A DNA stretch of 64,000 nt. It comes from an uncultured SAR86 cluster bacterium. Lineage in GTDB: Bacteria; Pseudomonadota; Gammaproteobacteria; Magnimaribacterales; D2472. Below the pieces are notes generated by a model that searched no databases, was not told the DNA's origin, and saw nothing but the letters and a program-made list of their open reading frames with translations. The position numbers were made by a program, and so were the translations under genes. The stretch is from assembly GCA_902509555.1 (NCBI GenBank), contig CABWYS010000001.1:1-64000 (forward strand), given 5' to 3'. How positions within the stretch are numbered: position 1 is the stretch's first letter; each line of letters begins with the position of its first letter. Shown piece by piece: positions 1 through 64,000 of this stretch.

Positions 1-274
1 TTGTTGCACTCCCATCTCCAATATCAACAACATAATAATTTCCACCTGCATTAACCAAGATACATGTTTGCGCTCTTCCTGGGGATGGAAGTGGCGATCT
101 TGAACCACACACAACAGCAGATAATGAATTATCATTTAGATCAGCAGTTGAGCTGCCCAACGTTTGGACAAATCTAAGCATAAGGCGATCTTGAACAGCT
201 GGAACTCTTGTCAAAACCGACACCAAAATAATGCCAATTACAGCAATAATTAAGATGTATTTAATCAGTTTCAT
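1..274 (-). CDS. Metallo-beta-lactamase-fold hydrolase, N-terminal part (truncated by window edge)
   Basis: Own translation of the minus strand from ATG at 274: MKLIKYILIIAVIGIILVSV...VVCGSRSPLPSPGRAQTCILVNAGGNYYVVDIGDGSAT; N-terminal TM plus CG(S/T)xxPxPxxxRAxxC...D.G start of an MBL-fold protein; absent from the ORF track. Confidence 0.6.
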   Translation of the reverse strand, partial: MKLIKYILIIAVIGIILVSVLTRVPAVQDRLMLRFVQTLGSSTADLNDNSLSAVVCGSRSPLPSPGRAQTCILVNAGGNYYVVDIGDGSAT

Positions 275-278
275 TATT

Positions 279-656
279 TTAATCCTTGGTTTCGATCCTT
301 GAACCAGCAAATATCAAAAAGAGGCCTACGCTTACCTCAACAACAATCGCAGACATTACAAATGGAGCACCATATAGCAAAGTTGAAAGGGTTCTATATA
401 AGGCTGCTACCAATAAAAGCATAGATGGTGCATAGAACCAATGACGAGTTGTTGAAATTGCTCCTATTAATGTCATGGCACCTACAGTTATAAAGAAACT
501 TCCAAGATCTCCTATCTGTGTACTAAGTCCCACTCCCTCCAACAAAGGCATGCCTAATGACTCTGCAACATTTGCTGGGCTGATGATCCACTGGAGTCCG
601 TTTAAAAAAAACAAAATACCAACAAGACCAGCTACTATTCTTAATACATTTTTCAT
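279..656 (-). CDS. Small 4-TM membrane protein (DUF4345-like)
   Basis: ORF; hydrophobic segments, WxxxPxxxAxxLGMPLL...GLSTQIGDLGSFF pattern. Confidence 0.55.
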   Translation of the reverse strand: MKNVLRIVAGLVGILFFLNGLQWIISPANVAESLGMPLLEGVGLSTQIGDLGSFFITVGAMTLIGAISTTRHWFYAPSMLLLVAALYRTLSTLLYGAPFVMSAIVVEVSVGLFLIFAGSRIETKD

Positions 657-1772
657 TTATTTCTCCTTTTGATTAGTTAGGTTAACGATGATTCCTTCGT
701 TTGGATTAATTTTTCCATCAACCATTTCTTCATAAGTGCTGATAAAATTTTCTAAACCATGAATCTCTTTGACTTGCATCCAATTTTTACTTTGAAGCGC
801 TCTAGCAGTCATGAACGAATTTGTTTTTTCAGCATAACCATCATGCCCCCAGTCCCCAATTCGCTTTTGGATGTGAGCTGGGGCAAAAAAGAATTCTGTT
901 CGATCTCGAAGCATTGCCTGCCCTAAAGCATCCTCAGCAGTAGTCTCATTATCCCAGTGCGTCATACCAACAGTGAGACACTTAAGCATGTTATCTCCTA
1001 GCTCCCCATGGAGGGTTCCAAGAATTTCTCGATTACCAGCCATATCAACCATGACAGAACCCGCTGAATAATCTACATTACTAAGCTCATCGTAAGAAAT
1101 CACTTCATCATAACAACCAAGGTTTTCTACAAACTTTGAGTTCGATGCAGATGTAAGTCCAACTATTTTAGGTGCATTTTCAGTATCAGCTAAACCTTGA
1201 GCCAGGCCAATAGCAGTTTTACTCGAGGCGCTAACTACAATTACTTGAGATGCTTCAAAGTATAAATCTTTAGCCAAAGAGTCACATAAACAAAATGCCG
1301 TGATATGAAGCGGGAATAGAAGAGCTCTGACTGCATCCATGGATGGATCGTAATTTTGATCTCCATTAAGCCTCACATAATTATTGTAAACAGGAGGGAG
1401 TTCTTTGCGGTGTTCTTTACCATCACTAAAGCTTTGATCAGAGACTTTAATTGGACTTAAAGTTAATGAGTCTGCAGCTGGAAAATAGCCAAAAAGTCGT
1501 TCTCCAACATTCAAATCTTCAATGTTTGAGTGGGTAATTTCTGCAAATCCCCACATGGGTATGCAGCCCCATTCATTATCTACATTATTTTTAGCTGGAA
1601 AAAATTTCCAATACCCAATCGTATCTCCCGCGACACCATAAGTGACGTTATTTGCTGTAAAAGCATAACTTTCAATTCTCACAGCAATTTCATCTTCATG
1701 AATAGAAGCCAAATTGGAATCTACAATCCTTGATTGAGTTAAATCTGATTTTAAAGTTTGAAATTGGCTCAT
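657..1772 (-). CDS. DUF2855 family protein
   Basis: ORF; RIESYAFTANNVTYGVAGDTIGYWKFFPA and WGCIPMWGFAEI motifs of the family. Confidence 0.8.
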   Translation of the reverse strand: MSQFQTLKSDLTQSRIVDSNLASIHEDEIAVRIESYAFTANNVTYGVAGDTIGYWKFFPAKNNVDNEWGCIPMWGFAEITHSNIEDLNVGERLFGYFPAADSLTLSPIKVSDQSFSDGKEHRKELPPVYNNYVRLNGDQNYDPSMDAVRALLFPLHITAFCLCDSLAKDLYFEASQVIVVSASSKTAIGLAQGLADTENAPKIVGLTSASNSKFVENLGCYDEVISYDELSNVDYSAGSVMVDMAGNREILGTLHGELGDNMLKCLTVGMTHWDNETTAEDALGQAMLRDRTEFFFAPAHIQKRIGDWGHDGYAEKTNSFMTARALQSKNWMQVKEIHGLENFISTYEEMVDGKINPNEGIIVNLTNQKEK

Positions 1773-1786
1773 AATATTTTTCTAAA

Positions 1787-2254
1787 TTATTTTTTTTGTA
1801 TTAGCGAAAGGCTAAAAAGAATGATTAAAACAAAAGTTACATAAGGAGCCCCAACTGCTCCAGGAGTAACACCAACAGTATAAATCCCTTGAATAACTAT
1901 GTCTTCTCTAATTAAAGGGTATCCAAACGTTCTAAAGCTCCACTCAAATAACCAAAATAAATACATTAATGGAATAAGTGCTCGGTATCGAAAAATTACA
2001 ACCCAGCAAACCAAACAAAATATTAACTGCACAAAGCCCCAAAGAGAAAAAAATCTATAAATCAGCAGCATTGGATCAGGATCACCTTCGATAGTTAAAA
2101 AATTTCCAATTTCATGAAATCCATATTTCTCAAAAAACATATGAACGATTGACCGCCATGTCATTAGAAGTGTGAATAAAATAAATCCCCAAAGAGCAAT
2201 CTTTTGGCCATTAAAATTATTATCAGCCACGGGAGGGAAAATTTTATTGAGCAC
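1787..2254 (-). CDS. Hypothetical multi-pass membrane protein
   Basis: ORF, 155 aa, four hydrophobic stretches, tightly packed in cluster. Confidence 0.65.
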   Translation of the reverse strand: MLNKIFPPVADNNFNGQKIALWGFILFTLLMTWRSIVHMFFEKYGFHEIGNFLTIEGDPDPMLLIYRFFSLWGFVQLIFCLVCWVVIFRYRALIPLMYLFWLFEWSFRTFGYPLIREDIVIQGIYTVGVTPGAVGAPYVTFVLIILFSLSLIQKK

Positions 2255-2667
2255 TACATAGCTCCTTCTTTTGTTTCTATGTTTAATTGCCCAAGCAGTC
2301 CTGCAGATCTATGTTTCTCACTTTCTTGATAATCTGAGCTCATCATCATTTCAAGCATTGCTTTTCTACTTGGATATCTAGCGATTGCAACGCTATCCCA
2401 GAGATCCTCAACCTCTCCAAGCATCAAGCGACTGACAACTCCTCCAAAAACTATTTCTGCTCCAACTTTTTTTAAATGTTCTTGAACTTCAATAGTATAA
2501 ATTTGATAGGCCTCTCTCCCTGACATTTCAGTATCTCTGCCATCTTCGTATTCAGCTTTTTCTTTAAATTTAAGAAGATTAACCATTGAAATTGGTGAAT
2601 CAATATCGCCCTCAAGAAACTCATTCATTTGAGTTTGATTGGGTGTGACCATGTTTTTAACTTCCAT
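2254..2667 (-). CDS. DUF1330-like protein
   Basis: ORF; MVNLLKFK...YQIYT...VGAEIVFGG...WDSVAIARYPSRKAMLEMM pattern. Confidence 0.7.
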   Translation of the reverse strand: MEVKNMVTPNQTQMNEFLEGDIDSPISMVNLLKFKEKAEYEDGRDTEMSGREAYQIYTIEVQEHLKKVGAEIVFGGVVSRLMLGEVEDLWDSVAIARYPSRKAMLEMMMSSDYQESEKHRSAGLLGQLNIETKEGAM

Positions 2668-2669
2668 CC

Positions 2670-3284
2670 TTAGTCTCCTAAAGTAATTGCTTTCTGAAAA
2701 GCGGGTCTCGCATTTATTCTTGCAACATAATCTTTAATGTTTTCCATCTCGTCATTTACACACCCCAATCTATTAGCCATGAAACATGAGTGTCCAAGCA
2801 TGAGATCTGCACCTGAAAAATCTCCTATTAGGTAATCTTTATCAGCGAGATTCTCATTCACAGGGGCTAAAGATTTTGTGAGTAGATTTTTTGCTTGATT
2901 TAAAACAGTTTCATCTCTTCTGTCAGGTGGTAATAAGATAGTTTGAACAACAATTTGATTCATTGGAGGCATAACCATGCCTTCACAATAGTGGTACCAC
3001 TGCAGATAAAAAGGAAATTCAGGAGCATCTGAACTTGGCTTCAATCCTCCATTCTTATGTCTTTCTAAGACATAATCGATAATAGCGCCAGATTCAAAAA
3101 TTGAAATGTCTCCGTCTTCTAAAACGGGTACTCTTCCTAGAGCGTGTCTTGCTCTATGCTCTAGAGATTTTAAGCCTTCTTTAGTAAAAGGCATTATGTT
3201 TACCTCATATTCCAACCCCAACTCTTCTAATAACCAAACAACTCGACCTGCCCTAGTTCCAGCAACAAAATGTACTTTTAGCAT
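2670..3284 (-). CDS. Glutathione S-transferase family protein
   Basis: ORF; thioredoxin-like N-domain with [27 protein letters not shown]. Confidence 0.85.
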   Translation of the reverse strand: MLKVHFVAGTRAGRVVWLLEELGLEYEVNIMPFTKEGLKSLEHRARHALGRVPVLEDGDISIFESGAIIDYVLERHKNGGLKPSSDAPEFPFYLQWYHYCEGMVMPPMNQIVVQTILLPPDRRDETVLNQAKNLLTKSLAPVNENLADKDYLIGDFSGADLMLGHSCFMANRLGCVNDEMENIKDYVARINARPAFQKAITLGD

Positions 3285-3297
3285 AATCTTCTCCTAT

Positions 3298-3987
3298 TTA
3301 TTTTTTCACCATTTTTTCTGCATTTTTTGCAAACTCTTTTGCCTTTTCATCATCATCTAACAAACTTTCCATTTTGATAGGAACTTCAAGCCCTGCGGTC
3401 ATTCCAGGTTGTTCATACATAGCTTTCATCCATCTTTCTAAATGATCAAGACCCTCGATTGAGATCCCTGACCACTTATGAGTTCTAACCCAACACCAAT
3501 TGGCAATATCAGCAATTGAATAATCTTTTGCTAACCATTCCTGCTTACCAAGTTGTGTATCCAAAACTTCAAAAAGCCTTCTTCCTTCATTTTGATAACG
3601 ATCAATGGCAGGTTGAATTTTCTCAGGAAAATACCTAAAGAAAACATTGGCTTGTCCCATCATAGGCCCCACTCCACCCATCTGAAACATAAGCCACTCA
3701 AGAGCTTTTGCTTTTTCATTTAGATCCGAAGGAATTAACTTTCCAGTTTTTTCTGCAAGATAGATCATAATTGCACCCGATTCAAAAATAGATAAATCAT
3801 TTGCATCTCTATCAACAATCGCAGGAATTCTGCCATTAGGACTTATGGCAAGAAATTCAGGCTTTTTTTGTTCATTTTCCATTAAATTAACTACGTGGGT
3901 CTCATAGTCCAATTCCATTGCCTCCAAAGTACATGAAACTTTGTGTCCATTTGGGGTTGGTGCTGTGTAAAAATCAATCATAATCAC
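3298..3987 (-). CDS. Glutathione S-transferase, YfcG/YghU-like
   Basis: [65 protein letters not shown]. Confidence 0.85.
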
Positions 3988-5069
3988 TCCTGAATAAAAG
4001 ATACTAGAATATCAGATAATTGCTCTGGCCTTGTCCACTGATAAAAATGTCCACCGCCAATGTGAGGTGCGCTTTTTGCATTTGGGGCCATTCTAAGAAC
4101 ATCTTCCTCAATTCCGTTTGTTACAGGATCGTCGCCTGCAAAGACAGATAGAAATGGCTTGGTTGAAAGATTAAAAAAATCTCTTGCTTCTTTTTGAGCT
4201 TCTAAAGATGCATCTGGCAGCACTGGAACATGGCTTGGCATGGCTCGAGGACCCATTTTATATGTTGAGTCTGGGAAAGGTGCGTCATAAGCTTTAACTA
4301 GGTCCGAGGTAAATGGTGATAGTTTTCCTAAGCCCATGCTTTCAAAAAAATATTGCCCCGTCATTGACAATTTAGATCTTTTTTCCATCATGGTTGAGTT
4401 GATAAATCCTATTGGTAAATTTTCAGTATCCCAGCAAAATTTTTGCCAATACATAAATTTTAATGCTGGATGAAAAGTTGCAGATGAACCCTTTGAAGGA
4501 CTCTTCCTATCCATTTGCATAACCTCTTTTTGCATGCTCATTGGGGTAAGTTTCAAATCACTTTCTCTAAAAGCTTGAACTTGATCTATAACCTCTTGCG
4601 GAACGTCCGGGTTATAAGGCAATCCAGTATTTCCCATGGATACCTTAATAAATCGATCTGGATCTTGGGCAACCATACGCAAGCCAATAAGCCCTCCCCA
4701 ATCCTGCCCAAAAAAAGTGAGATTAGAGAAATTGTTTTCTTTTAACCAGTCACCCATCCAATCTACTTGCCTTTGATAGCTATAGTCCTCTCGCGCAGCA
4801 GGTTTATCTGATTTTCCATATCCTGGTAAGTCCGGGGCTATAACTCTAATGCCAGCCTTGTTAAGAAAGGGGATCATGCGAGCATAGAGATAACTCCATA
4901 CAGGCTGACCATGCATTGCCATAAGCATTGGACCATCTTTTGGACCTTCATCAATATGATGAATTCTTAAATCTGCTCCATCATGGGTTTTAATGGTTGT
5001 GTAATGAGGATCAAAAGGATATTCCTTTAAATCATCAAATCTCTCATCGGGCGTTCTTAATATTTCCAT
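3984..5069 (-). CDS. Haloalkane dehalogenase family (HLD-I / DhlA-like alpha/beta hydrolase)
   Basis: ORF; N-terminus [36 protein letters not shown], nucleophile [22 protein letters not shown], acid FAGDDPVT, His GGGHFYQW. Confidence 0.8.
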
Positions 5070-5071
5070 TC

Positions 5072-6112
5072 CTAGTTTCTTAAAATAAAATCTTCACAAC
5101 CAGTTTTCTTTAAAAAGGCCATAATTTGATTTTGATCATCATCATTTAAAGCATGAAATTCACCATTTATCCATTGCAGGCATTTTGCTTGATAGGTAAA
5201 GCTCCGTTGCTCCCATTGGGCGCCATCTATTTGAGCGGTCCAAGTCTTTTCTTCGGCAGCAATCGCTTTTGCATTTGCTAAAAGTGCCGGTAAGTAAACT
5301 TTGCCAACCTCTATAAATATGTCTACTAATTGCTCTTGAGCCTCCTCATAACTAACCCAATCATCGTCTTCAGGATCCAGGCCACTCAAATCTTCCATGA
5401 GATCCTGCCAGGCAAGAACTCGTGGTGAAACTTCGTGAGCGATTGCTCGAGGTGTTGGATCAAAGCCAGTTAATGCAACCAATTGACCGAATATTGCGTA
5501 ATCAGCTGATGACGGGCGACTGCCAAATAAAAATGAATTTTTTGACAAGCAATCTTCAAGCTGTTGAAGAAATCTCTTATAACTTGCCTCAATGATTGGT
5601 GCAGTTGTTTCATTTGAACCTACAACCCAAAGTCGGCTTATCTGTAATTCAGAAATGCCTTTTTTGAAAGCTTGATGTGATTCATTATCGAGACTCACAT
5701 CATGCAACAATGGTAATATAGTACCTGCTTTATCTATATCTTCTTTGAAGTGCCATCTGTAATGAAACATATATTTTGTGACCCACTCATCTCCAAAATC
5801 TTCTAAAACATAGTTCAAAAAAGCTAGTTTTGGATCATGAGGAATTACCCCTCTATCAGGAAATTCATTCTCTAAATGGTGAATGATTGGAGTAGAATCA
5901 GTGATTGCTTTATGCGCACCATCAACCTCAAAAATCATCACTGGAAGTAAAACGGGTTTTGGCGCCTCAAGGTTATGTTTTTCAATCAACTCCCTGGCAT
6001 TACCCCACTCTACTGTGTATGGAATCCTTCTGTAACGAAGCAAGGCAAGCATCTTTCTTGTATACGGTGAAGCTGGCACTCCAATAACTGGGATAGGGTT
6101 CAAGCTTTTCAT
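5072..6112 (-). CDS. Large GST-fold protein (347 aa) with C-terminal extension
   Basis: ORF trimmed to MKSLNPIPVIGVPASPYTRKMLALL; start 2 nt after upstream gene stop; GST C-domain SADYAIFGQLVAL. Confidence 0.7.
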   Translation of the reverse strand: MKSLNPIPVIGVPASPYTRKMLALLRYRRIPYTVEWGNARELIEKHNLEAPKPVLLPVMIFEVDGAHKAITDSTPIIHHLENEFPDRGVIPHDPKLAFLNYVLEDFGDEWVTKYMFHYRWHFKEDIDKAGTILPLLHDVSLDNESHQAFKKGISELQISRLWVVGSNETTAPIIEASYKRFLQQLEDCLSKNSFLFGSRPSSADYAIFGQLVALTGFDPTPRAIAHEVSPRVLAWQDLMEDLSGLDPEDDDWVSYEEAQEQLVDIFIEVGKVYLPALLANAKAIAAEEKTWTAQIDGAQWEQRSFTYQAKCLQWINGEFHALNDDDQNQIMAFLKKTGCEDFILRN

Positions 6113-6114
6113 TC

Positions 6115-7038
6115 TTAAAATTTCTGAGCAGACATCCTTTTGCATGCCGCATTAAATTCGCTGATGGTTTCGTCGATGATTTGAGCGACTGGTTTGACTA
6201 CATCAATCAACCCTGCTGACTGGCCAGTCAGAGCAGGCGCTGCATTCATATCTCCTCCAAAGTAGAGATCTTGAATTTTCATCATGTCAGTCATCTCCAT
6301 GACACCAGCTTCATATATTTTTTCGGTAAATTCTGTTTTTAGCGCTCTAATGCAAGGTTTTGATTTTTTATTGAGAATCCATGTTCCCTGCTCATCTGAA
6401 TCAATAATTGAGTTTTTAAAGTTGTCATGCACTGGACTTTCTTTGGAAGATACAAACCTAGTTCCCATCTGGATGCCTTCTGCTCCAGCCGCAAAAGCTG
6501 CAGCCATACCTATTCCATCAACAATTCCGCCCGCTGCAACAATAGGCAAGTCAGTATGTTGTCTAATTGCTTGAATTAACACTATCAAGCCAACCTCTTC
6601 AGGACTTTTAAAACCCCCACCCTCCGTGCCTTCAATAACCAAGCCATCCACACCTGCATTTGCAGCTTTTACAGCTCCGGCAACACTGGGCACAGCATGA
6701 AAGACCTTGATACCTGCATCTTTTAGTATATGAATGTATTTCCCAGGATCGCCAGCAGAAGTGGTTACAAACTTTATGCCCTGCTCTAACACCAATTCAA
6801 TCATGCTCTCGTCCCTTAAGAACATTAAGGGCAGATTCACACCAAAGGGTTTATCTGTGAGTTTTGACATAGCTAAAATCTCAGCTTTGCAATTTTCAGT
6901 CTCTCCAGAAGAAGTTTCGATGATGCCAAATCCTCCTGCATTTGAAACAGCAGAAGCTAGCTGACTTCTGGCAATCCACCCCATGGGCGCTTGAATGATT
7001 GGATACTTAACCCCTAAGATTTCAGTTACTCTATTCAT
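6115..7038 (-). CDS. Nitronate monooxygenase / 2-nitropropane dioxygenase-like FMN enzyme
   Basis: ORF trimmed to MNRVTEILGVKYPIIQAPMGWIA; VIEGTEGGGFKSPEE, AAGGIVDGIGMAAAFAAGAEGIQMGTRF. Confidence 0.85.
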   Translation of the reverse strand: MNRVTEILGVKYPIIQAPMGWIARSQLASAVSNAGGFGIIETSSGETENCKAEILAMSKLTDKPFGVNLPLMFLRDESMIELVLEQGIKFVTTSAGDPGKYIHILKDAGIKVFHAVPSVAGAVKAANAGVDGLVIEGTEGGGFKSPEEVGLIVLIQAIRQHTDLPIVAAGGIVDGIGMAAAFAAGAEGIQMGTRFVSSKESPVHDNFKNSIIDSDEQGTWILNKKSKPCIRALKTEFTEKIYEAGVMEMTDMMKIQDLYFGGDMNAAPALTGQSAGLIDVVKPVAQIIDETISEFNAACKRMSAQKF

Positions 7039-7047
7039 AGAATAACA

Positions 7048-7080
7048 ATATCTATTGACATAAATTATGTCAATAGATAT
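7048..7080. promoter_or_regulatory. Perfect 33-bp palindrome (16-bp arms, 1-nt centre), putative TetR operator overlapping divergent promoters
   Basis: atatctattgacataa-a-ttatgtcaatagatat; forward TTGACA (7055-7060) N17 TATATT (7078-7083); reverse TTGACA (7073-7068) N17 TATTGT (7050-7045). Confidence 0.85.
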
Positions 7081-7093
7081 ATTCTGAATAATA

Positions 7094-7663
7094 ATGGCAA
7101 AACAAGACGGAAGAAATCTACGAAGCATCAATAGTCAAAAACTCATCGTGGATGCTTGCATCAAATTATTCAAAGAAGGCAATTTAGAACCGACTGCCCA
7201 ACAAGTTGCTGATGAGTCCGGGGTTGGAATAAGAACTGTTTTCAGACAATTTGATGAAATGGAAAACCTCTTCAAAGCTGTAGATGCGGTCTTAAGCAAG
7301 GATTATGATTTTAATTTAAAGTACGACCCCTCCTCATCATTTGAGGTACGACTCCAATCCCTCACAAATCACATGAATGTAGTCTATGAAAAACATAAAT
7401 TAATTATGTTTATGACTGTTTCTAAAATGTGGAAGTACGAATTTTTACGAGAAAATTATTTAATGTATCAAGATCGCATAAAAGATAAAACCGAGGAAGT
7501 TCTTCCCGAAGTTTTAGGTTTCGATGCTGAATCGAAGAATTTATTCCATGCAAGCCTATCCTTTGCAATGTGGACAAGGCTTCGAGGTCAAAAATTAAAT
7601 AATAGTCAGATTAAAAAGGCTATGCTCAGGCAATGCCTCTTGATTGCAAACGATATCAGGTAA
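7094..7663 (+). CDS. TetR/AcrR family transcriptional regulator
   Basis: ORF; N-terminal HTH LIVDACIKLFKEGNLEPTAQQVADESGVGIRTVFRQFDEMENLF. Confidence 0.85.
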   Translation: MAKQDGRNLRSINSQKLIVDACIKLFKEGNLEPTAQQVADESGVGIRTVFRQFDEMENLFKAVDAVLSKDYDFNLKYDPSSSFEVRLQSLTNHMNVVYEKHKLIMFMTVSKMWKYEFLRENYLMYQDRIKDKTEEVLPEVLGFDAESKNLFHASLSFAMWTRLRGQKLNNSQIKKAMLRQCLLIANDIR

Positions 7664-7687
7664 TATTGAATTACTTATATCTTAGAG

Positions 7688-8857
7688 CTATTTCTCTAAT
7701 CTAAAATCTAATCCAGCATTAGCTTGCAGTCTTGTAATAAGTTTTTCGCCCATTGCTGGTGCTGGAGTATAAATACCTCCAACAAGATCAGGGCATTCTT
7801 TAACCAAACAGATTGCACTTTCAGCAATCATTTTAGAAGTTGAGCCGTACCCAGGATCCATATCTCCTGAAACAGCTGCATGAATAGTCGATCCATCAGC
7901 TAAGTCTGCACAAAAAAGAACATCATAATTTCCATTATCTCTTGATTCTTTGGATGGGCCTTCACCAGGCGCTGGTGCATCAGCCAACGGATTCATGCTG
8001 CCAACAAATTCTGCTGCAGCTTTGCCCTCTTCACCTGGGCCTTGAATCCACATCTCGTTATAACAAAAATCTTCTCCATACATATGATCCATTAAGACAT
8101 TAGATCTATGAACATTTTTGGTATTAATAGGAGCCATAAAAAATGGAGCGACCCAAGTTTCAAGTTTTTCATCATACACAGCTTTGGAGTCTGGAGTTTG
8201 CTCAGGTCCAGTAAAACCGTTAGACAGCGAAAATGGGTTTGCCAACACTGCAAATAATTCTGGTTTTTCTTTTAACGATGACATAGTCGCACTTAATGAA
8301 GCCGCTGTTCCACCAGAAAACTCGCCATTCATTGCTCTCACTCTTCCTCTAACATTAGAAGCAGGCTTGCCATGTTGAGCTATGACTTCTTTTTGCAAAA
8401 AGTAAACACCTAGGTCAAAAGGTATGCTGTCAAAACCACAAGAAAAGACAATTCTTGCTCCAGTCTCCTTGGCCTGCTCAGCATGCTCGTTGATCATTTC
8501 ATGCATCCATCCTGGCTCACCGCATAGATCAACATAATCTGTTCCATTTGCAGCGCATTGTTTAACAATGCTTGGGCCATAAAGTTGGTACGGTCCAACT
8601 GTTGTTAATACGCATTTTGTTTTTTTAACCATTTCTGCAACACTTGATTCATCATTACTGTCTACTGTTAAAAGAGCCACATCATGGGACACACCCAAGG
8701 CATTTCTGACCGCAATTAACTTCTCATGACTTCTTCCAGCCATTGCCCAAGAAATGCTTTCATCATTACCATATTGATTAAGCATGTATTCCACAACCAG
8801 CTTTCCAGTAAAACCTGTAGCACCATAAACCACGACATCAAAATTCTTATCACTCAT
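7688..8857 (-). CDS. Saccharopine dehydrogenase-like / trans-acting enoyl reductase family protein
   Basis: ORF; FDVVVYGATGFTGKLVVEYM, TTVGPYQLYG, YVDLCGEPGWMHEMI, SCGFDSIPFDLGV. Confidence 0.8.
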   Translation of the reverse strand: MSDKNFDVVVYGATGFTGKLVVEYMLNQYGNDESISWAMAGRSHEKLIAVRNALGVSHDVALLTVDSNDESSVAEMVKKTKCVLTTVGPYQLYGPSIVKQCAANGTDYVDLCGEPGWMHEMINEHAEQAKETGARIVFSCGFDSIPFDLGVYFLQKEVIAQHGKPASNVRGRVRAMNGEFSGGTAASLSATMSSLKEKPELFAVLANPFSLSNGFTGPEQTPDSKAVYDEKLETWVAPFFMAPINTKNVHRSNVLMDHMYGEDFCYNEMWIQGPGEEGKAAAEFVGSMNPLADAPAPGEGPSKESRDNGNYDVLFCADLADGSTIHAAVSGDMDPGYGSTSKMIAESAICLVKECPDLVGGIYTPAPAMGEKLITRLQANAGLDFRLEK

Positions 8858-8883
8858 AAGAGTCTCCTTTGTAAATTATTTAA

Positions 8884-10692
8884 TTAATAGCCAGCTTGTT
8901 CAGAATTGATAGTTTGAAACCATTCATTATCTAAAACTTCATAATTGCTAGAGTTAGGCTTCAAGCAATAAATCTGATCAGACACTTTATCAATATTAAA
9001 TGCCTCATTCCTGAGATCATTTTTCTTCAATTTAAAAGTCCCTGTGGTATCCATTTCTTGAATAATCCTTATAAAGAGAGGCCGAGCGTATTTAGGGAGG
9101 CTATTTTCTACATGATTAGAGAAGCCTTGCCAATCAAAGCTACTGGCATCTTCAAGACTAAAAGCAGCCATGCCAGCTCTACCCTCACAGCCTGGTATCT
9201 CTACCCCATATACATTAGACATATTCACATCCTTGAAGCCATTTAAAATCTCACCCACTTCATTCGTTGAGACATTCTCTGACTTCCACCTAAAAGTATC
9301 CCCGACTCGATCGACAAATTGATAGTGAGTTTTACCCAATGCATAACCTACATCGACTGTTTTTATAAGATCTCCTGTATTAAACCAAGCATCTCCTTTT
9401 TCAAAAACATCTCTTAATATTTTCTTTTCAGTAGCCTGAGCATCTGTGTACCCATTAAAAACAGAATTCGGTGATATAAAAACAATCAATAATCCTGGAT
9501 CATGATTAGTTATTTTTTTACAAGTCCCGTCTTCATTTTTAATAATCTTATCTTCAGCAACATCGTATTCAATCAAAGCTACTTGGGCATTAGTCATACC
9601 AATAGTTTTATCCTTATTTAATAGATTCATAAAGAGAGCATTACCCTCACTTGCGCCATAAATTTCAACAATTCTATCGACCCCAAACCTTTCTTTGAAA
9701 ATGTCCCAGACATCTGGTCTAAGGCCGTTTCCAACCATCACTTTAAGAGGGTTATTTTGCTCAGCTGGTGTTGGCTCTGTATTAGCCAAATACCTACAAA
9801 GCTCACCTATATAAACCAATGCAGTTGTATTATATTTTTGTACTTCATCCCAAAAAGAGGAGGCGGAAAATTTTCTTTTAATGAATGTAGAAGCTCCAGC
9901 CTGAATAACAGCACATATTCCTAACATTAAACCGGTTGAATGGTATAAAGGTAAGCTATTGTGCATGCAGTCTGTTTCGTTAATTCTATAGCCAGCCATC
10001 TTAATGTTAACTGAGGCGGCCATAAGTTTTTGATTTGGGCAAATTGCTGCTTTTGGAACTCCTGTAGTTCCAGAAGTAAAAATATAACAGGCAACATCTT
10101 TTACTCTAACCGAATTTGTTTCTTCTAAATTATCGTCGTCAGAAAGATCTAATTGAGCTTTAAGATCTATAGCCCAATCTGGCAAAGAATACTGCGCAGT
10201 ATCTTGTGCCCATAAAAAATCTTCTTGTTTGGTAATATTAATTTGATTTAACACATCCTCTAGAGGGCTAGCTCTTTCTGCTCCAACTATACATTTCACA
10301 GCATCAGAAGAGTTAATGCAATGAATCAAAGGATCGCCTGTTAAGCTTGTATTAATCAGGACAGCTATTGCGCCAATTTTATTTAACGCCAACAATGAAA
10401 TAAGAAAACTAGGTCGATTTTCCATAAACAAAACCACCCTATCACCATGCTTCACACCAGTTGAAACTAGATATCTTGCCATGCTGTTAGCAGCTTTATT
10501 TGTATGACCGTATGTCCACATTTCATCTTCGAAGTATAAAAAAGGCCTTTCAGAAAATTTCTCAGTTGTATCTTGAAAAAGATGGGCCAATGAACCTGAG
10601 TCTTCTGGATCTGGAAATTTATAACGCATGACTGGGATTAAATATCTCAGCTCACCCACTACCCTAAAAAATTCTATTACTTTGTTAAACAA
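8884..10692 (-). CDS. Long-chain/very-long-chain acyl-CoA synthetase (FATP-like AMP-binding enzyme)
   Basis: ORF; YIFTSGTTGVPKAAI, EIYGASEGN, FNTGDLIK..HYQFVDRVGDTFRWKSENVSTNEV. Confidence 0.85.
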   Translation of the reverse strand: MFNKVIEFFRVVGELRYLIPVMRYKFPDPEDSGSLAHLFQDTTEKFSERPFLYFEDEMWTYGHTNKAANSMARYLVSTGVKHGDRVVLFMENRPSFLISLLALNKIGAIAVLINTSLTGDPLIHCINSSDAVKCIVGAERASPLEDVLNQINITKQEDFLWAQDTAQYSLPDWAIDLKAQLDLSDDDNLEETNSVRVKDVACYIFTSGTTGVPKAAICPNQKLMAASVNIKMAGYRINETDCMHNSLPLYHSTGLMLGICAVIQAGASTFIKRKFSASSFWDEVQKYNTTALVYIGELCRYLANTEPTPAEQNNPLKVMVGNGLRPDVWDIFKERFGVDRIVEIYGASEGNALFMNLLNKDKTIGMTNAQVALIEYDVAEDKIIKNEDGTCKKITNHDPGLLIVFISPNSVFNGYTDAQATEKKILRDVFEKGDAWFNTGDLIKTVDVGYALGKTHYQFVDRVGDTFRWKSENVSTNEVGEILNGFKDVNMSNVYGVEIPGCEGRAGMAAFSLEDASSFDWQGFSNHVENSLPKYARPLFIRIIQEMDTTGTFKLKKNDLRNEAFNIDKVSDQIYCLKPNSSNYEVLDNEWFQTINSEQAGY

Positions 10693-10822
10693 TTGTTTCC
10701 CCTAAATATAAAACCTGCTGATGCTTAATAGACAAAAAACAGTTAATGAATTCTATCAAATATCAACATTATTAGTCGCAAATAAAAAAATGAGCCGTAC
10801 TAATATAATGACCGTAATCTAT

Positions 10823-12148
10823 TTAAATTCTTTGGAAATTGTATATATCGCCCAAATCTAATAATTGAGTTAATTCATCTAAAAATGTATAGGATTCTTG
10901 CATCAACTTTATATCTAATAAATCTTCTGGGTAAAGTTTATCCCTGTAATGTTTGCTGACTAGTGCCCTTAAATCCATAAGTTTTGTTGGGCTTAGCAAA
11001 AATTTTTCATTGAGCTTATCAAACTCATCATTGTTTACTACAGCTTTAAATCTTAAGCAGGCTGGTCCTCCTCCATTCATCATGCTTTGACGAATATCAA
11101 CAAATTCAAGGTGCTTGATGGGTGATGAAGATTTAATTTCTTCCAGCCATCGCATGCAATTAGGATGATTGTGAACTTCTTCTGGCAGGAGCATCATCAT
11201 CTCGTTATTATCAACAGTAATTAATTGCGAGTTAAGCAAATAACTTGATACAAGGTCATTAAGAGAAATGTCTTCAGAGAGAATTTCAATTGGGTGAAAG
11301 CCTTTCACATGTTCTTTGAGATGGTGCAACACTCTTTCTAATTCGACCCTGTCTGCAAATGCTTCTTGATGAAAGATAAAAACCTCTTCATTAGCCAGAC
11401 TCACAATGTCATTATGAAAACTCCCTGAATTAATGGCTTGTTCGTTTTGTTTTAAAAATAGCACTCGTTCTGGATCAAGTTGATGTTGGGTTGAAACTGC
11501 TTGAGAAATTTCTTCTGCTTGGCGAGCAATAATGCCCTGATGCGATTCAAATGCAGGGCTTCCATAGACAAAAATTTGAAAGCCTGGCATGAGATGCTGC
11601 GCACTTACTCTTAGGTGATTTGCTGCGCCCTCGTCACCATAACCTGAAATATTTTTAATTGGATTATGCACTTGAGCAACTCCTCCAAACATAAGCTCTA
11701 ATTGAGTCTTTGTAAATTCATGCTCAATGGAACGATGAAACATAGAATTTAAATTGGCTGGAGTAATATGGATGTTTTGATCATAGCTATCAATACTAGG
11801 AGAGAAAGTTGCTGCATTAGCTGCCCACATTGATGAAGCAGAATAAACATTTTTTAATAAAGCTGGATTTTGTTTGGTTGCCTGATTGATGACCTCTTCA
11901 TCTGTACCACCAAATCCTAGAGCTCTAAGAGTCATTAAGTGTGGGCGCTCATGAGGCAAGAAAAATCCCTGTGGAATCCCTTGATCCATGATAAGCCTCA
12001 TTTTATCAAGACCCTGCAATGCAGCGGCTTGAGGATTTGATGTTTGGTTGAGATGTTTTTGCGAGGCTAAATTACCTTGCGATAAGCCAGCATAGTTGTG
12101 AGTCGGCCCAATTAAGCCGTCAAAATTAATCTCACCCGAATAAGTCAT
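10823..12148 (-). CDS. astB: N-succinylarginine dihydrolase
   Basis: ORF; EINFDGLIGPTHNYAGLSQGNLAS, AANHLRVS, NGGGPACLR. Confidence 0.95.
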   Translation of the reverse strand: MTYSGEINFDGLIGPTHNYAGLSQGNLASQKHLNQTSNPQAAALQGLDKMRLIMDQGIPQGFFLPHERPHLMTLRALGFGGTDEEVINQATKQNPALLKNVYSASSMWAANAATFSPSIDSYDQNIHITPANLNSMFHRSIEHEFTKTQLELMFGGVAQVHNPIKNISGYGDEGAANHLRVSAQHLMPGFQIFVYGSPAFESHQGIIARQAEEISQAVSTQHQLDPERVLFLKQNEQAINSGSFHNDIVSLANEEVFIFHQEAFADRVELERVLHHLKEHVKGFHPIEILSEDISLNDLVSSYLLNSQLITVDNNEMMMLLPEEVHNHPNCMRWLEEIKSSSPIKHLEFVDIRQSMMNGGGPACLRFKAVVNNDEFDKLNEKFLLSPTKLMDLRALVSKHYRDKLYPEDLLDIKLMQESYTFLDELTQLLDLGDIYNFQRI

Positions 12149-13558
12149 CTATAGTTTTTTTACAATTGATGCCTTCGGCCATGCACAATAATCTGCAGCA
12201 TAAAAACCTGCTGGTCTCAGGTTGCCACTTCTACCTATCCCGCCAAATGGAAAGGCTCCGGATGCACCCGTTGTAGTTGAATTAAAATTTATCACACCTG
12301 CATTAATTCTTTGTGTAAATCCTTCGAATAATTTCTCATTGTCTGAAATGAGCCCTGCTGCCAAACCATATTTTGTATTATTTGCTTCTGCCACAGCATC
12401 ATCAAAGGTACCAGCAAAATACACCTGCAACATTGGACCAAAGTTTTCTTCATCATAAGATTTTTTCATGCCGGTAATATTGATCAAACTGGGTGTAACC
12501 AAGTTAAATGAGCCCCTAACTTTACGAGCCTTCAGAATTGATTTGGCACCCAGCTTGATTAGCTTATCTTGAAAAGCTAAAAATCTATCAGTGGCTTTGG
12601 GTGAGATTAATGGGCCGTAGTAAAGATTTGATTCATCTGTATAGGAAAGCGATTGAATCCTCTGCTTCAATTTAGCTAAAATTTTCTTGCCATTATTATT
12701 ATTGGGAAGAATCAGTCGACGAGCGCAAGTACAACGTTGGCCTGATGAAATAAATGCAGATTCAAAAATAAGATCTACTGCGGCATTAATTTTTTGAGTC
12801 GACCAAACCACCAATGGATTATTGCCCCCTAATTCCAATGCAAGGATCTTCTCTGGGTAATCAGCCATGATTTTATTAATTTGTTTGCCAACTTTGTAGC
12901 TACCAGTGAAAAGCAATCCCTTGTTTAGAGGATGCTTGCAAAGACCTTGGACTATATCTTTGCCTCCATGAATCATATTAATCACACCAGCAGGCAATCC
13001 CGCTTTATCCCATAGCATCATCATATACTCTGCAACCATAGGAGTTGACTCACTTGGCTTATATACAATCGTATTTCCGGCAATAAGTGCTGGAGTTATA
13101 TGACCATTGGGTAAATGTAGCGGGAAATTAAATGGTCCAACAACCGACATAACACCGTGAGATGCATGCTGAAGACTTGTCTGCATGACGCCCAGAGAAT
13201 TTCTTTCAGAACCTGTGCGTTTTTTATATGCAAGAATTGAATTATTAAGCTTGGCCAGAGTGGCGGCAACCTCAGAAGCAGCATCATCATGAGTTTTACC
13301 AGTTTCTGTTGAAATAAGCTTAGTCATTGACAGCTTATTCTTTTCAAGCAAAGCATAAAATTTTCTAATAATTTTTATTCTTGTTTGGATCGATTCAGCT
13401 GACCATCCATCATGACTCTTATGGGCGGCATGCATTGCTGCATTTAATTGGGAAACATTGGCAAAATTGCCCTCCCAAACTATTTCACCCGTCAAAGGAT
13501 TCATGGATTTAAATAACTTGTCTTTTCCCGAGGACCATTGATTTTGTATGTAAAGCAT
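12149..13558 (-). CDS. astD: Succinylglutamate semialdehyde dehydrogenase
   Basis: ORF; ALDH motifs LELGGNNPLVVW, SGQRCTCARRL; between astA and astB. Confidence 0.95.
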   Translation of the reverse strand: MLYIQNQWSSGKDKLFKSMNPLTGEIVWEGNFANVSQLNAAMHAAHKSHDGWSAESIQTRIKIIRKFYALLEKNKLSMTKLISTETGKTHDDAASEVAATLAKLNNSILAYKKRTGSERNSLGVMQTSLQHASHGVMSVVGPFNFPLHLPNGHITPALIAGNTIVYKPSESTPMVAEYMMMLWDKAGLPAGVINMIHGGKDIVQGLCKHPLNKGLLFTGSYKVGKQINKIMADYPEKILALELGGNNPLVVWSTQKINAAVDLIFESAFISSGQRCTCARRLILPNNNNGKKILAKLKQRIQSLSYTDESNLYYGPLISPKATDRFLAFQDKLIKLGAKSILKARKVRGSFNLVTPSLINITGMKKSYDEENFGPMLQVYFAGTFDDAVAEANNTKYGLAAGLISDNEKLFEGFTQRINAGVINFNSTTTGASGAFPFGGIGRSGNLRPAGFYAADYCAWPKASIVKKL

Positions 13559-14562
13559 TAGTTGACCTGCGCTAGGGAGCCTGGCTTTAAATTCAAAGCT
13601 TTTGCTACTTTGGCTGAGATGAAAAGCTCCTTCTTATCTTTATCAAAAGCATAATTTTCTTTGACCACGGCAAAATCATCAATAGATGGATTTGCAATAA
13701 AGCCAAAACGATCAAAGTTAATATTTCTTTTGATCACAATAGGAAATAACTTTGCAGATTTAACTATAGGGATATCTTTAATTTTTGCCTCCAAGCATGG
13801 CCCTCCATCTAAAACGTCGATCAAACCATTAGGTCTAAAGTTTTGTTTTCTCAATAGTGAATATGCAGGCATGGCATTGGGATGTGGTTTGCCAATAACT
13901 CTTTGAACTTTTTTTGGCATATGTTCGATGATAAATGGATATTTGGGAATGGATTCCATAATAAAATGATTATCTATGTAACTAATTTCATCGGCTTTAA
14001 AAAAATCAAGATTAAAAAAAGTTTTACTAAATGAATTCCAAAAATAAGACTCGTCTTTAGCATTTTTAAATCCTCTAATTTCCACAAATAGCTTTGGATC
14101 AAAGCGTTGTTGATGAGCAGACATAAAAATGAATCTAGAAAAAGAAAGAAGTGAGCCTCGCCCCTTCCCTCTAAAAGCTGGCTTAAGAAATAAAGTTCCT
14201 AGCTCGGAATATGGCTGCTTGCAAAGGTGAAGAGAAAGGACATCTAAGTCCTTAGTGAAATTGAGAGATTTAGATTCAAGCTGTGAGATAGACTTCTTAA
14301 AAAAAACTGAAGGCTTCTTCAGTGAAACAGAGGTATAAATAGCTGATAACCCAACTATGCGACCATTGTCTTCTAGCACGAACAAATAGCTATCTTGATT
14401 TGGTTTCTTAATTTTTTTATTTTTAGATTTTTCTGACCAAGCAATTCTTTCTTTAATCTCTTTGGGTGTTTTTGGCATGGTGGTCATGCCTTTGCCAGAA
14501 TGCTTGACTAAATGCTCAACACTTTTAAAATCTGAATTTTTTACAAGCCTTACAACTTTCAT
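13558..14562 (-). CDS. astA: Arginine N-succinyltransferase
   Basis: ORF; GMTTMPKTPKEIKERI, ELGTLFLKPAFRGKGRGSLLS, DVLDGGPCLEA. Confidence 0.93.
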   Translation of the reverse strand: MKVVRLVKNSDFKSVEHLVKHSGKGMTTMPKTPKEIKERIAWSEKSKNKKIKKPNQDSYLFVLEDNGRIVGLSAIYTSVSLKKPSVFFKKSISQLESKSLNFTKDLDVLSLHLCKQPYSELGTLFLKPAFRGKGRGSLLSFSRFIFMSAHQQRFDPKLFVEIRGFKNAKDESYFWNSFSKTFFNLDFFKADEISYIDNHFIMESIPKYPFIIEHMPKKVQRVIGKPHPNAMPAYSLLRKQNFRPNGLIDVLDGGPCLEAKIKDIPIVKSAKLFPIVIKRNINFDRFGFIANPSIDDFAVVKENYAFDKDKKELFISAKVAKALNLKPGSLAQVN

Positions 14563-14568
14563 AAAGTC

Positions 14569-14574
14569 ATTATA
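14569..14574 (-). promoter_or_regulatory. Extended -10 element (TGTTATAAT) immediately upstream of astA
   Basis: Minus strand ...TTGTTATAATGACTTTATG; predicted TSS coincides with the start codon. Confidence 0.45.
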
Positions 14575-14619
14575 ACAACTATAGGCTCTTGGGAGTGGTG
14601 ATTAGTATTGGATAAATTG

Positions 14620-15489
14620 CTATTTCAATTTACAAATAATTTCATTAAAAAATTTTTCCATGCCTTCGATCTTTTTCTCTAGAGGTGCATCATTCATCGT
14701 TCCATATAGCATCCATGGATATGTGGTCATGGTCGTCACACCTAGATCTTTCATTTGCCCAAAACCTTCAAGGCTAAAAGCATCCCAGCAACTAAAGCAA
14801 ATAAATTCATAATTTTCTTTGGGAGGTAGCTCTTGTCTTTTTTCGTTTAATTTTACTATTAAGGCTTCAAGCTCGCTCAAACTGTGCATATCTGAAATCC
14901 AACCATCATGCCTTGCTGCCCTGTTGAGAGCTGGCTCTGAAAAGCCGCCAACATAGATAGGAATATCTTTTTTTGGTGCAGGCAGCATCTCTAATTTTTT
15001 GAAATTAAAAAATTGGCCTTTGAACTCAACCATCTCTCCTGACCATAGCAATTTCATAATTTCAAGCATTTCATCGGCGCGGGCTCCTCTGCGTCGGAAC
15101 TCTTGACCGCCAGCTTCAAATTCTTCTGGCATCCATCCCATACCTATTCCCAAGTCAAACCTGCCATTGGAAACTGCGTCAAGTGTGGATATCTCTTTAG
15201 CAACTCTCAGTGGATTTCTAGCCGGAAGAACATAGACACTGGTATAGAACCTTATATTTTTAGTAGCTCCAGCAAGAAAAGACAAAGAGTTTATAGGATC
15301 CGGCCAATCAGTGCCCTGCTCCCATCTCACACTTCCATCTTCAGTGTATGGATAAGGAACTGAAAAATTTTCTGGATGAATTAAATGATCTGAAACAGCA
15401 AGAAAATCATACCCAATCTCATCAGCAGCCATACCCAATGATTTCATTTCATCCATTGGTAACATTGATAGAGGTATTGCAAATTTCAT
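14620..15489 (-). CDS. LLM-class (F420/FMN-dependent) oxidoreductase
   Basis: ORF trimmed to MKFAIPLSMLPM; FLAVSDHLI, GRFDLGIGMGWMPEEFEAGGQEFRRRGARADEML. Confidence 0.85.
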   Translation of the reverse strand: MKFAIPLSMLPMDEMKSLGMAADEIGYDFLAVSDHLIHPENFSVPYPYTEDGSVRWEQGTDWPDPINSLSFLAGATKNIRFYTSVYVLPARNPLRVAKEISTLDAVSNGRFDLGIGMGWMPEEFEAGGQEFRRRGARADEMLEIMKLLWSGEMVEFKGQFFNFKKLEMLPAPKKDIPIYVGGFSEPALNRAARHDGWISDMHSLSELEALIVKLNEKRQELPPKENYEFICFSCWDAFSLEGFGQMKDLGVTTMTTYPWMLYGTMNDAPLEKKIEGMEKFFNEIICKLK

Positions 15490-16691
15490 ATTCCCATAGC
15501 CCTGGTAACAAACCAAAAAGTTCCCATAGAGAATACTACAGCACCCGTAATTTTATGAATAGAACCGTAATAAGACTGAGAAAAATAACGTTTTGCTAAT
15601 GCAAATAAGCCGAGTATTCCAAAAGCTACTGCTAACTGACCCAACTCAACTCCAAGATTGAAACTCAAGATTATCTGCCACAATCGATCCTGGGGAATCC
15701 CCACTTCTGCAATTGAGGAAGCAAATCCAAGCCCATGAATTAATCCAAAAAATACAGTAATCATCAAGGGGATCCATGGAGAAGGATAATGATACGTTAA
15801 GCTTAAATAAATGGTTAGAAATAATGCTAAGCCTAATATTAGCAGGGGCTCTAGAACTCCAAATAACGCTAATGGAAATAATGCAATAGATGCAAATATA
15901 AAATGTTTAATTCCCTTATCAAATTCATAATGATGCTTGAAAAACTTTTCAACAGCTAAAAGCAATATTGAAAATCCTATTAAAATCTCAACCATTTCTG
16001 AATGCACTCTCAAAACATTCATAGCACCAAGACCAAGGGTTAAGCTATGCCCGATAGTAAATCCAGTAATAGCAATAACGAGGTTTCTACCTTGATATAA
16101 AAGAATGAGGCCCAGCAAAAATGCTAGATGATCCCAGCCACTTAGAATATGCTCGATACCTGAAATTAAATAACCCCAATAGGAGCTTTGATTTCTGTTG
16201 GGTTGAGATAAAGAATTGATCTGCCAAACATCGGTTTGACTTGCAAACATAAATTCAGGAATGGTTTCACCATCTATGACTCCCCTAGCAATGTGGGTAT
16301 GAGTAACGCCTAGGTCTTGAAATAAAGAAATTGAGACATTGGATGGTAATGTTGAGCACTTAAAATCCCAATAAAATTTTAAAACCCCAGCTGCATTATT
16401 TTCATTGAACTCTACTGGTTGATTTAGCTTGCATTTATCTCCAAGAATAATTGCATCGCCTAAATAGTTTGTAAAATATTCATATGATTGAAATTTTATG
16501 CCTGGATTTAAAGCTTCAAAAATACCCCTCTTAATTGTTCCCGTGATCCTAACCTCAACTCCACTTTCAAGATTGAGAAACTGAAACTTTGAATAAGATT
16601 CACTACGATTATGAGCTTCCAGCGGCAACAAAAGCTGAAAGATAAATAAAAGTAAAAGTTTTTTAGAGGTCATTTGCCTTAATAACGTCAT
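15486..16691 (-). CDS. HupE/UreJ family membrane protein with N-terminal extracytoplasmic domain
   Basis: ORF; signal-like N-terminus, then GIEHILSGWDHLAFLLGLILL, TGFTIGHSLTL, GLIHGLGFAS, FNLGVELGQL. Confidence 0.8.
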   Translation of the reverse strand: MTLLRQMTSKKLLLLFIFQLLLPLEAHNRSESYSKFQFLNLESGVEVRITGTIKRGIFEALNPGIKFQSYEYFTNYLGDAIILGDKCKLNQPVEFNENNAAGVLKFYWDFKCSTLPSNVSISLFQDLGVTHTHIARGVIDGETIPEFMFASQTDVWQINSLSQPNRNQSSYWGYLISGIEHILSGWDHLAFLLGLILLYQGRNLVIAITGFTIGHSLTLGLGAMNVLRVHSEMVEILIGFSILLLAVEKFFKHHYEFDKGIKHFIFASIALFPLALFGVLEPLLILGLALFLTIYLSLTYHYPSPWIPLMITVFFGLIHGLGFASSIAEVGIPQDRLWQIILSFNLGVELGQLAVAFGILGLFALAKRYFSQSYYGSIHKITGAVVFSMGTFWFVTRAMGI

Positions 16692-17964
16692 ACCAATTCC
16701 TTAGATCCTCTAAATATTCGTCTAACAGCTCCTCCCCTTTGAATCGAATAAATTCAGACTCCACTTGTTGATAGACATCATTAAACTCAGGCGCGCTAGA
16801 TATAATTTTTTGCAGTGGCACTAATAAATGAAAATTTCCATCAAGCTCTATTAGCTCGCTCACCTCACCTTCCTCCAAGCTCAATGCAATCTGGGTGAGA
16901 TAGGGTCCAATGTATTCCCTAATTTTCATTGCCGGCAACAAAACATTGGGCAGGCTAATAACTTCATTTTCAGCAAGCAACTTTGCAGCAACAAGATCAC
17001 CTGCAATAAGCAAATCTCTTGCTTGATTGCCAGAGATCTTTTGATTGCCATTAAAACTTAGCTTTAAAAGTTGTAACTTAGGACTGGGCGTAAACAAATC
17101 CTTGTTAAAAGAATAGAAATCTTCAAGATCTTGCCTTGAAATGCGTAAATCATTTGTCTCGGCAATAATTGAACCAATCATTTTTTGAATAATTGTGCTT
17201 CTAATCTCCGCATCATTCTCAATCATTCCAAGATCAATGCCCCGCTGGATCAATAACTCCTCATCGATCATTCTTTCGAGAATATTATCTGGATCTGAGT
17301 CTATTAATCCGGTTTTCCTTGATTGAGCAATTGATTCTAAATAAATCTCATACTTTTCTTTTGAAATTGCTCTCTCATCAATTTTAGCAACCCAATTCAA
17401 CTGAGTGACATCAATCTCTTTAACGAAACTCGAACCTATAATTCCAACGGAGATGATTCCACCTATAATTAGCAATGGATGAATTCCTAATCTCCATTGA
17501 AAAACATTTTTATGTTTTGATATTGGGGTCAAGGTCATCTTGATATGTTCTATATCATCCTCTAGATATACCTCTCCCTGAGGAACAAAACCAAAGCCCT
17601 GATAGAAATTTAGAAGTCTGTATTGTGCAGATAAACCTATCTCATAATTTGCGTACTTAGATGCGCAAAACTCAATGGCCTCCTTAGTCAAAATCTTTCC
17701 GGCACCTTCTCTTCTAATCTTTTCAGCAGTTAATACTCTGCCAATTTCTGGTCCTTCATAACGTTTTCCAGGCTTAGCAACTCTTATGTAACCCACCAGC
17801 TCATTCTTTTGATAGGCAAGCAGATGATCACAATCTTGATCTTTAAAATCAGCATCAATAAATGGACAATCTTGTTCAACAACAAAAACTTGCTGACGAA
17901 GATTGAGCAATGCATATAATTCATCTTTTGTGAGAGCAGAGTACGATTTCCATTTAATTTCCAT
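16663..17964 (-). CDS. Fusion: ElaA-like GNAT acetyltransferase + TM + PpiC/SurA-like foldase domain
   Basis: Single ORF; N-half LRQQVFVVEQDCPFIDADFKDQDCDHLLAY...IGRVLTAEKIRREGAGKILTKEAI; TM LLIIGGIISVGIIGSSF; C-half VAKIDERAISKEKYEIYL...ILERMIDEELLIQRGIDLGM. Confidence 0.75.
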   Translation of the reverse strand: MEIKWKSYSALTKDELYALLNLRQQVFVVEQDCPFIDADFKDQDCDHLLAYQKNELVGYIRVAKPGKRYEGPEIGRVLTAEKIRREGAGKILTKEAIEFCASKYANYEIGLSAQYRLLNFYQGFGFVPQGEVYLEDDIEHIKMTLTPISKHKNVFQWRLGIHPLLIIGGIISVGIIGSSFVKEIDVTQLNWVAKIDERAISKEKYEIYLESIAQSRKTGLIDSDPDNILERMIDEELLIQRGIDLGMIENDAEIRSTIIQKMIGSIIAETNDLRISRQDLEDFYSFNKDLFTPSPKLQLLKLSFNGNQKISGNQARDLLIAGDLVAAKLLAENEVISLPNVLLPAMKIREYIGPYLTQIALSLEEGEVSELIELDGNFHLLVPLQKIISSAPEFNDVYQQVESEFIRFKGEELLDEYLEDLRNWYDVIKANDL

Positions 17965-18021
17965 CCGATGATTATATTTGTTTTATTACGTATAATCTAA
18001 ATTCAAAATTAGGAGTTCTGC

Positions 18022-18501
18022 ATGAGTGAGTTTTACAACATAAACGTTAAAGACATTGAATTAAATTCAGTGGATCTAAGCAACTATCAAGGAAAAACAC
18101 TATTAATTGTGAATGTTGCTAGTAAATGTGGATTTACTCCTCAATACAAAGATCTTCAAAGTCTCTATGAAAAATATAAAGATCAAGGCTTGGAAGTTCT
18201 GGGCTTTCCTTGCAATCAATTTGGCGCCCAAGAAACTGGAACCAATGAAGAGATTCAATCTTTCTGCGATCTTACATTCAATGTCTCATTTAAGATGTTC
18301 GACAAAATTGAGGTTAATGGTTCAAATGCCAGCCCCTTATTTAAATATCTCAAGCACGAGTCTCCTGGGATTCTTGGCACAGAGGCAGTCAAATGGAATT
18401 TCACTAAGTTTCTTGTTAACAAAGACGGTCAGGTTGTTAAAAGATTTGCTCCCAAAGATGGGGAATCAGCAATCGAATCTGAGTTAGAAAAAATTCTCTA
18501 A
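18022..18501 (+). CDS. Glutathione peroxidase
   Basis: ORF; NVASKCGFTPQYKDLQSLYEKY, GFPCNQFGAQE, KWNFTKFLV; SD AGGAG upstream, TATAAT at 17991-17996. Confidence 0.93.
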   Translation: MSEFYNINVKDIELNSVDLSNYQGKTLLIVNVASKCGFTPQYKDLQSLYEKYKDQGLEVLGFPCNQFGAQETGTNEEIQSFCDLTFNVSFKMFDKIEVNGSNASPLFKYLKHESPGILGTEAVKWNFTKFLVNKDGQVVKRFAPKDGESAIESELEKIL

Positions 18502-18502
18502 G

Positions 18503-18943
18503 CTAAATCTTTAAACTCATTAGCAAAGCATCTTCTTTTGGAGAGCCGCTATAATAATTTGGTCGAATGGCATCTTTATGGAATCCTCTTTTTTCATATA
18601 AATTTATTGCTGGTAAATTAGAAACTCTCACCTCAAGAGAAATCACCTTCACTCCAATTGTTTTATTTTGAAGAATGATTTGTTGCAGTAGCTTATCTCC
18701 AAGACCCTTGCCTTGGTGAACTGGATCAATGGCAATGTTTAATAAATGTGATTCAGGAATAATTGGGGAATAGATGGCAAATCCTAAAATTTCATTCTCT
18801 TCATGCATAACTGCTGAATAATGACCGACTTCCATTGAGGAAAGAAATTGTGCTTTTGACCATGGCATTTGATTCGTCTTTTTTTCTATTTCCACAATAG
18901 CTAAAACATCTTCTAAGCTGGCAGGCCTAATCGAAGCAATCAT
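18503..18943 (-). CDS. rimI: Ribosomal protein S18-alanine N-acetyltransferase
   Basis: ORF; MPWSKAQFLSSM, HLLNIAIDPVHQGKGLGDKLL, LEVRVSNLPAINLYEKRGF. Confidence 0.9.
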   Translation of the reverse strand: MIASIRPASLEDVLAIVEIEKKTNQMPWSKAQFLSSMEVGHYSAVMHEENEILGFAIYSPIIPESHLLNIAIDPVHQGKGLGDKLLQQIILQNKTIGVKVISLEVRVSNLPAINLYEKRGFHKDAIRPNYYSGSPKEDALLMSLKI

Positions 18944-19393
18944 TTAGGTTGATTGCAAAGGCTTGAGTTTGCTCCAAAGGTCTTTCTTTAGATCTGGATT
19001 AGATAGCATATCGTCTAAGGTCGGTGAAACAATGAAGTCTAGCCCATCAAGCAAATTATTTAACTCATAAAATACTAAAGTAGCTTTAAGATCAGAAGAA
19101 ACTTTAAAATCTTTTGTATTAAAGGGTTCTCGAGAGGAAGAAGTTACAACTCCTTGAGAGGCCGATTGGTTGGGGCCATGAATTGCCTCAATAATGGCTT
19201 CAAGTAACTTTATCTCTTTTTCTGAGTATTCATCTACAGAATTAGCATGTAATGTTAGAATATTGTCCTTTTGAAAGAAGTGAATGTTAATTTCATCATT
19301 TTTAGTAGGGTTTTTTGCATCCTTAAATAGAGGGATGCCAATTTTAGAGAGAATATACTGAGATTTATTTGATAGCATCACAAGAGCAATCAT
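18944..19393 (-). CDS. holD: Probable DNA polymerase III psi subunit (HolD-like)
   Basis: ORF directly upstream of rimI as in E. coli; C-terminus VSPTLDDMLSNPDLKKDLWSKL resembles my recollection of E. coli HolD ASPALTDLRANPTARAALWQQI; start 19393 or 19378. Confidence 0.6.
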   Translation of the reverse strand: MIALVMLSNKSQYILSKIGIPLFKDAKNPTKNDEINIHFFQKDNILTLHANSVDEYSEKEIKLLEAIIEAIHGPNQSASQGVVTSSSREPFNTKDFKVSSDLKATLVFYELNNLLDGLDFIVSPTLDDMLSNPDLKKDLWSKLKPLQST

Positions 19394-21062
19394 GAAAGAT
19401 TTAATAAAAAAATACAAACCTTTTGAGCCTATTCCTTTGAAGGGGAGAAATTGGCCAAATGAAGTTATTCAATCAGCCCCAAGATGGTGCTCTGTTGATC
19501 TGCGCGATGGAAATCAAGCCCTCATTGAGCCCATGGGTCATGAAAGAAAAAAACGAATGTTTAAACTGCTTTGTGATCTTGGATTTAAAGAAATTGAGGT
19601 CGGTTTCCCAGCAGCGTCTGAAACTGATTTTGAATTTGTTAGATGGTTAATTGAAGAAAAAAAAATTCCCTCTGACGTTACAATCCAGGTACTAACTCAA
19701 GCGCGTGATCACATTATTGAAAGGACTTTTGAGTCTCTTAAAGGAGCCTCGCAGGCAATTGTTCATTTTTATAATTCAACCTCTACCCTGCAAAGAAAAG
19801 TTGTTTTTGATCAAGATAAAGAAGGCATTAAAAAAATTGCAACAGATGGTGCATTACTTGTAAAAGAACTTGCATTGGCTAATCCTGAAACAAAGTGGTC
19901 TTTTGAATACTCTCCTGAAAGTTTTACCGGTACAGAACTCGAATACGCAGCAGAAGTTTGCGATGCTGTAGTAGATATTTTAAAAGAAGTGTCTTCTGAA
20001 AAAATCATCATCAATCTTCCTGCGACAGTGGAGATGGCAACTCCTAATGTCTATGGTGATCAAATAGAGTGGATGAATGAAAATTTAATGAATCGAGAAA
20101 ATATCTCTCTTTCATTGCATCCGCACAATGATCGTGGAACAGCGGTTGCAGCTTCTGAGTTTGGTCTAATGGCTGGCGCTGATAGAGTTGAAGGAACCCT
20201 TTTTGGAAATGGAGAGAGAACTGGTAATGTTGATATTGTTACCATTGCACTCAATCTGTTAACTCAAGGAATAGATCCAGAGCTTGATTTTTCTGATATT
20301 AATTCAGTTATTAGAGAAGTTGAGTACTGCAATCAACTTCCAGTTCATCCAAGACATCCGTATGCAGGAGATCTTGTTTTCACTGCCTTTTCGGGGTCTC
20401 ATCAAGATGCGATTAAAAAAGGGCTTAATGCTCTAGAGAAGTCAAACAACCCAGAATGGGAAGTCCCCTATCTACCTATTGATCCAGCAGATCTTGGTAG
20501 ATCATATGAGGCAGTTGTAAGAATCAACTCACAATCAGGTAAAGGCGGAATAGCATTTATCCTTGAAAAGGATCATGGTGTTTCTCTACCTAGACGATTA
20601 CAAATCAATCTAAGCGAAAAAGTTCAAAAGGTTGCCGACGAGACTGGAAAAGAAGTTATGTCTCGAGATATTTGGAAAGTTTTTGAAAAAAACTACATAG
20701 ATGTTGAACGCAAACTTGAATTAATGAATTATGCCTTATCCTCAACAGAAGATTCCGAAGGCAATACATCAGATCAAGTAGAAATTACATTAAGAGATCA
20801 AAAGGATGAAGTGACTATCTCTGGGGTTGGTGGAGGCCCTATTGAGGCTTTTGTATCTGCGGTCAATAATCATTTTTTAACATCAATTACTGTCTCTGAT
20901 TATCACCAACATTCTGTTACCTCAGGCGCTGATGCAAAAGCTGCTGCATACATTGAATTAACTCAAGAGGGTCAAAATGAGTGGGGCGCTGGTATTGATG
21001 GCAATACTGTAAAGGCCTCTTTTCAAGCCATTGTGGCTGGACTAAATAAACTAATTATTTAA
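19392..21062 (+). CDS. leuA: 2-isopropylmalate synthase (long LeuA form)
   Basis: ORF; KYKPFEPIPLKGRNWPN, SVDLRDGNQALIEPM, LHPHNDRGTAVAASE, GNGERTGNVDIV. Confidence 0.95.
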   Translation: MKDLIKKYKPFEPIPLKGRNWPNEVIQSAPRWCSVDLRDGNQALIEPMGHERKKRMFKLLCDLGFKEIEVGFPAASETDFEFVRWLIEEKKIPSDVTIQVLTQARDHIIERTFESLKGASQAIVHFYNSTSTLQRKVVFDQDKEGIKKIATDGALLVKELALANPETKWSFEYSPESFTGTELEYAAEVCDAVVDILKEVSSEKIIINLPATVEMATPNVYGDQIEWMNENLMNRENISLSLHPHNDRGTAVAASEFGLMAGADRVEGTLFGNGERTGNVDIVTIALNLLTQGIDPELDFSDINSVIREVEYCNQLPVHPRHPYAGDLVFTAFSGSHQDAIKKGLNALEKSNNPEWEVPYLPIDPADLGRSYEAVVRINSQSGKGGIAFILEKDHGVSLPRRLQINLSEKVQKVADETGKEVMSRDIWKVFEKNYIDVERKLELMNYALSSTEDSEGNTSDQVEITLRDQKDEVTISGVGGGPIEAFVSAVNNHFLTSITVSDYHQHSVTSGADAKAAAYIELTQEGQNEWGAGIDGNTVKASFQAIVAGLNKLII

Positions 21063-21828
21063 AGTCAGGCTGACGCTTTTCTAAGAAGGCTGTAACCCCT
21101 TCCATGTTTTCTGCTGAGCCAAAAATATTATTTTGCGCTTCGGCTTCCGCATTAAACGTTTCATCATAAGACTGAGTTAATGAATCATTCATTAATTTTT
21201 TAGTTAATGATAGGGCTTGGGGAGATCTCTTAGATAAATGCTCTGCCCATTTTTTAGTTTCAGCGGTTAAATCGTCTAATTCTACTACTTTGTTAGCGAT
21301 ACCCATGTTCAAGCAATCTGCAGAGGAAATTTTCTTCGCTTCAATTGCATATTCTAAGGCTCGAGCATAGCCTATGGCTCTTGTTAAAAGAAAACTAAGT
21401 CCGCCATCTGGCACCAAGGCAATATTACTAAACACAGACATAATGTAGGCATCTTTGGCCATAATTCTTAAATCACATGCCATAGCCAATGCGGCTCCAA
21501 TGCCAGCAGCGGCTCCATTAATTGAACCAATAACTGGTTTTGGCATTTCAATGATATTCTTTAAAAAAGGATGATAGCCTCTTAGTAAAGCATCTTTGGT
21601 GTCTGACCAGGATGCGTCTCTCTCCGTTAAGTCAGCGCCAGCAGAAAATCCTCTGCCCTCTCCTGTTATTACCAACACTCTGATTTGAGAATCATTTTTT
21701 ACTTTTTCAGTTGCATCTCCCATATCCCAAATAAGTTGTTCATTAAACGCATTCATCATTTTTGGACGATTAATCGTTATAGTAGCGACCCTATTTTCAA
21801 TATCTAAGCTTATAGTTTCATAACTCAT
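21055..21828 (-). CDS. Enoyl-CoA hydratase/isomerase family protein
   Basis: ORF; GRGFSAGADL, GSINGAAAGIGAALAMACDLRIM, ALVPDGGLSFLL. Confidence 0.9.
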   Translation of the reverse strand: MSYETISLDIENRVATITINRPKMMNAFNEQLIWDMGDATEKVKNDSQIRVLVITGEGRGFSAGADLTERDASWSDTKDALLRGYHPFLKNIIEMPKPVIGSINGAAAGIGAALAMACDLRIMAKDAYIMSVFSNIALVPDGGLSFLLTRAIGYARALEYAIEAKKISSADCLNMGIANKVVELDDLTAETKKWAEHLSKRSPQALSLTKKLMNDSLTQSYDETFNAEAEAQNNIFGSAENMEGVTAFLEKRQPDFK

Positions 21829-21849
21829 ATTTTTCTCCGAATTGATTGA

Positions 21850-22815
21850 TTATTTCTTATTTAAGATCAAATCACCATCACAAAAAGTTAAAAAAGCACT
21901 CTTTTGATCGTTATCTACTCTTGACCAATTTACCTTTGTTCTTGCGCTAGGACTAGAATAAATAAATGCTTTTAAAATTTCGCCGATAATTTTTTTATTT
22001 GGCATGGCCACATTATTAATTTTTATCCAATATCTAATTACTTCCACACAAGCATCTTCCTCAAGCTCAAGTAAAAATTTTCTATGTAGTTTAGGGCCTC
22101 TAATATGTTCCCCAAATTGCTGAACAAGCAGAAAATCATGAGCTTTTTTATGTTTTGAAACTAGCGAAGCTGTTTGTTGAATTTGCATGCTTGCTTGAGG
22201 CCATCGATTTGAGGCTATTTTGAGAACTTCATTGCGAATAAAGTTACGATCTTGGTTATCTTCAAAGTTAGTGTTATCAGAGATAAATTTGATGTTGTTA
22301 TCAGACAGATATTGAGTGAGATCAGACTTGGTATAGCTAAGCCAAGGTCTTAAAAGTAATCCTTCTCCCAAGGTGCGTTTTTTCATCGGCCCTTGCAGGC
22401 CATCTATACCTGTGCCTCTAAAAAGTCTAAATAAAATCGTTTCAGCCACATCATCTGCATGATGAGCCATCAACAATTGATCATGGGATTGTAGAGTATC
22501 TTGAAAAATTTTATATCTAGCATTTCTCGCAGCCGATTCAAGACCTGATTTTTTTACATTTATATTCACACCATGACTTTGAAAAGGAATATTTCTTTCC
22601 TCGCAAAATATTTTGCAGTGTTCTTCCCATTGATCTGAGTCTTGATGAAGTGAATGATTGATATGGATTGCAGAGAGATTGCCATACAAAAGTTTGCTCA
22701 GATTAAGCTCGTAACAAAAGTGCAGAAGTGCAGAAGAATCTCCGCCGCCACTAAAGGCAACAATTATATTTTTATTAGGATCAACTAAATCAAAAAACAC
22801 TTTTGGATCAAACAA
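21850..22815 (-). CDS. tilS: tRNA(Ile)-lysidine synthase
   Basis: ORF; PP-loop VAFSGGGDSSALLHF, AHHADDVAETILFRLFRGTG; downstream of accA. Confidence 0.93.
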   Translation of the reverse strand: MFDPKVFFDLVDPNKNIIVAFSGGGDSSALLHFCYELNLSKLLYGNLSAIHINHSLHQDSDQWEEHCKIFCEERNIPFQSHGVNINVKKSGLESAARNARYKIFQDTLQSHDQLLMAHHADDVAETILFRLFRGTGIDGLQGPMKKRTLGEGLLLRPWLSYTKSDLTQYLSDNNIKFISDNTNFEDNQDRNFIRNEVLKIASNRWPQASMQIQQTASLVSKHKKAHDFLLVQQFGEHIRGPKLHRKFLLELEEDACVEVIRYWIKINNVAMPNKKIIGEILKAFIYSSPSARTKVNWSRVDNDQKSAFLTFCDGDLILNKK

Positions 22816-22817
22816 AA

Positions 22818-23762
22818 TCAGGCACCAATTTTAAGCAAGCGCTGATAGCGTCTTTGAAGTAACTCCTCTTGAGAGAATTTTGATAGCTCTGCTATGTTTG
22901 TTAACAAAGATGATTTAATGTTTGCTGAAACCGCATCATAGTCTTGATGTGCTCCACCAATTGGTTCAACAATAATCTCATCAACGATGCCTATATTTTT
23001 TAAGTCTTTTGCTCCCACTTTCATGGCTTCAGCAGCCTCTGGAGCCTTTTCAGATTCTCTCCAAACTATTGAAGCACATGCTTCTGGAGAAGCGACAGAA
23101 TAGGTACCATATTCTAATATAGCGATATGATCACCTACACCCAGGGCCAAGGCACCTCCTGAGCCCCCCTCCCCAGAAACCACAACTAAGATTTTTGTTT
23201 TTAGGCTAGACATAACAGCAAGATTTCTAGCAATTGCTTCACTCTGCCCTCTTTCTTCGCCCTCCACACCCGGGTATGCCCCAGCTGTATCAATGAAAGT
23301 AATAACAGGCATATTAAATCGCTCGGCAAGCTGCATTAATCTTTTAGCTTTTCTATAACCTTCTGGCTGCGGCATTCCAAAGTTTCTTTTAACTTTTTCA
23401 TAAGTATCTCTGCCTTTTTCGTGCCCAATGATCATGACCGGCATGTTCTCTAATTTTGCGATGCCCCCAACCAATGAGGCGTCATCACCAAACTGACGAT
23501 CTCCATGAAGCTCTTCAAACCCATCAAAAATTCTTTCAATAAAATCTAATGTGTGCGGCCTGTTAGGATGTCTTGCAACCTGAACTTTTTGCCATGTAGA
23601 CAATTTAGAATAAATTTTTTTCGTCAATGTAGCTTGCTCAGATTTTAACTTATCAATCTGAGGTAAAAGTTCTGGATTATCAGAGGCAGCCAATTGCAAA
23701 GCTTCTATCTTCTCTGCAACTTCTGCAATTGGTTTTTCAAACTCTAAAATATTAATACTCAT
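22818..23762 (-). CDS. accA: Acetyl-CoA carboxylase carboxyltransferase subunit alpha
   Basis: ORF; RHPNRPHTLDFIERIFDGFEELHGDR, GEGGSGGALALGVGD. Confidence 0.97.
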   Translation of the reverse strand: MSINILEFEKPIAEVAEKIEALQLAASDNPELLPQIDKLKSEQATLTKKIYSKLSTWQKVQVARHPNRPHTLDFIERIFDGFEELHGDRQFGDDASLVGGIAKLENMPVMIIGHEKGRDTYEKVKRNFGMPQPEGYRKAKRLMQLAERFNMPVITFIDTAGAYPGVEGEERGQSEAIARNLAVMSSLKTKILVVVSGEGGSGGALALGVGDHIAILEYGTYSVASPEACASIVWRESEKAPEAAEAMKVGAKDLKNIGIVDEIIVEPIGGAHQDYDAVSANIKSSLLTNIAELSKFSQEELLQRRYQRLLKIGA

Positions 23763-26700
23763 TTGTTTAATTTAATCGCCTCATCACCGAACATATCCTT
23801 AAGTATTTTGATATTTTCGGATGAAGGCATCAGTTTAAATTCATCTCCAAGCTCTATTATAGCCTCAGAGTCCTCATGAAGAATTTTTAAATGTATTTTA
23901 CAGTTTCCATGCTTCCAGAAATCTCCATTTAAATTTTTTAAACTGGTCATATTGGATTGAATAGAATCATTTGGCAGTTTTCTTGCGTCGATCATTATGG
24001 ATTTATTGCCTTGGCTCATTTTCGACTCGAGTGAAGTCACAGCCCCCACTTTCATCTTATACATCCTCCTGTTTAATTCCTTAGATTTGTAATCATCAAT
24101 TTCAACCGACCCTGCAAAAATAAGAATAGAATTTACCTTTAGTAATAAGTGGTATTTTTCTAAAACATCGGTGCTAACTGTTCCTTCCATGGTGCCTGTT
24201 CCATCATCAAAACTAATAAAAGCAATTTGTTTATTTGAGCGATCTCTAATTTGTCTGTATGAATTGAGTAAGCCAACTATTTTTACTCTACTAACATCAT
24301 CTGTAACTCCACCGATCGTATGAGATCTTAAATTTTCGACCATACCCTCTATTGCAATTACTGGATGTCCTGAAAAGTAATATCCAAGCGCATCTCTCTC
24401 ATGATTAAGCAAATCCTCTTTCGATAAATCTTTTACATTTACGTATTTCTCATAAGGATCAAATGTTTCTTCCATTGAAGCAAAAAGATCAGATGTTCCG
24501 GCCATTTGTGTGCTGTTTTTTTGCCCTTCTCTTAGCATATCTTCCATACAGGCCAGTGCTATGGATCTAGATGGTGCTAATTCATCAAATGCTCCGGCTT
24601 TAGTCAAAGCTTCAATAGATTTTTTACCGCCCAATCGAATATTTACTTTTTTTGTAAGATCAAAGAGATCCTTGAAAGAATGCTTTTTTCTAACTTCAAT
24701 GACATGATCAATGAAAGAATCTGCTACTCCCTTAATTGCGCCCAATCCATATTTAATATGCAGATCTTCGTTAACATTAAAGTGCTTATTGCTGGTTTTA
24801 ATATCTGGAGTTAATACCTTTATTTTCATTTCCTTGCATTCATTAATCAAAGTGCTGATCTTATCCGTGTTGCCCAATTCTGTTGAAAGAACGGCTGCCA
24901 TAAAATGCTCGGGAAAATATGTCTTTAAATATGCAGTTTGATAAGACAGCATTGCATAAGCTGCAGAATGAGATTTATTAAAACCATAGCCTGCAAATTT
25001 TTCAATTAGATCAAATATTTTCTCAGCAGTTGCTTTTTTAATATCATTTTGAGAACAGCCATCTACAAATATTTGCCTTTGTTGCTCCATCTCTTCAACT
25101 TTCTTTTTACCCATAGCTCTGCGTAAAATGTCAGCCTGACCAAGGGAATAGCCGGCTAAAACCTGTGCAGCTTGCATAACCTGTTCTTGATACAAAATTA
25201 CCCCATAGGTCTCTGATAATACTGGCGCAAGCAATTCGTGAGGAAAAGTTACCTTGCTCTTCCCATGCTTTCTATCAACAAATTCGTCATGCATACCTGA
25301 TTCCAAAGGCCCGGGCCTATACAAAGCAAGTAAAGCAACTATCTCTTCAAATTTAGTAGGCTTCAACCTTCGAATCAATTCTCGCATGCCCGTTGACTCT
25401 AACTGAAATACAGCGGTAGTTCTTCCAGAGGCAAGTAAATCAAAAACCTTGGGGTCATCTAGAGTAAGAGAATTAAGATCTAAGGTTTTTTCATTTTTTT
25501 CACTTAAGGATTGATTAATAGTTTTTACTGCCCGATCTATTACTGTAAGAGTTCTTAATCCTAAAAAGTCAAATTTAACCAGCCCAATAGTCTCAACATC
25601 ATCTTTATCAAACTGAGTCATGAGTGAATCAGACTGTGGATCGAAGTAAGTAGGACAAAAATCTGCAATTGATCCAGGAGCTATTACTATTCCTCCTGCA
25701 TGCTTGCCAACATTCCTGGCTATTCCCTCAAGTTTATATGCCAAATCAATGATTTCAGAAACTTCCTCCTCATCCTGAATCATTTTTTTGAATATAGGCT
25801 GAGAGCTGATAGCTTTTTCTAGAGTCATGCCCGGAATGAACGGTATCATCTTAGAAATTCGATCTCCTAAAGCATAAGGTTTGCCTAGAGCTCTTGCCAC
25901 ATCCCTGACAACAGCTCGTGCTGCCATTGTTCCAAATGTTGCGATTTGAGATACAGCAGACTTTCCATATTTCTGTCCAACATAATCAATAACCATATCT
26001 CTTTTATCCATACAAAAATCAATATCAAAATCTGGCATCGATATTCTTTCTGGATTGATAAATCTTTCAAAAAGAAGATTATGTTCAATTGGATCTAGCG
26101 CCGTTATCCCCAAAGCAAATGCGACTAGCGAACCAGCTCCTGATCCTCTGCCTGGCCCAACTGGAACATCATTGTCTTTAGACCATTGAATAAAATCTGC
26201 TACGATTAAAAAATAACTTGAAAATCCAGTTGCATGGATTTGCGTTAACTCATAATCCAAACGTTTTAGATAGATTTCTTTTTCCCCTGATGAATATGAT
26301 TCTATAATTTCATTTAATTGCTTCTTAGAAAGCTCGGATAAAAAAGAATTAAAATCATGCTCCTCTGGAACTGGATATTCTGGCAAGAAATATTGATCTG
26401 TTGTTAGTGTTACATTACATTTTTGAGCAATGGCTACAGTATTATTTATTAAAGTATCAGGATCACAATCGCTAAATAAGTTAGAGATATCCTTTGAAGA
26501 TTTAAAAAATTGCTCGGGACTAAACAACCTCTCACGATTTGCATCATTCAATGTCTTACCGGTATTAATGCATACTTTCGTCTCATGAATATCAAAATCT
26601 TCTTTTTTAGAGAACATAGTGTCATTGGATACAATAACTGGAATAAGAAATTCAGACGCTAATGGTAAAATACATTGTATAAATTCTTCCTCTAAACTTT

Positions 26701-27223
26701 TACCTACCCTTTGAAGTTCAATACAAAAATCATCCTGAAAGGTTTCCTTGAAAGAGAGTAATTCTGTTTTTAAATCTTCATTCTTTTTAAGTTTAACTAG
26801 ATTAAAAATAGTTGATGAAGGGCCCCCAGCAATTACTATAATATTTCCTGCACAACTACTTAAATCTTCAAAAGTTATAGAAATATAGCCATTTTCTTGC
26901 TGGAGTTGAGACTTTGAGATAATACCCATCAAAGACTTTAGCCCCTCATTATTTTTTGCAAGGCAAAGAATTTCACCAAATTCTCCAGCATGTGATTTTA
27001 AGTTAAGAGTGGTGCCTGCTATAGGCTTAATACCTGCTGCCTCGGCCTTCTTAAAAAATTTTACCATGCCAAACATATTATTCAGATCAGTCAGAGCGAC
27101 CGCAGGCATATTTAACTTCTGAGCATTATCAATAATCTCATTGATTCTAAGCAATCCCCTGGAAATACTAAATTCAGATGAAACTCTAAGATGAATAAAA
27201 GAAGTTTGCATAAAATTAAACAA
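23759..27223 (-). CDS. dnaE: DNA polymerase III subunit alpha
   Basis: ORF; FIHLRVSSEFSISRGLLRI, VPVGPGRGSGAGSLVAFALGIT, PDFDIDFCMDKRD. Confidence 0.97.
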   Translation of the reverse strand: MFNFMQTSFIHLRVSSEFSISRGLLRINEIIDNAQKLNMPAVALTDLNNMFGMVKFFKKAEAAGIKPIAGTTLNLKSHAGEFGEILCLAKNNEGLKSLMGIISKSQLQQENGYISITFEDLSSCAGNIIVIAGGPSSTIFNLVKLKKNEDLKTELLSFKETFQDDFCIELQRVGKSLEEEFIQCILPLASEFLIPVIVSNDTMFSKKEDFDIHETKVCINTGKTLNDANRERLFSPEQFFKSSKDISNLFSDCDPDTLINNTVAIAQKCNVTLTTDQYFLPEYPVPEEHDFNSFLSELSKKQLNEIIESYSSGEKEIYLKRLDYELTQIHATGFSSYFLIVADFIQWSKDNDVPVGPGRGSGAGSLVAFALGITALDPIEHNLLFERFINPERISMPDFDIDFCMDKRDMVIDYVGQKYGKSAVSQIATFGTMAARAVVRDVARALGKPYALGDRISKMIPFIPGMTLEKAISSQPIFKKMIQDEEEVSEIIDLAYKLEGIARNVGKHAGGIVIAPGSIADFCPTYFDPQSDSLMTQFDKDDVETIGLVKFDFLGLRTLTVIDRAVKTINQSLSEKNEKTLDLNSLTLDDPKVFDLLASGRTTAVFQLESTGMRELIRRLKPTKFEEIVALLALYRPGPLESGMHDEFVDRKHGKSKVTFPHELLAPVLSETYGVILYQEQVMQAAQVLAGYSLGQADILRRAMGKKKVEEMEQQRQIFVDGCSQNDIKKATAEKIFDLIEKFAGYGFNKSHSAAYAMLSYQTAYLKTYFPEHFMAAVLSTELGNTDKISTLINECKEMKIKVLTPDIKTSNKHFNVNEDLHIKYGLGAIKGVADSFIDHVIEVRKKHSFKDLFDLTKKVNIRLGGKKSIEALTKAGAFDELAPSRSIALACMEDMLREGQKNSTQMAGTSDLFASMEETFDPYEKYVNVKDLSKEDLLNHERDALGYYFSGHPVIAIEGMVENLRSHTIGGVTDDVSRVKIVGLLNSYRQIRDRSNKQIAFISFDDGTGTMEGTVSTDVLEKYHLLLKVNSILIFAGSVEIDDYKSKELNRRMYKMKVGAVTSLESKMSQGNKSIMIDARKLPNDSIQSNMTSLKNLNGDFWKHGNCKIHLKILHEDSEAIIELGDEFKLMPSSENIKILKDMFGDEAIKLNK

Positions 27224-27758
27224 TGACTCCTTTGAATGACTTGCGATGAAAGGATGTATAACCTGACTCTTTCAGAGTAGTGAGGTGATGGGCAGTTCCA
27301 TACCCTTTATTTTTTGCAAAATTATAAATTGGGTATTTTTTATCTATCTCTTTCATGAAGTCATCTCTATGTACTTTGGCGATAATTGAGGCTGCTGAAA
27401 TTTCTGAAATTAGCTTATCACCCCCAATCACTGCCTTACAATTTACCTTAATATTTGGAATAAATTTTCCATCAACATAAACTAAATCTGGTGTAATGGA
27501 TAAATTCATTATAGCTTCTTGCATGGCAAGCAATGTCGCTTGATGAATATTTATCTCATCAATTTTATCATTTGAGACACTGGCAAAACTATAAATAGAT
27601 TGTTCTTTAATTATTTTAGCTAAGGTCTCTCTTTTGATGGAAGAAATTTCCTTCGAGTCTCTTAATCCTGATATAGGATTTTTTAAAATTACTGCTGCAG
27701 CTGTCACTGGACCAGCTAAACACCCTCTTCCCACCTCATCAACCCCAGCAATAATCAC
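27216..27758 (-). CDS. rnhB: Ribonuclease HII
   Basis: ORF; IAGVDEVGRGCLAGPVTAAAVIL, YNFAKNKGYGTAHHL. Confidence 0.96.
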   Translation of the reverse strand: MIIAGVDEVGRGCLAGPVTAAAVILKNPISGLRDSKEISSIKRETLAKIIKEQSIYSFASVSNDKIDEINIHQATLLAMQEAIMNLSITPDLVYVDGKFIPNIKVNCKAVIGGDKLISEISAASIIAKVHRDDFMKEIDKKYPIYNFAKNKGYGTAHHLTTLKESGYTSFHRKSFKGVIV

Positions 27759-28879
27759 AATAGATCATTAATTGCGTTTGCAGCAACTTCAAAACCTTCT
27801 CCACACATAGAGTCATTAATCTCTGAGAGGTAAGATCGATAGTACTCAGGCTCAGAAGATATTTTAGAAAAACTACTAACAATTGATTCAGGCGTTAAAT
27901 CAGATTGAATTAATTCAGGAAAAATATGCTTCTGAAGAAGTAGATTTGGCAGCCCAACAAATGGCGTTCTAACCAGTCGACTTAAAATTGCATAATTTAG
28001 TTTATTTGTTTTATAGCAAATAATTGGAACAGAGCCTAAAACCGCTGCCTCTAAAGAAGCTGTGCCCGATGTAACAATTGAAATTGAAGATAAGCTAAGA
28101 AAATCTTGAGCGGAATCAATGGATAGCTTATAAGGAATTTCATTAATACCTTTTGTTGATAGAATCATCTCAGCTAATTTTTGATTTGCAGCCGGTATTA
28201 CAAAATATCTATTTGAATTCAAGTTATGGAGTTTTTTTGCTGCTGCAACATAAACCGGCATCAATTGAGAAATTTCGCTTGCTCTGCTTCCAGGCAAGAT
28301 ACTAATCAATTCTTTTGAAGAATCTAGGTTATATCTTAAAATGAGCTCTTGCTTGTTTTTAGGTTGTAGTTGACTAAATGGATGGCCCAAAAAAAAGCTA
28401 TGCATGTTTTTTTTATCATAAAAATTACATTCAAATTTAAATAAGCACATTGTTAAGTCCACATATGCTTGGATGGCTTTAATTCTATTTTCTCTCCATC
28501 CCCACACTGAAGGGCTTACTACCTGAATTGTCTTGATATTCTTTTGTTTGAGCTTTTTATGAAAAAACATATTGAAATCCGGTGAGTCAACGCCAATAAA
28601 AATATCGATATCATTTAAAATAAAGAGATTTAATAGTTTTTTTCTAATTGACAAAATTTTTGGAAGATTGATTAATGGATCAATTAGACCCATTACATGA
28701 AGGTCCTGATAATCAATTTCTGGAGGCGTGACAATAGTTCCAGTATTCACCTCAGGCCCACCCAAACCATACAAATCAACATCAAAGATATTTTGTAATG
28801 ATTGGACAAGTTTTGATCCCAGCCTATCCCCTGAGTGTTCGGCAGCAATGATGCCTACTTTTATCTTCTTTTTTGACAC
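27755..28879 (-). CDS. lpxB: Lipid-A-disaccharide synthase
   Basis: ORF; AAEHSGDRLGSKLVQSL, SPSVWGWRENRI, LPGSRASEI. Confidence 0.96.
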   Translation of the reverse strand: MSKKKIKVGIIAAEHSGDRLGSKLVQSLQNIFDVDLYGLGGPEVNTGTIVTPPEIDYQDLHVMGLIDPLINLPKILSIRKKLLNLFILNDIDIFIGVDSPDFNMFFHKKLKQKNIKTIQVVSPSVWGWRENRIKAIQAYVDLTMCLFKFECNFYDKKNMHSFFLGHPFSQLQPKNKQELILRYNLDSSKELISILPGSRASEISQLMPVYVAAAKKLHNLNSNRYFVIPAANQKLAEMILSTKGINEIPYKLSIDSAQDFLSLSSISIVTSGTASLEAAVLGSVPIICYKTNKLNYAILSRLVRTPFVGLPNLLLQKHIFPELIQSDLTPESIVSSFSKISSEPEYYRSYLSEINDSMCGEGFEVAANAINDLL

Positions 28880-29647
28880 CTATCGAAGTAAGCCTCTTTC
28901 AGATCTTTCAACTGAAGAAATAAAGGTTGTAAGCGCTTGATTATGATCTTTATTCAATGCATGCAAGTGTTTAATTGCATCATCGAGAGAATAACCTTTT
29001 CGATAGATAATTCTGTAGGCTTTTTTTACCAAGTTTACTGAATCAGTATCAAAATTATTTCGCTGCATTCCAATGGTATTCAAGCCTATTGGCCTCGCTG
29101 GATTAGCGGCAACTTTTACAAATGCAGGCACATCCATGGTAATTAATGTATTCAAACCTGTAAAAGAATAATCTCCTAATGAGCAAAATTGATGAACCAA
29201 GGTAACAGCTCCAAGAATTACATTATTTCCAACCGTGACATGCCCAGCCAAACCAGCAGTATTTGCAAATACGTTATGATTACCAACCACGCAATCATGG
29301 GCAATATGTGAATAAGCCATAAATAAATTTTCATCGCCTATAACCGTTTTAGACTTATCCTGAACAGTCCCACGATGAACTGTGACACCCTCTCGAAAAA
29401 TATTATTTTTACCAACCTCTAAGGTAGTAGCTTCACCATTGTATTTTTTATCAGGAGTGTCCTCACCAATAGTAGAGAATTGATAAAAGATATTACCAGC
29501 CTTAATCTTAGTTGGTCCCTTGATAACAACGTGAGAGTGTAGAATGCAATCTGGGCCTATTTCTACATCAGGTCCTATAACGCAAAAGGGACCAATTTTG
29601 GCAGATTGATCAATTTTTGAAGAAGGGTCTATAACTGAATTAGTCAT
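28880..29647 (-). CDS. lpxA: UDP-N-acetylglucosamine acyltransferase
   Basis: ORF; hexapeptide repeats, FREGVTVHRGT, MAYSHIAHDC, VTLVHQFCSLGDYSF. Confidence 0.97.
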   Translation of the reverse strand: MTNSVIDPSSKIDQSAKIGPFCVIGPDVEIGPDCILHSHVVIKGPTKIKAGNIFYQFSTIGEDTPDKKYNGEATTLEVGKNNIFREGVTVHRGTVQDKSKTVIGDENLFMAYSHIAHDCVVGNHNVFANTAGLAGHVTVGNNVILGAVTLVHQFCSLGDYSFTGLNTLITMDVPAFVKVAANPARPIGLNTIGMQRNNFDTDSVNLVKKAYRIIYRKGYSLDDAIKHLHALNKDHNQALTTFISSVERSERGLLR

Positions 29648-29649
29648 AC

Positions 29650-30090
29650 TTACTTAGGTCGGTCTGCACAAAGTATCGTTGCCTCACAAACATTTTTTCC
29701 GTCTACTTCAGCCTTACAATCAAATTTCCAAATCCCTCTTTTTTCAGATCGAATACTTGCATATAAATTAATAACTTCACCAGGACTTACTGGATTTTTA
29801 AATCTCACTTTATCAGCACCAGCAAAATAATAAATGCTTCCCTCTTCCGGGGTCTTGTTCATAGTCATAAATCCTAAAATACCAGCAGCTTGAGCAAGAG
29901 CCTCAATAATTAAAACTCCAGGCATGACTGGCTTATTAGGAAAATGGCCATTAAAAAAATCTTCATTAATTGAAACATTCTTTTGCGCATGAATACTCTT
30001 ACCCAATTCAACCGAAACAATTTTATCCACAAATAAGAAAGGATATCGGTGAGGTAAGTGTTTTAATATGTCTGAAAATTCATAGCTCAT
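29650..30090 (-). CDS. fabZ: 3-hydroxyacyl-ACP dehydratase
   Basis: [41 protein letters not shown]. Confidence 0.97.
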
Positions 30091-31019
30091 TTTGATTGCC
30101 TTTGCTTGATAAAGACCGAAGATTTAGCCCAATCTTTTTGCTCCTGTGCTGGCATTATACCGACATAATTTCCAGGCTTATCAATACTTTTAGTAATAAG
30201 GGTATGAGCGCCAATTAGAACATTATCAGCGATGTTTAAATGACCAAGGATTCCAGATAAACCACCCATTTGAAGGTTTTTTCCTATAGTGGTTGAGCCT
30301 GCTATTGCGCAAGATGCTGCAATTGCAGAGCTCTCACCCAAAATCACATTATGAGCAATATGCACTTGATTATCTAATTTAACTCCATTGTGGATTTCGG
30401 TATTGTCTATAGCTCCTCGATCAATAGTGCACCCCGCTCCAACTTCCACATTGTCACCAATTATTAACTTACCTAATTGCTCAATTTTGATGTATCCATC
30501 CTTTTGAGGAGCATACCCAAAGCCATCAGAACCTAGTATTGAATTAAAATGAATGATGGTATTTTGTCCTATTTCAACATTCATTACCAAAGAAGAGTTT
30601 GCATGCACAATGGAATTTCTACCTATTTTACATTCCGGACCTATGTAGACATTGGGACCAATTATCACAGAATCGTGCACTTCGGCTGTTTCATGAACAA
30701 AGTAAGAAATAGATTTATCGGAGTATGGGTTGCGATGCTTTATAAACATTGAAGAAATTATCGCGTACGCAGCATATGGATCTTCAGCAATAATCCCAGG
30801 AGTTTCAAGCCGCATAGATAACTCAGGGCTTACAATAATTGCAGAGGCAGATGATTCTTTAAGAAATTTTTTGTATTTAGGATTAGCTAAAAAAGAAATG
30901 CATCCAGAGGATGCATTTTGAATTGTGGCTATAGAGCTGATGACTAGGTCCGGATCGCCAACCAGCTCACCTTTAACTTTATCAGCTAAGTCTTTAAGGC
31001 TATACGATGGCCCAGACAA
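30087..31019 (-). CDS. lpxD: UDP-3-O-(3-hydroxyacyl)glucosamine N-acyltransferase
   Basis: ORF; hexapeptide repeats, [31 protein letters not shown]. Confidence 0.97.
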
Positions 31020-31021
31020 AC

Positions 31022-31555
31022 TTAATTGCTGTCTTCGCCATTCGCCGCAGCGACATCAAGCATTGATGTTACATCATCAGTAAGATCTAGAGCCGTGTCA
31101 GCAAATAAAACATTCTCTCTTCCAAGAAGCAACTTAACCTCTTTAGCAGCAATTAATTCAGAAAGAATTTTTTGAAGAGAGGGATTTAGATCTCTAAATA
31201 CTTTGTCGGCAGTTTCACTTTGTTTTGCTTGAACTTTTCCGACAATAAACTCTATGTCTTTACCTTTTTCTTGAATATCTCTTTGCATATCAGCAATTTC
31301 TTCCTGCGAAAGAGTTTCAGCATCTTTTTGGAGTTTTTCAGCAATGGCCTGACGCTCAGATTGTAATAAAGTAGCTCTTTCAATATTAGCCGCATACTCA
31401 GTTTCTTCTTCTAAAGCCTTGAAAGCATCTTGAGCAACTTGAGTAGCTAACACAGCATTACGCATATCAATCACAGCGATACCCTCTGCAGCAAAAGCTG
31501 GGATGGCTGCAAGCAATGATGCAATTAATAATGGTACAAATAATAATTTTTTCAT
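31022..31555 (-). CDS. skp: OmpH/Skp periplasmic chaperone
   Basis: ORF; signal peptide, IAVIDMRNAVLAT, coiled-coil; between bamA and lpxD. Confidence 0.9.
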   Translation of the reverse strand: MKKLLFVPLLIASLLAAIPAFAAEGIAVIDMRNAVLATQVAQDAFKALEEETEYAANIERATLLQSERQAIAEKLQKDAETLSQEEIADMQRDIQEKGKDIEFIVGKVQAKQSETADKVFRDLNPSLQKILSELIAAKEVKLLLGRENVLFADTALDLTDDVTSMLDVAAANGEDSN

Positions 31556-31624
31556 CTTTAACCCCTTACCCTTAAATGGTTGTTACATTTTATATCAATT
31601 GAAATAAAAAACACTAACTAATCT

Positions 31625-34036
31625 CTAAAACACTTGTCCGATGGTGAACTGGAATTCTTCGGTCCTATCAAACGGTCCATCGTTAAATGGCTGAGAAAAA
31701 CTAAAGCTCATTGGGCCAAAGCCTGTTATCCAAGTTACTCCAACCCCAATTGAATATCTTAAATCTTCGATAGATGGCTCAAAGCAATTAATCTGGTATT
31801 CCTGACAATCTGTAGAGAAAACATTACCGAAATCTAAAAAGAATGCAGATCGCATAGATCTTTGGTCTTCGATCATTGGAAGTTTGAAGATGAGCTGAAG
31901 ACTACCTTCAACTAAGAAGTTCCCTCCAATTGGGTCTCTTAGCTGCTGAAAACCATAAGGATTTTGAGCAATGGAATCTGGGACTCCATCACCATCGGTA
32001 TCAATAATTAATGGGCACTCCCCCGTTTTTGCATCGAATTCGTAGCACGGTGATGGCGTCACCCTAGGTCCCAAAGTATTAGACTCAAAGCCTCTTAATG
32101 AACGAGGGCCTCCTGAGTAAAAATTTTCAAAGAAAGGAGTTTTCTCAGTGTCTCCGTATGCTGCGGTGTATCCCAATTCTCCATCAAATCCAAAAACAAG
32201 ATTAGCAAAGCCTAAAGGGCGATAAAATTTTTGTCGTATATTTGTTTTAAAATAAGTGAGGTCACTGCCAGGAATGGTAGCTTGGAGCATGATGTCTGTT
32301 GAAGAGCCATAGGTAGGAAACATACCTCTATTTAAAGTAATTCTTGACCAAACAACTTGAGCTTTAAAAACATCAAATACTGTTCCTTCCGATGCAAGAA
32401 AATCTGCTATCTCTCTTGATGGGAGAGAGCCCGGATCAATATCGGTATTATCAAAATTAAGATTTAACCCTATTCTTTGGGTGTCACTTATAGGATAACC
32501 AAACTGGACACCCCCACCCATAGAGTTTGTTAGATAGTTTGCAACGTTATATTCACCATAATCAGTCACCCTATAATAGATACTATATCCCCTACTAACA
32601 CCGTCCATTGTGAAATAGGGATCAAAGAATGATACGTTATAGGCTTCTTGATAAACACTTTTGTTGATGCCTAAATTAAACCTATTACCAGAACCAAGAT
32701 AATTATTATCTGATAGATTTAAACCTAAATTCATCCCAAAATCACTGTAGCCAATCGAACCTCCAATGCTTGAAGTGCTCTCTTCCTCAACAGTAAACTC
32801 AATATCAACTTGATCTTCTGTGCCTGGTACTGGGATTGTTTCTACATTAACTTCTTTAAAGAAACCCAGTCTTTCTAAGCGAACTTTCGATCCTTCAATT
32901 AAATTATCGGAAGCCCAAGCCCCCTCAAACTGGCGCATCTCTCTTCGCAGAACTTCATCATTTGTTAAATAGTTGCCTGCAAATAAAATCTTTCTTGCAT
33001 AAGTTCGACTTCCAGGTTGAACAAGGAAAAAGAGAGATACAGTATTATCATCTTGGCTAATTTCAGGATTTCCAGTGACCTCAGCAAACGTATAGCCTTC
33101 ATTACCCAAGAGATTAACAAAATATTCTTCAATTTGAGTTATTTGTGCTTGAGAGTAAATTTGATCTTTTTGACTATCAATCACAGGTGTATACATTTGC
33201 TCATTTAAGGGCATGTCACCTATAACAGTTACTTCGTCAATTGTGTATTGCTCCCCTTCAGTAATACTTAAGGTAATGAAAATATCCTTTTTATCTTTTG
33301 AAACAGAAACTTGTGAAGATTCGATAGAAAATTTTAAATATCCTCTATCGAGATAAAAAGATTCTAAATTTTCTATGTCGCCTTGTAATTTTTCTTTTGA
33401 GTATTTATTTTTATTCGAGAGAAAGGAGTACCACTTACCCTCCTTAAGCTCAAAACCGGTCATCAAATCTTCATCAGAAAAAAGTTCATTGCCGATGATA
33501 TTAACTTTTTTTATTTTAGCGCTTTCACCCTCATCAATGATGATCTTTAGCTCAATGGTATTTCTTGGCTTGTCAACGGTCTCAATCTCTACATTTGCAC
33601 CATATCTGCCTTGCGAAGCATACTGTCTGACCAGCTCACTCTTCATACCATTTAGAGTAGAGCGCTTATATACTTGGCCTTCTGCAATGCCAGCACCCTC
33701 AAGCCCTTTTAACAAATCCTCTGATTTTAATGCTTTGTTGCCCTCTAGCTCAATCGCAGAAATAGATGGTCTTTCCAAGACACTGATAATTAAGGCGTTT
33801 CCATCTTTACCGATTTGAATATCATTAAATTGAGCAGTTGCAAATAATGCTCTGGAGATTTCAGAAACTTTTCCTTGATTCATAGTGTCACCAACATTCA
33901 CTGGGATAGCAGTGAAGATGCTGCCAATAGAGACTCTTTGCAAGCCAACTATCCTTATATCGGTGATCAAAAACTCATCAAACGCAGTAGCTGAAAATGA
34001 TATGAAAGCAAGAAGGTACAGCGCTATTTTTTTCAT
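31625..34036 (-). CDS. bamA: Outer membrane protein assembly factor BamA
   Basis: ORF; POTRA repeats, FFSGGPRSLRGFESNTLGPR, C-terminal FTIGQVF. Confidence 0.97.
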   Translation of the reverse strand: MKKIALYLLAFISFSATAFDEFLITDIRIVGLQRVSIGSIFTAIPVNVGDTMNQGKVSEISRALFATAQFNDIQIGKDGNALIISVLERPSISAIELEGNKALKSEDLLKGLEGAGIAEGQVYKRSTLNGMKSELVRQYASQGRYGANVEIETVDKPRNTIELKIIIDEGESAKIKKVNIIGNELFSDEDLMTGFELKEGKWYSFLSNKNKYSKEKLQGDIENLESFYLDRGYLKFSIESSQVSVSKDKKDIFITLSITEGEQYTIDEVTVIGDMPLNEQMYTPVIDSQKDQIYSQAQITQIEEYFVNLLGNEGYTFAEVTGNPEISQDDNTVSLFFLVQPGSRTYARKILFAGNYLTNDEVLRREMRQFEGAWASDNLIEGSKVRLERLGFFKEVNVETIPVPGTEDQVDIEFTVEEESTSSIGGSIGYSDFGMNLGLNLSDNNYLGSGNRFNLGINKSVYQEAYNVSFFDPYFTMDGVSRGYSIYYRVTDYGEYNVANYLTNSMGGGVQFGYPISDTQRIGLNLNFDNTDIDPGSLPSREIADFLASEGTVFDVFKAQVVWSRITLNRGMFPTYGSSTDIMLQATIPGSDLTYFKTNIRQKFYRPLGFANLVFGFDGELGYTAAYGDTEKTPFFENFYSGGPRSLRGFESNTLGPRVTPSPCYEFDAKTGECPLIIDTDGDGVPDSIAQNPYGFQQLRDPIGGNFLVEGSLQLIFKLPMIEDQRSMRSAFFLDFGNVFSTDCQEYQINCFEPSIEDLRYSIGVGVTWITGFGPMSFSFSQPFNDGPFDRTEEFQFTIGQVF

Positions 34037-34044
34037 TTGAAAGA

Positions 34045-35388
34045 TTACAAAAATTTAGAGATATCGTTAAATACAGCAAAGATCATAAGAAATCCAACTG
34101 CCACCCAGCCTGACATATAAAATAGATTTTCCATCTTTTCCGGCATAGGTGAACCTCGAACAGCCTCAATGCCCAGCATAACAAGTTGGCCGCCATCTAG
34201 AACTGGAATTGGCAATAGGTTTAATACTCCCAAACTAATACTTAACAGAGCCATTAGATATAAAAATGGCATGAAACCAGCTTTAGCAGTATCTCCAGCC
34301 ATCTGAACAATACCAATTGGACCACTAAGATTTTGCGTGCCTAAATCTCTGGTAATCATTTTGCCAACAAAGGTTAATGTTTTAATGCTCAGGTTATATG
34401 TTTCATAGGCTCCTTTTGAAAGAGAGTCAAAAAAGGATCTTTTTAAGCCAGGCATTATGCCTATATATTTTTCTTCGTTACCGTCAGCATTTGTTCTGGT
34501 GCTCAGCGGTATATTTAAGTATAAAGTTTGCTCAGCTCTAAGAATCTTTAAATCTAAATCTGAGCCCTGATAGTCTTGTAAAAATACTCTTAGATCCTCA
34601 AATGACTTAATAGACTGACTGTTCACGGCCAAAATACGATCATTAATCATTAATCCACTTTTGGCAGCTTCTGAATCTTTTGCGATCACACCTACAGTAG
34701 GTTGTAATTTCATGGATAAGTCAAAACCCATAAAATTTTCTGGTGCATTTTGCTCGTCTGGATTTGAAAGATAATTTTCTACAGGAACAGATACAGTATA
34801 TTCAGATGCGCGTGAGCCAGTGATAAAATTAAAATTAATCATTCCATTGGTTCCTGATAATGAAAGCAACTCTAGCCTAATATCCTGAAGGCTAGAAACT
34901 TGTTTTTCATTAATAGAAATAAGTATATCCCCCGCCTTGAGCGAAGAATTGCTCTGAAGGTATTGAGAGGAAATATTAGATACCTCGGGGATAAATTGAC
35001 GCTCAACAGAATTAACAAAGATTGCAGATAAAATGCCTATAGCAAGTATAAAATTTGCAACTGGGCCTGCCAGCATAACGAGTGCCCTTTGCCACTTCGG
35101 CTTGCTTTCAAAAGTATTCTCATTTTGCTCATCAGTTAATGGTTGCTGGAGTTCCAATTCCTCTAATGCCGCTTTCTCTGTATGAAATGCTACATATCCG
35201 CCCAATGGAAGTGCAGATAGAGCAAATTCAGTGCCATGCTTATCGAGTTTTTTATAGATAACAGGACCCATACCCATTGAGAAGCGATAGATATGAATGT
35301 TACACATCCTTCCAACAATAAAATGCCCAAATTCATGTATGGCAATGAGAACGCCTAGTAATACTATTGCTGAAAGTAGATAAATCAT
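34045..35388 (-). CDS. rseP: RIP metalloprotease RseP
   Basis: ORF; AIHEFGHFIVGRM, two PDZ regions, LLPIPVLDGGQL. Confidence 0.96.
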   Translation of the reverse strand: MIYLLSAIVLLGVLIAIHEFGHFIVGRMCNIHIYRFSMGMGPVIYKKLDKHGTEFALSALPLGGYVAFHTEKAALEELELQQPLTDEQNENTFESKPKWQRALVMLAGPVANFILAIGILSAIFVNSVERQFIPEVSNISSQYLQSNSSLKAGDILISINEKQVSSLQDIRLELLSLSGTNGMINFNFITGSRASEYTVSVPVENYLSNPDEQNAPENFMGFDLSMKLQPTVGVIAKDSEAAKSGLMINDRILAVNSQSIKSFEDLRVFLQDYQGSDLDLKILRAEQTLYLNIPLSTRTNADGNEEKYIGIMPGLKRSFFDSLSKGAYETYNLSIKTLTFVGKMITRDLGTQNLSGPIGIVQMAGDTAKAGFMPFLYLMALLSISLGVLNLLPIPVLDGGQLVMLGIEAVRGSPMPEKMENLFYMSGWVAVGFLMIFAVFNDISKFL

Positions 35389-35401
35389 GTTATTGAAAAA
35401 T

Positions 35402-36553
35402 TTAGTGTAGAGATTTTATCACCTTCTCTGCTTGAATGCGTGCTTGTTTATCATAATCAAATATATCGTCTAAAGTGTTCACCTTAGAACATGAAAAGTG
35501 ATTAAAAGTTCGTTGAATAACTTGATATATATCAACAAAATCAATCTTTTTAGTCAGGAAGGCATCTACCGCAATCTCATTGGAAGCATTGAAAATAACC
35601 CCTAGGTTTCCTTTCTTATTGCAGACTTCTCTAGCCATCTCAAAAATGACATCTCTTCCATCTAAAATTGGCTCAAATGATAAATTTAATCCAGGAAAAT
35701 CAATTGCTTCAAAATTAATGGATAGCCTTTGATCCAAGCCTAGCGCATTTGCAATTGGTACTTCCATATTTGGATTACTCATCTGAGCTATGGTAGACCC
35801 ATCAATAAATGTAACCATTGAATGAATAATACTTTGAGGGTGAACCACAATCTCAATCTGAGATTCAGGAATTTGGAAAAGATAATGAGCTTCAATTAAT
35901 TCTAAACATTTATTAACTAAGGTTGCGGAATCAATCGTAATTTTGGTGCCCATACTCCAGGTAGGATGTTTTAAGGCATCTTGTAATGTCACCCCACTTA
36001 ACTCCTTAAATGTCTTTTCCCTAAATGGACCTCCTGACGCAGTGATCATAATTTTAGAAATTTCTTTTAAATCTCTATGCGGAGGAAAACATTGATAGAT
36101 AGCATTATGCTCACTGTCAACTGGAATAATTTCTGAATTTTTGGTTTGAGCAAGCGGCATTAAAATATCACCAGCGGCAACTATGCTTTCTTTGTTTGCG
36201 ATAAGAATAGTTTTACCAGCGTCAATAGCAAAATAACTTGCTTTCAAACCAGCAAATCCTGAGATTGCTGAAATTACGATGTCAACGCTTGGATCTTGAA
36301 TCAGCGCTTGTAATTCGTTTTCAGTATTGAGAATATTTGAATGTGATTGCAACAAACCATGTGATTTATCAAGATGAGATTCAGCTATGAAAATATGTTC
36401 TGGACTAAACTCTTTTGCTATTTGTTGAGCCTTATCAAGGTTGCCTCCAAGTCCAATACCAAATAAATGAAAATGTTCTTTATTTTGCCTTATTACATTT
36501 AGACAGCTATCTCCAATGCTGCCCGTTGCTCCCAATAAAACAATATTCTTCAT
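35402..36553 (-). CDS. dxr: 1-deoxy-D-xylulose 5-phosphate reductoisomerase
   Basis: ORF; LLGATGSIGDSCLNVI, LIANKESIVAAG, PVDSEHNAIYQC, ITASGGPFRE. Confidence 0.97.
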   Translation of the reverse strand: MKNIVLLGATGSIGDSCLNVIRQNKEHFHLFGIGLGGNLDKAQQIAKEFSPEHIFIAESHLDKSHGLLQSHSNILNTENELQALIQDPSVDIVISAISGFAGLKASYFAIDAGKTILIANKESIVAAGDILMPLAQTKNSEIIPVDSEHNAIYQCFPPHRDLKEISKIMITASGGPFREKTFKELSGVTLQDALKHPTWSMGTKITIDSATLVNKCLELIEAHYLFQIPESQIEIVVHPQSIIHSMVTFIDGSTIAQMSNPNMEVPIANALGLDQRLSINFEAIDFPGLNLSFEPILDGRDVIFEMAREVCNKKGNLGVIFNASNEIAVDAFLTKKIDFVDIYQVIQRTFNHFSCSKVNTLDDIFDYDKQARIQAEKVIKSLH

Positions 36554-37362
36554 GCCATTAATTTAGTTAATACAATAAAAATTGGCACAACGGCAATATG
36601 TGAATCTAAACGATCCCAAATACCTCCATGCCCAGGAATTAATGATCCACTATCTTTTAAAGACTTATCTCTTTTGAGCTGACTTTCAAAATAGTCGCCA
36701 ATAAATGCAAAAGGTAGGCTAATTAATGAAGCTACTACTAAATCAAATGAAATTAAGTTGTAGAAATATATTACTGATACAAAGATTGCGGCAAATCCAA
36801 TCCCACCCAACAAACCTTCGATGGTTTTGTTTGGACTAATTTCTGGAAATAGTGGAGTTTTACCAATGCTGCTGCCAACTAGATAGGCCCCAACATCAGC
36901 TAAAACAGTATTAAATAAGATTACAAAAAGTACAAAAAATTTATTTATATTATTAAATTCTGAAAATGCTATTAAATATATGAGGCCATACACAAAGCCA
37001 AGCACCAATAAAAACCCCAAATAGTTATTATTAAAACTGAAAAATGTTGAACTTTTATTTGTTATCAAATAAAAGCCGTATATAAACCAGAAACTTGAGA
37101 TGATCAAAAGAAAGAAATCTATAAAGCCTTTTGTATAGAAGATAGAGAATAGAACAAGGGTTACAAAAAATATGATTTGCTTTAAATCTATTTTTAACTC
37201 AGATAGCATAAGCCATTCTTTGATCAACAGAAATCCAGCAGCCATTACAAGGGTCAAAATAAGGAAAATATTTTGTAAGTATAGGACTCCAAATATACAG
37301 AAAACTAAACTTAATGCAGCGGGTAATCTTTGAAGAATATTTTTATAAAGTTCGTTTGCCAA
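36550..37362 (-). CDS. cdsA: Phosphatidate cytidylyltransferase
   Basis: ORF; SPNKTIEGLLGGIG, KDSGSLIPGHGGIWDRLDS. Confidence 0.95.
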   Translation of the reverse strand: MANELYKNILQRLPAALSLVFCIFGVLYLQNIFLILTLVMAAGFLLIKEWLMLSELKIDLKQIIFFVTLVLFSIFYTKGFIDFFLLIISSFWFIYGFYLITNKSSTFFSFNNNYLGFLLVLGFVYGLIYLIAFSEFNNINKFFVLFVILFNTVLADVGAYLVGSSIGKTPLFPEISPNKTIEGLLGGIGFAAIFVSVIYFYNLISFDLVVASLISLPFAFIGDYFESQLKRDKSLKDSGSLIPGHGGIWDRLDSHIAVVPIFIVLTKLMA

Positions 37363-38074
37363 AACGCCTCTCCGTATTTGAAAATGCTTCTAAGCACTTT
37401 ATAAATTCCTCCTCCGTAAAATCTGGCCAGAGTGTGTTTGTAAATTGAATCTCAGTATAAGCTAAATGATATAACAAGAAATTACTTATTCGGTGATCTC
37501 CACCAGTTCTAATTAATAAATCTAGTTCATTAATAGGCGCTTTTAGGTATCTGAAAAAAATCTCATTAGAAATATCTTCTTCAGAAAGTTTTTCTGATTT
37601 AATATCGCTTGCGATTAATTTTGTTGCTTCAATTATATCTGCACGGCCTCCATACCCAAGTGCAATATTTAATTTAAGCCTTGGATCTTGAAATGCAGTC
37701 GCTCTTTCAGCTTCTTCGATCGCACCAACAACATCATCACCAAAAGAGGAATAGTCTCCAAAAAAATTTAATCTTACCGCTTGATTAACTAATTCTGGAA
37801 CTTGGGAATCTATCGCGCTAATAATCAGTTTTTTAATTCCAAGAATTTCTTTTTTAGGACGCGACCAGTTTTCAGTACTAAAGGCATATAAACTGAGAGA
37901 CTCTAACTGAGCTTTTGCCGCAGACTCAACAATTTTTCTAACAACATCAACACCTTTTTCATGTCCCGAAGTAACATTCAAAGTATTCTTTTTGGCCCAT
38001 CTGCCGTTGCCATCCATGATAATTGCAGCATTAATCCCTGGAAGGTTGAGTGATGATTGCTTCTTTTCTGCCAT
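37343..38074 (-). CDS. uppS: Undecaprenyl diphosphate synthase
   Basis: ORF; AAIIMDGNGRWAKK, GHEKGVDVVR, LYAFSTENWSRPKKE, DLLIRTGGDHRISNFLLYHLAYTE. Confidence 0.96.
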   Translation of the reverse strand: MAEKKQSSLNLPGINAAIIMDGNGRWAKKNTLNVTSGHEKGVDVVRKIVESAAKAQLESLSLYAFSTENWSRPKKEILGIKKLIISAIDSQVPELVNQAVRLNFFGDYSSFGDDVVGAIEEAERATAFQDPRLKLNIALGYGGRADIIEATKLIASDIKSEKLSEEDISNEIFFRYLKAPINELDLLIRTGGDHRISNFLLYHLAYTEIQFTNTLWPDFTEEEFIKCLEAFSNTERRFGKRTL

Positions 38075-38094
38075 TCTGGCTGGATATGAAATAA

Positions 38095-38649
38095 CTAAAT
38101 TTCTATTAAATCTTCTTCTTTTTGTTTTAGCTCTGCGTCAACAAGGCCAATAAAATGATCAGTTTCCTTTTGAACTAGATCTTCGATCCGCTTGAGATCA
38201 TCCTCAGAAAAATCTCCAGCTTTTTGTTGATCTTTTGCAGTGTTGTTTGCATCCCTTCGAGTATTTCTTATAGAAATTCTAGAATTCTCAGCTTCATTTC
38301 TTGCTTGTTTGATGTACTCTTGACGAGTCTCTTCTGTTAAAGCAGGCATTGTTAGCCTAATCAAATCACCACTTGTGCTTGGGTTTAAACCTAAATCGGA
38401 TGCCATAATTGCTTTTTCTATTTCTCCAATAAGAGATTTATCCCACGGAGAAATAGCCAAAGTTCTTCCTTCCTCTACAGAAATATTTGCAGCTTGATTG
38501 ATTGGAGTGGGATTTCCGTAATAATCAATTCTAACAGAATCAAGAATGCTGGGATTGGCTCTACCTGTTCTAATTTTATTAAATTCATGAGCTAGTGAAT
38601 CAATAGCTTTCTGCATCTTAGGTTTAATTTGATTAATAATTTCGTTCAT
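38095..38649 (-). CDS. frr: Ribosome recycling factor
   Basis: ORF; LAHEFNKIRTGRANPSILDSVRIDYYGNPTP. Confidence 0.97.
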   Translation of the reverse strand: MNEIINQIKPKMQKAIDSLAHEFNKIRTGRANPSILDSVRIDYYGNPTPINQAANISVEEGRTLAISPWDKSLIGEIEKAIMASDLGLNPSTSGDLIRLTMPALTEETRQEYIKQARNEAENSRISIRNTRRDANNTAKDQQKAGDFSEDDLKRIEDLVQKETDHFIGLVDAELKQKEEDLIEI

Positions 38650-38651
38650 AA

Positions 38652-39365
38652 CTATGATATTAATGTTCCAATTTCCTCACCGCAAGCAATTCTTTTCAAA
38701 GCATCTAGATGATTTAAGTTAAATACTTTCAAGGGTAGATTGTGATCTCTAGCTAGAGTTAGAGCCGTTGCATCCATAACTTTGAGGTTTTTTTGAATTG
38801 CTTCATCAAAAGAAAGGGATGGATAAAATGTAGCATTTGAATCTTTTTCAGGATCAGCAGAATATACTCCATCAACCCTAGTTGCTTTCAACATAATGTC
38901 TGCTTCTGTTTCAATAGCTCTGAGACACCCTGCACTATCGGTGGTAAAAAATGGATTACCGGTTCCAGCTGTGAAAATAACAACGAAATCGTTAGATAGA
39001 AGTTGAATTGCTAGCCGTCTGTCATAATGCTCTGCAACACCAGACATTGAAATGGCTGACATAACTCTAGTCTGGACTCCCGCCCTTTCTAAAGCATCTC
39101 TTAAAGCAATACCATTCATAACAGTTGCTAGCATACCCATATGATCACCAGCGACTCTATCCATTCCGGCTTTACTTAATTTTTCACCCCGAAAAAGATT
39201 CCCTCCTCCTATGACAATTCCAATCTGCGCTCCAAGCTCTTTGCAATCTTTAACAGATTGAGCCATTTGGTCTAGTATTTTAGGATCTATTCCATGATCA
39301 TCATCTCCAGCAACAGCCTCTCCGCTAAATTTTACGAGAAGGCGCTTATAGGAGAGTGATGTCAT
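38652..39365 (-). CDS. pyrH: UMP kinase
   Basis: [46 protein letters not shown]. Confidence 0.97.
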
Positions 39366-40219
39366 TGTTGGAGTTGTTCAGCTACCTCTGCTGCAAAATC
39401 TTTAACCTCAACCTCTATCCCTTCACCAACTTTAAAGCGAGCAAAAGATATAATTGATGTGCTGTTTTCTTTTAATAATTCTTCGATTGATTGATCTGGA
39501 TTTTTTACAAAGCCTTGAGAAACTAAGGTAACCTCAGACAGAAATCTCTTAACCTTGCCTTCTACCATTTTTTCCATAATGGATGCGTCTTTTCCAGATT
39601 CCTCTGCTTGGGCTAAAAATATTGATCTTTCTCTTTCAAGCAGCTCAGGATCAATATCCTCTGATTGCAAGCAGCTCGGATTTGTTGCAGATACATGCAT
39701 AGCTAAATCTTTTGCCAATTCTTTATTATCTGAATCAATAGAAACTAAAGCGGCCAACCTTCCGTCTGAATGAACGTATGACCCAATACAACCACCAGAT
39801 GGAACTTCAAGCGTTTCAAGTCTTCTTAACTGGATATTCTCTCCAATAGACTGAATTAATGATTGCCTCTTCTCTTCAAATGCCGAGTTCAAATCAGCAA
39901 TATCATTTACTTGATTGCTAGCAAGATGCTCAGCAATATCATTGGCAAAATCCTTGAACTGAGAATCTTTAGCAGCAAAATCTGTTTCTGAATTAATTTC
40001 TACAAGACTGGTGTATTCAGAATTCTCTGCAATCTTTACCTCGCCATCAGCAGCAACTCTTGAAGCTTTTTTCTCGGCCTTTAGTGAGCTATTTGCTCTC
40101 AGAAGATCTACAGCCATTTCTAGATCACCATCTGTTTCAACAAGTGCCTTTTTGCATTCCATCATGCCTACGCCAGTCATCTCTCTTAGTTCTTTAACTT
40201 GGGTTGCAGTAATGCTCAT
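39362..40219 (-). CDS. tsf: Elongation factor Ts
   Basis: [47 protein letters not shown]. Confidence 0.97.
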
Positions 40220-41178
40220 TTTTCTTCCTTAGAATCTTCGGCAACATCCTCTGATGCGCTTGGGTTTTCAGCAGATATTTCATCAGGTTCGCCCGTTGAT
40301 TCATCACTTTTCTCAACCGTTTCCTCTGTAGATTCCTCAATTGCTTCGTCTGCTTCAATTGGCAAATCTTCTTCTGGCTCACTTAACTCAGCCTCTTCAA
40401 CAAGATTTAATGCTTTTCCAGAGGTAACTGCGGCCTTTTTAACTTTCACAGCTGGAGCCTCATCATCAGTTTGTATATTTAGAGCTCCGCCCTGGGAAGA
40501 CGCCAGGCCTCTGGCACAGGCATCGCTAATCACTTTTGTGATTAATCGAATAGATCTAATTGCATCATCATTTCCAGGAATAATGTGATCTATTCCTTCT
40601 GGATTTGAATTAGTGTCAACAAGAGCAATGATTGGAATGCCCATTTTCTTGGCTTCAGTAACTGCTATTTTTTCATATGCAACGTCGACTACAAATAAAG
40701 CATCTGGCAGACCTTTCATATCTTTTATACCACCAACACTTGCATCTAACTTTTCATATTCTTTTGTGATATCTACAGCTTCTTTTTTTGAAAGTTTGTT
40801 GATTCTTCCTGATGACTGCAGTTCTTCAATATCTAAAAGACGTCTAATTGAGCCTCTTATCGTCTTCCAGTTGGTTAAGGTTCCACCAAGCCATCTTTTA
40901 TCAATATAAGGTAAGCCGATAGAAGAGGCTGACTCTTTGATGGTTTTAGATGCAGAGCGTTTAGTGCCAACAAATAAAATTCTGTTACCTTTAGAACAAA
41001 TCTCTTCAGCTTTTGATGCAGCTGCATTAAGACATTCTTGAGTCATCTCAAGATCAATGATGCTAATTTTTTTTCTAGTATCAAAAATAAAGGATTCCAT
41101 TTTAGGATTCCAAAACCTTTGCTGATGGCCAAAATGAACGCCTGCATTTAACAGGTCTTTTATAGAAACAATACTCAC
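40216..41178 (-). CDS. rpsB: 30S ribosomal protein S2 with long acidic C-terminal extension
   Basis: ORF; GTG start; LLNAGVHFGHQQRFWNPKM, DKRWLGGTLTNWKTI, GIPIIALVDTNSNP; tail of last 62 aa very Glu/Asp rich. Confidence 0.97.
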   Translation of the reverse strand: MSIVSIKDLLNAGVHFGHQQRFWNPKMESFIFDTRKKISIIDLEMTQECLNAAASKAEEICSKGNRILFVGTKRSASKTIKESASSIGLPYIDKRWLGGTLTNWKTIRGSIRRLLDIEELQSSGRINKLSKKEAVDITKEYEKLDASVGGIKDMKGLPDALFVVDVAYEKIAVTEAKKMGIPIIALVDTNSNPEGIDHIIPGNDDAIRSIRLITKVISDACARGLASSQGGALNIQTDDEAPAVKVKKAAVTSGKALNLVEEAELSEPEEDLPIEADEAIEESTEETVEKSDESTGEPDEISAENPSASEDVAEDSKEEK

Positions 41179-41186
41179 AATTTCCT

Positions 41187-41261
41187 CCGGGGTTATTACT
41201 CCGGTACCTCATAATGTTGACTCATTTTCATGAGCACCCCAACAATAATCCTCTTGGTACC
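41187..41261 (-). promoter_or_regulatory. Putative structured rpsB leader (candidate S2 autoregulatory element)
   Basis: Minus strand GGTACC...TGTTG GGGTG CTCAT-GAAA-ATGAG T CAACA...GGTACC nested stems with GNRA tetraloop, followed by CCGG/CCGG hairpin overlapping the SD. Confidence 0.6.
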
Positions 41262-41306
41262 TTCGGGATTTAAAGTTCGTGTATTCTATAGAAAAGTTAG
41301 TATAGA

Positions 41307-41978
41307 TTAAAGCTTTTTATTCAAGAAGTCGGCAAAACTATACTCTCCAATTTCTTGGGAATGAATCCACTTGGTAGCTTGCAAAGCACCTCTGGCAAAA
41401 ACATTTCTAGAGTTTGCGATATGTTGAAAAGTTGTAACTCCCTCTCCATTTTTAAAAATAATTCTATGAATTCCAAAGATATCGCCAATTCTTTGAGATT
41501 GAACGTCAATAGGGCTATCTATTTTGCTTCCAGGCAAATTTTTTAAAAAACTTTGAATTTCTATGGCTGTTCCAGAAGGAGAATCTTTTTTATTTGTATG
41601 ATGAATCTCAATGATTTTGCACTTTGAAGGAGTGCTAATAGTTAATAGATACTGCTCTATTGAGCTCTTCAAATTTGCAATTCCAAGTGACATATTTGAA
41701 GCAAGTAATATGGGTATAGATTTTTTTGCAGTACTGATTATCTCTAAATGCTCATCTGAAAGGCCTGTAGTTCCTGATATTAAAGGTATCGTATTCTCAA
41801 TACAATAATTGGCACAAGCGATGAAGCCATCTGGAGAAGAAAAATCTATTACAGCAGAGATATTATTTAAATCTTTTTCTTGAGAATGAAAATCCATGGC
41901 TTTCAAGTCAGACTGTTTGCATTGAGCTTGAATTGCCTGACCCATATTTCCATTGAAGCCGTTTATTAAAATGTGCAA
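41307..41978 (-). CDS. dapB: 4-hydroxy-tetrahydrodipicolinate reductase
   Basis: ORF; ILINGFNGNMGQAI, SGTTGLSDEHL, EIHHTNKKDSPSGTA; downstream of dnaJ. Confidence 0.92.
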   Translation of the reverse strand: MHILINGFNGNMGQAIQAQCKQSDLKAMDFHSQEKDLNNISAVIDFSSPDGFIACANYCIENTIPLISGTTGLSDEHLEIISTAKKSIPILLASNMSLGIANLKSSIEQYLLTISTPSKCKIIEIHHTNKKDSPSGTAIEIQSFLKNLPGSKIDSPIDVQSQRIGDIFGIHRIIFKNGEGVTTFQHIANSRNVFARGALQATKWIHSQEIGEYSFADFLNKKL

Positions 41979-41982
41979 TATT

Positions 41983-43092
41983 CTATTTATTATGAAATTG
42001 GTCTGAAGCTTTTTTAAAAGATTGTTTTATCGGATGATGTTCTTCGCCAGCTATTGATTCAGCAAATTCCTTAAAAATCTTGAGCTGAGCTTTTGAAAGG
42101 TTTACTGGTGTTTCAACAATCACCCTGCATAAAAGATCGCCTCTTCTCGAATCTCGAACTGAAGCCGCACCTTTGCCTTTGATTCTAAAAATCTTACCTG
42201 TTTGAGTATAGGAAGGTATTTTAAGGGCAATTTTTGATTCAAGACCTGGAACGTTAATCGTTCCTCCTAATACAGCGATTTCAAATGGGATAGGAGCTTC
42301 AAAATATAAATCCCTTCCATCTCTCTCAAAAATTTCATTATTCGTAACCTGAATAGCAACATAAAGATCACCGGTATGCCCCCCTCTTGCTGCACCCCCT
42401 TCTCCTGTGAGCCTAACTTTGTCTCCATTATCTACACCAGATGGAATACTTACAGATAGGGATTTTGTTTCTTGCTTAACCCCAGCCCCCCTGCATGAAC
42501 TACAATGATCCTGAATAATTCTTCCTTCACCTCTACATGCATTACAGGGTTGTTGAACTGAAAAAAAGCCTTGTTGTATTCTTACCTGACCAACGCCATT
42601 GCATTGGCTACAGGTAACAGGAGATGAGCCAGGTTTAGCCCCAGATCCAGAACAATCATCACATGATTTATCTACAGGTATTTTTATTGTTTTCTTAACA
42701 CCTAGAATTGCCTCTTTGAGAGATAGTTCTAGTGTGTATTGAAGATCTTGGCCTCGCGCTGCCCTACCTGAAGAGCTACGCCCTCCAAAGACATCTCCAA
42801 AGATATCTCCAAAGATATCTCCAAAATTAAAATCCTGGAATCCAGCTCCTTGACCTCCACCCATGCCTTGAACACCCGCGTGACCAAATTGATCATAAGC
42901 TGATTTTTTTTCTGAATCAGAGAGGATTTCATATGCCTCTGCAGCTTCTTTAAATTTCTCATTAGCTGTGGGATCATCCGGATTTCTATCTGGATGATAT
43001 TTCATTGCTAGTTTTTTAAAAGCTTTTTTTAATTCTGCATCTGATGCAGTTCGAGAGACCCCTAAGACCTCATAATAGTCTCTCTGTGACAT
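41983..43092 (-). CDS. dnaJ: Chaperone protein DnaJ
   Basis: [40 protein letters not shown], four CxxCxGxG zinc motifs. Confidence 0.97.
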
Positions 43093-43095
43093 TAT

Positions 43096-45006
43096 TTATT
43101 TGTCTTCTTCTTTAACTTCTTCGAACTCAGCATCAACTGTATTTTCATCGCTAGATGTCTCTTCTGCTGCATCTGCGGAGCCCTCCTCAGCTTGAGGATA
43201 AAGTTTCTGAGTTAATGGAGTTAAAACCTCGTTAAGGTTTTTAGTAGCTTCTTCAATTGCTTCTAAACTATCTTGCTTGATGGCTTCTTCTAGCTTAGCG
43301 GTAGACGCTTCCACTGCCTCTTTTTCCTCATCAGTCAGATTATCTCCAGCTTCAGAAATAGACTTTCTAGTTGCATGAACAAGCATATCTGCATTATTTT
43401 TTGCTTGAACTAGACTTTCAAATTTTTTATCGTCCTCTGCATTAGCCTCAGCATCTTTTACCATTTTCTCAATGTCATCATCAGACAATCCGCTAGAAGC
43501 CTTGATAACAATCGACTGTTCTTTTCCAGTATTCTTATCTTTAGCTGCAACATTAAGAATACCATTAGCATCCAGGTCAAAAGACACTTCGATTTGAGGT
43601 GTACCTCTAGCTGCAGGGGGAATATCTGCTAAATTAAATTGTCCCAAAGATTTATTTTGAGCTGCTTGTTTTCTTTCGCCTTGAATTACATGAACCGTCA
43701 CTGCTGATTGATTGTCTTCGGCAGTTGAGAAGACCTGAGATTTCTGTGTGGGTATGGTTGTATTTTTTTCAATTAATGGTGTAGCAATCCCTCCTAATGT
43801 CTCAATCCCAAGTGTTAAAGGGGTTACATCAAGCAAGAGCACATCTTTGGTATCACCAGATAGGACTGACCCCTGAATTGCAGCACCTACTGCAACAGCT
43901 TCATCAGGATTAAGGTCTTTTCTTGGTTCTTTACCAAAAAAATCTTTTACTTTTTGCTGAACCATTGGCATACGAGTTTGCCCGCCAACAAGCAAAATAT
44001 CATTAATATCACTGATTGAAAGCTTGGCATCTTCTAAAGCAAGTTTCAGCGGAGCCATGCTTCTATCTACCAAATCTTCAACTAGAGATTCAAGCTTAGC
44101 TCGCGTAATCTTATGAACAAAATGTTTTGGACCTGAGCTATCAGCAGTAATATATGGCAAATTAATTTCTGTTTGATCGGAAGAAGAAAGTTCAATTTTT
44201 GCTTTTTCTGCAGCCTCTTTTAAACGCTGGAGAGCCATAGGATCACTTTTTAAGTCAAACCCGGATTCTTTTTTAAATTCATCTACAAAATAATCTATTA
44301 ATTTAAGGTCAAAGTCTTCTCCGCCCAAAAAGGTATCGCCATTTGTGGACAATACTTCAAACTGATGTTCGCCATCTACCTCAGAGATCTCAATGATTGA
44401 GATATCAAAAGTGCCGCCTCCAAGATCATACACAGCAACAACCGAGTCACCAGAATGTTTATCTAAGCCATATGCTAATGCTGCAGCAGTTGGCTCGTTT
44501 ATTATTCTTTTTACTTCAAGACCGGCTATCTTGCCAGCATCCTTTGTTGCTTGTCTTTGAGAATCATTAAAATAAGCTGGCACAGTGATGACCGCCTCTG
44601 AGACATCATGACCTAAATACTCTTCTGCAGTTTTCTTAAGTTTCTTTAAGACTTCAGCTGAGATCTGAGGGGGGGCCAATTTTTTATCATCTACTTTGAC
44701 CCAAGCATCTCCATTATCAGCCTTCATAATTTCATAAGGCACCATATCCATATCTTTTTTTACTATGTCGTCATCAAATCTTCTGCCAATTAGCCTTTTG
44801 ATCGCATATAAAGTCTTTTCTGGGTTTGTGACAGCCTGTCTTTTTGCAGGAGTGCCAACCAAAACCTCATTATCATCTGAATAACCGATTACTGATGGAG
44901 TTGTTCTGCCTCCCTCAGCATTCTCAATAACCTTTGGTTGTTGACCTTCTACGACAGCTAAACAACTATTTGTTGTTCCTAAATCAATTCCTATAATCTT
45001 TGACAT
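43096..45006 (-). CDS. dnaK: Chaperone protein DnaK
   Basis: [33 protein letters not shown], acidic C-terminus. Confidence 0.98.
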
Positions 45007-45015
45007 AATCTTTTC

Positions 45016-45585
45016 CTAATTTTTAATTACGGAAACTCTAGCAGGTCTCACAACCCTATCATGAAGCTCCCAACCCCTTTGAAATATATTTTCAATTTCA
45101 TTATTTTCTTTCTTTGGATCCTGTGAGGTCATTACAGCCTCATGCTTTACTGGATCAAAGTGTTCATTAACTGGGTAGATGGGTCTAATACCAAATTTAT
45201 CAAGGGCTGATTCAAAAGATTTCAGAGTTAACTCTACCCCCTCTCTGTCTTCTTTTGTTGAATCTTTAGAGAAGTTATTGAGTGCATGCTCTAGATTATC
45301 AACAACAGGCAATAATTCATTAAGCAGTCTTTCTACACCGTATTTATGAGCTTTTTCAATGTCAGCAGTATTTCTTTTGAAGGCATTATCAAGTTCAGCT
45401 CTTGATCTAAGCAATGCCTCCTCAAGATCCTTAATTTTTTCCTCTGCATTCTGGTTTTCATCAGCCTCTTGATCTAAAGAATCTATATCTTCTTCAATCG
45501 ATTCATCCTCTTCAAAAGTGTCCTCTGTATCAATAGACTCATCTTTAAGATCTGTTTTATCTTTTACTTTTTGTTTTTTAGCCAT
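45016..45585 (-). CDS. grpE: Nucleotide exchange factor GrpE
   Basis: ORF; likely start MAKKQKVK (GGA SD-like before it); LLPVVDNLEHAL, FQRGWELHDRVVRPARVSV. Confidence 0.94.
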   Translation of the reverse strand: MAKKQKVKDKTDLKDESIDTEDTFEEDESIEEDIDSLDQEADENQNAEEKIKDLEEALLRSRAELDNAFKRNTADIEKAHKYGVERLLNELLPVVDNLEHALNNFSKDSTKEDREGVELTLKSFESALDKFGIRPIYPVNEHFDPVKHEAVMTSQDPKKENNEIENIFQRGWELHDRVVRPARVSVIKN

Positions 45586-45606
45586 CTTTGTATCCAATTA
45601 ATCAAT

Positions 45607-45635
45607 ATATTGGGATGACCCATGATGAGTTCAAG
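45607..45635 (-). promoter_or_regulatory. Sigma32-type (heat-shock) promoter for grpE-dnaK-dnaJ-dapB
   Basis: Minus strand CTTGAA (45635-45630) N14 TCCCAATAT (45615-45607), close to the CTTGAA/CCCCATNT consensus. Confidence 0.6.
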
Positions 45636-45649
45636 GGTTAAAAGAGAAT

Positions 45650-46057
45650 TTATTTAATGGGTTTTACGTATAAAACCATGCTGTGATCAACTATTTCATA
45701 GCCCATTTCATTAGCAATTGATTCTTGGCGTTTTTCGATCAGCTCATCATGAAACTCAATAACCTTACCAGTTTCTAAACATACCATGTGGTCATGATGA
45801 TCATCAGGAGTAATCTCATAGACTGCATGGCCTTCTTCAAAGTTATGCCGAATAACTATCCCGGCAGATTCAAACTGAGTTAACACTCTGTATACAGTCG
45901 CTAAGCCTACGTCTTCACCAGAAGTAATAAGCTGCTTATATATATCTTCAGCGCTTAGGTGACGATTCTCGCTAGATTCAAGTGCTTCTATAATTCGTAT
46001 TCTAGGAAGGGTTGCTTTTAAGCCAGCTTTTTTTAATTCAGTATTTTCTTTACTCAT
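45650..46057 (-). CDS. fur: Ferric uptake regulator
   Basis: ORF; LKKAGLKATLPRIRIIEALE, LATVYRVLTQFESAGIV, DDHHDHMVCLETGKVIEF; divergent from bamE. Confidence 0.95.
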   Translation of the reverse strand: MSKENTELKKAGLKATLPRIRIIEALESSENRHLSAEDIYKQLITSGEDVGLATVYRVLTQFESAGIVIRHNFEEGHAVYEITPDDHHDHMVCLETGKVIEFHDELIEKRQESIANEMGYEIVDHSMVLYVKPIK

Positions 46058-46085
46058 GAACTTTTCGATGTATCCTCTTTCAAAG

Positions 46086-46091
46086 TATAAT
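46086..46091 (+). promoter_or_regulatory. -10 element (TATAAT) of bamE
   Basis: TATAAT 12 nt before the ATG; weak -35 (tttcga). Confidence 0.4.
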
Positions 46092-46102
46092 CAAATCATC
46101 TC

Positions 46103-46444
46103 ATGAAGCAATTAACAAAAGCCTTTTTAATCATTATTTTGTCTCTTGGTGGAGTATCGAGCTGCTCATCTTTAGCCCCATTTAAAGTTGCAGTCCTGCA
46201 AGGCAATATTATTGAAGATGAGGACGTAGAGCAACTTGTAAAAGGTCTTTCAAAAGATCAGGTGCAATATCTACTTGGAACTCCTCTGCTTAACAGTCCC
46301 ATTCATCAAAATAGATGGGATTATTTTTATTCAGTTAAGGTTGGTGAAATGGTTGTTGGTGAAAAAAAATTGTCATTGAAATTTGATATAAATCAAAGAC
46401 TAGATACATGGGTACTTGAAGAAACCACCCTGGCAGATAACTAA
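46103..46444 (+). CDS. bamE: Outer membrane protein assembly factor BamE (lipoprotein)
   Basis: ORF; lipobox GVSSC, QGNIIEDEDVEQLVKGLSKDQVQYLLGTPLL, RWDYFYSV. Confidence 0.92.
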   Translation: MKQLTKAFLIIILSLGGVSSCSSLAPFKVAVLQGNIIEDEDVEQLVKGLSKDQVQYLLGTPLLNSPIHQNRWDYFYSVKVGEMVVGEKKLSLKFDINQRLDTWVLEETTLADN

Positions 46445-46737
46445 GAATCTTTTTCTAAATTCGCTTTATTTTTTCTTCTTTCTTTAGGGTCTTGAAAAAG
46501 TGATTTATAAATTTCTAATCTCTCCCCTTGAGACATCCTATGATTAATTGGCTTGGCCTTATATTTTCCATCTAATTCCTCCCCATTGATTCCAACTCTT
46601 AATAAATCGATTTCTTCTTGATGAATCTTTTTTACCTCTGACAATTCTAGAACTTCTTTTGCAGTAATGCTTTCTGAAACATCCAGCTCTAAAAAACTAG
46701 AATCAGCTCCATTTTGAATAGACACATATATCTTCAT
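46441..46737 (-). CDS. rnfH: RnfH/RatB family protein
   Basis: ORF; VGINGEELDGKYKAKPINHRMSQGERLEIYKSLFQDPKERRKNKA. Confidence 0.9.
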   Translation of the reverse strand: MKIYVSIQNGADSSFLELDVSESITAKEVLELSEVKKIHQEEIDLLRVGINGEELDGKYKAKPINHRMSQGERLEIYKSLFQDPKERRKNKANLEKDS

Positions 46738-47159
46738 TTTAACAATTGATTTGCAAAAGCATTTATAAATTTGTGGCCAATGTTATCTACCATAGATTGG
46801 GTAGCAATAATTTTCAGAGCAAATGGAAGGGTAAATTTAGTTTCAAAGTTTACCTTTGTCTGATTTTCATTGATTGCTTCTAAAGTCCACAGCGCATAAA
46901 AATCTAAAAAAGGGCCCTTGGATTGAGTGATGCTAATCTCTTGACCGTTAGTTTGATTGTCCGATTCAAATGTATAGGTTTTGTTAAGCAATGAAAAAAC
47001 TAATCTGCCCATGACGCAACCCTCTTCATCATCAGCAAGACGGGACGATTCTAGACAACCGGGTAAAAAGTCTTTATAGGACTCAAAGTTATTGATTAAT
47101 GCAAGTATTCTTTCCGGGGGTGCTTCAAATATTTCAGAACCCTCAAAGCTACTCGACAT
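46734..47159 (-). CDS. ratA: Ribosome association toxin RatA/coenzyme Q-binding family (START domain)
   Basis: ORF; ILALINNFESYKDFLPGC, next to rnfH. Confidence 0.88.
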   Translation of the reverse strand: MSSSFEGSEIFEAPPERILALINNFESYKDFLPGCLESSRLADDEEGCVMGRLVFSLLNKTYTFESDNQTNGQEISITQSKGPFLDFYALWTLEAINENQTKVNFETKFTLPFALKIIATQSMVDNIGHKFINAFANQLLK

Positions 47160-47161
47160 TT

Positions 47162-48520
47162 TTAACTTACTAGTTGGTAAATGAAAACCGCTGCAACCAG
47201 AACTGGAGAGATAAATTTAATAAAAAATCTCCAAATTTTAAATATAGTAAGGTGAATGCCTGAAAATTCATCAAGAGCAAGGTTAGGTTTAAGAAACCAC
47301 CCAGCAAAAATTGCAACCATCATTCCTCCAATGGGCATCAGAAACTGATTAGCCAAATAATCTATTGAATCTAAGAAATTGAGATCTCCAATAAACGATA
47401 TATCAGACCAATCATTGAAACTAAGTACGCTGCCTATACCAATTACCCATGCAAAAAGCCCTAGGGTTAAAGCAGCAGAAAACCGCGAGACAATCTTTTC
47501 TTCTTCAAAATATGCAACACTTGGTTCCAGGAGAGATATTGCACTACTTAATGCAGCAATCGATAACAGTGCAAAGAAAGCTGGCCCGATAATATTGCCT
47601 AAAGGCATATCAACAAAAGCAGATAACAGACTTACAAAAACAAGGCCTGGCCCAGCGCCTGGCTCTAGACCATATGCAAAAATAATTGGAAAAATTGCAA
47701 GGCCAGCCAATATAGCTATCAAAGTATCCAAGCCTGCAACAGTTAGTGAGGTTTTAAATATATTTTCTTCTTGAGGCATATAGGATCCGTAGCACATTAT
47801 CGAACCCATGCCTAAACTTAAACTAAAGAATGCTTGTCCCATAGCTCTTAAAAAGGTTGTAGCATCCACTTCTGAAAAATCTGGGGCAAATAAAAAGTTT
47901 AAACCTCTGGCAAAATCACCATTAATCATTGCGTTAATAACCATTACCATCATCAAAATAAATAACATTGGCATTAACAATCGGACCATTCTCTCTATCC
48001 CGCCAATAACGCCTGCTGAAATAATAATAATATTCAAAGCTATAAAAATTGAATGCCAAAACAATAATCGGGATGGAGATGCGGTAACTATATTAAATTG
48101 CTCCAGGGAAGAAATATCAGGTGTAGGAAAAGCAGCTATGATTATATAGTTCAAACAAATGCCAGCTATTACGCTGTAAAAAGAAAGGATTAGAATTCCT
48201 GAAATTAAGCCGCCCCAACCCACAGCCTGCCATTTGCCTGTTTGCCCTGAGTCTATTGCTGCGGTTTTCATAGCATTAACTGGACTTTTCCTAGCACGTC
48301 TTCCAATCATTATCTCAGCCATCATAATCGGCAGACCAACTGCGAGGATGCAGAGAAGGTATATTAATACAAAAGCGCCGCCGCCTTCAGTTCCAGCTTT
48401 ATATGGAAAACCCCAAATATTACCTAAGCCGACCGCTGATCCAGCTGCTGCAAGCACGAATGTCCACTTTCCTACCCAGGAGACTGTTTCATTGATTTTT
48501 GAAGAAGTATTTCCGTTCAT
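47162..48520 (-). CDS. Neurotransmitter:sodium symporter (SNF) family transporter
   Basis: ORF; WTFVLAAAGSAVGLGNIWGFPYKAGTEGGGAFVLIYL. Confidence 0.93.
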   Translation of the reverse strand: MNGNTSSKINETVSWVGKWTFVLAAAGSAVGLGNIWGFPYKAGTEGGGAFVLIYLLCILAVGLPIMMAEIMIGRRARKSPVNAMKTAAIDSGQTGKWQAVGWGGLISGILILSFYSVIAGICLNYIIIAAFPTPDISSLEQFNIVTASPSRLLFWHSIFIALNIIIISAGVIGGIERMVRLLMPMLFILMMVMVINAMINGDFARGLNFLFAPDFSEVDATTFLRAMGQAFFSLSLGMGSIMCYGSYMPQEENIFKTSLTVAGLDTLIAILAGLAIFPIIFAYGLEPGAGPGLVFVSLLSAFVDMPLGNIIGPAFFALLSIAALSSAISLLEPSVAYFEEEKIVSRFSAALTLGLFAWVIGIGSVLSFNDWSDISFIGDLNFLDSIDYLANQFLMPIGGMMVAIFAGWFLKPNLALDEFSGIHLTIFKIWRFFIKFISPVLVAAVFIYQLVS

Positions 48521-48525
48521 ATTAT

Positions 48526-48963
48526 TTAGGTATAAGGATTATATAAAAATGCCAAAGAGGTTATGCAACATATTGTAACTAAGTTTGTTATCAAAGTTCT
48601 CGCATTTGCATATTTTATATTGGCTTGAAAATAAGAGTTATTCTTTTTCTCAAAACTTAAAAAAAGCTGTAGCGACATAATTAACAAAATAAGGCTTGTT
48701 GAAAGATTCACAAAGGAAACTAATGCTACTGCATAACCTAAAAGAGAGAATCCAATTGCATACCAAAGGTTTTTTGATGTAACTTGCGGACCTTCCCAAC
48801 CCCAGATCATGCCACCCAAGAAAGCAATCACAATACCTCCATATATTGCTAGAAACTGAATTGAATGAATTGCTAGAGTTTGATGAAAAATCCATGGAAT
48901 TAAAGCCAAAAAAATAAATAAGCATAACCCCCAGTAAATTAAAGTCACTTTAGTCTTTTGCAT
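48526..48963 (-). CDS. DUF3429-like membrane protein
   Basis: ORF trimmed to MQKTKVTL; LAIYGGIVIAFLGGMIWGW pattern. Confidence 0.75.
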   Translation of the reverse strand: MQKTKVTLIYWGLCLFIFLALIPWIFHQTLAIHSIQFLAIYGGIVIAFLGGMIWGWEGPQVTSKNLWYAIGFSLLGYAVALVSFVNLSTSLILLIMSLQLFLSFEKKNNSYFQANIKYANARTLITNLVTICCITSLAFLYNPYT

Positions 48964-49019
48964 AAATACCCTCAAAATTTGCAAATAGTTTGAACAGATT
49001 CATAATTGTGGGAATCATT

Positions 49020-49484
49020 ATGAATGCTAAAAATAATAATATCATCGTCAAGAATAAAAATGCTGCGAGAAATTATCACCTGAGTGATAAATATCAAGCT
49101 GGCTTAGTTTTAGAAGGCTGGGAAGTTAAAGGCTTAAGAAATGGCAAGGTTGATGTTAAAGATTCATATGTAACTCTTAAAAATAATGAAGCCTGGGTTA
49201 TCGGTTTAAAAATTGATCCTCCCCCATCCCTAAAAAATGATCAGATAAACCCAACAAGATCTAGAAAATTACTCTTAAATAAAAGAGAGATAAATAATAT
49301 TTTAGAAGCTATAGGTCAACAAGGTCTTACCTGTGTCTTAACAACAATATATTGGAAAGAAAATAAAATTAAATGTGATATTGCAATAGGCAAAGGAAAG
49401 AAAACCTATGACCAAAGAGAAGATGTTAAACAAAGAGACTGGAATAGAGAAAAACAAAGAATTTTAAAAAATTCAAATCGCTAG
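49020..49484 (+). CDS. smpB: SsrA-binding protein SmpB
   Basis: ORF trimmed to MNAKNNNIIVKNKNAARNYHL; LVLEGWEVKGLRNGKVDVKDSYV, KKTYDQREDVKQRDWNREKQR. Confidence 0.95.
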   Translation: MNAKNNNIIVKNKNAARNYHLSDKYQAGLVLEGWEVKGLRNGKVDVKDSYVTLKNNEAWVIGLKIDPPPSLKNDQINPTRSRKLLLNKREINNILEAIGQQGLTCVLTTIYWKENKIKCDIAIGKGKKTYDQREDVKQRDWNREKQRILKNSNR

Positions 49485-49495
49485 TCATTTTCATA

Positions 49496-49501
49496 TATAA
49501 T
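49496..49501 (+). promoter_or_regulatory. -10 element of ssrA promoter (TATAAT), with TTCAAA (49472-49477) as candidate -35 inside smpB
   Basis: TTCAAA-N18-TATAAT just upstream of tmRNA 5' end. Confidence 0.5.
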
Positions 49502-49513
49502 CATCCACCCCAT

Positions 49514-49863
49514 GGGGGCGAATTGGGTTCGACGTTTTTATTGGATTCCAAAGCGCATGCCAAGATTGTGGTAACTCTTGTAAAACATACTACAAAAAAA
49601 TTAGTTGCAGAAAACGACAACTACGCTTTAGCCGCTTAATTGGCTAACCAATGCAAGAATTGTCTATGGTTTGAAGCATTGGCAAAATACATAGTCTAGT
49701 TTTGCTGTGGAGTCTTAACACAGTAACGCGAAACATAATTTAGACTAGCCTTTAATACCCTGCTCTTCGGGTCATTGAGGTGAAACAAAAAGAATGAGCT
49801 AAGCATGTAGAAGTCAGGTTGAAGAACTAACGGACGCGGGTTCAATTCCCGCCGCCTCCACCA
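49514..49863 (+). ncRNA. ssrA: tmRNA; tag reading frame GCA GAA AAC GAC AAC TAC GCT TTA GCC GCT TAA (AENDNYALAA) at 49607-49639
   Basis: 5' GGGGGCG pairs with 3' CGCCTCC including a G3-U wobble; GGTTCAATTCC T-loop; encoded CCA; ...ALAA* tag; adjacent to smpB. Confidence 0.96.
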
Positions 49864-49866
49864 TCT

Positions 49867-51828
49867 TTATTTCAATAAAGTCCTGTTAAAGTGCTCTAGC
49901 ATTTTCTTGTATAGCATCAATCTATTCTCAGGCTTTCTAAAGCCATGCCCTTCTTTCTCAACAATAATTAATTCGTGCTCTTTACCAGCTTCTTCTAATG
50001 CATCAGCTAATGCATAGGCGTGCTCTATAGGCGCACGTTGATCTTCCTTGCCTGAAACAATAATAATTGGAGCTTCAAGTTTATCGGCTTGTTGCACAGG
50101 TGACATTGCTTTAATTTTTGCAGGATCTTGGCCAAGAGTTTTATCTAAATATTTACCACCCCATTTTATGGTTTTAATATCCCCTTCGTCATACAGCATT
50201 TCTAAATCAAATACTCCAATATATGCAACAGATGCTTTATAAAGATCTGGACGGAGCATTGGAGCCATTGCAGCAGAGTATCCTCCAAAACTGCCGCCAT
50301 AAATTCCAATTCTTTCAGGGTCAGCTATTCCTTGATTGATGGCCCATTCAGTTGCCTCAATAATATCCTGTTGAGTATCTCCTCCCCATTCTCCAAATCC
50401 CATCTGAGTAAACTCCTTTCCATAACCTGTTGAGCCTCTAAAATTAACTTTCAGTACAGCATAACCAGCTTGAGAAAAAATGTGAGTGTCTGGATCAAAA
50501 CCCCATGAGTCTCTGGCATGAGGTCCTCCATGAGGTATAACTATCATAGGAGCTGATTGGTCCTCTTGCTGATTCTTTGCTGGGGTGTAATACCCATGAA
50601 TCTTCACACCATCAGAGTTTATAAAATTGAATGGCACCTCATGCTCTAGCCCTTGATCATCAATTTCAGGCCACATAGTAAGCAAATATTTAACTTGATT
50701 TTTTTTAAGATCATATAAGTAATATTTTGAGGAGGATGCAGAGTCGCCTACGGCAATAATTAATTTGTCTCTATTTTTAGATAAATCCACCAATCCAATT
50801 TCTTTCTTATCAAAAACTTCTATATTTCCATTGAAAGCTTGGACTGCTTGCATGATTGAATTTTGTAACGGGTCATCATTTTCAAACCAATAAGCTTTGG
50901 CGTATCCAGGATTAATTGTGGCGCCAAGAACCTTGTCATCTATGATTTGCGGATAAGCATCATACTCCGGGTGATGAAAGACCACCTGAGTCTCTCCAGT
51001 TTTGGCATCGATCTCCTTGATTTGATAAGTTGAAGTCTCTGTACTGTCTACAATGTGAATTGTAGAATCATCTTTTGCAATATTAACAGGATAAATCTCG
51101 CCATCTCCATATGGTGTTTTACTTAATACTTGCCACTCATCCTTCTTGGAAGCACGGTACATAGTGACGGTGTTATTATCAATATCACTTCCAACAGCAA
51201 ATCTTGGTGTGCCTGAGCTATCTGAAACAAACTGCCCTCCAGCCAATGGAGATTTACCTAGTCTTTTTTGCTGACCGTTATAAACGTTTAATCTAATAGC
51301 ATCAGCAAAACCACCATTATTTTGTTTTCCAAATACACTTACAGACAAAAGCACATGCTTCTCATCATCTTCAAGGATGTTCTCTACATAACCATAAGAG
51401 AACTTGTCAACCACTTTACCTCTAGCACCTGAGGTTCTTGCTCTCATTCCAAATACATAAGCAGGTTTTTTAGAATCATAATTAATTGCAAAATATTCAC
51501 CTATGGAGCCTCTACCCCAAGAATCATAATATCCAATTTGTATTAACAAACGTTCATTATTAACCCAGTAATAACTCGCAACCTCTTCTTCTTTAGTAAG
51601 AGTAATGGCGTTAATTAAACTTAAATCTTCTGCATTAAAAATTGAAATGCCTTTTTTATCATCAGGCATCTTGGTGAGAACACTGATCATCCTGCCGTCA
51701 GGTGAGATTTTTACATTAGTGTATGAAGGCAGAGAGCTAAACCTTTCTACAAAATCTTCGCTGACGCCTAGATCAGCAAATGAATTAAAGCTTAATAAAA
51801 GAAATATTGATAATATGGAGTTTTTCAT
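49867..51828 (-). CDS. Secreted S9 family prolyl oligopeptidase/acylaminoacyl-peptidase-like
   Basis: ORF; signal peptide, PHGGPHARDSWGFD, YGGSFGGYSAAMAP, GKEDQRAPIEHA, EGHGF. Confidence 0.9.
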   Translation of the reverse strand: MKNSILSIFLLLSFNSFADLGVSEDFVERFSSLPSYTNVKISPDGRMISVLTKMPDDKKGISIFNAEDLSLINAITLTKEEEVASYYWVNNERLLIQIGYYDSWGRGSIGEYFAINYDSKKPAYVFGMRARTSGARGKVVDKFSYGYVENILEDDEKHVLLSVSVFGKQNNGGFADAIRLNVYNGQQKRLGKSPLAGGQFVSDSSGTPRFAVGSDIDNNTVTMYRASKKDEWQVLSKTPYGDGEIYPVNIAKDDSTIHIVDSTETSTYQIKEIDAKTGETQVVFHHPEYDAYPQIIDDKVLGATINPGYAKAYWFENDDPLQNSIMQAVQAFNGNIEVFDKKEIGLVDLSKNRDKLIIAVGDSASSSKYYLYDLKKNQVKYLLTMWPEIDDQGLEHEVPFNFINSDGVKIHGYYTPAKNQQEDQSAPMIVIPHGGPHARDSWGFDPDTHIFSQAGYAVLKVNFRGSTGYGKEFTQMGFGEWGGDTQQDIIEATEWAINQGIADPERIGIYGGSFGGYSAAMAPMLRPDLYKASVAYIGVFDLEMLYDEGDIKTIKWGGKYLDKTLGQDPAKIKAMSPVQQADKLEAPIIIVSGKEDQRAPIEHAYALADALEEAGKEHELIIVEKEGHGFRKPENRLMLYKKMLEHFNRTLLK

Positions 51829-51966
51829 TTGTAAAGTTTACTTGACATAATATAGTTGATCAATCAATTATAACAACGTTTTAAAATTGCACGTTAAGGA
51901 AGAGATAAATAAAAGTAGACAGATGAATTTAAGATCATTAAACTAGCGCATCTAATATTTAAAGAT

Positions 51967-53249
<1,283 letters not shown>

Positions 53250-53507
53250 TTACTTAGAAATGACGTTGACTGTCTTTTTTTGCTTGATGCCTTTGTAAGT
53301 GAATTGCACTTGACCGGCTGAAGTCGCGAATAAAGTATGATCTTTACCCATGCCGACATTTTCTCCTGGATGAGTATTGGTCCCACGTTGACGTATTATA
53401 ATTTCACCTGGTTTTACAGTCTGGCCGCCAAAACGCTTGACACCCAATCTCTTGGAATTGGAATCTCTACCGTTTTTACTGGAACCACCTGCTTTCTTAT
53501 GTGCCAT
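53250..53507 (-). CDS. rpmA: 50S ribosomal protein L27
   Basis: [32 protein letters not shown]. Confidence 0.97.
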
Positions 53508-53509
53508 TT

Positions 53510-53827
53510 CTATTTACCTACGTTGATTTCTTTGATTTTAATCTGAGTATATCTCTGTCTGTGTCCAATTTTTCTCATGCTATGTTTTCTTCTGCGGAAC
53601 CTAAGAATAGACACTTTTTCACCTTTTACTTCTTCGACTATCTCAGCTACAACTTTGGCATTTTCTATGTATGGCTGACCTATCTGAACATCATCTCCAT
53701 CAACATATAGCATAACGTTTTCAAAAGCATGATCTACTCCTGATTCCTCTTGCATTAAATCGACTTCTAGGACTTGTCCTAGCTCGACTTTATGTTGTTT
53801 TCCACCTGCTTCTATTACTGCGTACAT
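53510..53827 (-). CDS. rplU: 50S ribosomal protein L21
   Basis: ORF trimmed to [40 protein letters not shown]. Confidence 0.96.
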
Positions 53828-53848
53828 AGTTATCTCTAAAGGTGGCAA

Positions 53849-53877
53849 AATATACGCTTTCTGAAAGAAATTATCAA
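53849..53877 (-). promoter_or_regulatory. Sigma70-type promoter of rplU-rpmA-obgE
   Basis: Minus strand TTGATA (53877-53872) N17 TATATT (53854-53849). Confidence 0.6.
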
Positions 53878-53913
53878 TACTTATGTATAATTTTAGGCTT
53901 CTAATTATTTAAG

Positions 53914-54882
53914 ATGTACGTACTCAAAAAAACCACTTCGGCTGAACTCAGAAGAGTTCAATCCACTATCAAAAAAGAGCTTGCTAGCGAAAAAATAATT
54001 CAAGAAATTTATGAATACATTTTTAATGCAGAGGGTAAAAAAACAAGAGCTTTGCTCTGTTTACTTGCCTCTAAAGCATCAGACATAAAGTCTAATAATA
54101 GAATTAATTTAGCTAGCATTATTGAGCTTTTACATACAGCAACATTAGTTCATGACGATGTTGTGGATGAGTCTGAGCTAAGACGTGGTACCAGATCTGT
54201 GAATCAAGTCTGGACAAATTCATACAGCGTCTTGATGGGTGATTTTATATATTCGAAAGCCTTTATTTTAATGGTAAAGCTTGGGATCCCTGCTATCTTA
54301 GATGAGTTAGCAAAAGCGACCAATGACATAGCTAGAGGCGAAATTATTCAATTAGAACTCTTTGAAAAAAAACAACTGATTGAGCTTAAAGACTTGCTCA
54401 AGGTTAGCTATTTAAAAACGGGGAGACTTTTTGAGGCATCTGCAAAAACCGGGGCCATGCTTGCATGCAGATCTGCAGAAGAAATTAAAACATTTGGGTT
54501 GCTGGGAAAGGCTTTAGGAACAGCATTTCAGATTCAAGACGATATTTTAGATTATGAGGCGTTAAAGCTTGATACGGGAAAGCCAGCCTTGAAAGATTTC
54601 AAGGAGGGAAAAATTACATTTCCTTTGTATTTTGCTCTTCAGCAGGCTAATACAAAAGATAAAAATTTTATTATGAGCCAATTGGGTCAATCAAAAATAT
54701 TAAAAAAAGATCAAAATAAAATCTATCAATTAATACGAAATGATAAAACTCAAAAAGAAATAAATGCTTTGTTAGAAAAATATACAAAAGAAACCTTAAA
54801 GCATCTGAATAAATTAAAGTATCATGCCTGCTACAATGAGATGCTAGACTTAATAAAATTCTCCAAAATAAGGAAAATATGA
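53914..54882 (+). CDS. ispB: Octaprenyl/polyprenyl diphosphate synthase
   Basis: ORF; LLHTATLVHDDVVDESELRRG, FQIQDDILDY; divergent from rplU. Confidence 0.93.
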   Translation: MYVLKKTTSAELRRVQSTIKKELASEKIIQEIYEYIFNAEGKKTRALLCLLASKASDIKSNNRINLASIIELLHTATLVHDDVVDESELRRGTRSVNQVWTNSYSVLMGDFIYSKAFILMVKLGIPAILDELAKATNDIARGEIIQLELFEKKQLIELKDLLKVSYLKTGRLFEASAKTGAMLACRSAEEIKTFGLLGKALGTAFQIQDDILDYEALKLDTGKPALKDFKEGKITFPLYFALQQANTKDKNFIMSQLGQSKILKKDQNKIYQLIRNDKTQKEINALLEKYTKETLKHLNKLKYHACYNEMLDLIKFSKIRKI

Positions 54883-55400
54883 CATTCAAACCTGCCTCAA
54901 GTTACACAAAAGATGATTTAGTGGCATGCGGAAATGGCGATCTATTTGGCCCAAGCAATGGTCGCTTACCAGCAGACGAAATGCTTATGTTCGATTCAAT
55001 TGACCAAATTGACAAAACATCAGGTAAATATTCCAAAGGAAAAATTATTGCTAATCTCAATATTGAAGAAAGTTTATGGTTTTTTAAAGTGCATTTTAAA
55101 TCTGATCCAGTAATGCCCGGATGTCTTGGCTTAGATGCTATGTGGCAATTATTGGGATTCTATCTTTGCTGGCTTGAGTTACCTGGCTATGGAAGAGCAC
55201 TAGGTTCAGATAAGGTAAAGTTTTTTGGTCAAGTTACTCCTGGTGCAAAAATTGTTAGGTATGAAATTGATATAAAACGAGTTGTGAACAGAGGAGCAGT
55301 GGTTGGCTTTGCTGATGGAAACATGTTCGTTGATGATCGTCACGTTTATTCAGCAGACGGACTAAGAGTGGGTCTGTTTAAGGATACTAGCGAATTCTAA
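54879..55400 (+). CDS. fabA: 3-hydroxydecanoyl-ACP dehydratase/isomerase
   Basis: [34 protein letters not shown]. Confidence 0.95.
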
Positions 55401-56605
55401 TGAAAAATGTAGTTGTAACTGGTGTAGGCATTGTCTCTTGCATAGGCTCAGATACTCAAGAAGTGTTAAATAGTTTGAAGAAAGGAAAGTCAGGCATTTC
55501 CAAGAACTCCACATATGCAGAAATGGATTTTAGAAGTCATGTTTCTGGAGCAATAAACCTTGATTTAGCTGAATTAATTGATAGAAAAACTCTTCGCTTT
55601 ATGAGTGAAGCTTCAGGATTCGGATACATCGCAGCTCAAGAAGCTATTCATCATGCATCCTTAAACCTTGAAGAGATGAATGTTTCAAGAATTGGAGTAG
55701 TAGCTGGATCAGGCGGAGCATCTTCAGCAGCTCAAATAGAGGCATCAGATACTGCAAGAGAGCGAGGCCCAAAAAGAATAGGACCCTATGCTGTTACAAA
55801 AACAATGGGTAGCACTGTGTCAGCTATTTTAGGCACTACACTGAAACTTAAAGGAGTGAATTACTCTATTTCATCTGCTTGCTCAACTAGTGCTCATTGT
55901 ATTGGCCACGCAGCAGAACTTATTCAATTAGGTAAACAAGATATTATTATTGCTGGTGGTGCAGAACAAGAGCACTGGACCTCCTCTTCCATGTTTGATG
56001 CTATGGGGGCTCTCTCCTCACAGTATAATGATGCTCCTGAAAAAGCCTCGAGGCCATTTGATGTAGACAGAGATGGATTTGTAATTGCCGGTGGCGCAGG
56101 AATGCTAATACTCGAGGAAGAAGAGCATGCCATCAAAAGAAATGCACCTATCATTGCAAGGCTGAAGGGCTATTGTGCTAACTCTGATGGCTATGACATG
56201 GTGTCTCCCTCTGGCGAAGGGGCTATAAGATGCATGAGTGAGGCAATCGAAGCTTTTGGGTCTGATGTAGATTATATCAATGCTCATGGCACAAGCACTC
56301 CTGTTGGAGATCTTGCTGAACTTAGCGCAATAAAATCAGTATTTGGTAAAAATGCTCCTGTAATTGGGTCTACTAAATCAATGACTGGCCACTCATTAGG
56401 AGCAACTGGAGCTCAGGAGGCAATTTATTCTATCCTGATGATGCAACATGATTTTATTGCTCCATCGATTAATATAGAAACCTTGGTTGAGGAAGCAGAG
56501 GGATTAAATATTTGCCAATCAATGATGGAGCAAAAATTAAATTCTGTAATGAGCAACTCATTTGGTTTTGGTGGAACAAATGCAAGTTTAATTTTTGGTA
56601 AATAA
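55400..56605 (+). CDS. fabB: Beta-ketoacyl-ACP synthase I
   Basis: [56 protein letters not shown]; coupled to fabA. Confidence 0.95.
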
Positions 56606-56606
56606 A

Positions 56607-56948
56607 TTAAGCTAATCGAGATCCATTTAAAGCTCCTTTTTGAGGAACGGCTAAAATAATACTTCCATCCGGCTGAGTAAATCCTGTCACGAGACACTCT
56701 GACATGAATGGCCCGATCTGTTTTTTAGGAAAATTAATAACCGCTGCAACCTGCATACCTACCAAAGACTTAGGATTGTAATGATCTGTAATTTGAGCAG
56801 ATGATTTTTTAATGCCTATATCTTCTCCAAAATCTATAGTCATTTTTATTGCAGGCTTGATTGCTTCTTTGAATTCTTCGGCAGATAGAATAGTCCCAAC
56901 ACGCACATCCACTCTCTCAAATTCTTTCCAAGTTAAATCATTCATCAT
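56607..56948 (-). CDS. csaA: CsaA-like tRNA-binding-domain protein
   Basis: ORF; FERVDVRVGTILSAEEFKEA...GMQVAAVINFPKKQIGPFMSECLVTGF. Confidence 0.85.
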   Translation of the reverse strand: MMNDLTWKEFERVDVRVGTILSAEEFKEAIKPAIKMTIDFGEDIGIKKSSAQITDHYNPKSLVGMQVAAVINFPKKQIGPFMSECLVTGFTQPDGSIILAVPQKGALNGSRLA

Positions 56949-57805
56949 TATTCCTTGTCATCCCACCATGGAAAAAAGTCAGGCATATCTGAAGATATCA
57001 AATTTTTAAATTTTGCTGGACGCTTTTCTAAAAAGGAATTTACTCCCTCTTTTGCATCATCTGATGCTCCCCTAGAATCAATGGCCTTGCTCTCTATTAC
57101 ATGAGCATCATAAGGATCACTTTGACCAAATGATCTCCAAAGCATTTGTCTGGTAATAGCTATAGAGATTGGTGCAGATTTTTCTGTGAGTTCTTGAGCT
57201 ATTTTTATTGCGTCATCGATGAGGCTTTCTGGTTTATGGATGCTAGAAATTAATGAAATATCTAAAGCTTCCTTAGATTCAATGATTCTCCCAGAAAATG
57301 TTAAATCTAAAGCTTTAGAAATGCCTACAATTTTTGGAAGAAACCAGCTACTGCATGCATCAGGGACAATCCCTCTGTTGTTAAATACAAATCCGAATCT
57401 GGCATCTTCAGAGGCAATTCGAATATCGCCTGGGAGTTGCATGGATGCTCCAATGCCAACTGCAGGACCATTACACGCAAATATAATAGGCTTTAAAAAT
57501 TTGTACATTCTTAGAGTAAGAATGCCACCTGAATCTCTTCTAAAATCATCCTCTTTAACTGCAAAATTATCAAAAGATGGATTGAATGTATCTTTGCCAC
57601 TGCTTAGGTCAGCACCAGCACAAAAAGCTCTGCCTGCTCCCGAGATAATTACTGCTTTTAAATTATCATCTGCTTCTATAGCATCAAATGCGCTTATTAA
57701 CTCTTCCATCATAAGAAATGTAAAAGCGTTTAATTTTTCTGGTCTATTTAATAATAGAACAGCGAGATTTTCATGCTGTTCTATTGTAATTGTTTTGAAA
57801 CTCAC
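56948..57805 (-). CDS. Enoyl-CoA hydratase/isomerase family protein
   Basis: ORF; GRAFCAGADLSSG, GPAVGIGASMQLPGDIRIASEDARFGFVFNNRGIVPDA. Confidence 0.9.
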   Translation of the reverse strand: MSFKTITIEQHENLAVLLLNRPEKLNAFTFLMMEELISAFDAIEADDNLKAVIISGAGRAFCAGADLSSGKDTFNPSFDNFAVKEDDFRRDSGGILTLRMYKFLKPIIFACNGPAVGIGASMQLPGDIRIASEDARFGFVFNNRGIVPDACSSWFLPKIVGISKALDLTFSGRIIESKEALDISLISSIHKPESLIDDAIKIAQELTEKSAPISIAITRQMLWRSFGQSDPYDAHVIESKAIDSRGASDDAKEGVNSFLEKRPAKFKNLISSDMPDFFPWWDDKE

Positions 57806-57811
57806 CGAAAT

Positions 57812-58249
57812 CTAGAAAGGTATATCTTCCTCTGAGATTTGAGATGCTTGAGATGGGGCTGATTGAGAGGCTGGCTGTGATTGATCGTAAGCACCTCCAT
57901 CGCTGGAAGATTGCCTACCACCAAGCATGTTCATCTCGTTACCAAGTATTTCTGTCGTGTATCTGTCATTCCCTTCTTTATCTTGCCATTTTCTAGTTTG
58001 TAATTTGCCTTCAACATAAAGCTGAGAGCCTTTATCAAGATATTGTTCAGCGATTTCTGCTAGTTTTCCAAAAAAGACAACTCTGTGCCATTCTGTTTTT
58101 TCTCTTTGCTCTCCAGAATCTTTGTCTTTCCATGATTCTGAAGTCGCAATTGAAAGTGTAGCAACTGCTGTGTTTGTTTGGGTATATCGCATTTCAGGTT
58201 TTTGCCCTAAATTACCTACCAAAATTACTTTATTTACTCCTCTAGCCAT
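57812..58249 (-). CDS. ssb: Single-stranded DNA-binding protein
   Basis: [45 protein letters not shown]-terminal EEDIPF. Confidence 0.97.
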
Positions 58250-58316
58250 AATTACCTCTTATAATTACTTAAGTTTAACTCGAAACAAATCAGCTGGATA
58301 AAAATTCTGCAAATAA

Positions 58317-61139
58317 ATGGAAAAAATTTCAATAAAAGGTGCCCGAACGCATAACCTTAAAAATATTTCTTTAAATATTCCTCGAGGGAAATTAATCGTG
58401 ATAACTGGATTATCAGGATCTGGGAAGTCATCTTTGGCATTTGATACTATTTATGCCGAAGGACAAAGACGCTATGTAGAATCTCTTTCAGCATATGCAC
58501 GACAATTTTTATCTATGATGGAAAAGCCAGATGTTGATCAAATTGATGGTCTCTCCCCTGCAATATCTATTGAACAAAAATCTACCTCACATAACCCGAG
58601 ATCAACTGTAGGAACAGTTACAGAAATTTATGATTATCTCAGGTTATTATATGCACGAATTGGGGTTCCAATTTGCCCAGATCATAACGAAGAACTCTCG
58701 GCTAAAACAGTTAGTGAGATATGTGATGAAATATATGCACTTGGCTATGATAAAAAAATTATGGTCATGGCTCCTGTGGTCAGAGGTAAAAAAGGAGAGC
58801 ATCTGGGTGTTTATGAAGATTTGAAAGCTGAAGGTTTTGTTAGGGTAAAAATTAATGATGTTATTTATCCATTAGATGAATTTCCAGGATTAAATAAAAA
58901 TCAAAAACATGATATTTCAGCTATTGTTGATAGGCTGAAATTACAAAAGGATGATGATAATAGATCTAGATTATCTGAATCAATTGATACTGCTCTCAAT
59001 CTATCAGATGGCCTTGTTCAGATAGAGGTTCTTGATGAAGAATCAGAAGTGCTTCTTTTTTCTTCAAATTTTTCGTGCTCTCAATGCGGCTACTCCGTAA
59101 CTGAGTTAGAGCCAAGAATGTTTTCTTTTAACAATCCTTTTGGAGCCTGTGAAAAATGTGACGGCTTGGGAGTCATTCAGTACTTTGATCAAAATAAATT
59201 AATATCGGATAATTCTGCAACGATCAATGAAGGCGCCATTAAGGGATGGAATAGAAGAAATAGATTCTATTTTCATCAATTAAAGTGTTTGGCCAAGCAT
59301 TATGACTTTGATTTAGATACTTCTTGGAAATCCTACTCTGAAGAAATCCAAAATATCCTTTTGTGGGGATCGAAGGATAAGATCAACTTTTCTAAAAGTT
59401 TTAGGAGTGGCAGCAAAATAGTACGGCAACATCGTTTTGAGGGCATTATTCCCAATACCGAAAGAAGATTTAAAGAAACAGACTCAGAATTTATTAGAAA
59501 TGAGTTAGCAAAGATGCTCTCAGACAGTCACTGTGATGCTTGCGGAGGATCTAGGCTTAAAAAAGAATCGAGAAATATTTTTGTTAATGAGACTCCCATT
59601 CAAAATATTACAAATCAAAAAATATCAGAGGCATTACTTTTTTTTCAAAATATTGAACTTGAGGGTGCAAAAGTAACGATTGCTGAAAAGATTTTAAAAG
59701 AAATTAACGAGCGCCTTACGTTTCTTGAGGACGTTGGGCTGAACTATCTAACCTTGGATAGAGGAGCTGGGACTCTCTCAGGAGGAGAAGCTCAAAGGAT
59801 CAGGCTAGCCAGTCAAATTGGCTCTGGTCTAGTTGGGGTTACTTATGTTCTTGATGAACCCTCAATAGGACTTCATCAAAGAGATAATGAACGTCTCATT
59901 AAAACTCTTTATCACCTTAAAAGTCTTGGAAATACCGTAATAGTTGTTGAACATGATGAAGAAGCAATTAGATGTGCAGATCACATTATTGATATTGGAC
60001 CTGGGGCTGGTAAACATGGCGGAGAGATCTGCGCTCAAGGAAAATTAACAGATATATTGAAAAGCAAAGAATCTATGACTGCTGCCTACCTTTCTGGAGA
60101 AAGACAAATTAATTTCCCTAAAACTGCTAAAAATCCTGATAAATTTATTGAGATAGTTGACGCATATGAAAATAATTTACAGCATGTAACTGCAAAAATC
60201 CCTGTAGGAGTTTTTACTTGTATTACTGGCGTTTCTGGTTCAGGTAAATCCTCGCTCATCAATCAGACATTGATGCCAATGAGTAGTTTTTTACTTAACA
60301 AAGCTAATCTCAATAAAGAAATTAAATGCAAACAAATTAAAGGTTTGGAGCACCTAGATAAGGTAATTGGAATAGATCAATCTCCTATTGGCCGCACTCC
60401 AAGATCTAATCCAGCAACCTATACAGGTCTCTTCTCGCATATTAGAGACTTATTTTCTCAATCTGAAGAAGCAAGAACAAGGGGGTATAAACCAGGTCGA
60501 TTTAGCTTCAACGTTAAGGGAGGAAGATGTGAGGCATGCCAAGGCGATGGGATGATAAAAGTAGAGATGCATTTTTTAGCAGATGTGTATGTAAAGTGTG
60601 ATGTCTGTGATGGAAAAAGATACAACGAGCAAACTCTTGAAGTTAAATATAAGGGCAAAAATATTGCTGAGGTTTTAAGCATGACTGTAGAAGAAGCTCT
60701 TGAATTCTTCCAAGCCATCCCAGCAATCAAAAATAAACTTCAAACACTGGCTGATGTGGGTCTGACTTATATAACCCTTGGACAGTCTGCAACTACACTT
60801 TCTGGGGGAGAGGCCCAGAGAATTAAGCTCGCAAAAGAACTTTCCAAAAGAAGTACTGGAAAAACATTATTTATTTTAGATGAGCCAACAACAGGTCTGC
60901 ACTTCTATGATATTGAGTTACTACTGGGGGTTTTAAAAAGACTGTCTGATCAAGGGAATACCGTAGTAGTAATTGAACACAATCTAGATGTAATTAAATC
61001 AAGTGATTGGATAATAGATCTTGGCCCAGAGGGAGGAAGTGACGGAGGGCTAATAATCGCTGAAGGATCTCCAAGCAAAGTTGCTCAGTCTAAAAAGTCT
61101 TATACAGGCAAGTACCTTAAAGAGGTTTTAAAAAGCTAA
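58317..61139 (+). CDS. uvrA: Excinuclease ABC subunit A
   Basis: [40 protein letters not shown], two LSGGEAQRI signatures, Zn CxxC motifs. Confidence 0.98.
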
Positions 61140-61552
61140 GCTGCTGAAGAGCCTTCTTTGAGCTCGGGCTCAGCTATTTCTGATGAGCCATCTGAATCCC
61201 TATCAACCCACTCAACATAAGCCATGTCAGCTTTATCTCCTGGTCTAAAACCAGCTTTGATAATTCTTAAATAACCACCCGGTCTATCTTTTGACTTAAC
61301 AGCAATTTCAGTAAAGAGTTTATTGACAGCGGAATCAAGCCTAAGTTTATTGAATGCTCTTCTTCGATTTGCAACAGAGTCGTCTTTGGCCATTGTAATC
61401 AAAGGCTCAACAAAAGATCTTAGTTCTTTGGCCTTTGGAGCTGTTGTTTTAATAAGTTCTCTTTCAATAAATGCAATAGCAAGATTTTTCATCAAGGCTT
61501 TACGATGAGATGAGTTCCTATTTAATTTTCTGCCTGATTTTCTATGTCTCAT
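61136..61552 (-). CDS. rplQ: 50S ribosomal protein L17
   Basis: [28 protein letters not shown]. Confidence 0.97.
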
Positions 61553-61556
61553 TTTA

Positions 61557-62522
61557 TTAACCCATTGGCGGCCAATTCTCTAATGTTGTGCCTAGAGAAA
61601 AGCCTTTTGATGCAAGGACATCCTTGATTTCGTTTAAAGATTTTTTTCCTAAATTAGGAGTTTTTAATAAATCAAACTCTGTTCTTTGAAGAAGGTCTCC
61701 GATCAAGAAAATGCTCTCAGCTTTCAAGCAGTTTGTTGATCTAACTGTAAGTTCCAACTCTTCAATTGACCTCATTAGGAATGGATCAAAGTCATTCTGA
61801 TCTTTCTTCGCTTCTTGTTCAGCAATAGCATCTAAATCAACAAATGCAGCTAATTGCTGTTGCATAATAGTTGCGGCATGTTCTATGGCTTTCTTTGGAT
61901 CCAACGTACCATCAGTTTCTAATTCTACTATCAGCTTATCTAGGTCAGTTCTTTTTTCAAATCTTGCATTTTCAACTGTATACGCAACCCTTCGAACCGG
62001 ACTAAAAGAAGCGTCGACTTTTAATGCTCCAACAGCAGTCTCTTCTTCGCCTCTTGAGTCTGCAGGCTCATAGCCTCTTCCAGTTTTGACAGTTGCGGTG
62101 AGAGATAAACTGACTTTATCAACCAATGAAGCAACATGATGCTCTGCGTCAGGTAATTCAACATTTCCTGGTACTTCAAAAGAGTTGGATGTGACCTCAC
62201 ATGGACCAGAGACATCTAATTTTATAACAGCACTGGTACCTTCAATTAAGCTAATAGGCATATCCTTAAGGTTTAACAATATATCAATGACATCTTCTCT
62301 AACGCCTTCAATAGTTGAATACTCATGAGAAATACCGTCAATGGTTACGTCAGTTATTGCTGCGCCTGGCATAGAAGACAAAAGAATTCTTCTTAGCGCA
62401 TTTCCTAGAGTATGACCAAAGCCTCTTTCTAATGGCTCTAGTGTAATTTTAGATGTATTGTTATCTATGTCATCAACCTGAATGTCAGTTGGGACTAAAA
62501 GATCTATTACTGATGTTTCCAT
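61557..62522 (-). CDS. rpoA: RNA polymerase subunit alpha
   Basis: [34 protein letters not shown]-terminal [39 protein letters not shown]. Confidence 0.98.
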
Positions 62523-62544
62523 AATTTCCTTCCGTTTTTAAGTA

Positions 62545-63165
62545 TTATTTTGAATAAAGCTCAACAATGAGATTTTCATTAATTTCAGCACTTAAATCTG
62601 TTCTGTCTGGTACAGATTTGAATACACCCTTGAGAGTTTTAGAATCTACTTCAAGCCACTCACATGCTTCTCTTTGACTAGCGAGATCTAATGCACTTTT
62701 AATTCTTAATTGTGCTTTAGATTTTTCTCTTACCTCTAATTCATCACCTGGCTGAACCTGATATGATGGAATATTTACTGTAGCTCCATTGAGATGAAAG
62801 GCTTTATGAGATACCAATTGTCTGGCTTCAGCCCGTGTTGCCGCAAAACCCATACGATAAACAACGTTATCTAATCTTTGCTCAAGGTAACTAAGAAGAT
62901 TTTCTCCTGTATTACCCTTAGATTTTGATGCTTTTTTATAATAATTTCTAAACTGCTTTTCAAGAACACCATACATTCTTCTAACTTTTTGCTTTTCGCG
63001 CAGCTGAACACCATAATCGGACAGTCTACCTCTTCTTAGACCATGAACGCCTGGAGCTGTTTCCATGTTACATTTTGATTCAATTGATCTAGCGCCACTT
63101 TTGAGAAAAAGATCTGTGCCTTCTCTCCTTGATAATCTTAGTGATGGACCTCTATATCTTGCCAT
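62545..63165 (-). CDS. rpsD: 30S ribosomal protein S4
   Basis: [38 protein letters not shown]. Confidence 0.97.
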
Positions 63166-63174
63166 TTGATTCCC

Positions 63175-63549
63175 CTATACCCTACGTTTCTTTGAAGGAC
63201 GACAGCCATTGTGAGGCAATGGTGTTACATCCGTAATACTTTTAATTTTTAAACCACATGAATTCAAGGACCTGACTGCAGATTCTCTTCCACCACCTGG
63301 GCCCCTTACTTTTACATCTAAATTTATCATTCCAAATTCCTTTGCTGCATTGCCTGCTTTTTCTGCTGCTATCTGAGCAGCAAATGGTGTGCTTTTTCTT
63401 GAGCCACGAAAGCCAGAACCACCTGATGTAGCCCAGCAAACAGTATTGCCTTGTTTGTCTGTGATTGTGATGATCGTATTATTAAATGAAGCATGTATAT
63501 GCGCTATACCATCTGAAATAACCTTTTTAACTTTTTTACCAGTTGCCAT
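63175..63549 (-). CDS. rpsK: 30S ribosomal protein S11
   Basis: [42 protein letters not shown]. Confidence 0.97.
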
Positions 63550-63552
63550 CGA

Positions 63553-63909
63553 TTAAGCCCTCATAGGTTTTTTAGGGCCTTTACGGGTCCTAGCGTTAGT
63601 TTTAGTTCTTTGACCGTTTACTGGAAGTTTTCTTCTATGCCTAATGCCTCTATAACACCCAAGATCCATAAGTCTCTTTATGTTTGTGCTAACTGAACGA
63701 CGGAGATCCCCTTCTACAGTGTATTCAGCCACAGCTGTTCTAATAGTTTCTACTTGCTCTTCAGAAAGGTCTGAGACTTTCTTTGAGTAGTCCAATTTAA
63801 CACTAGTACAAATATTTTGAGCTGTTTTTTTCCCTATCCCATATATATGAGTCAAAGCAATCTCAAGATGCTTGTTTTCTGGTATGTTTACGCCTGCTAT
63901 TCTAGCCAT
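63553..63909 (-). CDS. rpsM: 30S ribosomal protein S13
   Basis: [54 protein letters not shown]. Confidence 0.97.
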
Positions 63910-63915
63910 ATTCTA

Positions 63916-64000
63916 TTACCCTTGCTTTTGTTTATGTTTGGGATCTGTTTTGCATATCACATACAAAACTCCCTTACGCCTAACTGTTTTACAATTTCTA
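63916..64000 (-). CDS. rpmJ: 50S ribosomal protein L36, C-terminal part (cut by window edge)
   Basis: Own minus-strand translation ...RNCKTVRRKGVLYVICKTDPKHKQKQG*; not in ORF track. Confidence 0.92.
   Translation of the reverse strand, partial: RNCKTVRRKGVLYVICKTDPKHKQKQG

Follow-up and report, generated by a model that had tools for sequence, protein, structure and literature searches.

We propose that the 33-bp perfect palindrome at 7048-7080 of this SAR86 contig is very probably the operator through which the adjacent TetR-family regulator controls its own gene, superimposed on two mirror-image sigma-70-type promoters and heading a small regulon. In this model, which draws on sequence comparison among relatives, a TetR dimer would bind the inner 19-23 bp, TATTGACATA-N3-TATGTCAATA, covering both TTGACA -35 boxes. 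Bound TetR would shut tetR (plus strand) and the NMO-GST-dehalogenase-GST-GST-DUF1330-DUF2855 operon (minus strand) together, and a ligand would release it, turning both directions on; TetR binding, repression, transcript start sites and induction at the palindrome are all predictions of the model. SAR86 bacteria are abundant in the surface ocean and, to our knowledge, hard to grow, which leaves their regulation little known; the analysis offers a testable repressor-operator pair and a likely target gene list for this group. In kind, the element would be a TetR operator and divergent promoter pair of an already known sort, whose unusually complete symmetry has a simple explanation.

The palindrome and its setting

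The following features were located in the window, the whole stretch of 64,000 nucleotides that was analyzed:

657-1772, minus strand: DUF2855 protein, probable distal operon gene
2254-2667, minus strand: DUF1330 protein
2670-3284, minus strand: GST (GSTc)
3298-3987, minus strand: GST (GSTb)
3984-5069, minus strand: haloalkane-dehalogenase-like alpha/beta hydrolase of the PRK00870 subfamily (NF002043, 315.8 bits, cut-off 265)
5072-6145, minus strand: GST-like protein (GSTa), overlapping the NMO-like gene
6115-7038, minus strand: NMO/FabK-like flavin oxidoreductase, first operon gene (PF03060, 192 bits; FabK model below its cut-off)
7045-7073, minus strand: predicted operon promoter (-35 TTGACA 7073-7068, 17-bp spacer, -10 TATTGT 7050-7045)
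7045-7083, strand not applicable: 39-bp block invariant in 9/9 genus orthologues (ungapped alignment on the palindrome)
7048-7080, strand not applicable: perfect palindrome, 33 bp (16-bp arms, 1-bp centre; exact match)
7053-7075, strand not applicable: candidate operator core, 23 bp, TATTGACATA-N3-TATGTCAATA, recurring in genus genomes
7055-7073, strand not applicable: minimal motif TTGACA-N7-TGTCAA, found upstream of remote TetR relatives
7055-7083, plus strand: predicted tetR promoter (-35 TTGACA 7055-7060, 17-bp spacer, -10 TATATT 7078-7083)
7094-7663, plus strand: TetR-family regulator, 189 aa, presumed palindrome binder (PF00440, 27.6 bits, cut-off 24)

The palindrome occupies the 55-bp gap (7039-7093) between the divergent ATGs of the NMO-like oxidoreductase gene (7038, minus strand) and tetR (7094, plus strand), its arms pairing 16/16 around a single central base. 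A preliminary description had given this sequence and its coordinates exactly and had called the symmetry unusually long, which our controls bear out: elsewhere in the 64-kb window, perfect palindromes have arms of 10 bp at most, 40 dinucleotide shuffles produced arms of up to 11, and about 4e-5 palindromes with a 1-base centre and arms of 16 or more would be expected. The 33-bp palindrome exceeds chance. On the minus strand, the NMO-like gene heads a tight same-strand run of GSTa, the dehalogenase-like hydrolase, two GSTs, DUF1330 and DUF2855. DUF1330, GST and dehalogenase-like genes also recur beside these TetRs in several classes. Viral or mobile origin was rejected, as no tetR relative was found in viral contigs and relatives share the gene order of the locus.

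Long perfect symmetry could also act as a nucleic-acid structure, whether cruciform, hairpin, terminator or processing site, and a terminator scan does list a minus-strand hairpin at the palindrome. The palindrome, however, precedes both genes and the predicted transcript starts, nine genomes preserve its letters themselves without compensatory changes, and identical letters recur at dispersed sites, leaving such a role extremely improbable. An Rfam search at the palindrome found no family match, and with the palindrome itself as the sole terminator-like hit, an RNA element was rejected.

Predicted mirror-image promoters and the candidate operator core

The palindrome had been described as carrying TTGACA on both strands, each followed 17 bp on by a -10-like hexamer, and we located these hexamers at 7078-7083 (plus strand) and 7050-7045 (minus strand). 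The forward promoter (TTGACA-17-TATATT) matches the consensus at 11/12 positions and the reverse promoter (TTGACA-17-TATTGT) at 10/12, its -10 TATTGT matching at 4/6; TTGACA, a spacing of about 17 bp and a TATAAT-like hexamer, kept in relatives, are the signature of a sigma-70-type promoter. The two -10 hexamers stand 27 bp apart, with the -35 boxes in between.

Relatives were scanned for the same operator, and the tetR locus was found in nine genomes of the genus, the window's included, with the identical 33 bp in 9/9. The accompanying TetRs are 69-98% identical, plus one that is frame-split. The invariant block extends over 39 bp, its two ends coinciding exactly with the outer edges of TATTGT and TATATT; the columns just outside vary, in a comparison blurred there by differences in leader length. 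Over the opening 60 codons, 22/60 third positions are invariant in tetR and 23/60 in the NMO-like gene, indicating that a 39/39 block is not mere genome closeness. The earlier picture of a palindrome doubling as back-to-back promoters holds in that the conserved block stops at the outer edges of the -10 hexamers, but the promoters (7045-7083) overrun the palindrome. The frame-split tetR (G010; loci L012 and L021; G010:C1:321327-321880) falls into two frames and has a perfect operator.

The tetR transcript is expected to start near 7090, giving a near-leaderless message, and the operon transcript near 7038, giving a leaderless one. Five loci with 36-41% identical TetRs carry TTGTCA-N17-TATAAT with the tetR ATG 5-6 bases later, which supports the forward promoter and also a message without a leader. 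The reverse promoter is invariant within the genus, and its counterpart is weaker in more distant relatives, some loci excepted; at L141, L152, L161, L162 and L164, TTGACA-17-TATATT stands on the non-tetR side. When -10 matches were averaged by spacing, the tetR side peaked at 17 bp (3.76/6; next 3.17 at 15 bp), and the extra sites elsewhere in the genomes gave no clear peak at 17 bp (3.35 at 17 bp, 3.65 at 15 bp), in a scan whose hexamers fall partly inside the core. Each promoter would fall inside the other's footprint, and two polymerases at once look impossible. We tentatively suggest, as a possibility we would not favor, that one polymerase enters at a time, so that with the repressor off the direction is random, tetR and the operon are coupled by competition and both messages are leaderless.

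A site that covers -35 boxes is a repressor position in bacterial promoters. TetR might instead be an activator or repress one side only; the sequence is compatible with this and the reverse -10 is weak, but the position of the site over both -35 boxes is that of a repressor, and we regard this alternative as distinctly unlikely.

How much of the 33 bp the repressor would contact was judged from other sites. Across 20 genus sites without an adjacent tetR, the five positions flanking the core match their mirror partners at only 37%. They hold little information apart from the -10 position, whose first T, located downstream at 17 bp from TTGACA, is well conserved. At the distant locus L097, symmetry is down to 19 bp. 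From the non-symmetric outer 5 bp and the 19-bp palindrome of L097, we read the 33 bp as operator plus promoter bases: the inner 19-23 bp probably make up the operator itself, and the remainder would be mirrored promoter bases, since the first bases of each -10 must sit 17 bp from the -35, mirroring GA-TAT. These same observations speak against all 33 bp being an operator for two TetR dimers, as with QacR, with the promoter overlap secondary. The length of 33 bp, long for a single TetR dimer, and its invariance in nine genomes would fit two dimers, which we nevertheless consider unlikely. Read as a single-dimer operator, the site is a natural example of an operator that looks longer than its repressor needs, with the extra symmetry coming from two promoters.

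The TetR protein and its link to the site

The AlphaFold model of the 7094-7663 protein is all-helical, with 11 helices and a mean pLDDT of 90.8, and a fold comparison against the PDB matches it best to TetR-type regulators (TM about 0.6). The protein shows the marks of the TetR family: an N-terminal TetR_N helix-turn-helix, an all-helical fold with helix-turn-helix and ligand-binding domain, and a palindromic operator that adjoins its own gene and is kept together with it.

Site and gene also travel together. The site lies 14-48 bp before a tetR relative in 22 genomes of the order, and at order level tetR and site are associated (26/48 versus 9/155 genomes; Fisher p 1.3e-12, with kinship and incompleteness ignored and the sites partly tetR-adjacent). 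Within the genus, extra sites occur in 9/9 genomes with tetR versus 5/17 without (p 6e-4, kinship and incompleteness again ignored). These association statistics overstate independence, because the genomes compared are related to each other and incomplete (many 55-90%). Further afield, TTGACA-N7-TGTCAA (at most two mismatches, within 200 bp upstream) precedes 35/80 TetR relatives, compared with 0/80 for the reversed control, and the relatives with the motif include Rhodobiaceae, Parvibaculum and Sphingomonas records, reaching as far as alphaproteobacteria. In a relative from another family, whose TetR is 40% identical, TATTGACATATATTATGTCAATA stands between tetR and the GST and dehalogenase genes. 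The motif would serve as a consensus for a TetR subfamily extending to other proteobacteria. Five alphaproteobacterial TetR relatives (L140, L150, L157, L163 and L166) have a TTGACA-N7-TGCCAT-like site upstream and a DUF1330 neighbor, which suggests a wider related regulon.

Three relatives (G006, G014 and G017; loci L213, L214 and L215) keep the operon and lack both tetR and the palindrome; in G006 and G017, acyl-CoA synthetase and SDH-like genes run directly into the NMO-GST-dehalogenase operon, the SDH-like gene leading straight to the NMO-like gene. The site might serve a different regulator or some nucleoid protein, with tetR adjacency a matter of hitchhiking, and sites do persist in five genus genomes in which tetR was not found, among them G006, where tetR is absent at the syntenic locus. 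That alternative is very improbable given the joint absence of site and tetR in the three relatives and the presence of the motif before remote TetR relatives that belong to other families and classes, amid changing neighbors; the sites in tetR-less genus genomes are possibly decayed, or possibly used by another regulator. The proposal in the preliminary description that TetR binds here would stand, on the evidence of the 9/9 loci, the remote relatives, the extra copies and the joint absence, but the operator would not be the whole 33 bp, and its target would be a wider regulon.

Known systems and the candidate regulon

In the classical tetR-tetA pair, divergent genes have palindromic operators over their promoters, with autoregulation and two separate 15-bp-class operators. 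The SAR86 locus is alike in divergence, in the operator over promoters and in its proposed autoregulation, but has a single operator. In Rhodococcus, the TetR-type regulator DhaR adjoins the haloalkane dehalogenase gene dhaA, a likeness in gene neighborhood. KstR governs a catabolic regulon of dispersed sites. The fold of KstR from Mycobacterium tuberculosis is among the matches (PDB 5ua1 and 5ua2, bound to operators of 18 and 26 bp), whereas sequence identity is 14-18% and both operator sequence and regulon are different. In E. coli acrR-acrA, the TetR-family AcrR represses in vitro both the gene that encodes it and the divergent target (PMC12825309), and AcrR at PacrA/acrR is the nearest described logic: a TetR-family repressor acting in both directions at a symmetric promoter region (PMC12825309). 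The two acrR-acrA directions share one -10, the defining property of a class of bidirectional promoters whose start sites flank or fall inside that shared element (PMC12825309), and one that the SAR86 site does not have; here the -10 hexamers lie outside and the -35 boxes face to face inside the operator. A literature search did not find the operator sequence, and searches on SAR86 with TetR, SAR86 with dehalogenase and GST, and DhaR found nothing on point.

Pattern searches for the core, with the reversed pattern (itself palindromic) as control, detected it in 14/26 genus genomes (control 0/26) and in 35/203 genomes of the order (control 1). The preliminary description had suggested looking for further copies in the genome, and one was found at C38:3023-3045. 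Most extra sites precede a start codon by 8-50 bp, and the gene behind them in most genomes is an amidohydrolase, whose site has at most one mismatch to TTGACA-N7-TGTCAA in 8/9 tetR-bearing genomes. Other genes behind extra sites encode dehalogenase-like hydrolases, a thiolase, a TonB-dependent receptor, a DUF3604 protein, a DJ-1/PfpI-like protein and an HlyD-type membrane-fusion protein. TetR probably acts on several distant genes as well, using this core at each. A two-mismatch site overlapping genes (L042) is probably chance. The amidohydrolase gene behind the second operator copy in the window's own genome (L044, C38:1069-2965) reads as two overlapping frames; its orthologues are intact.
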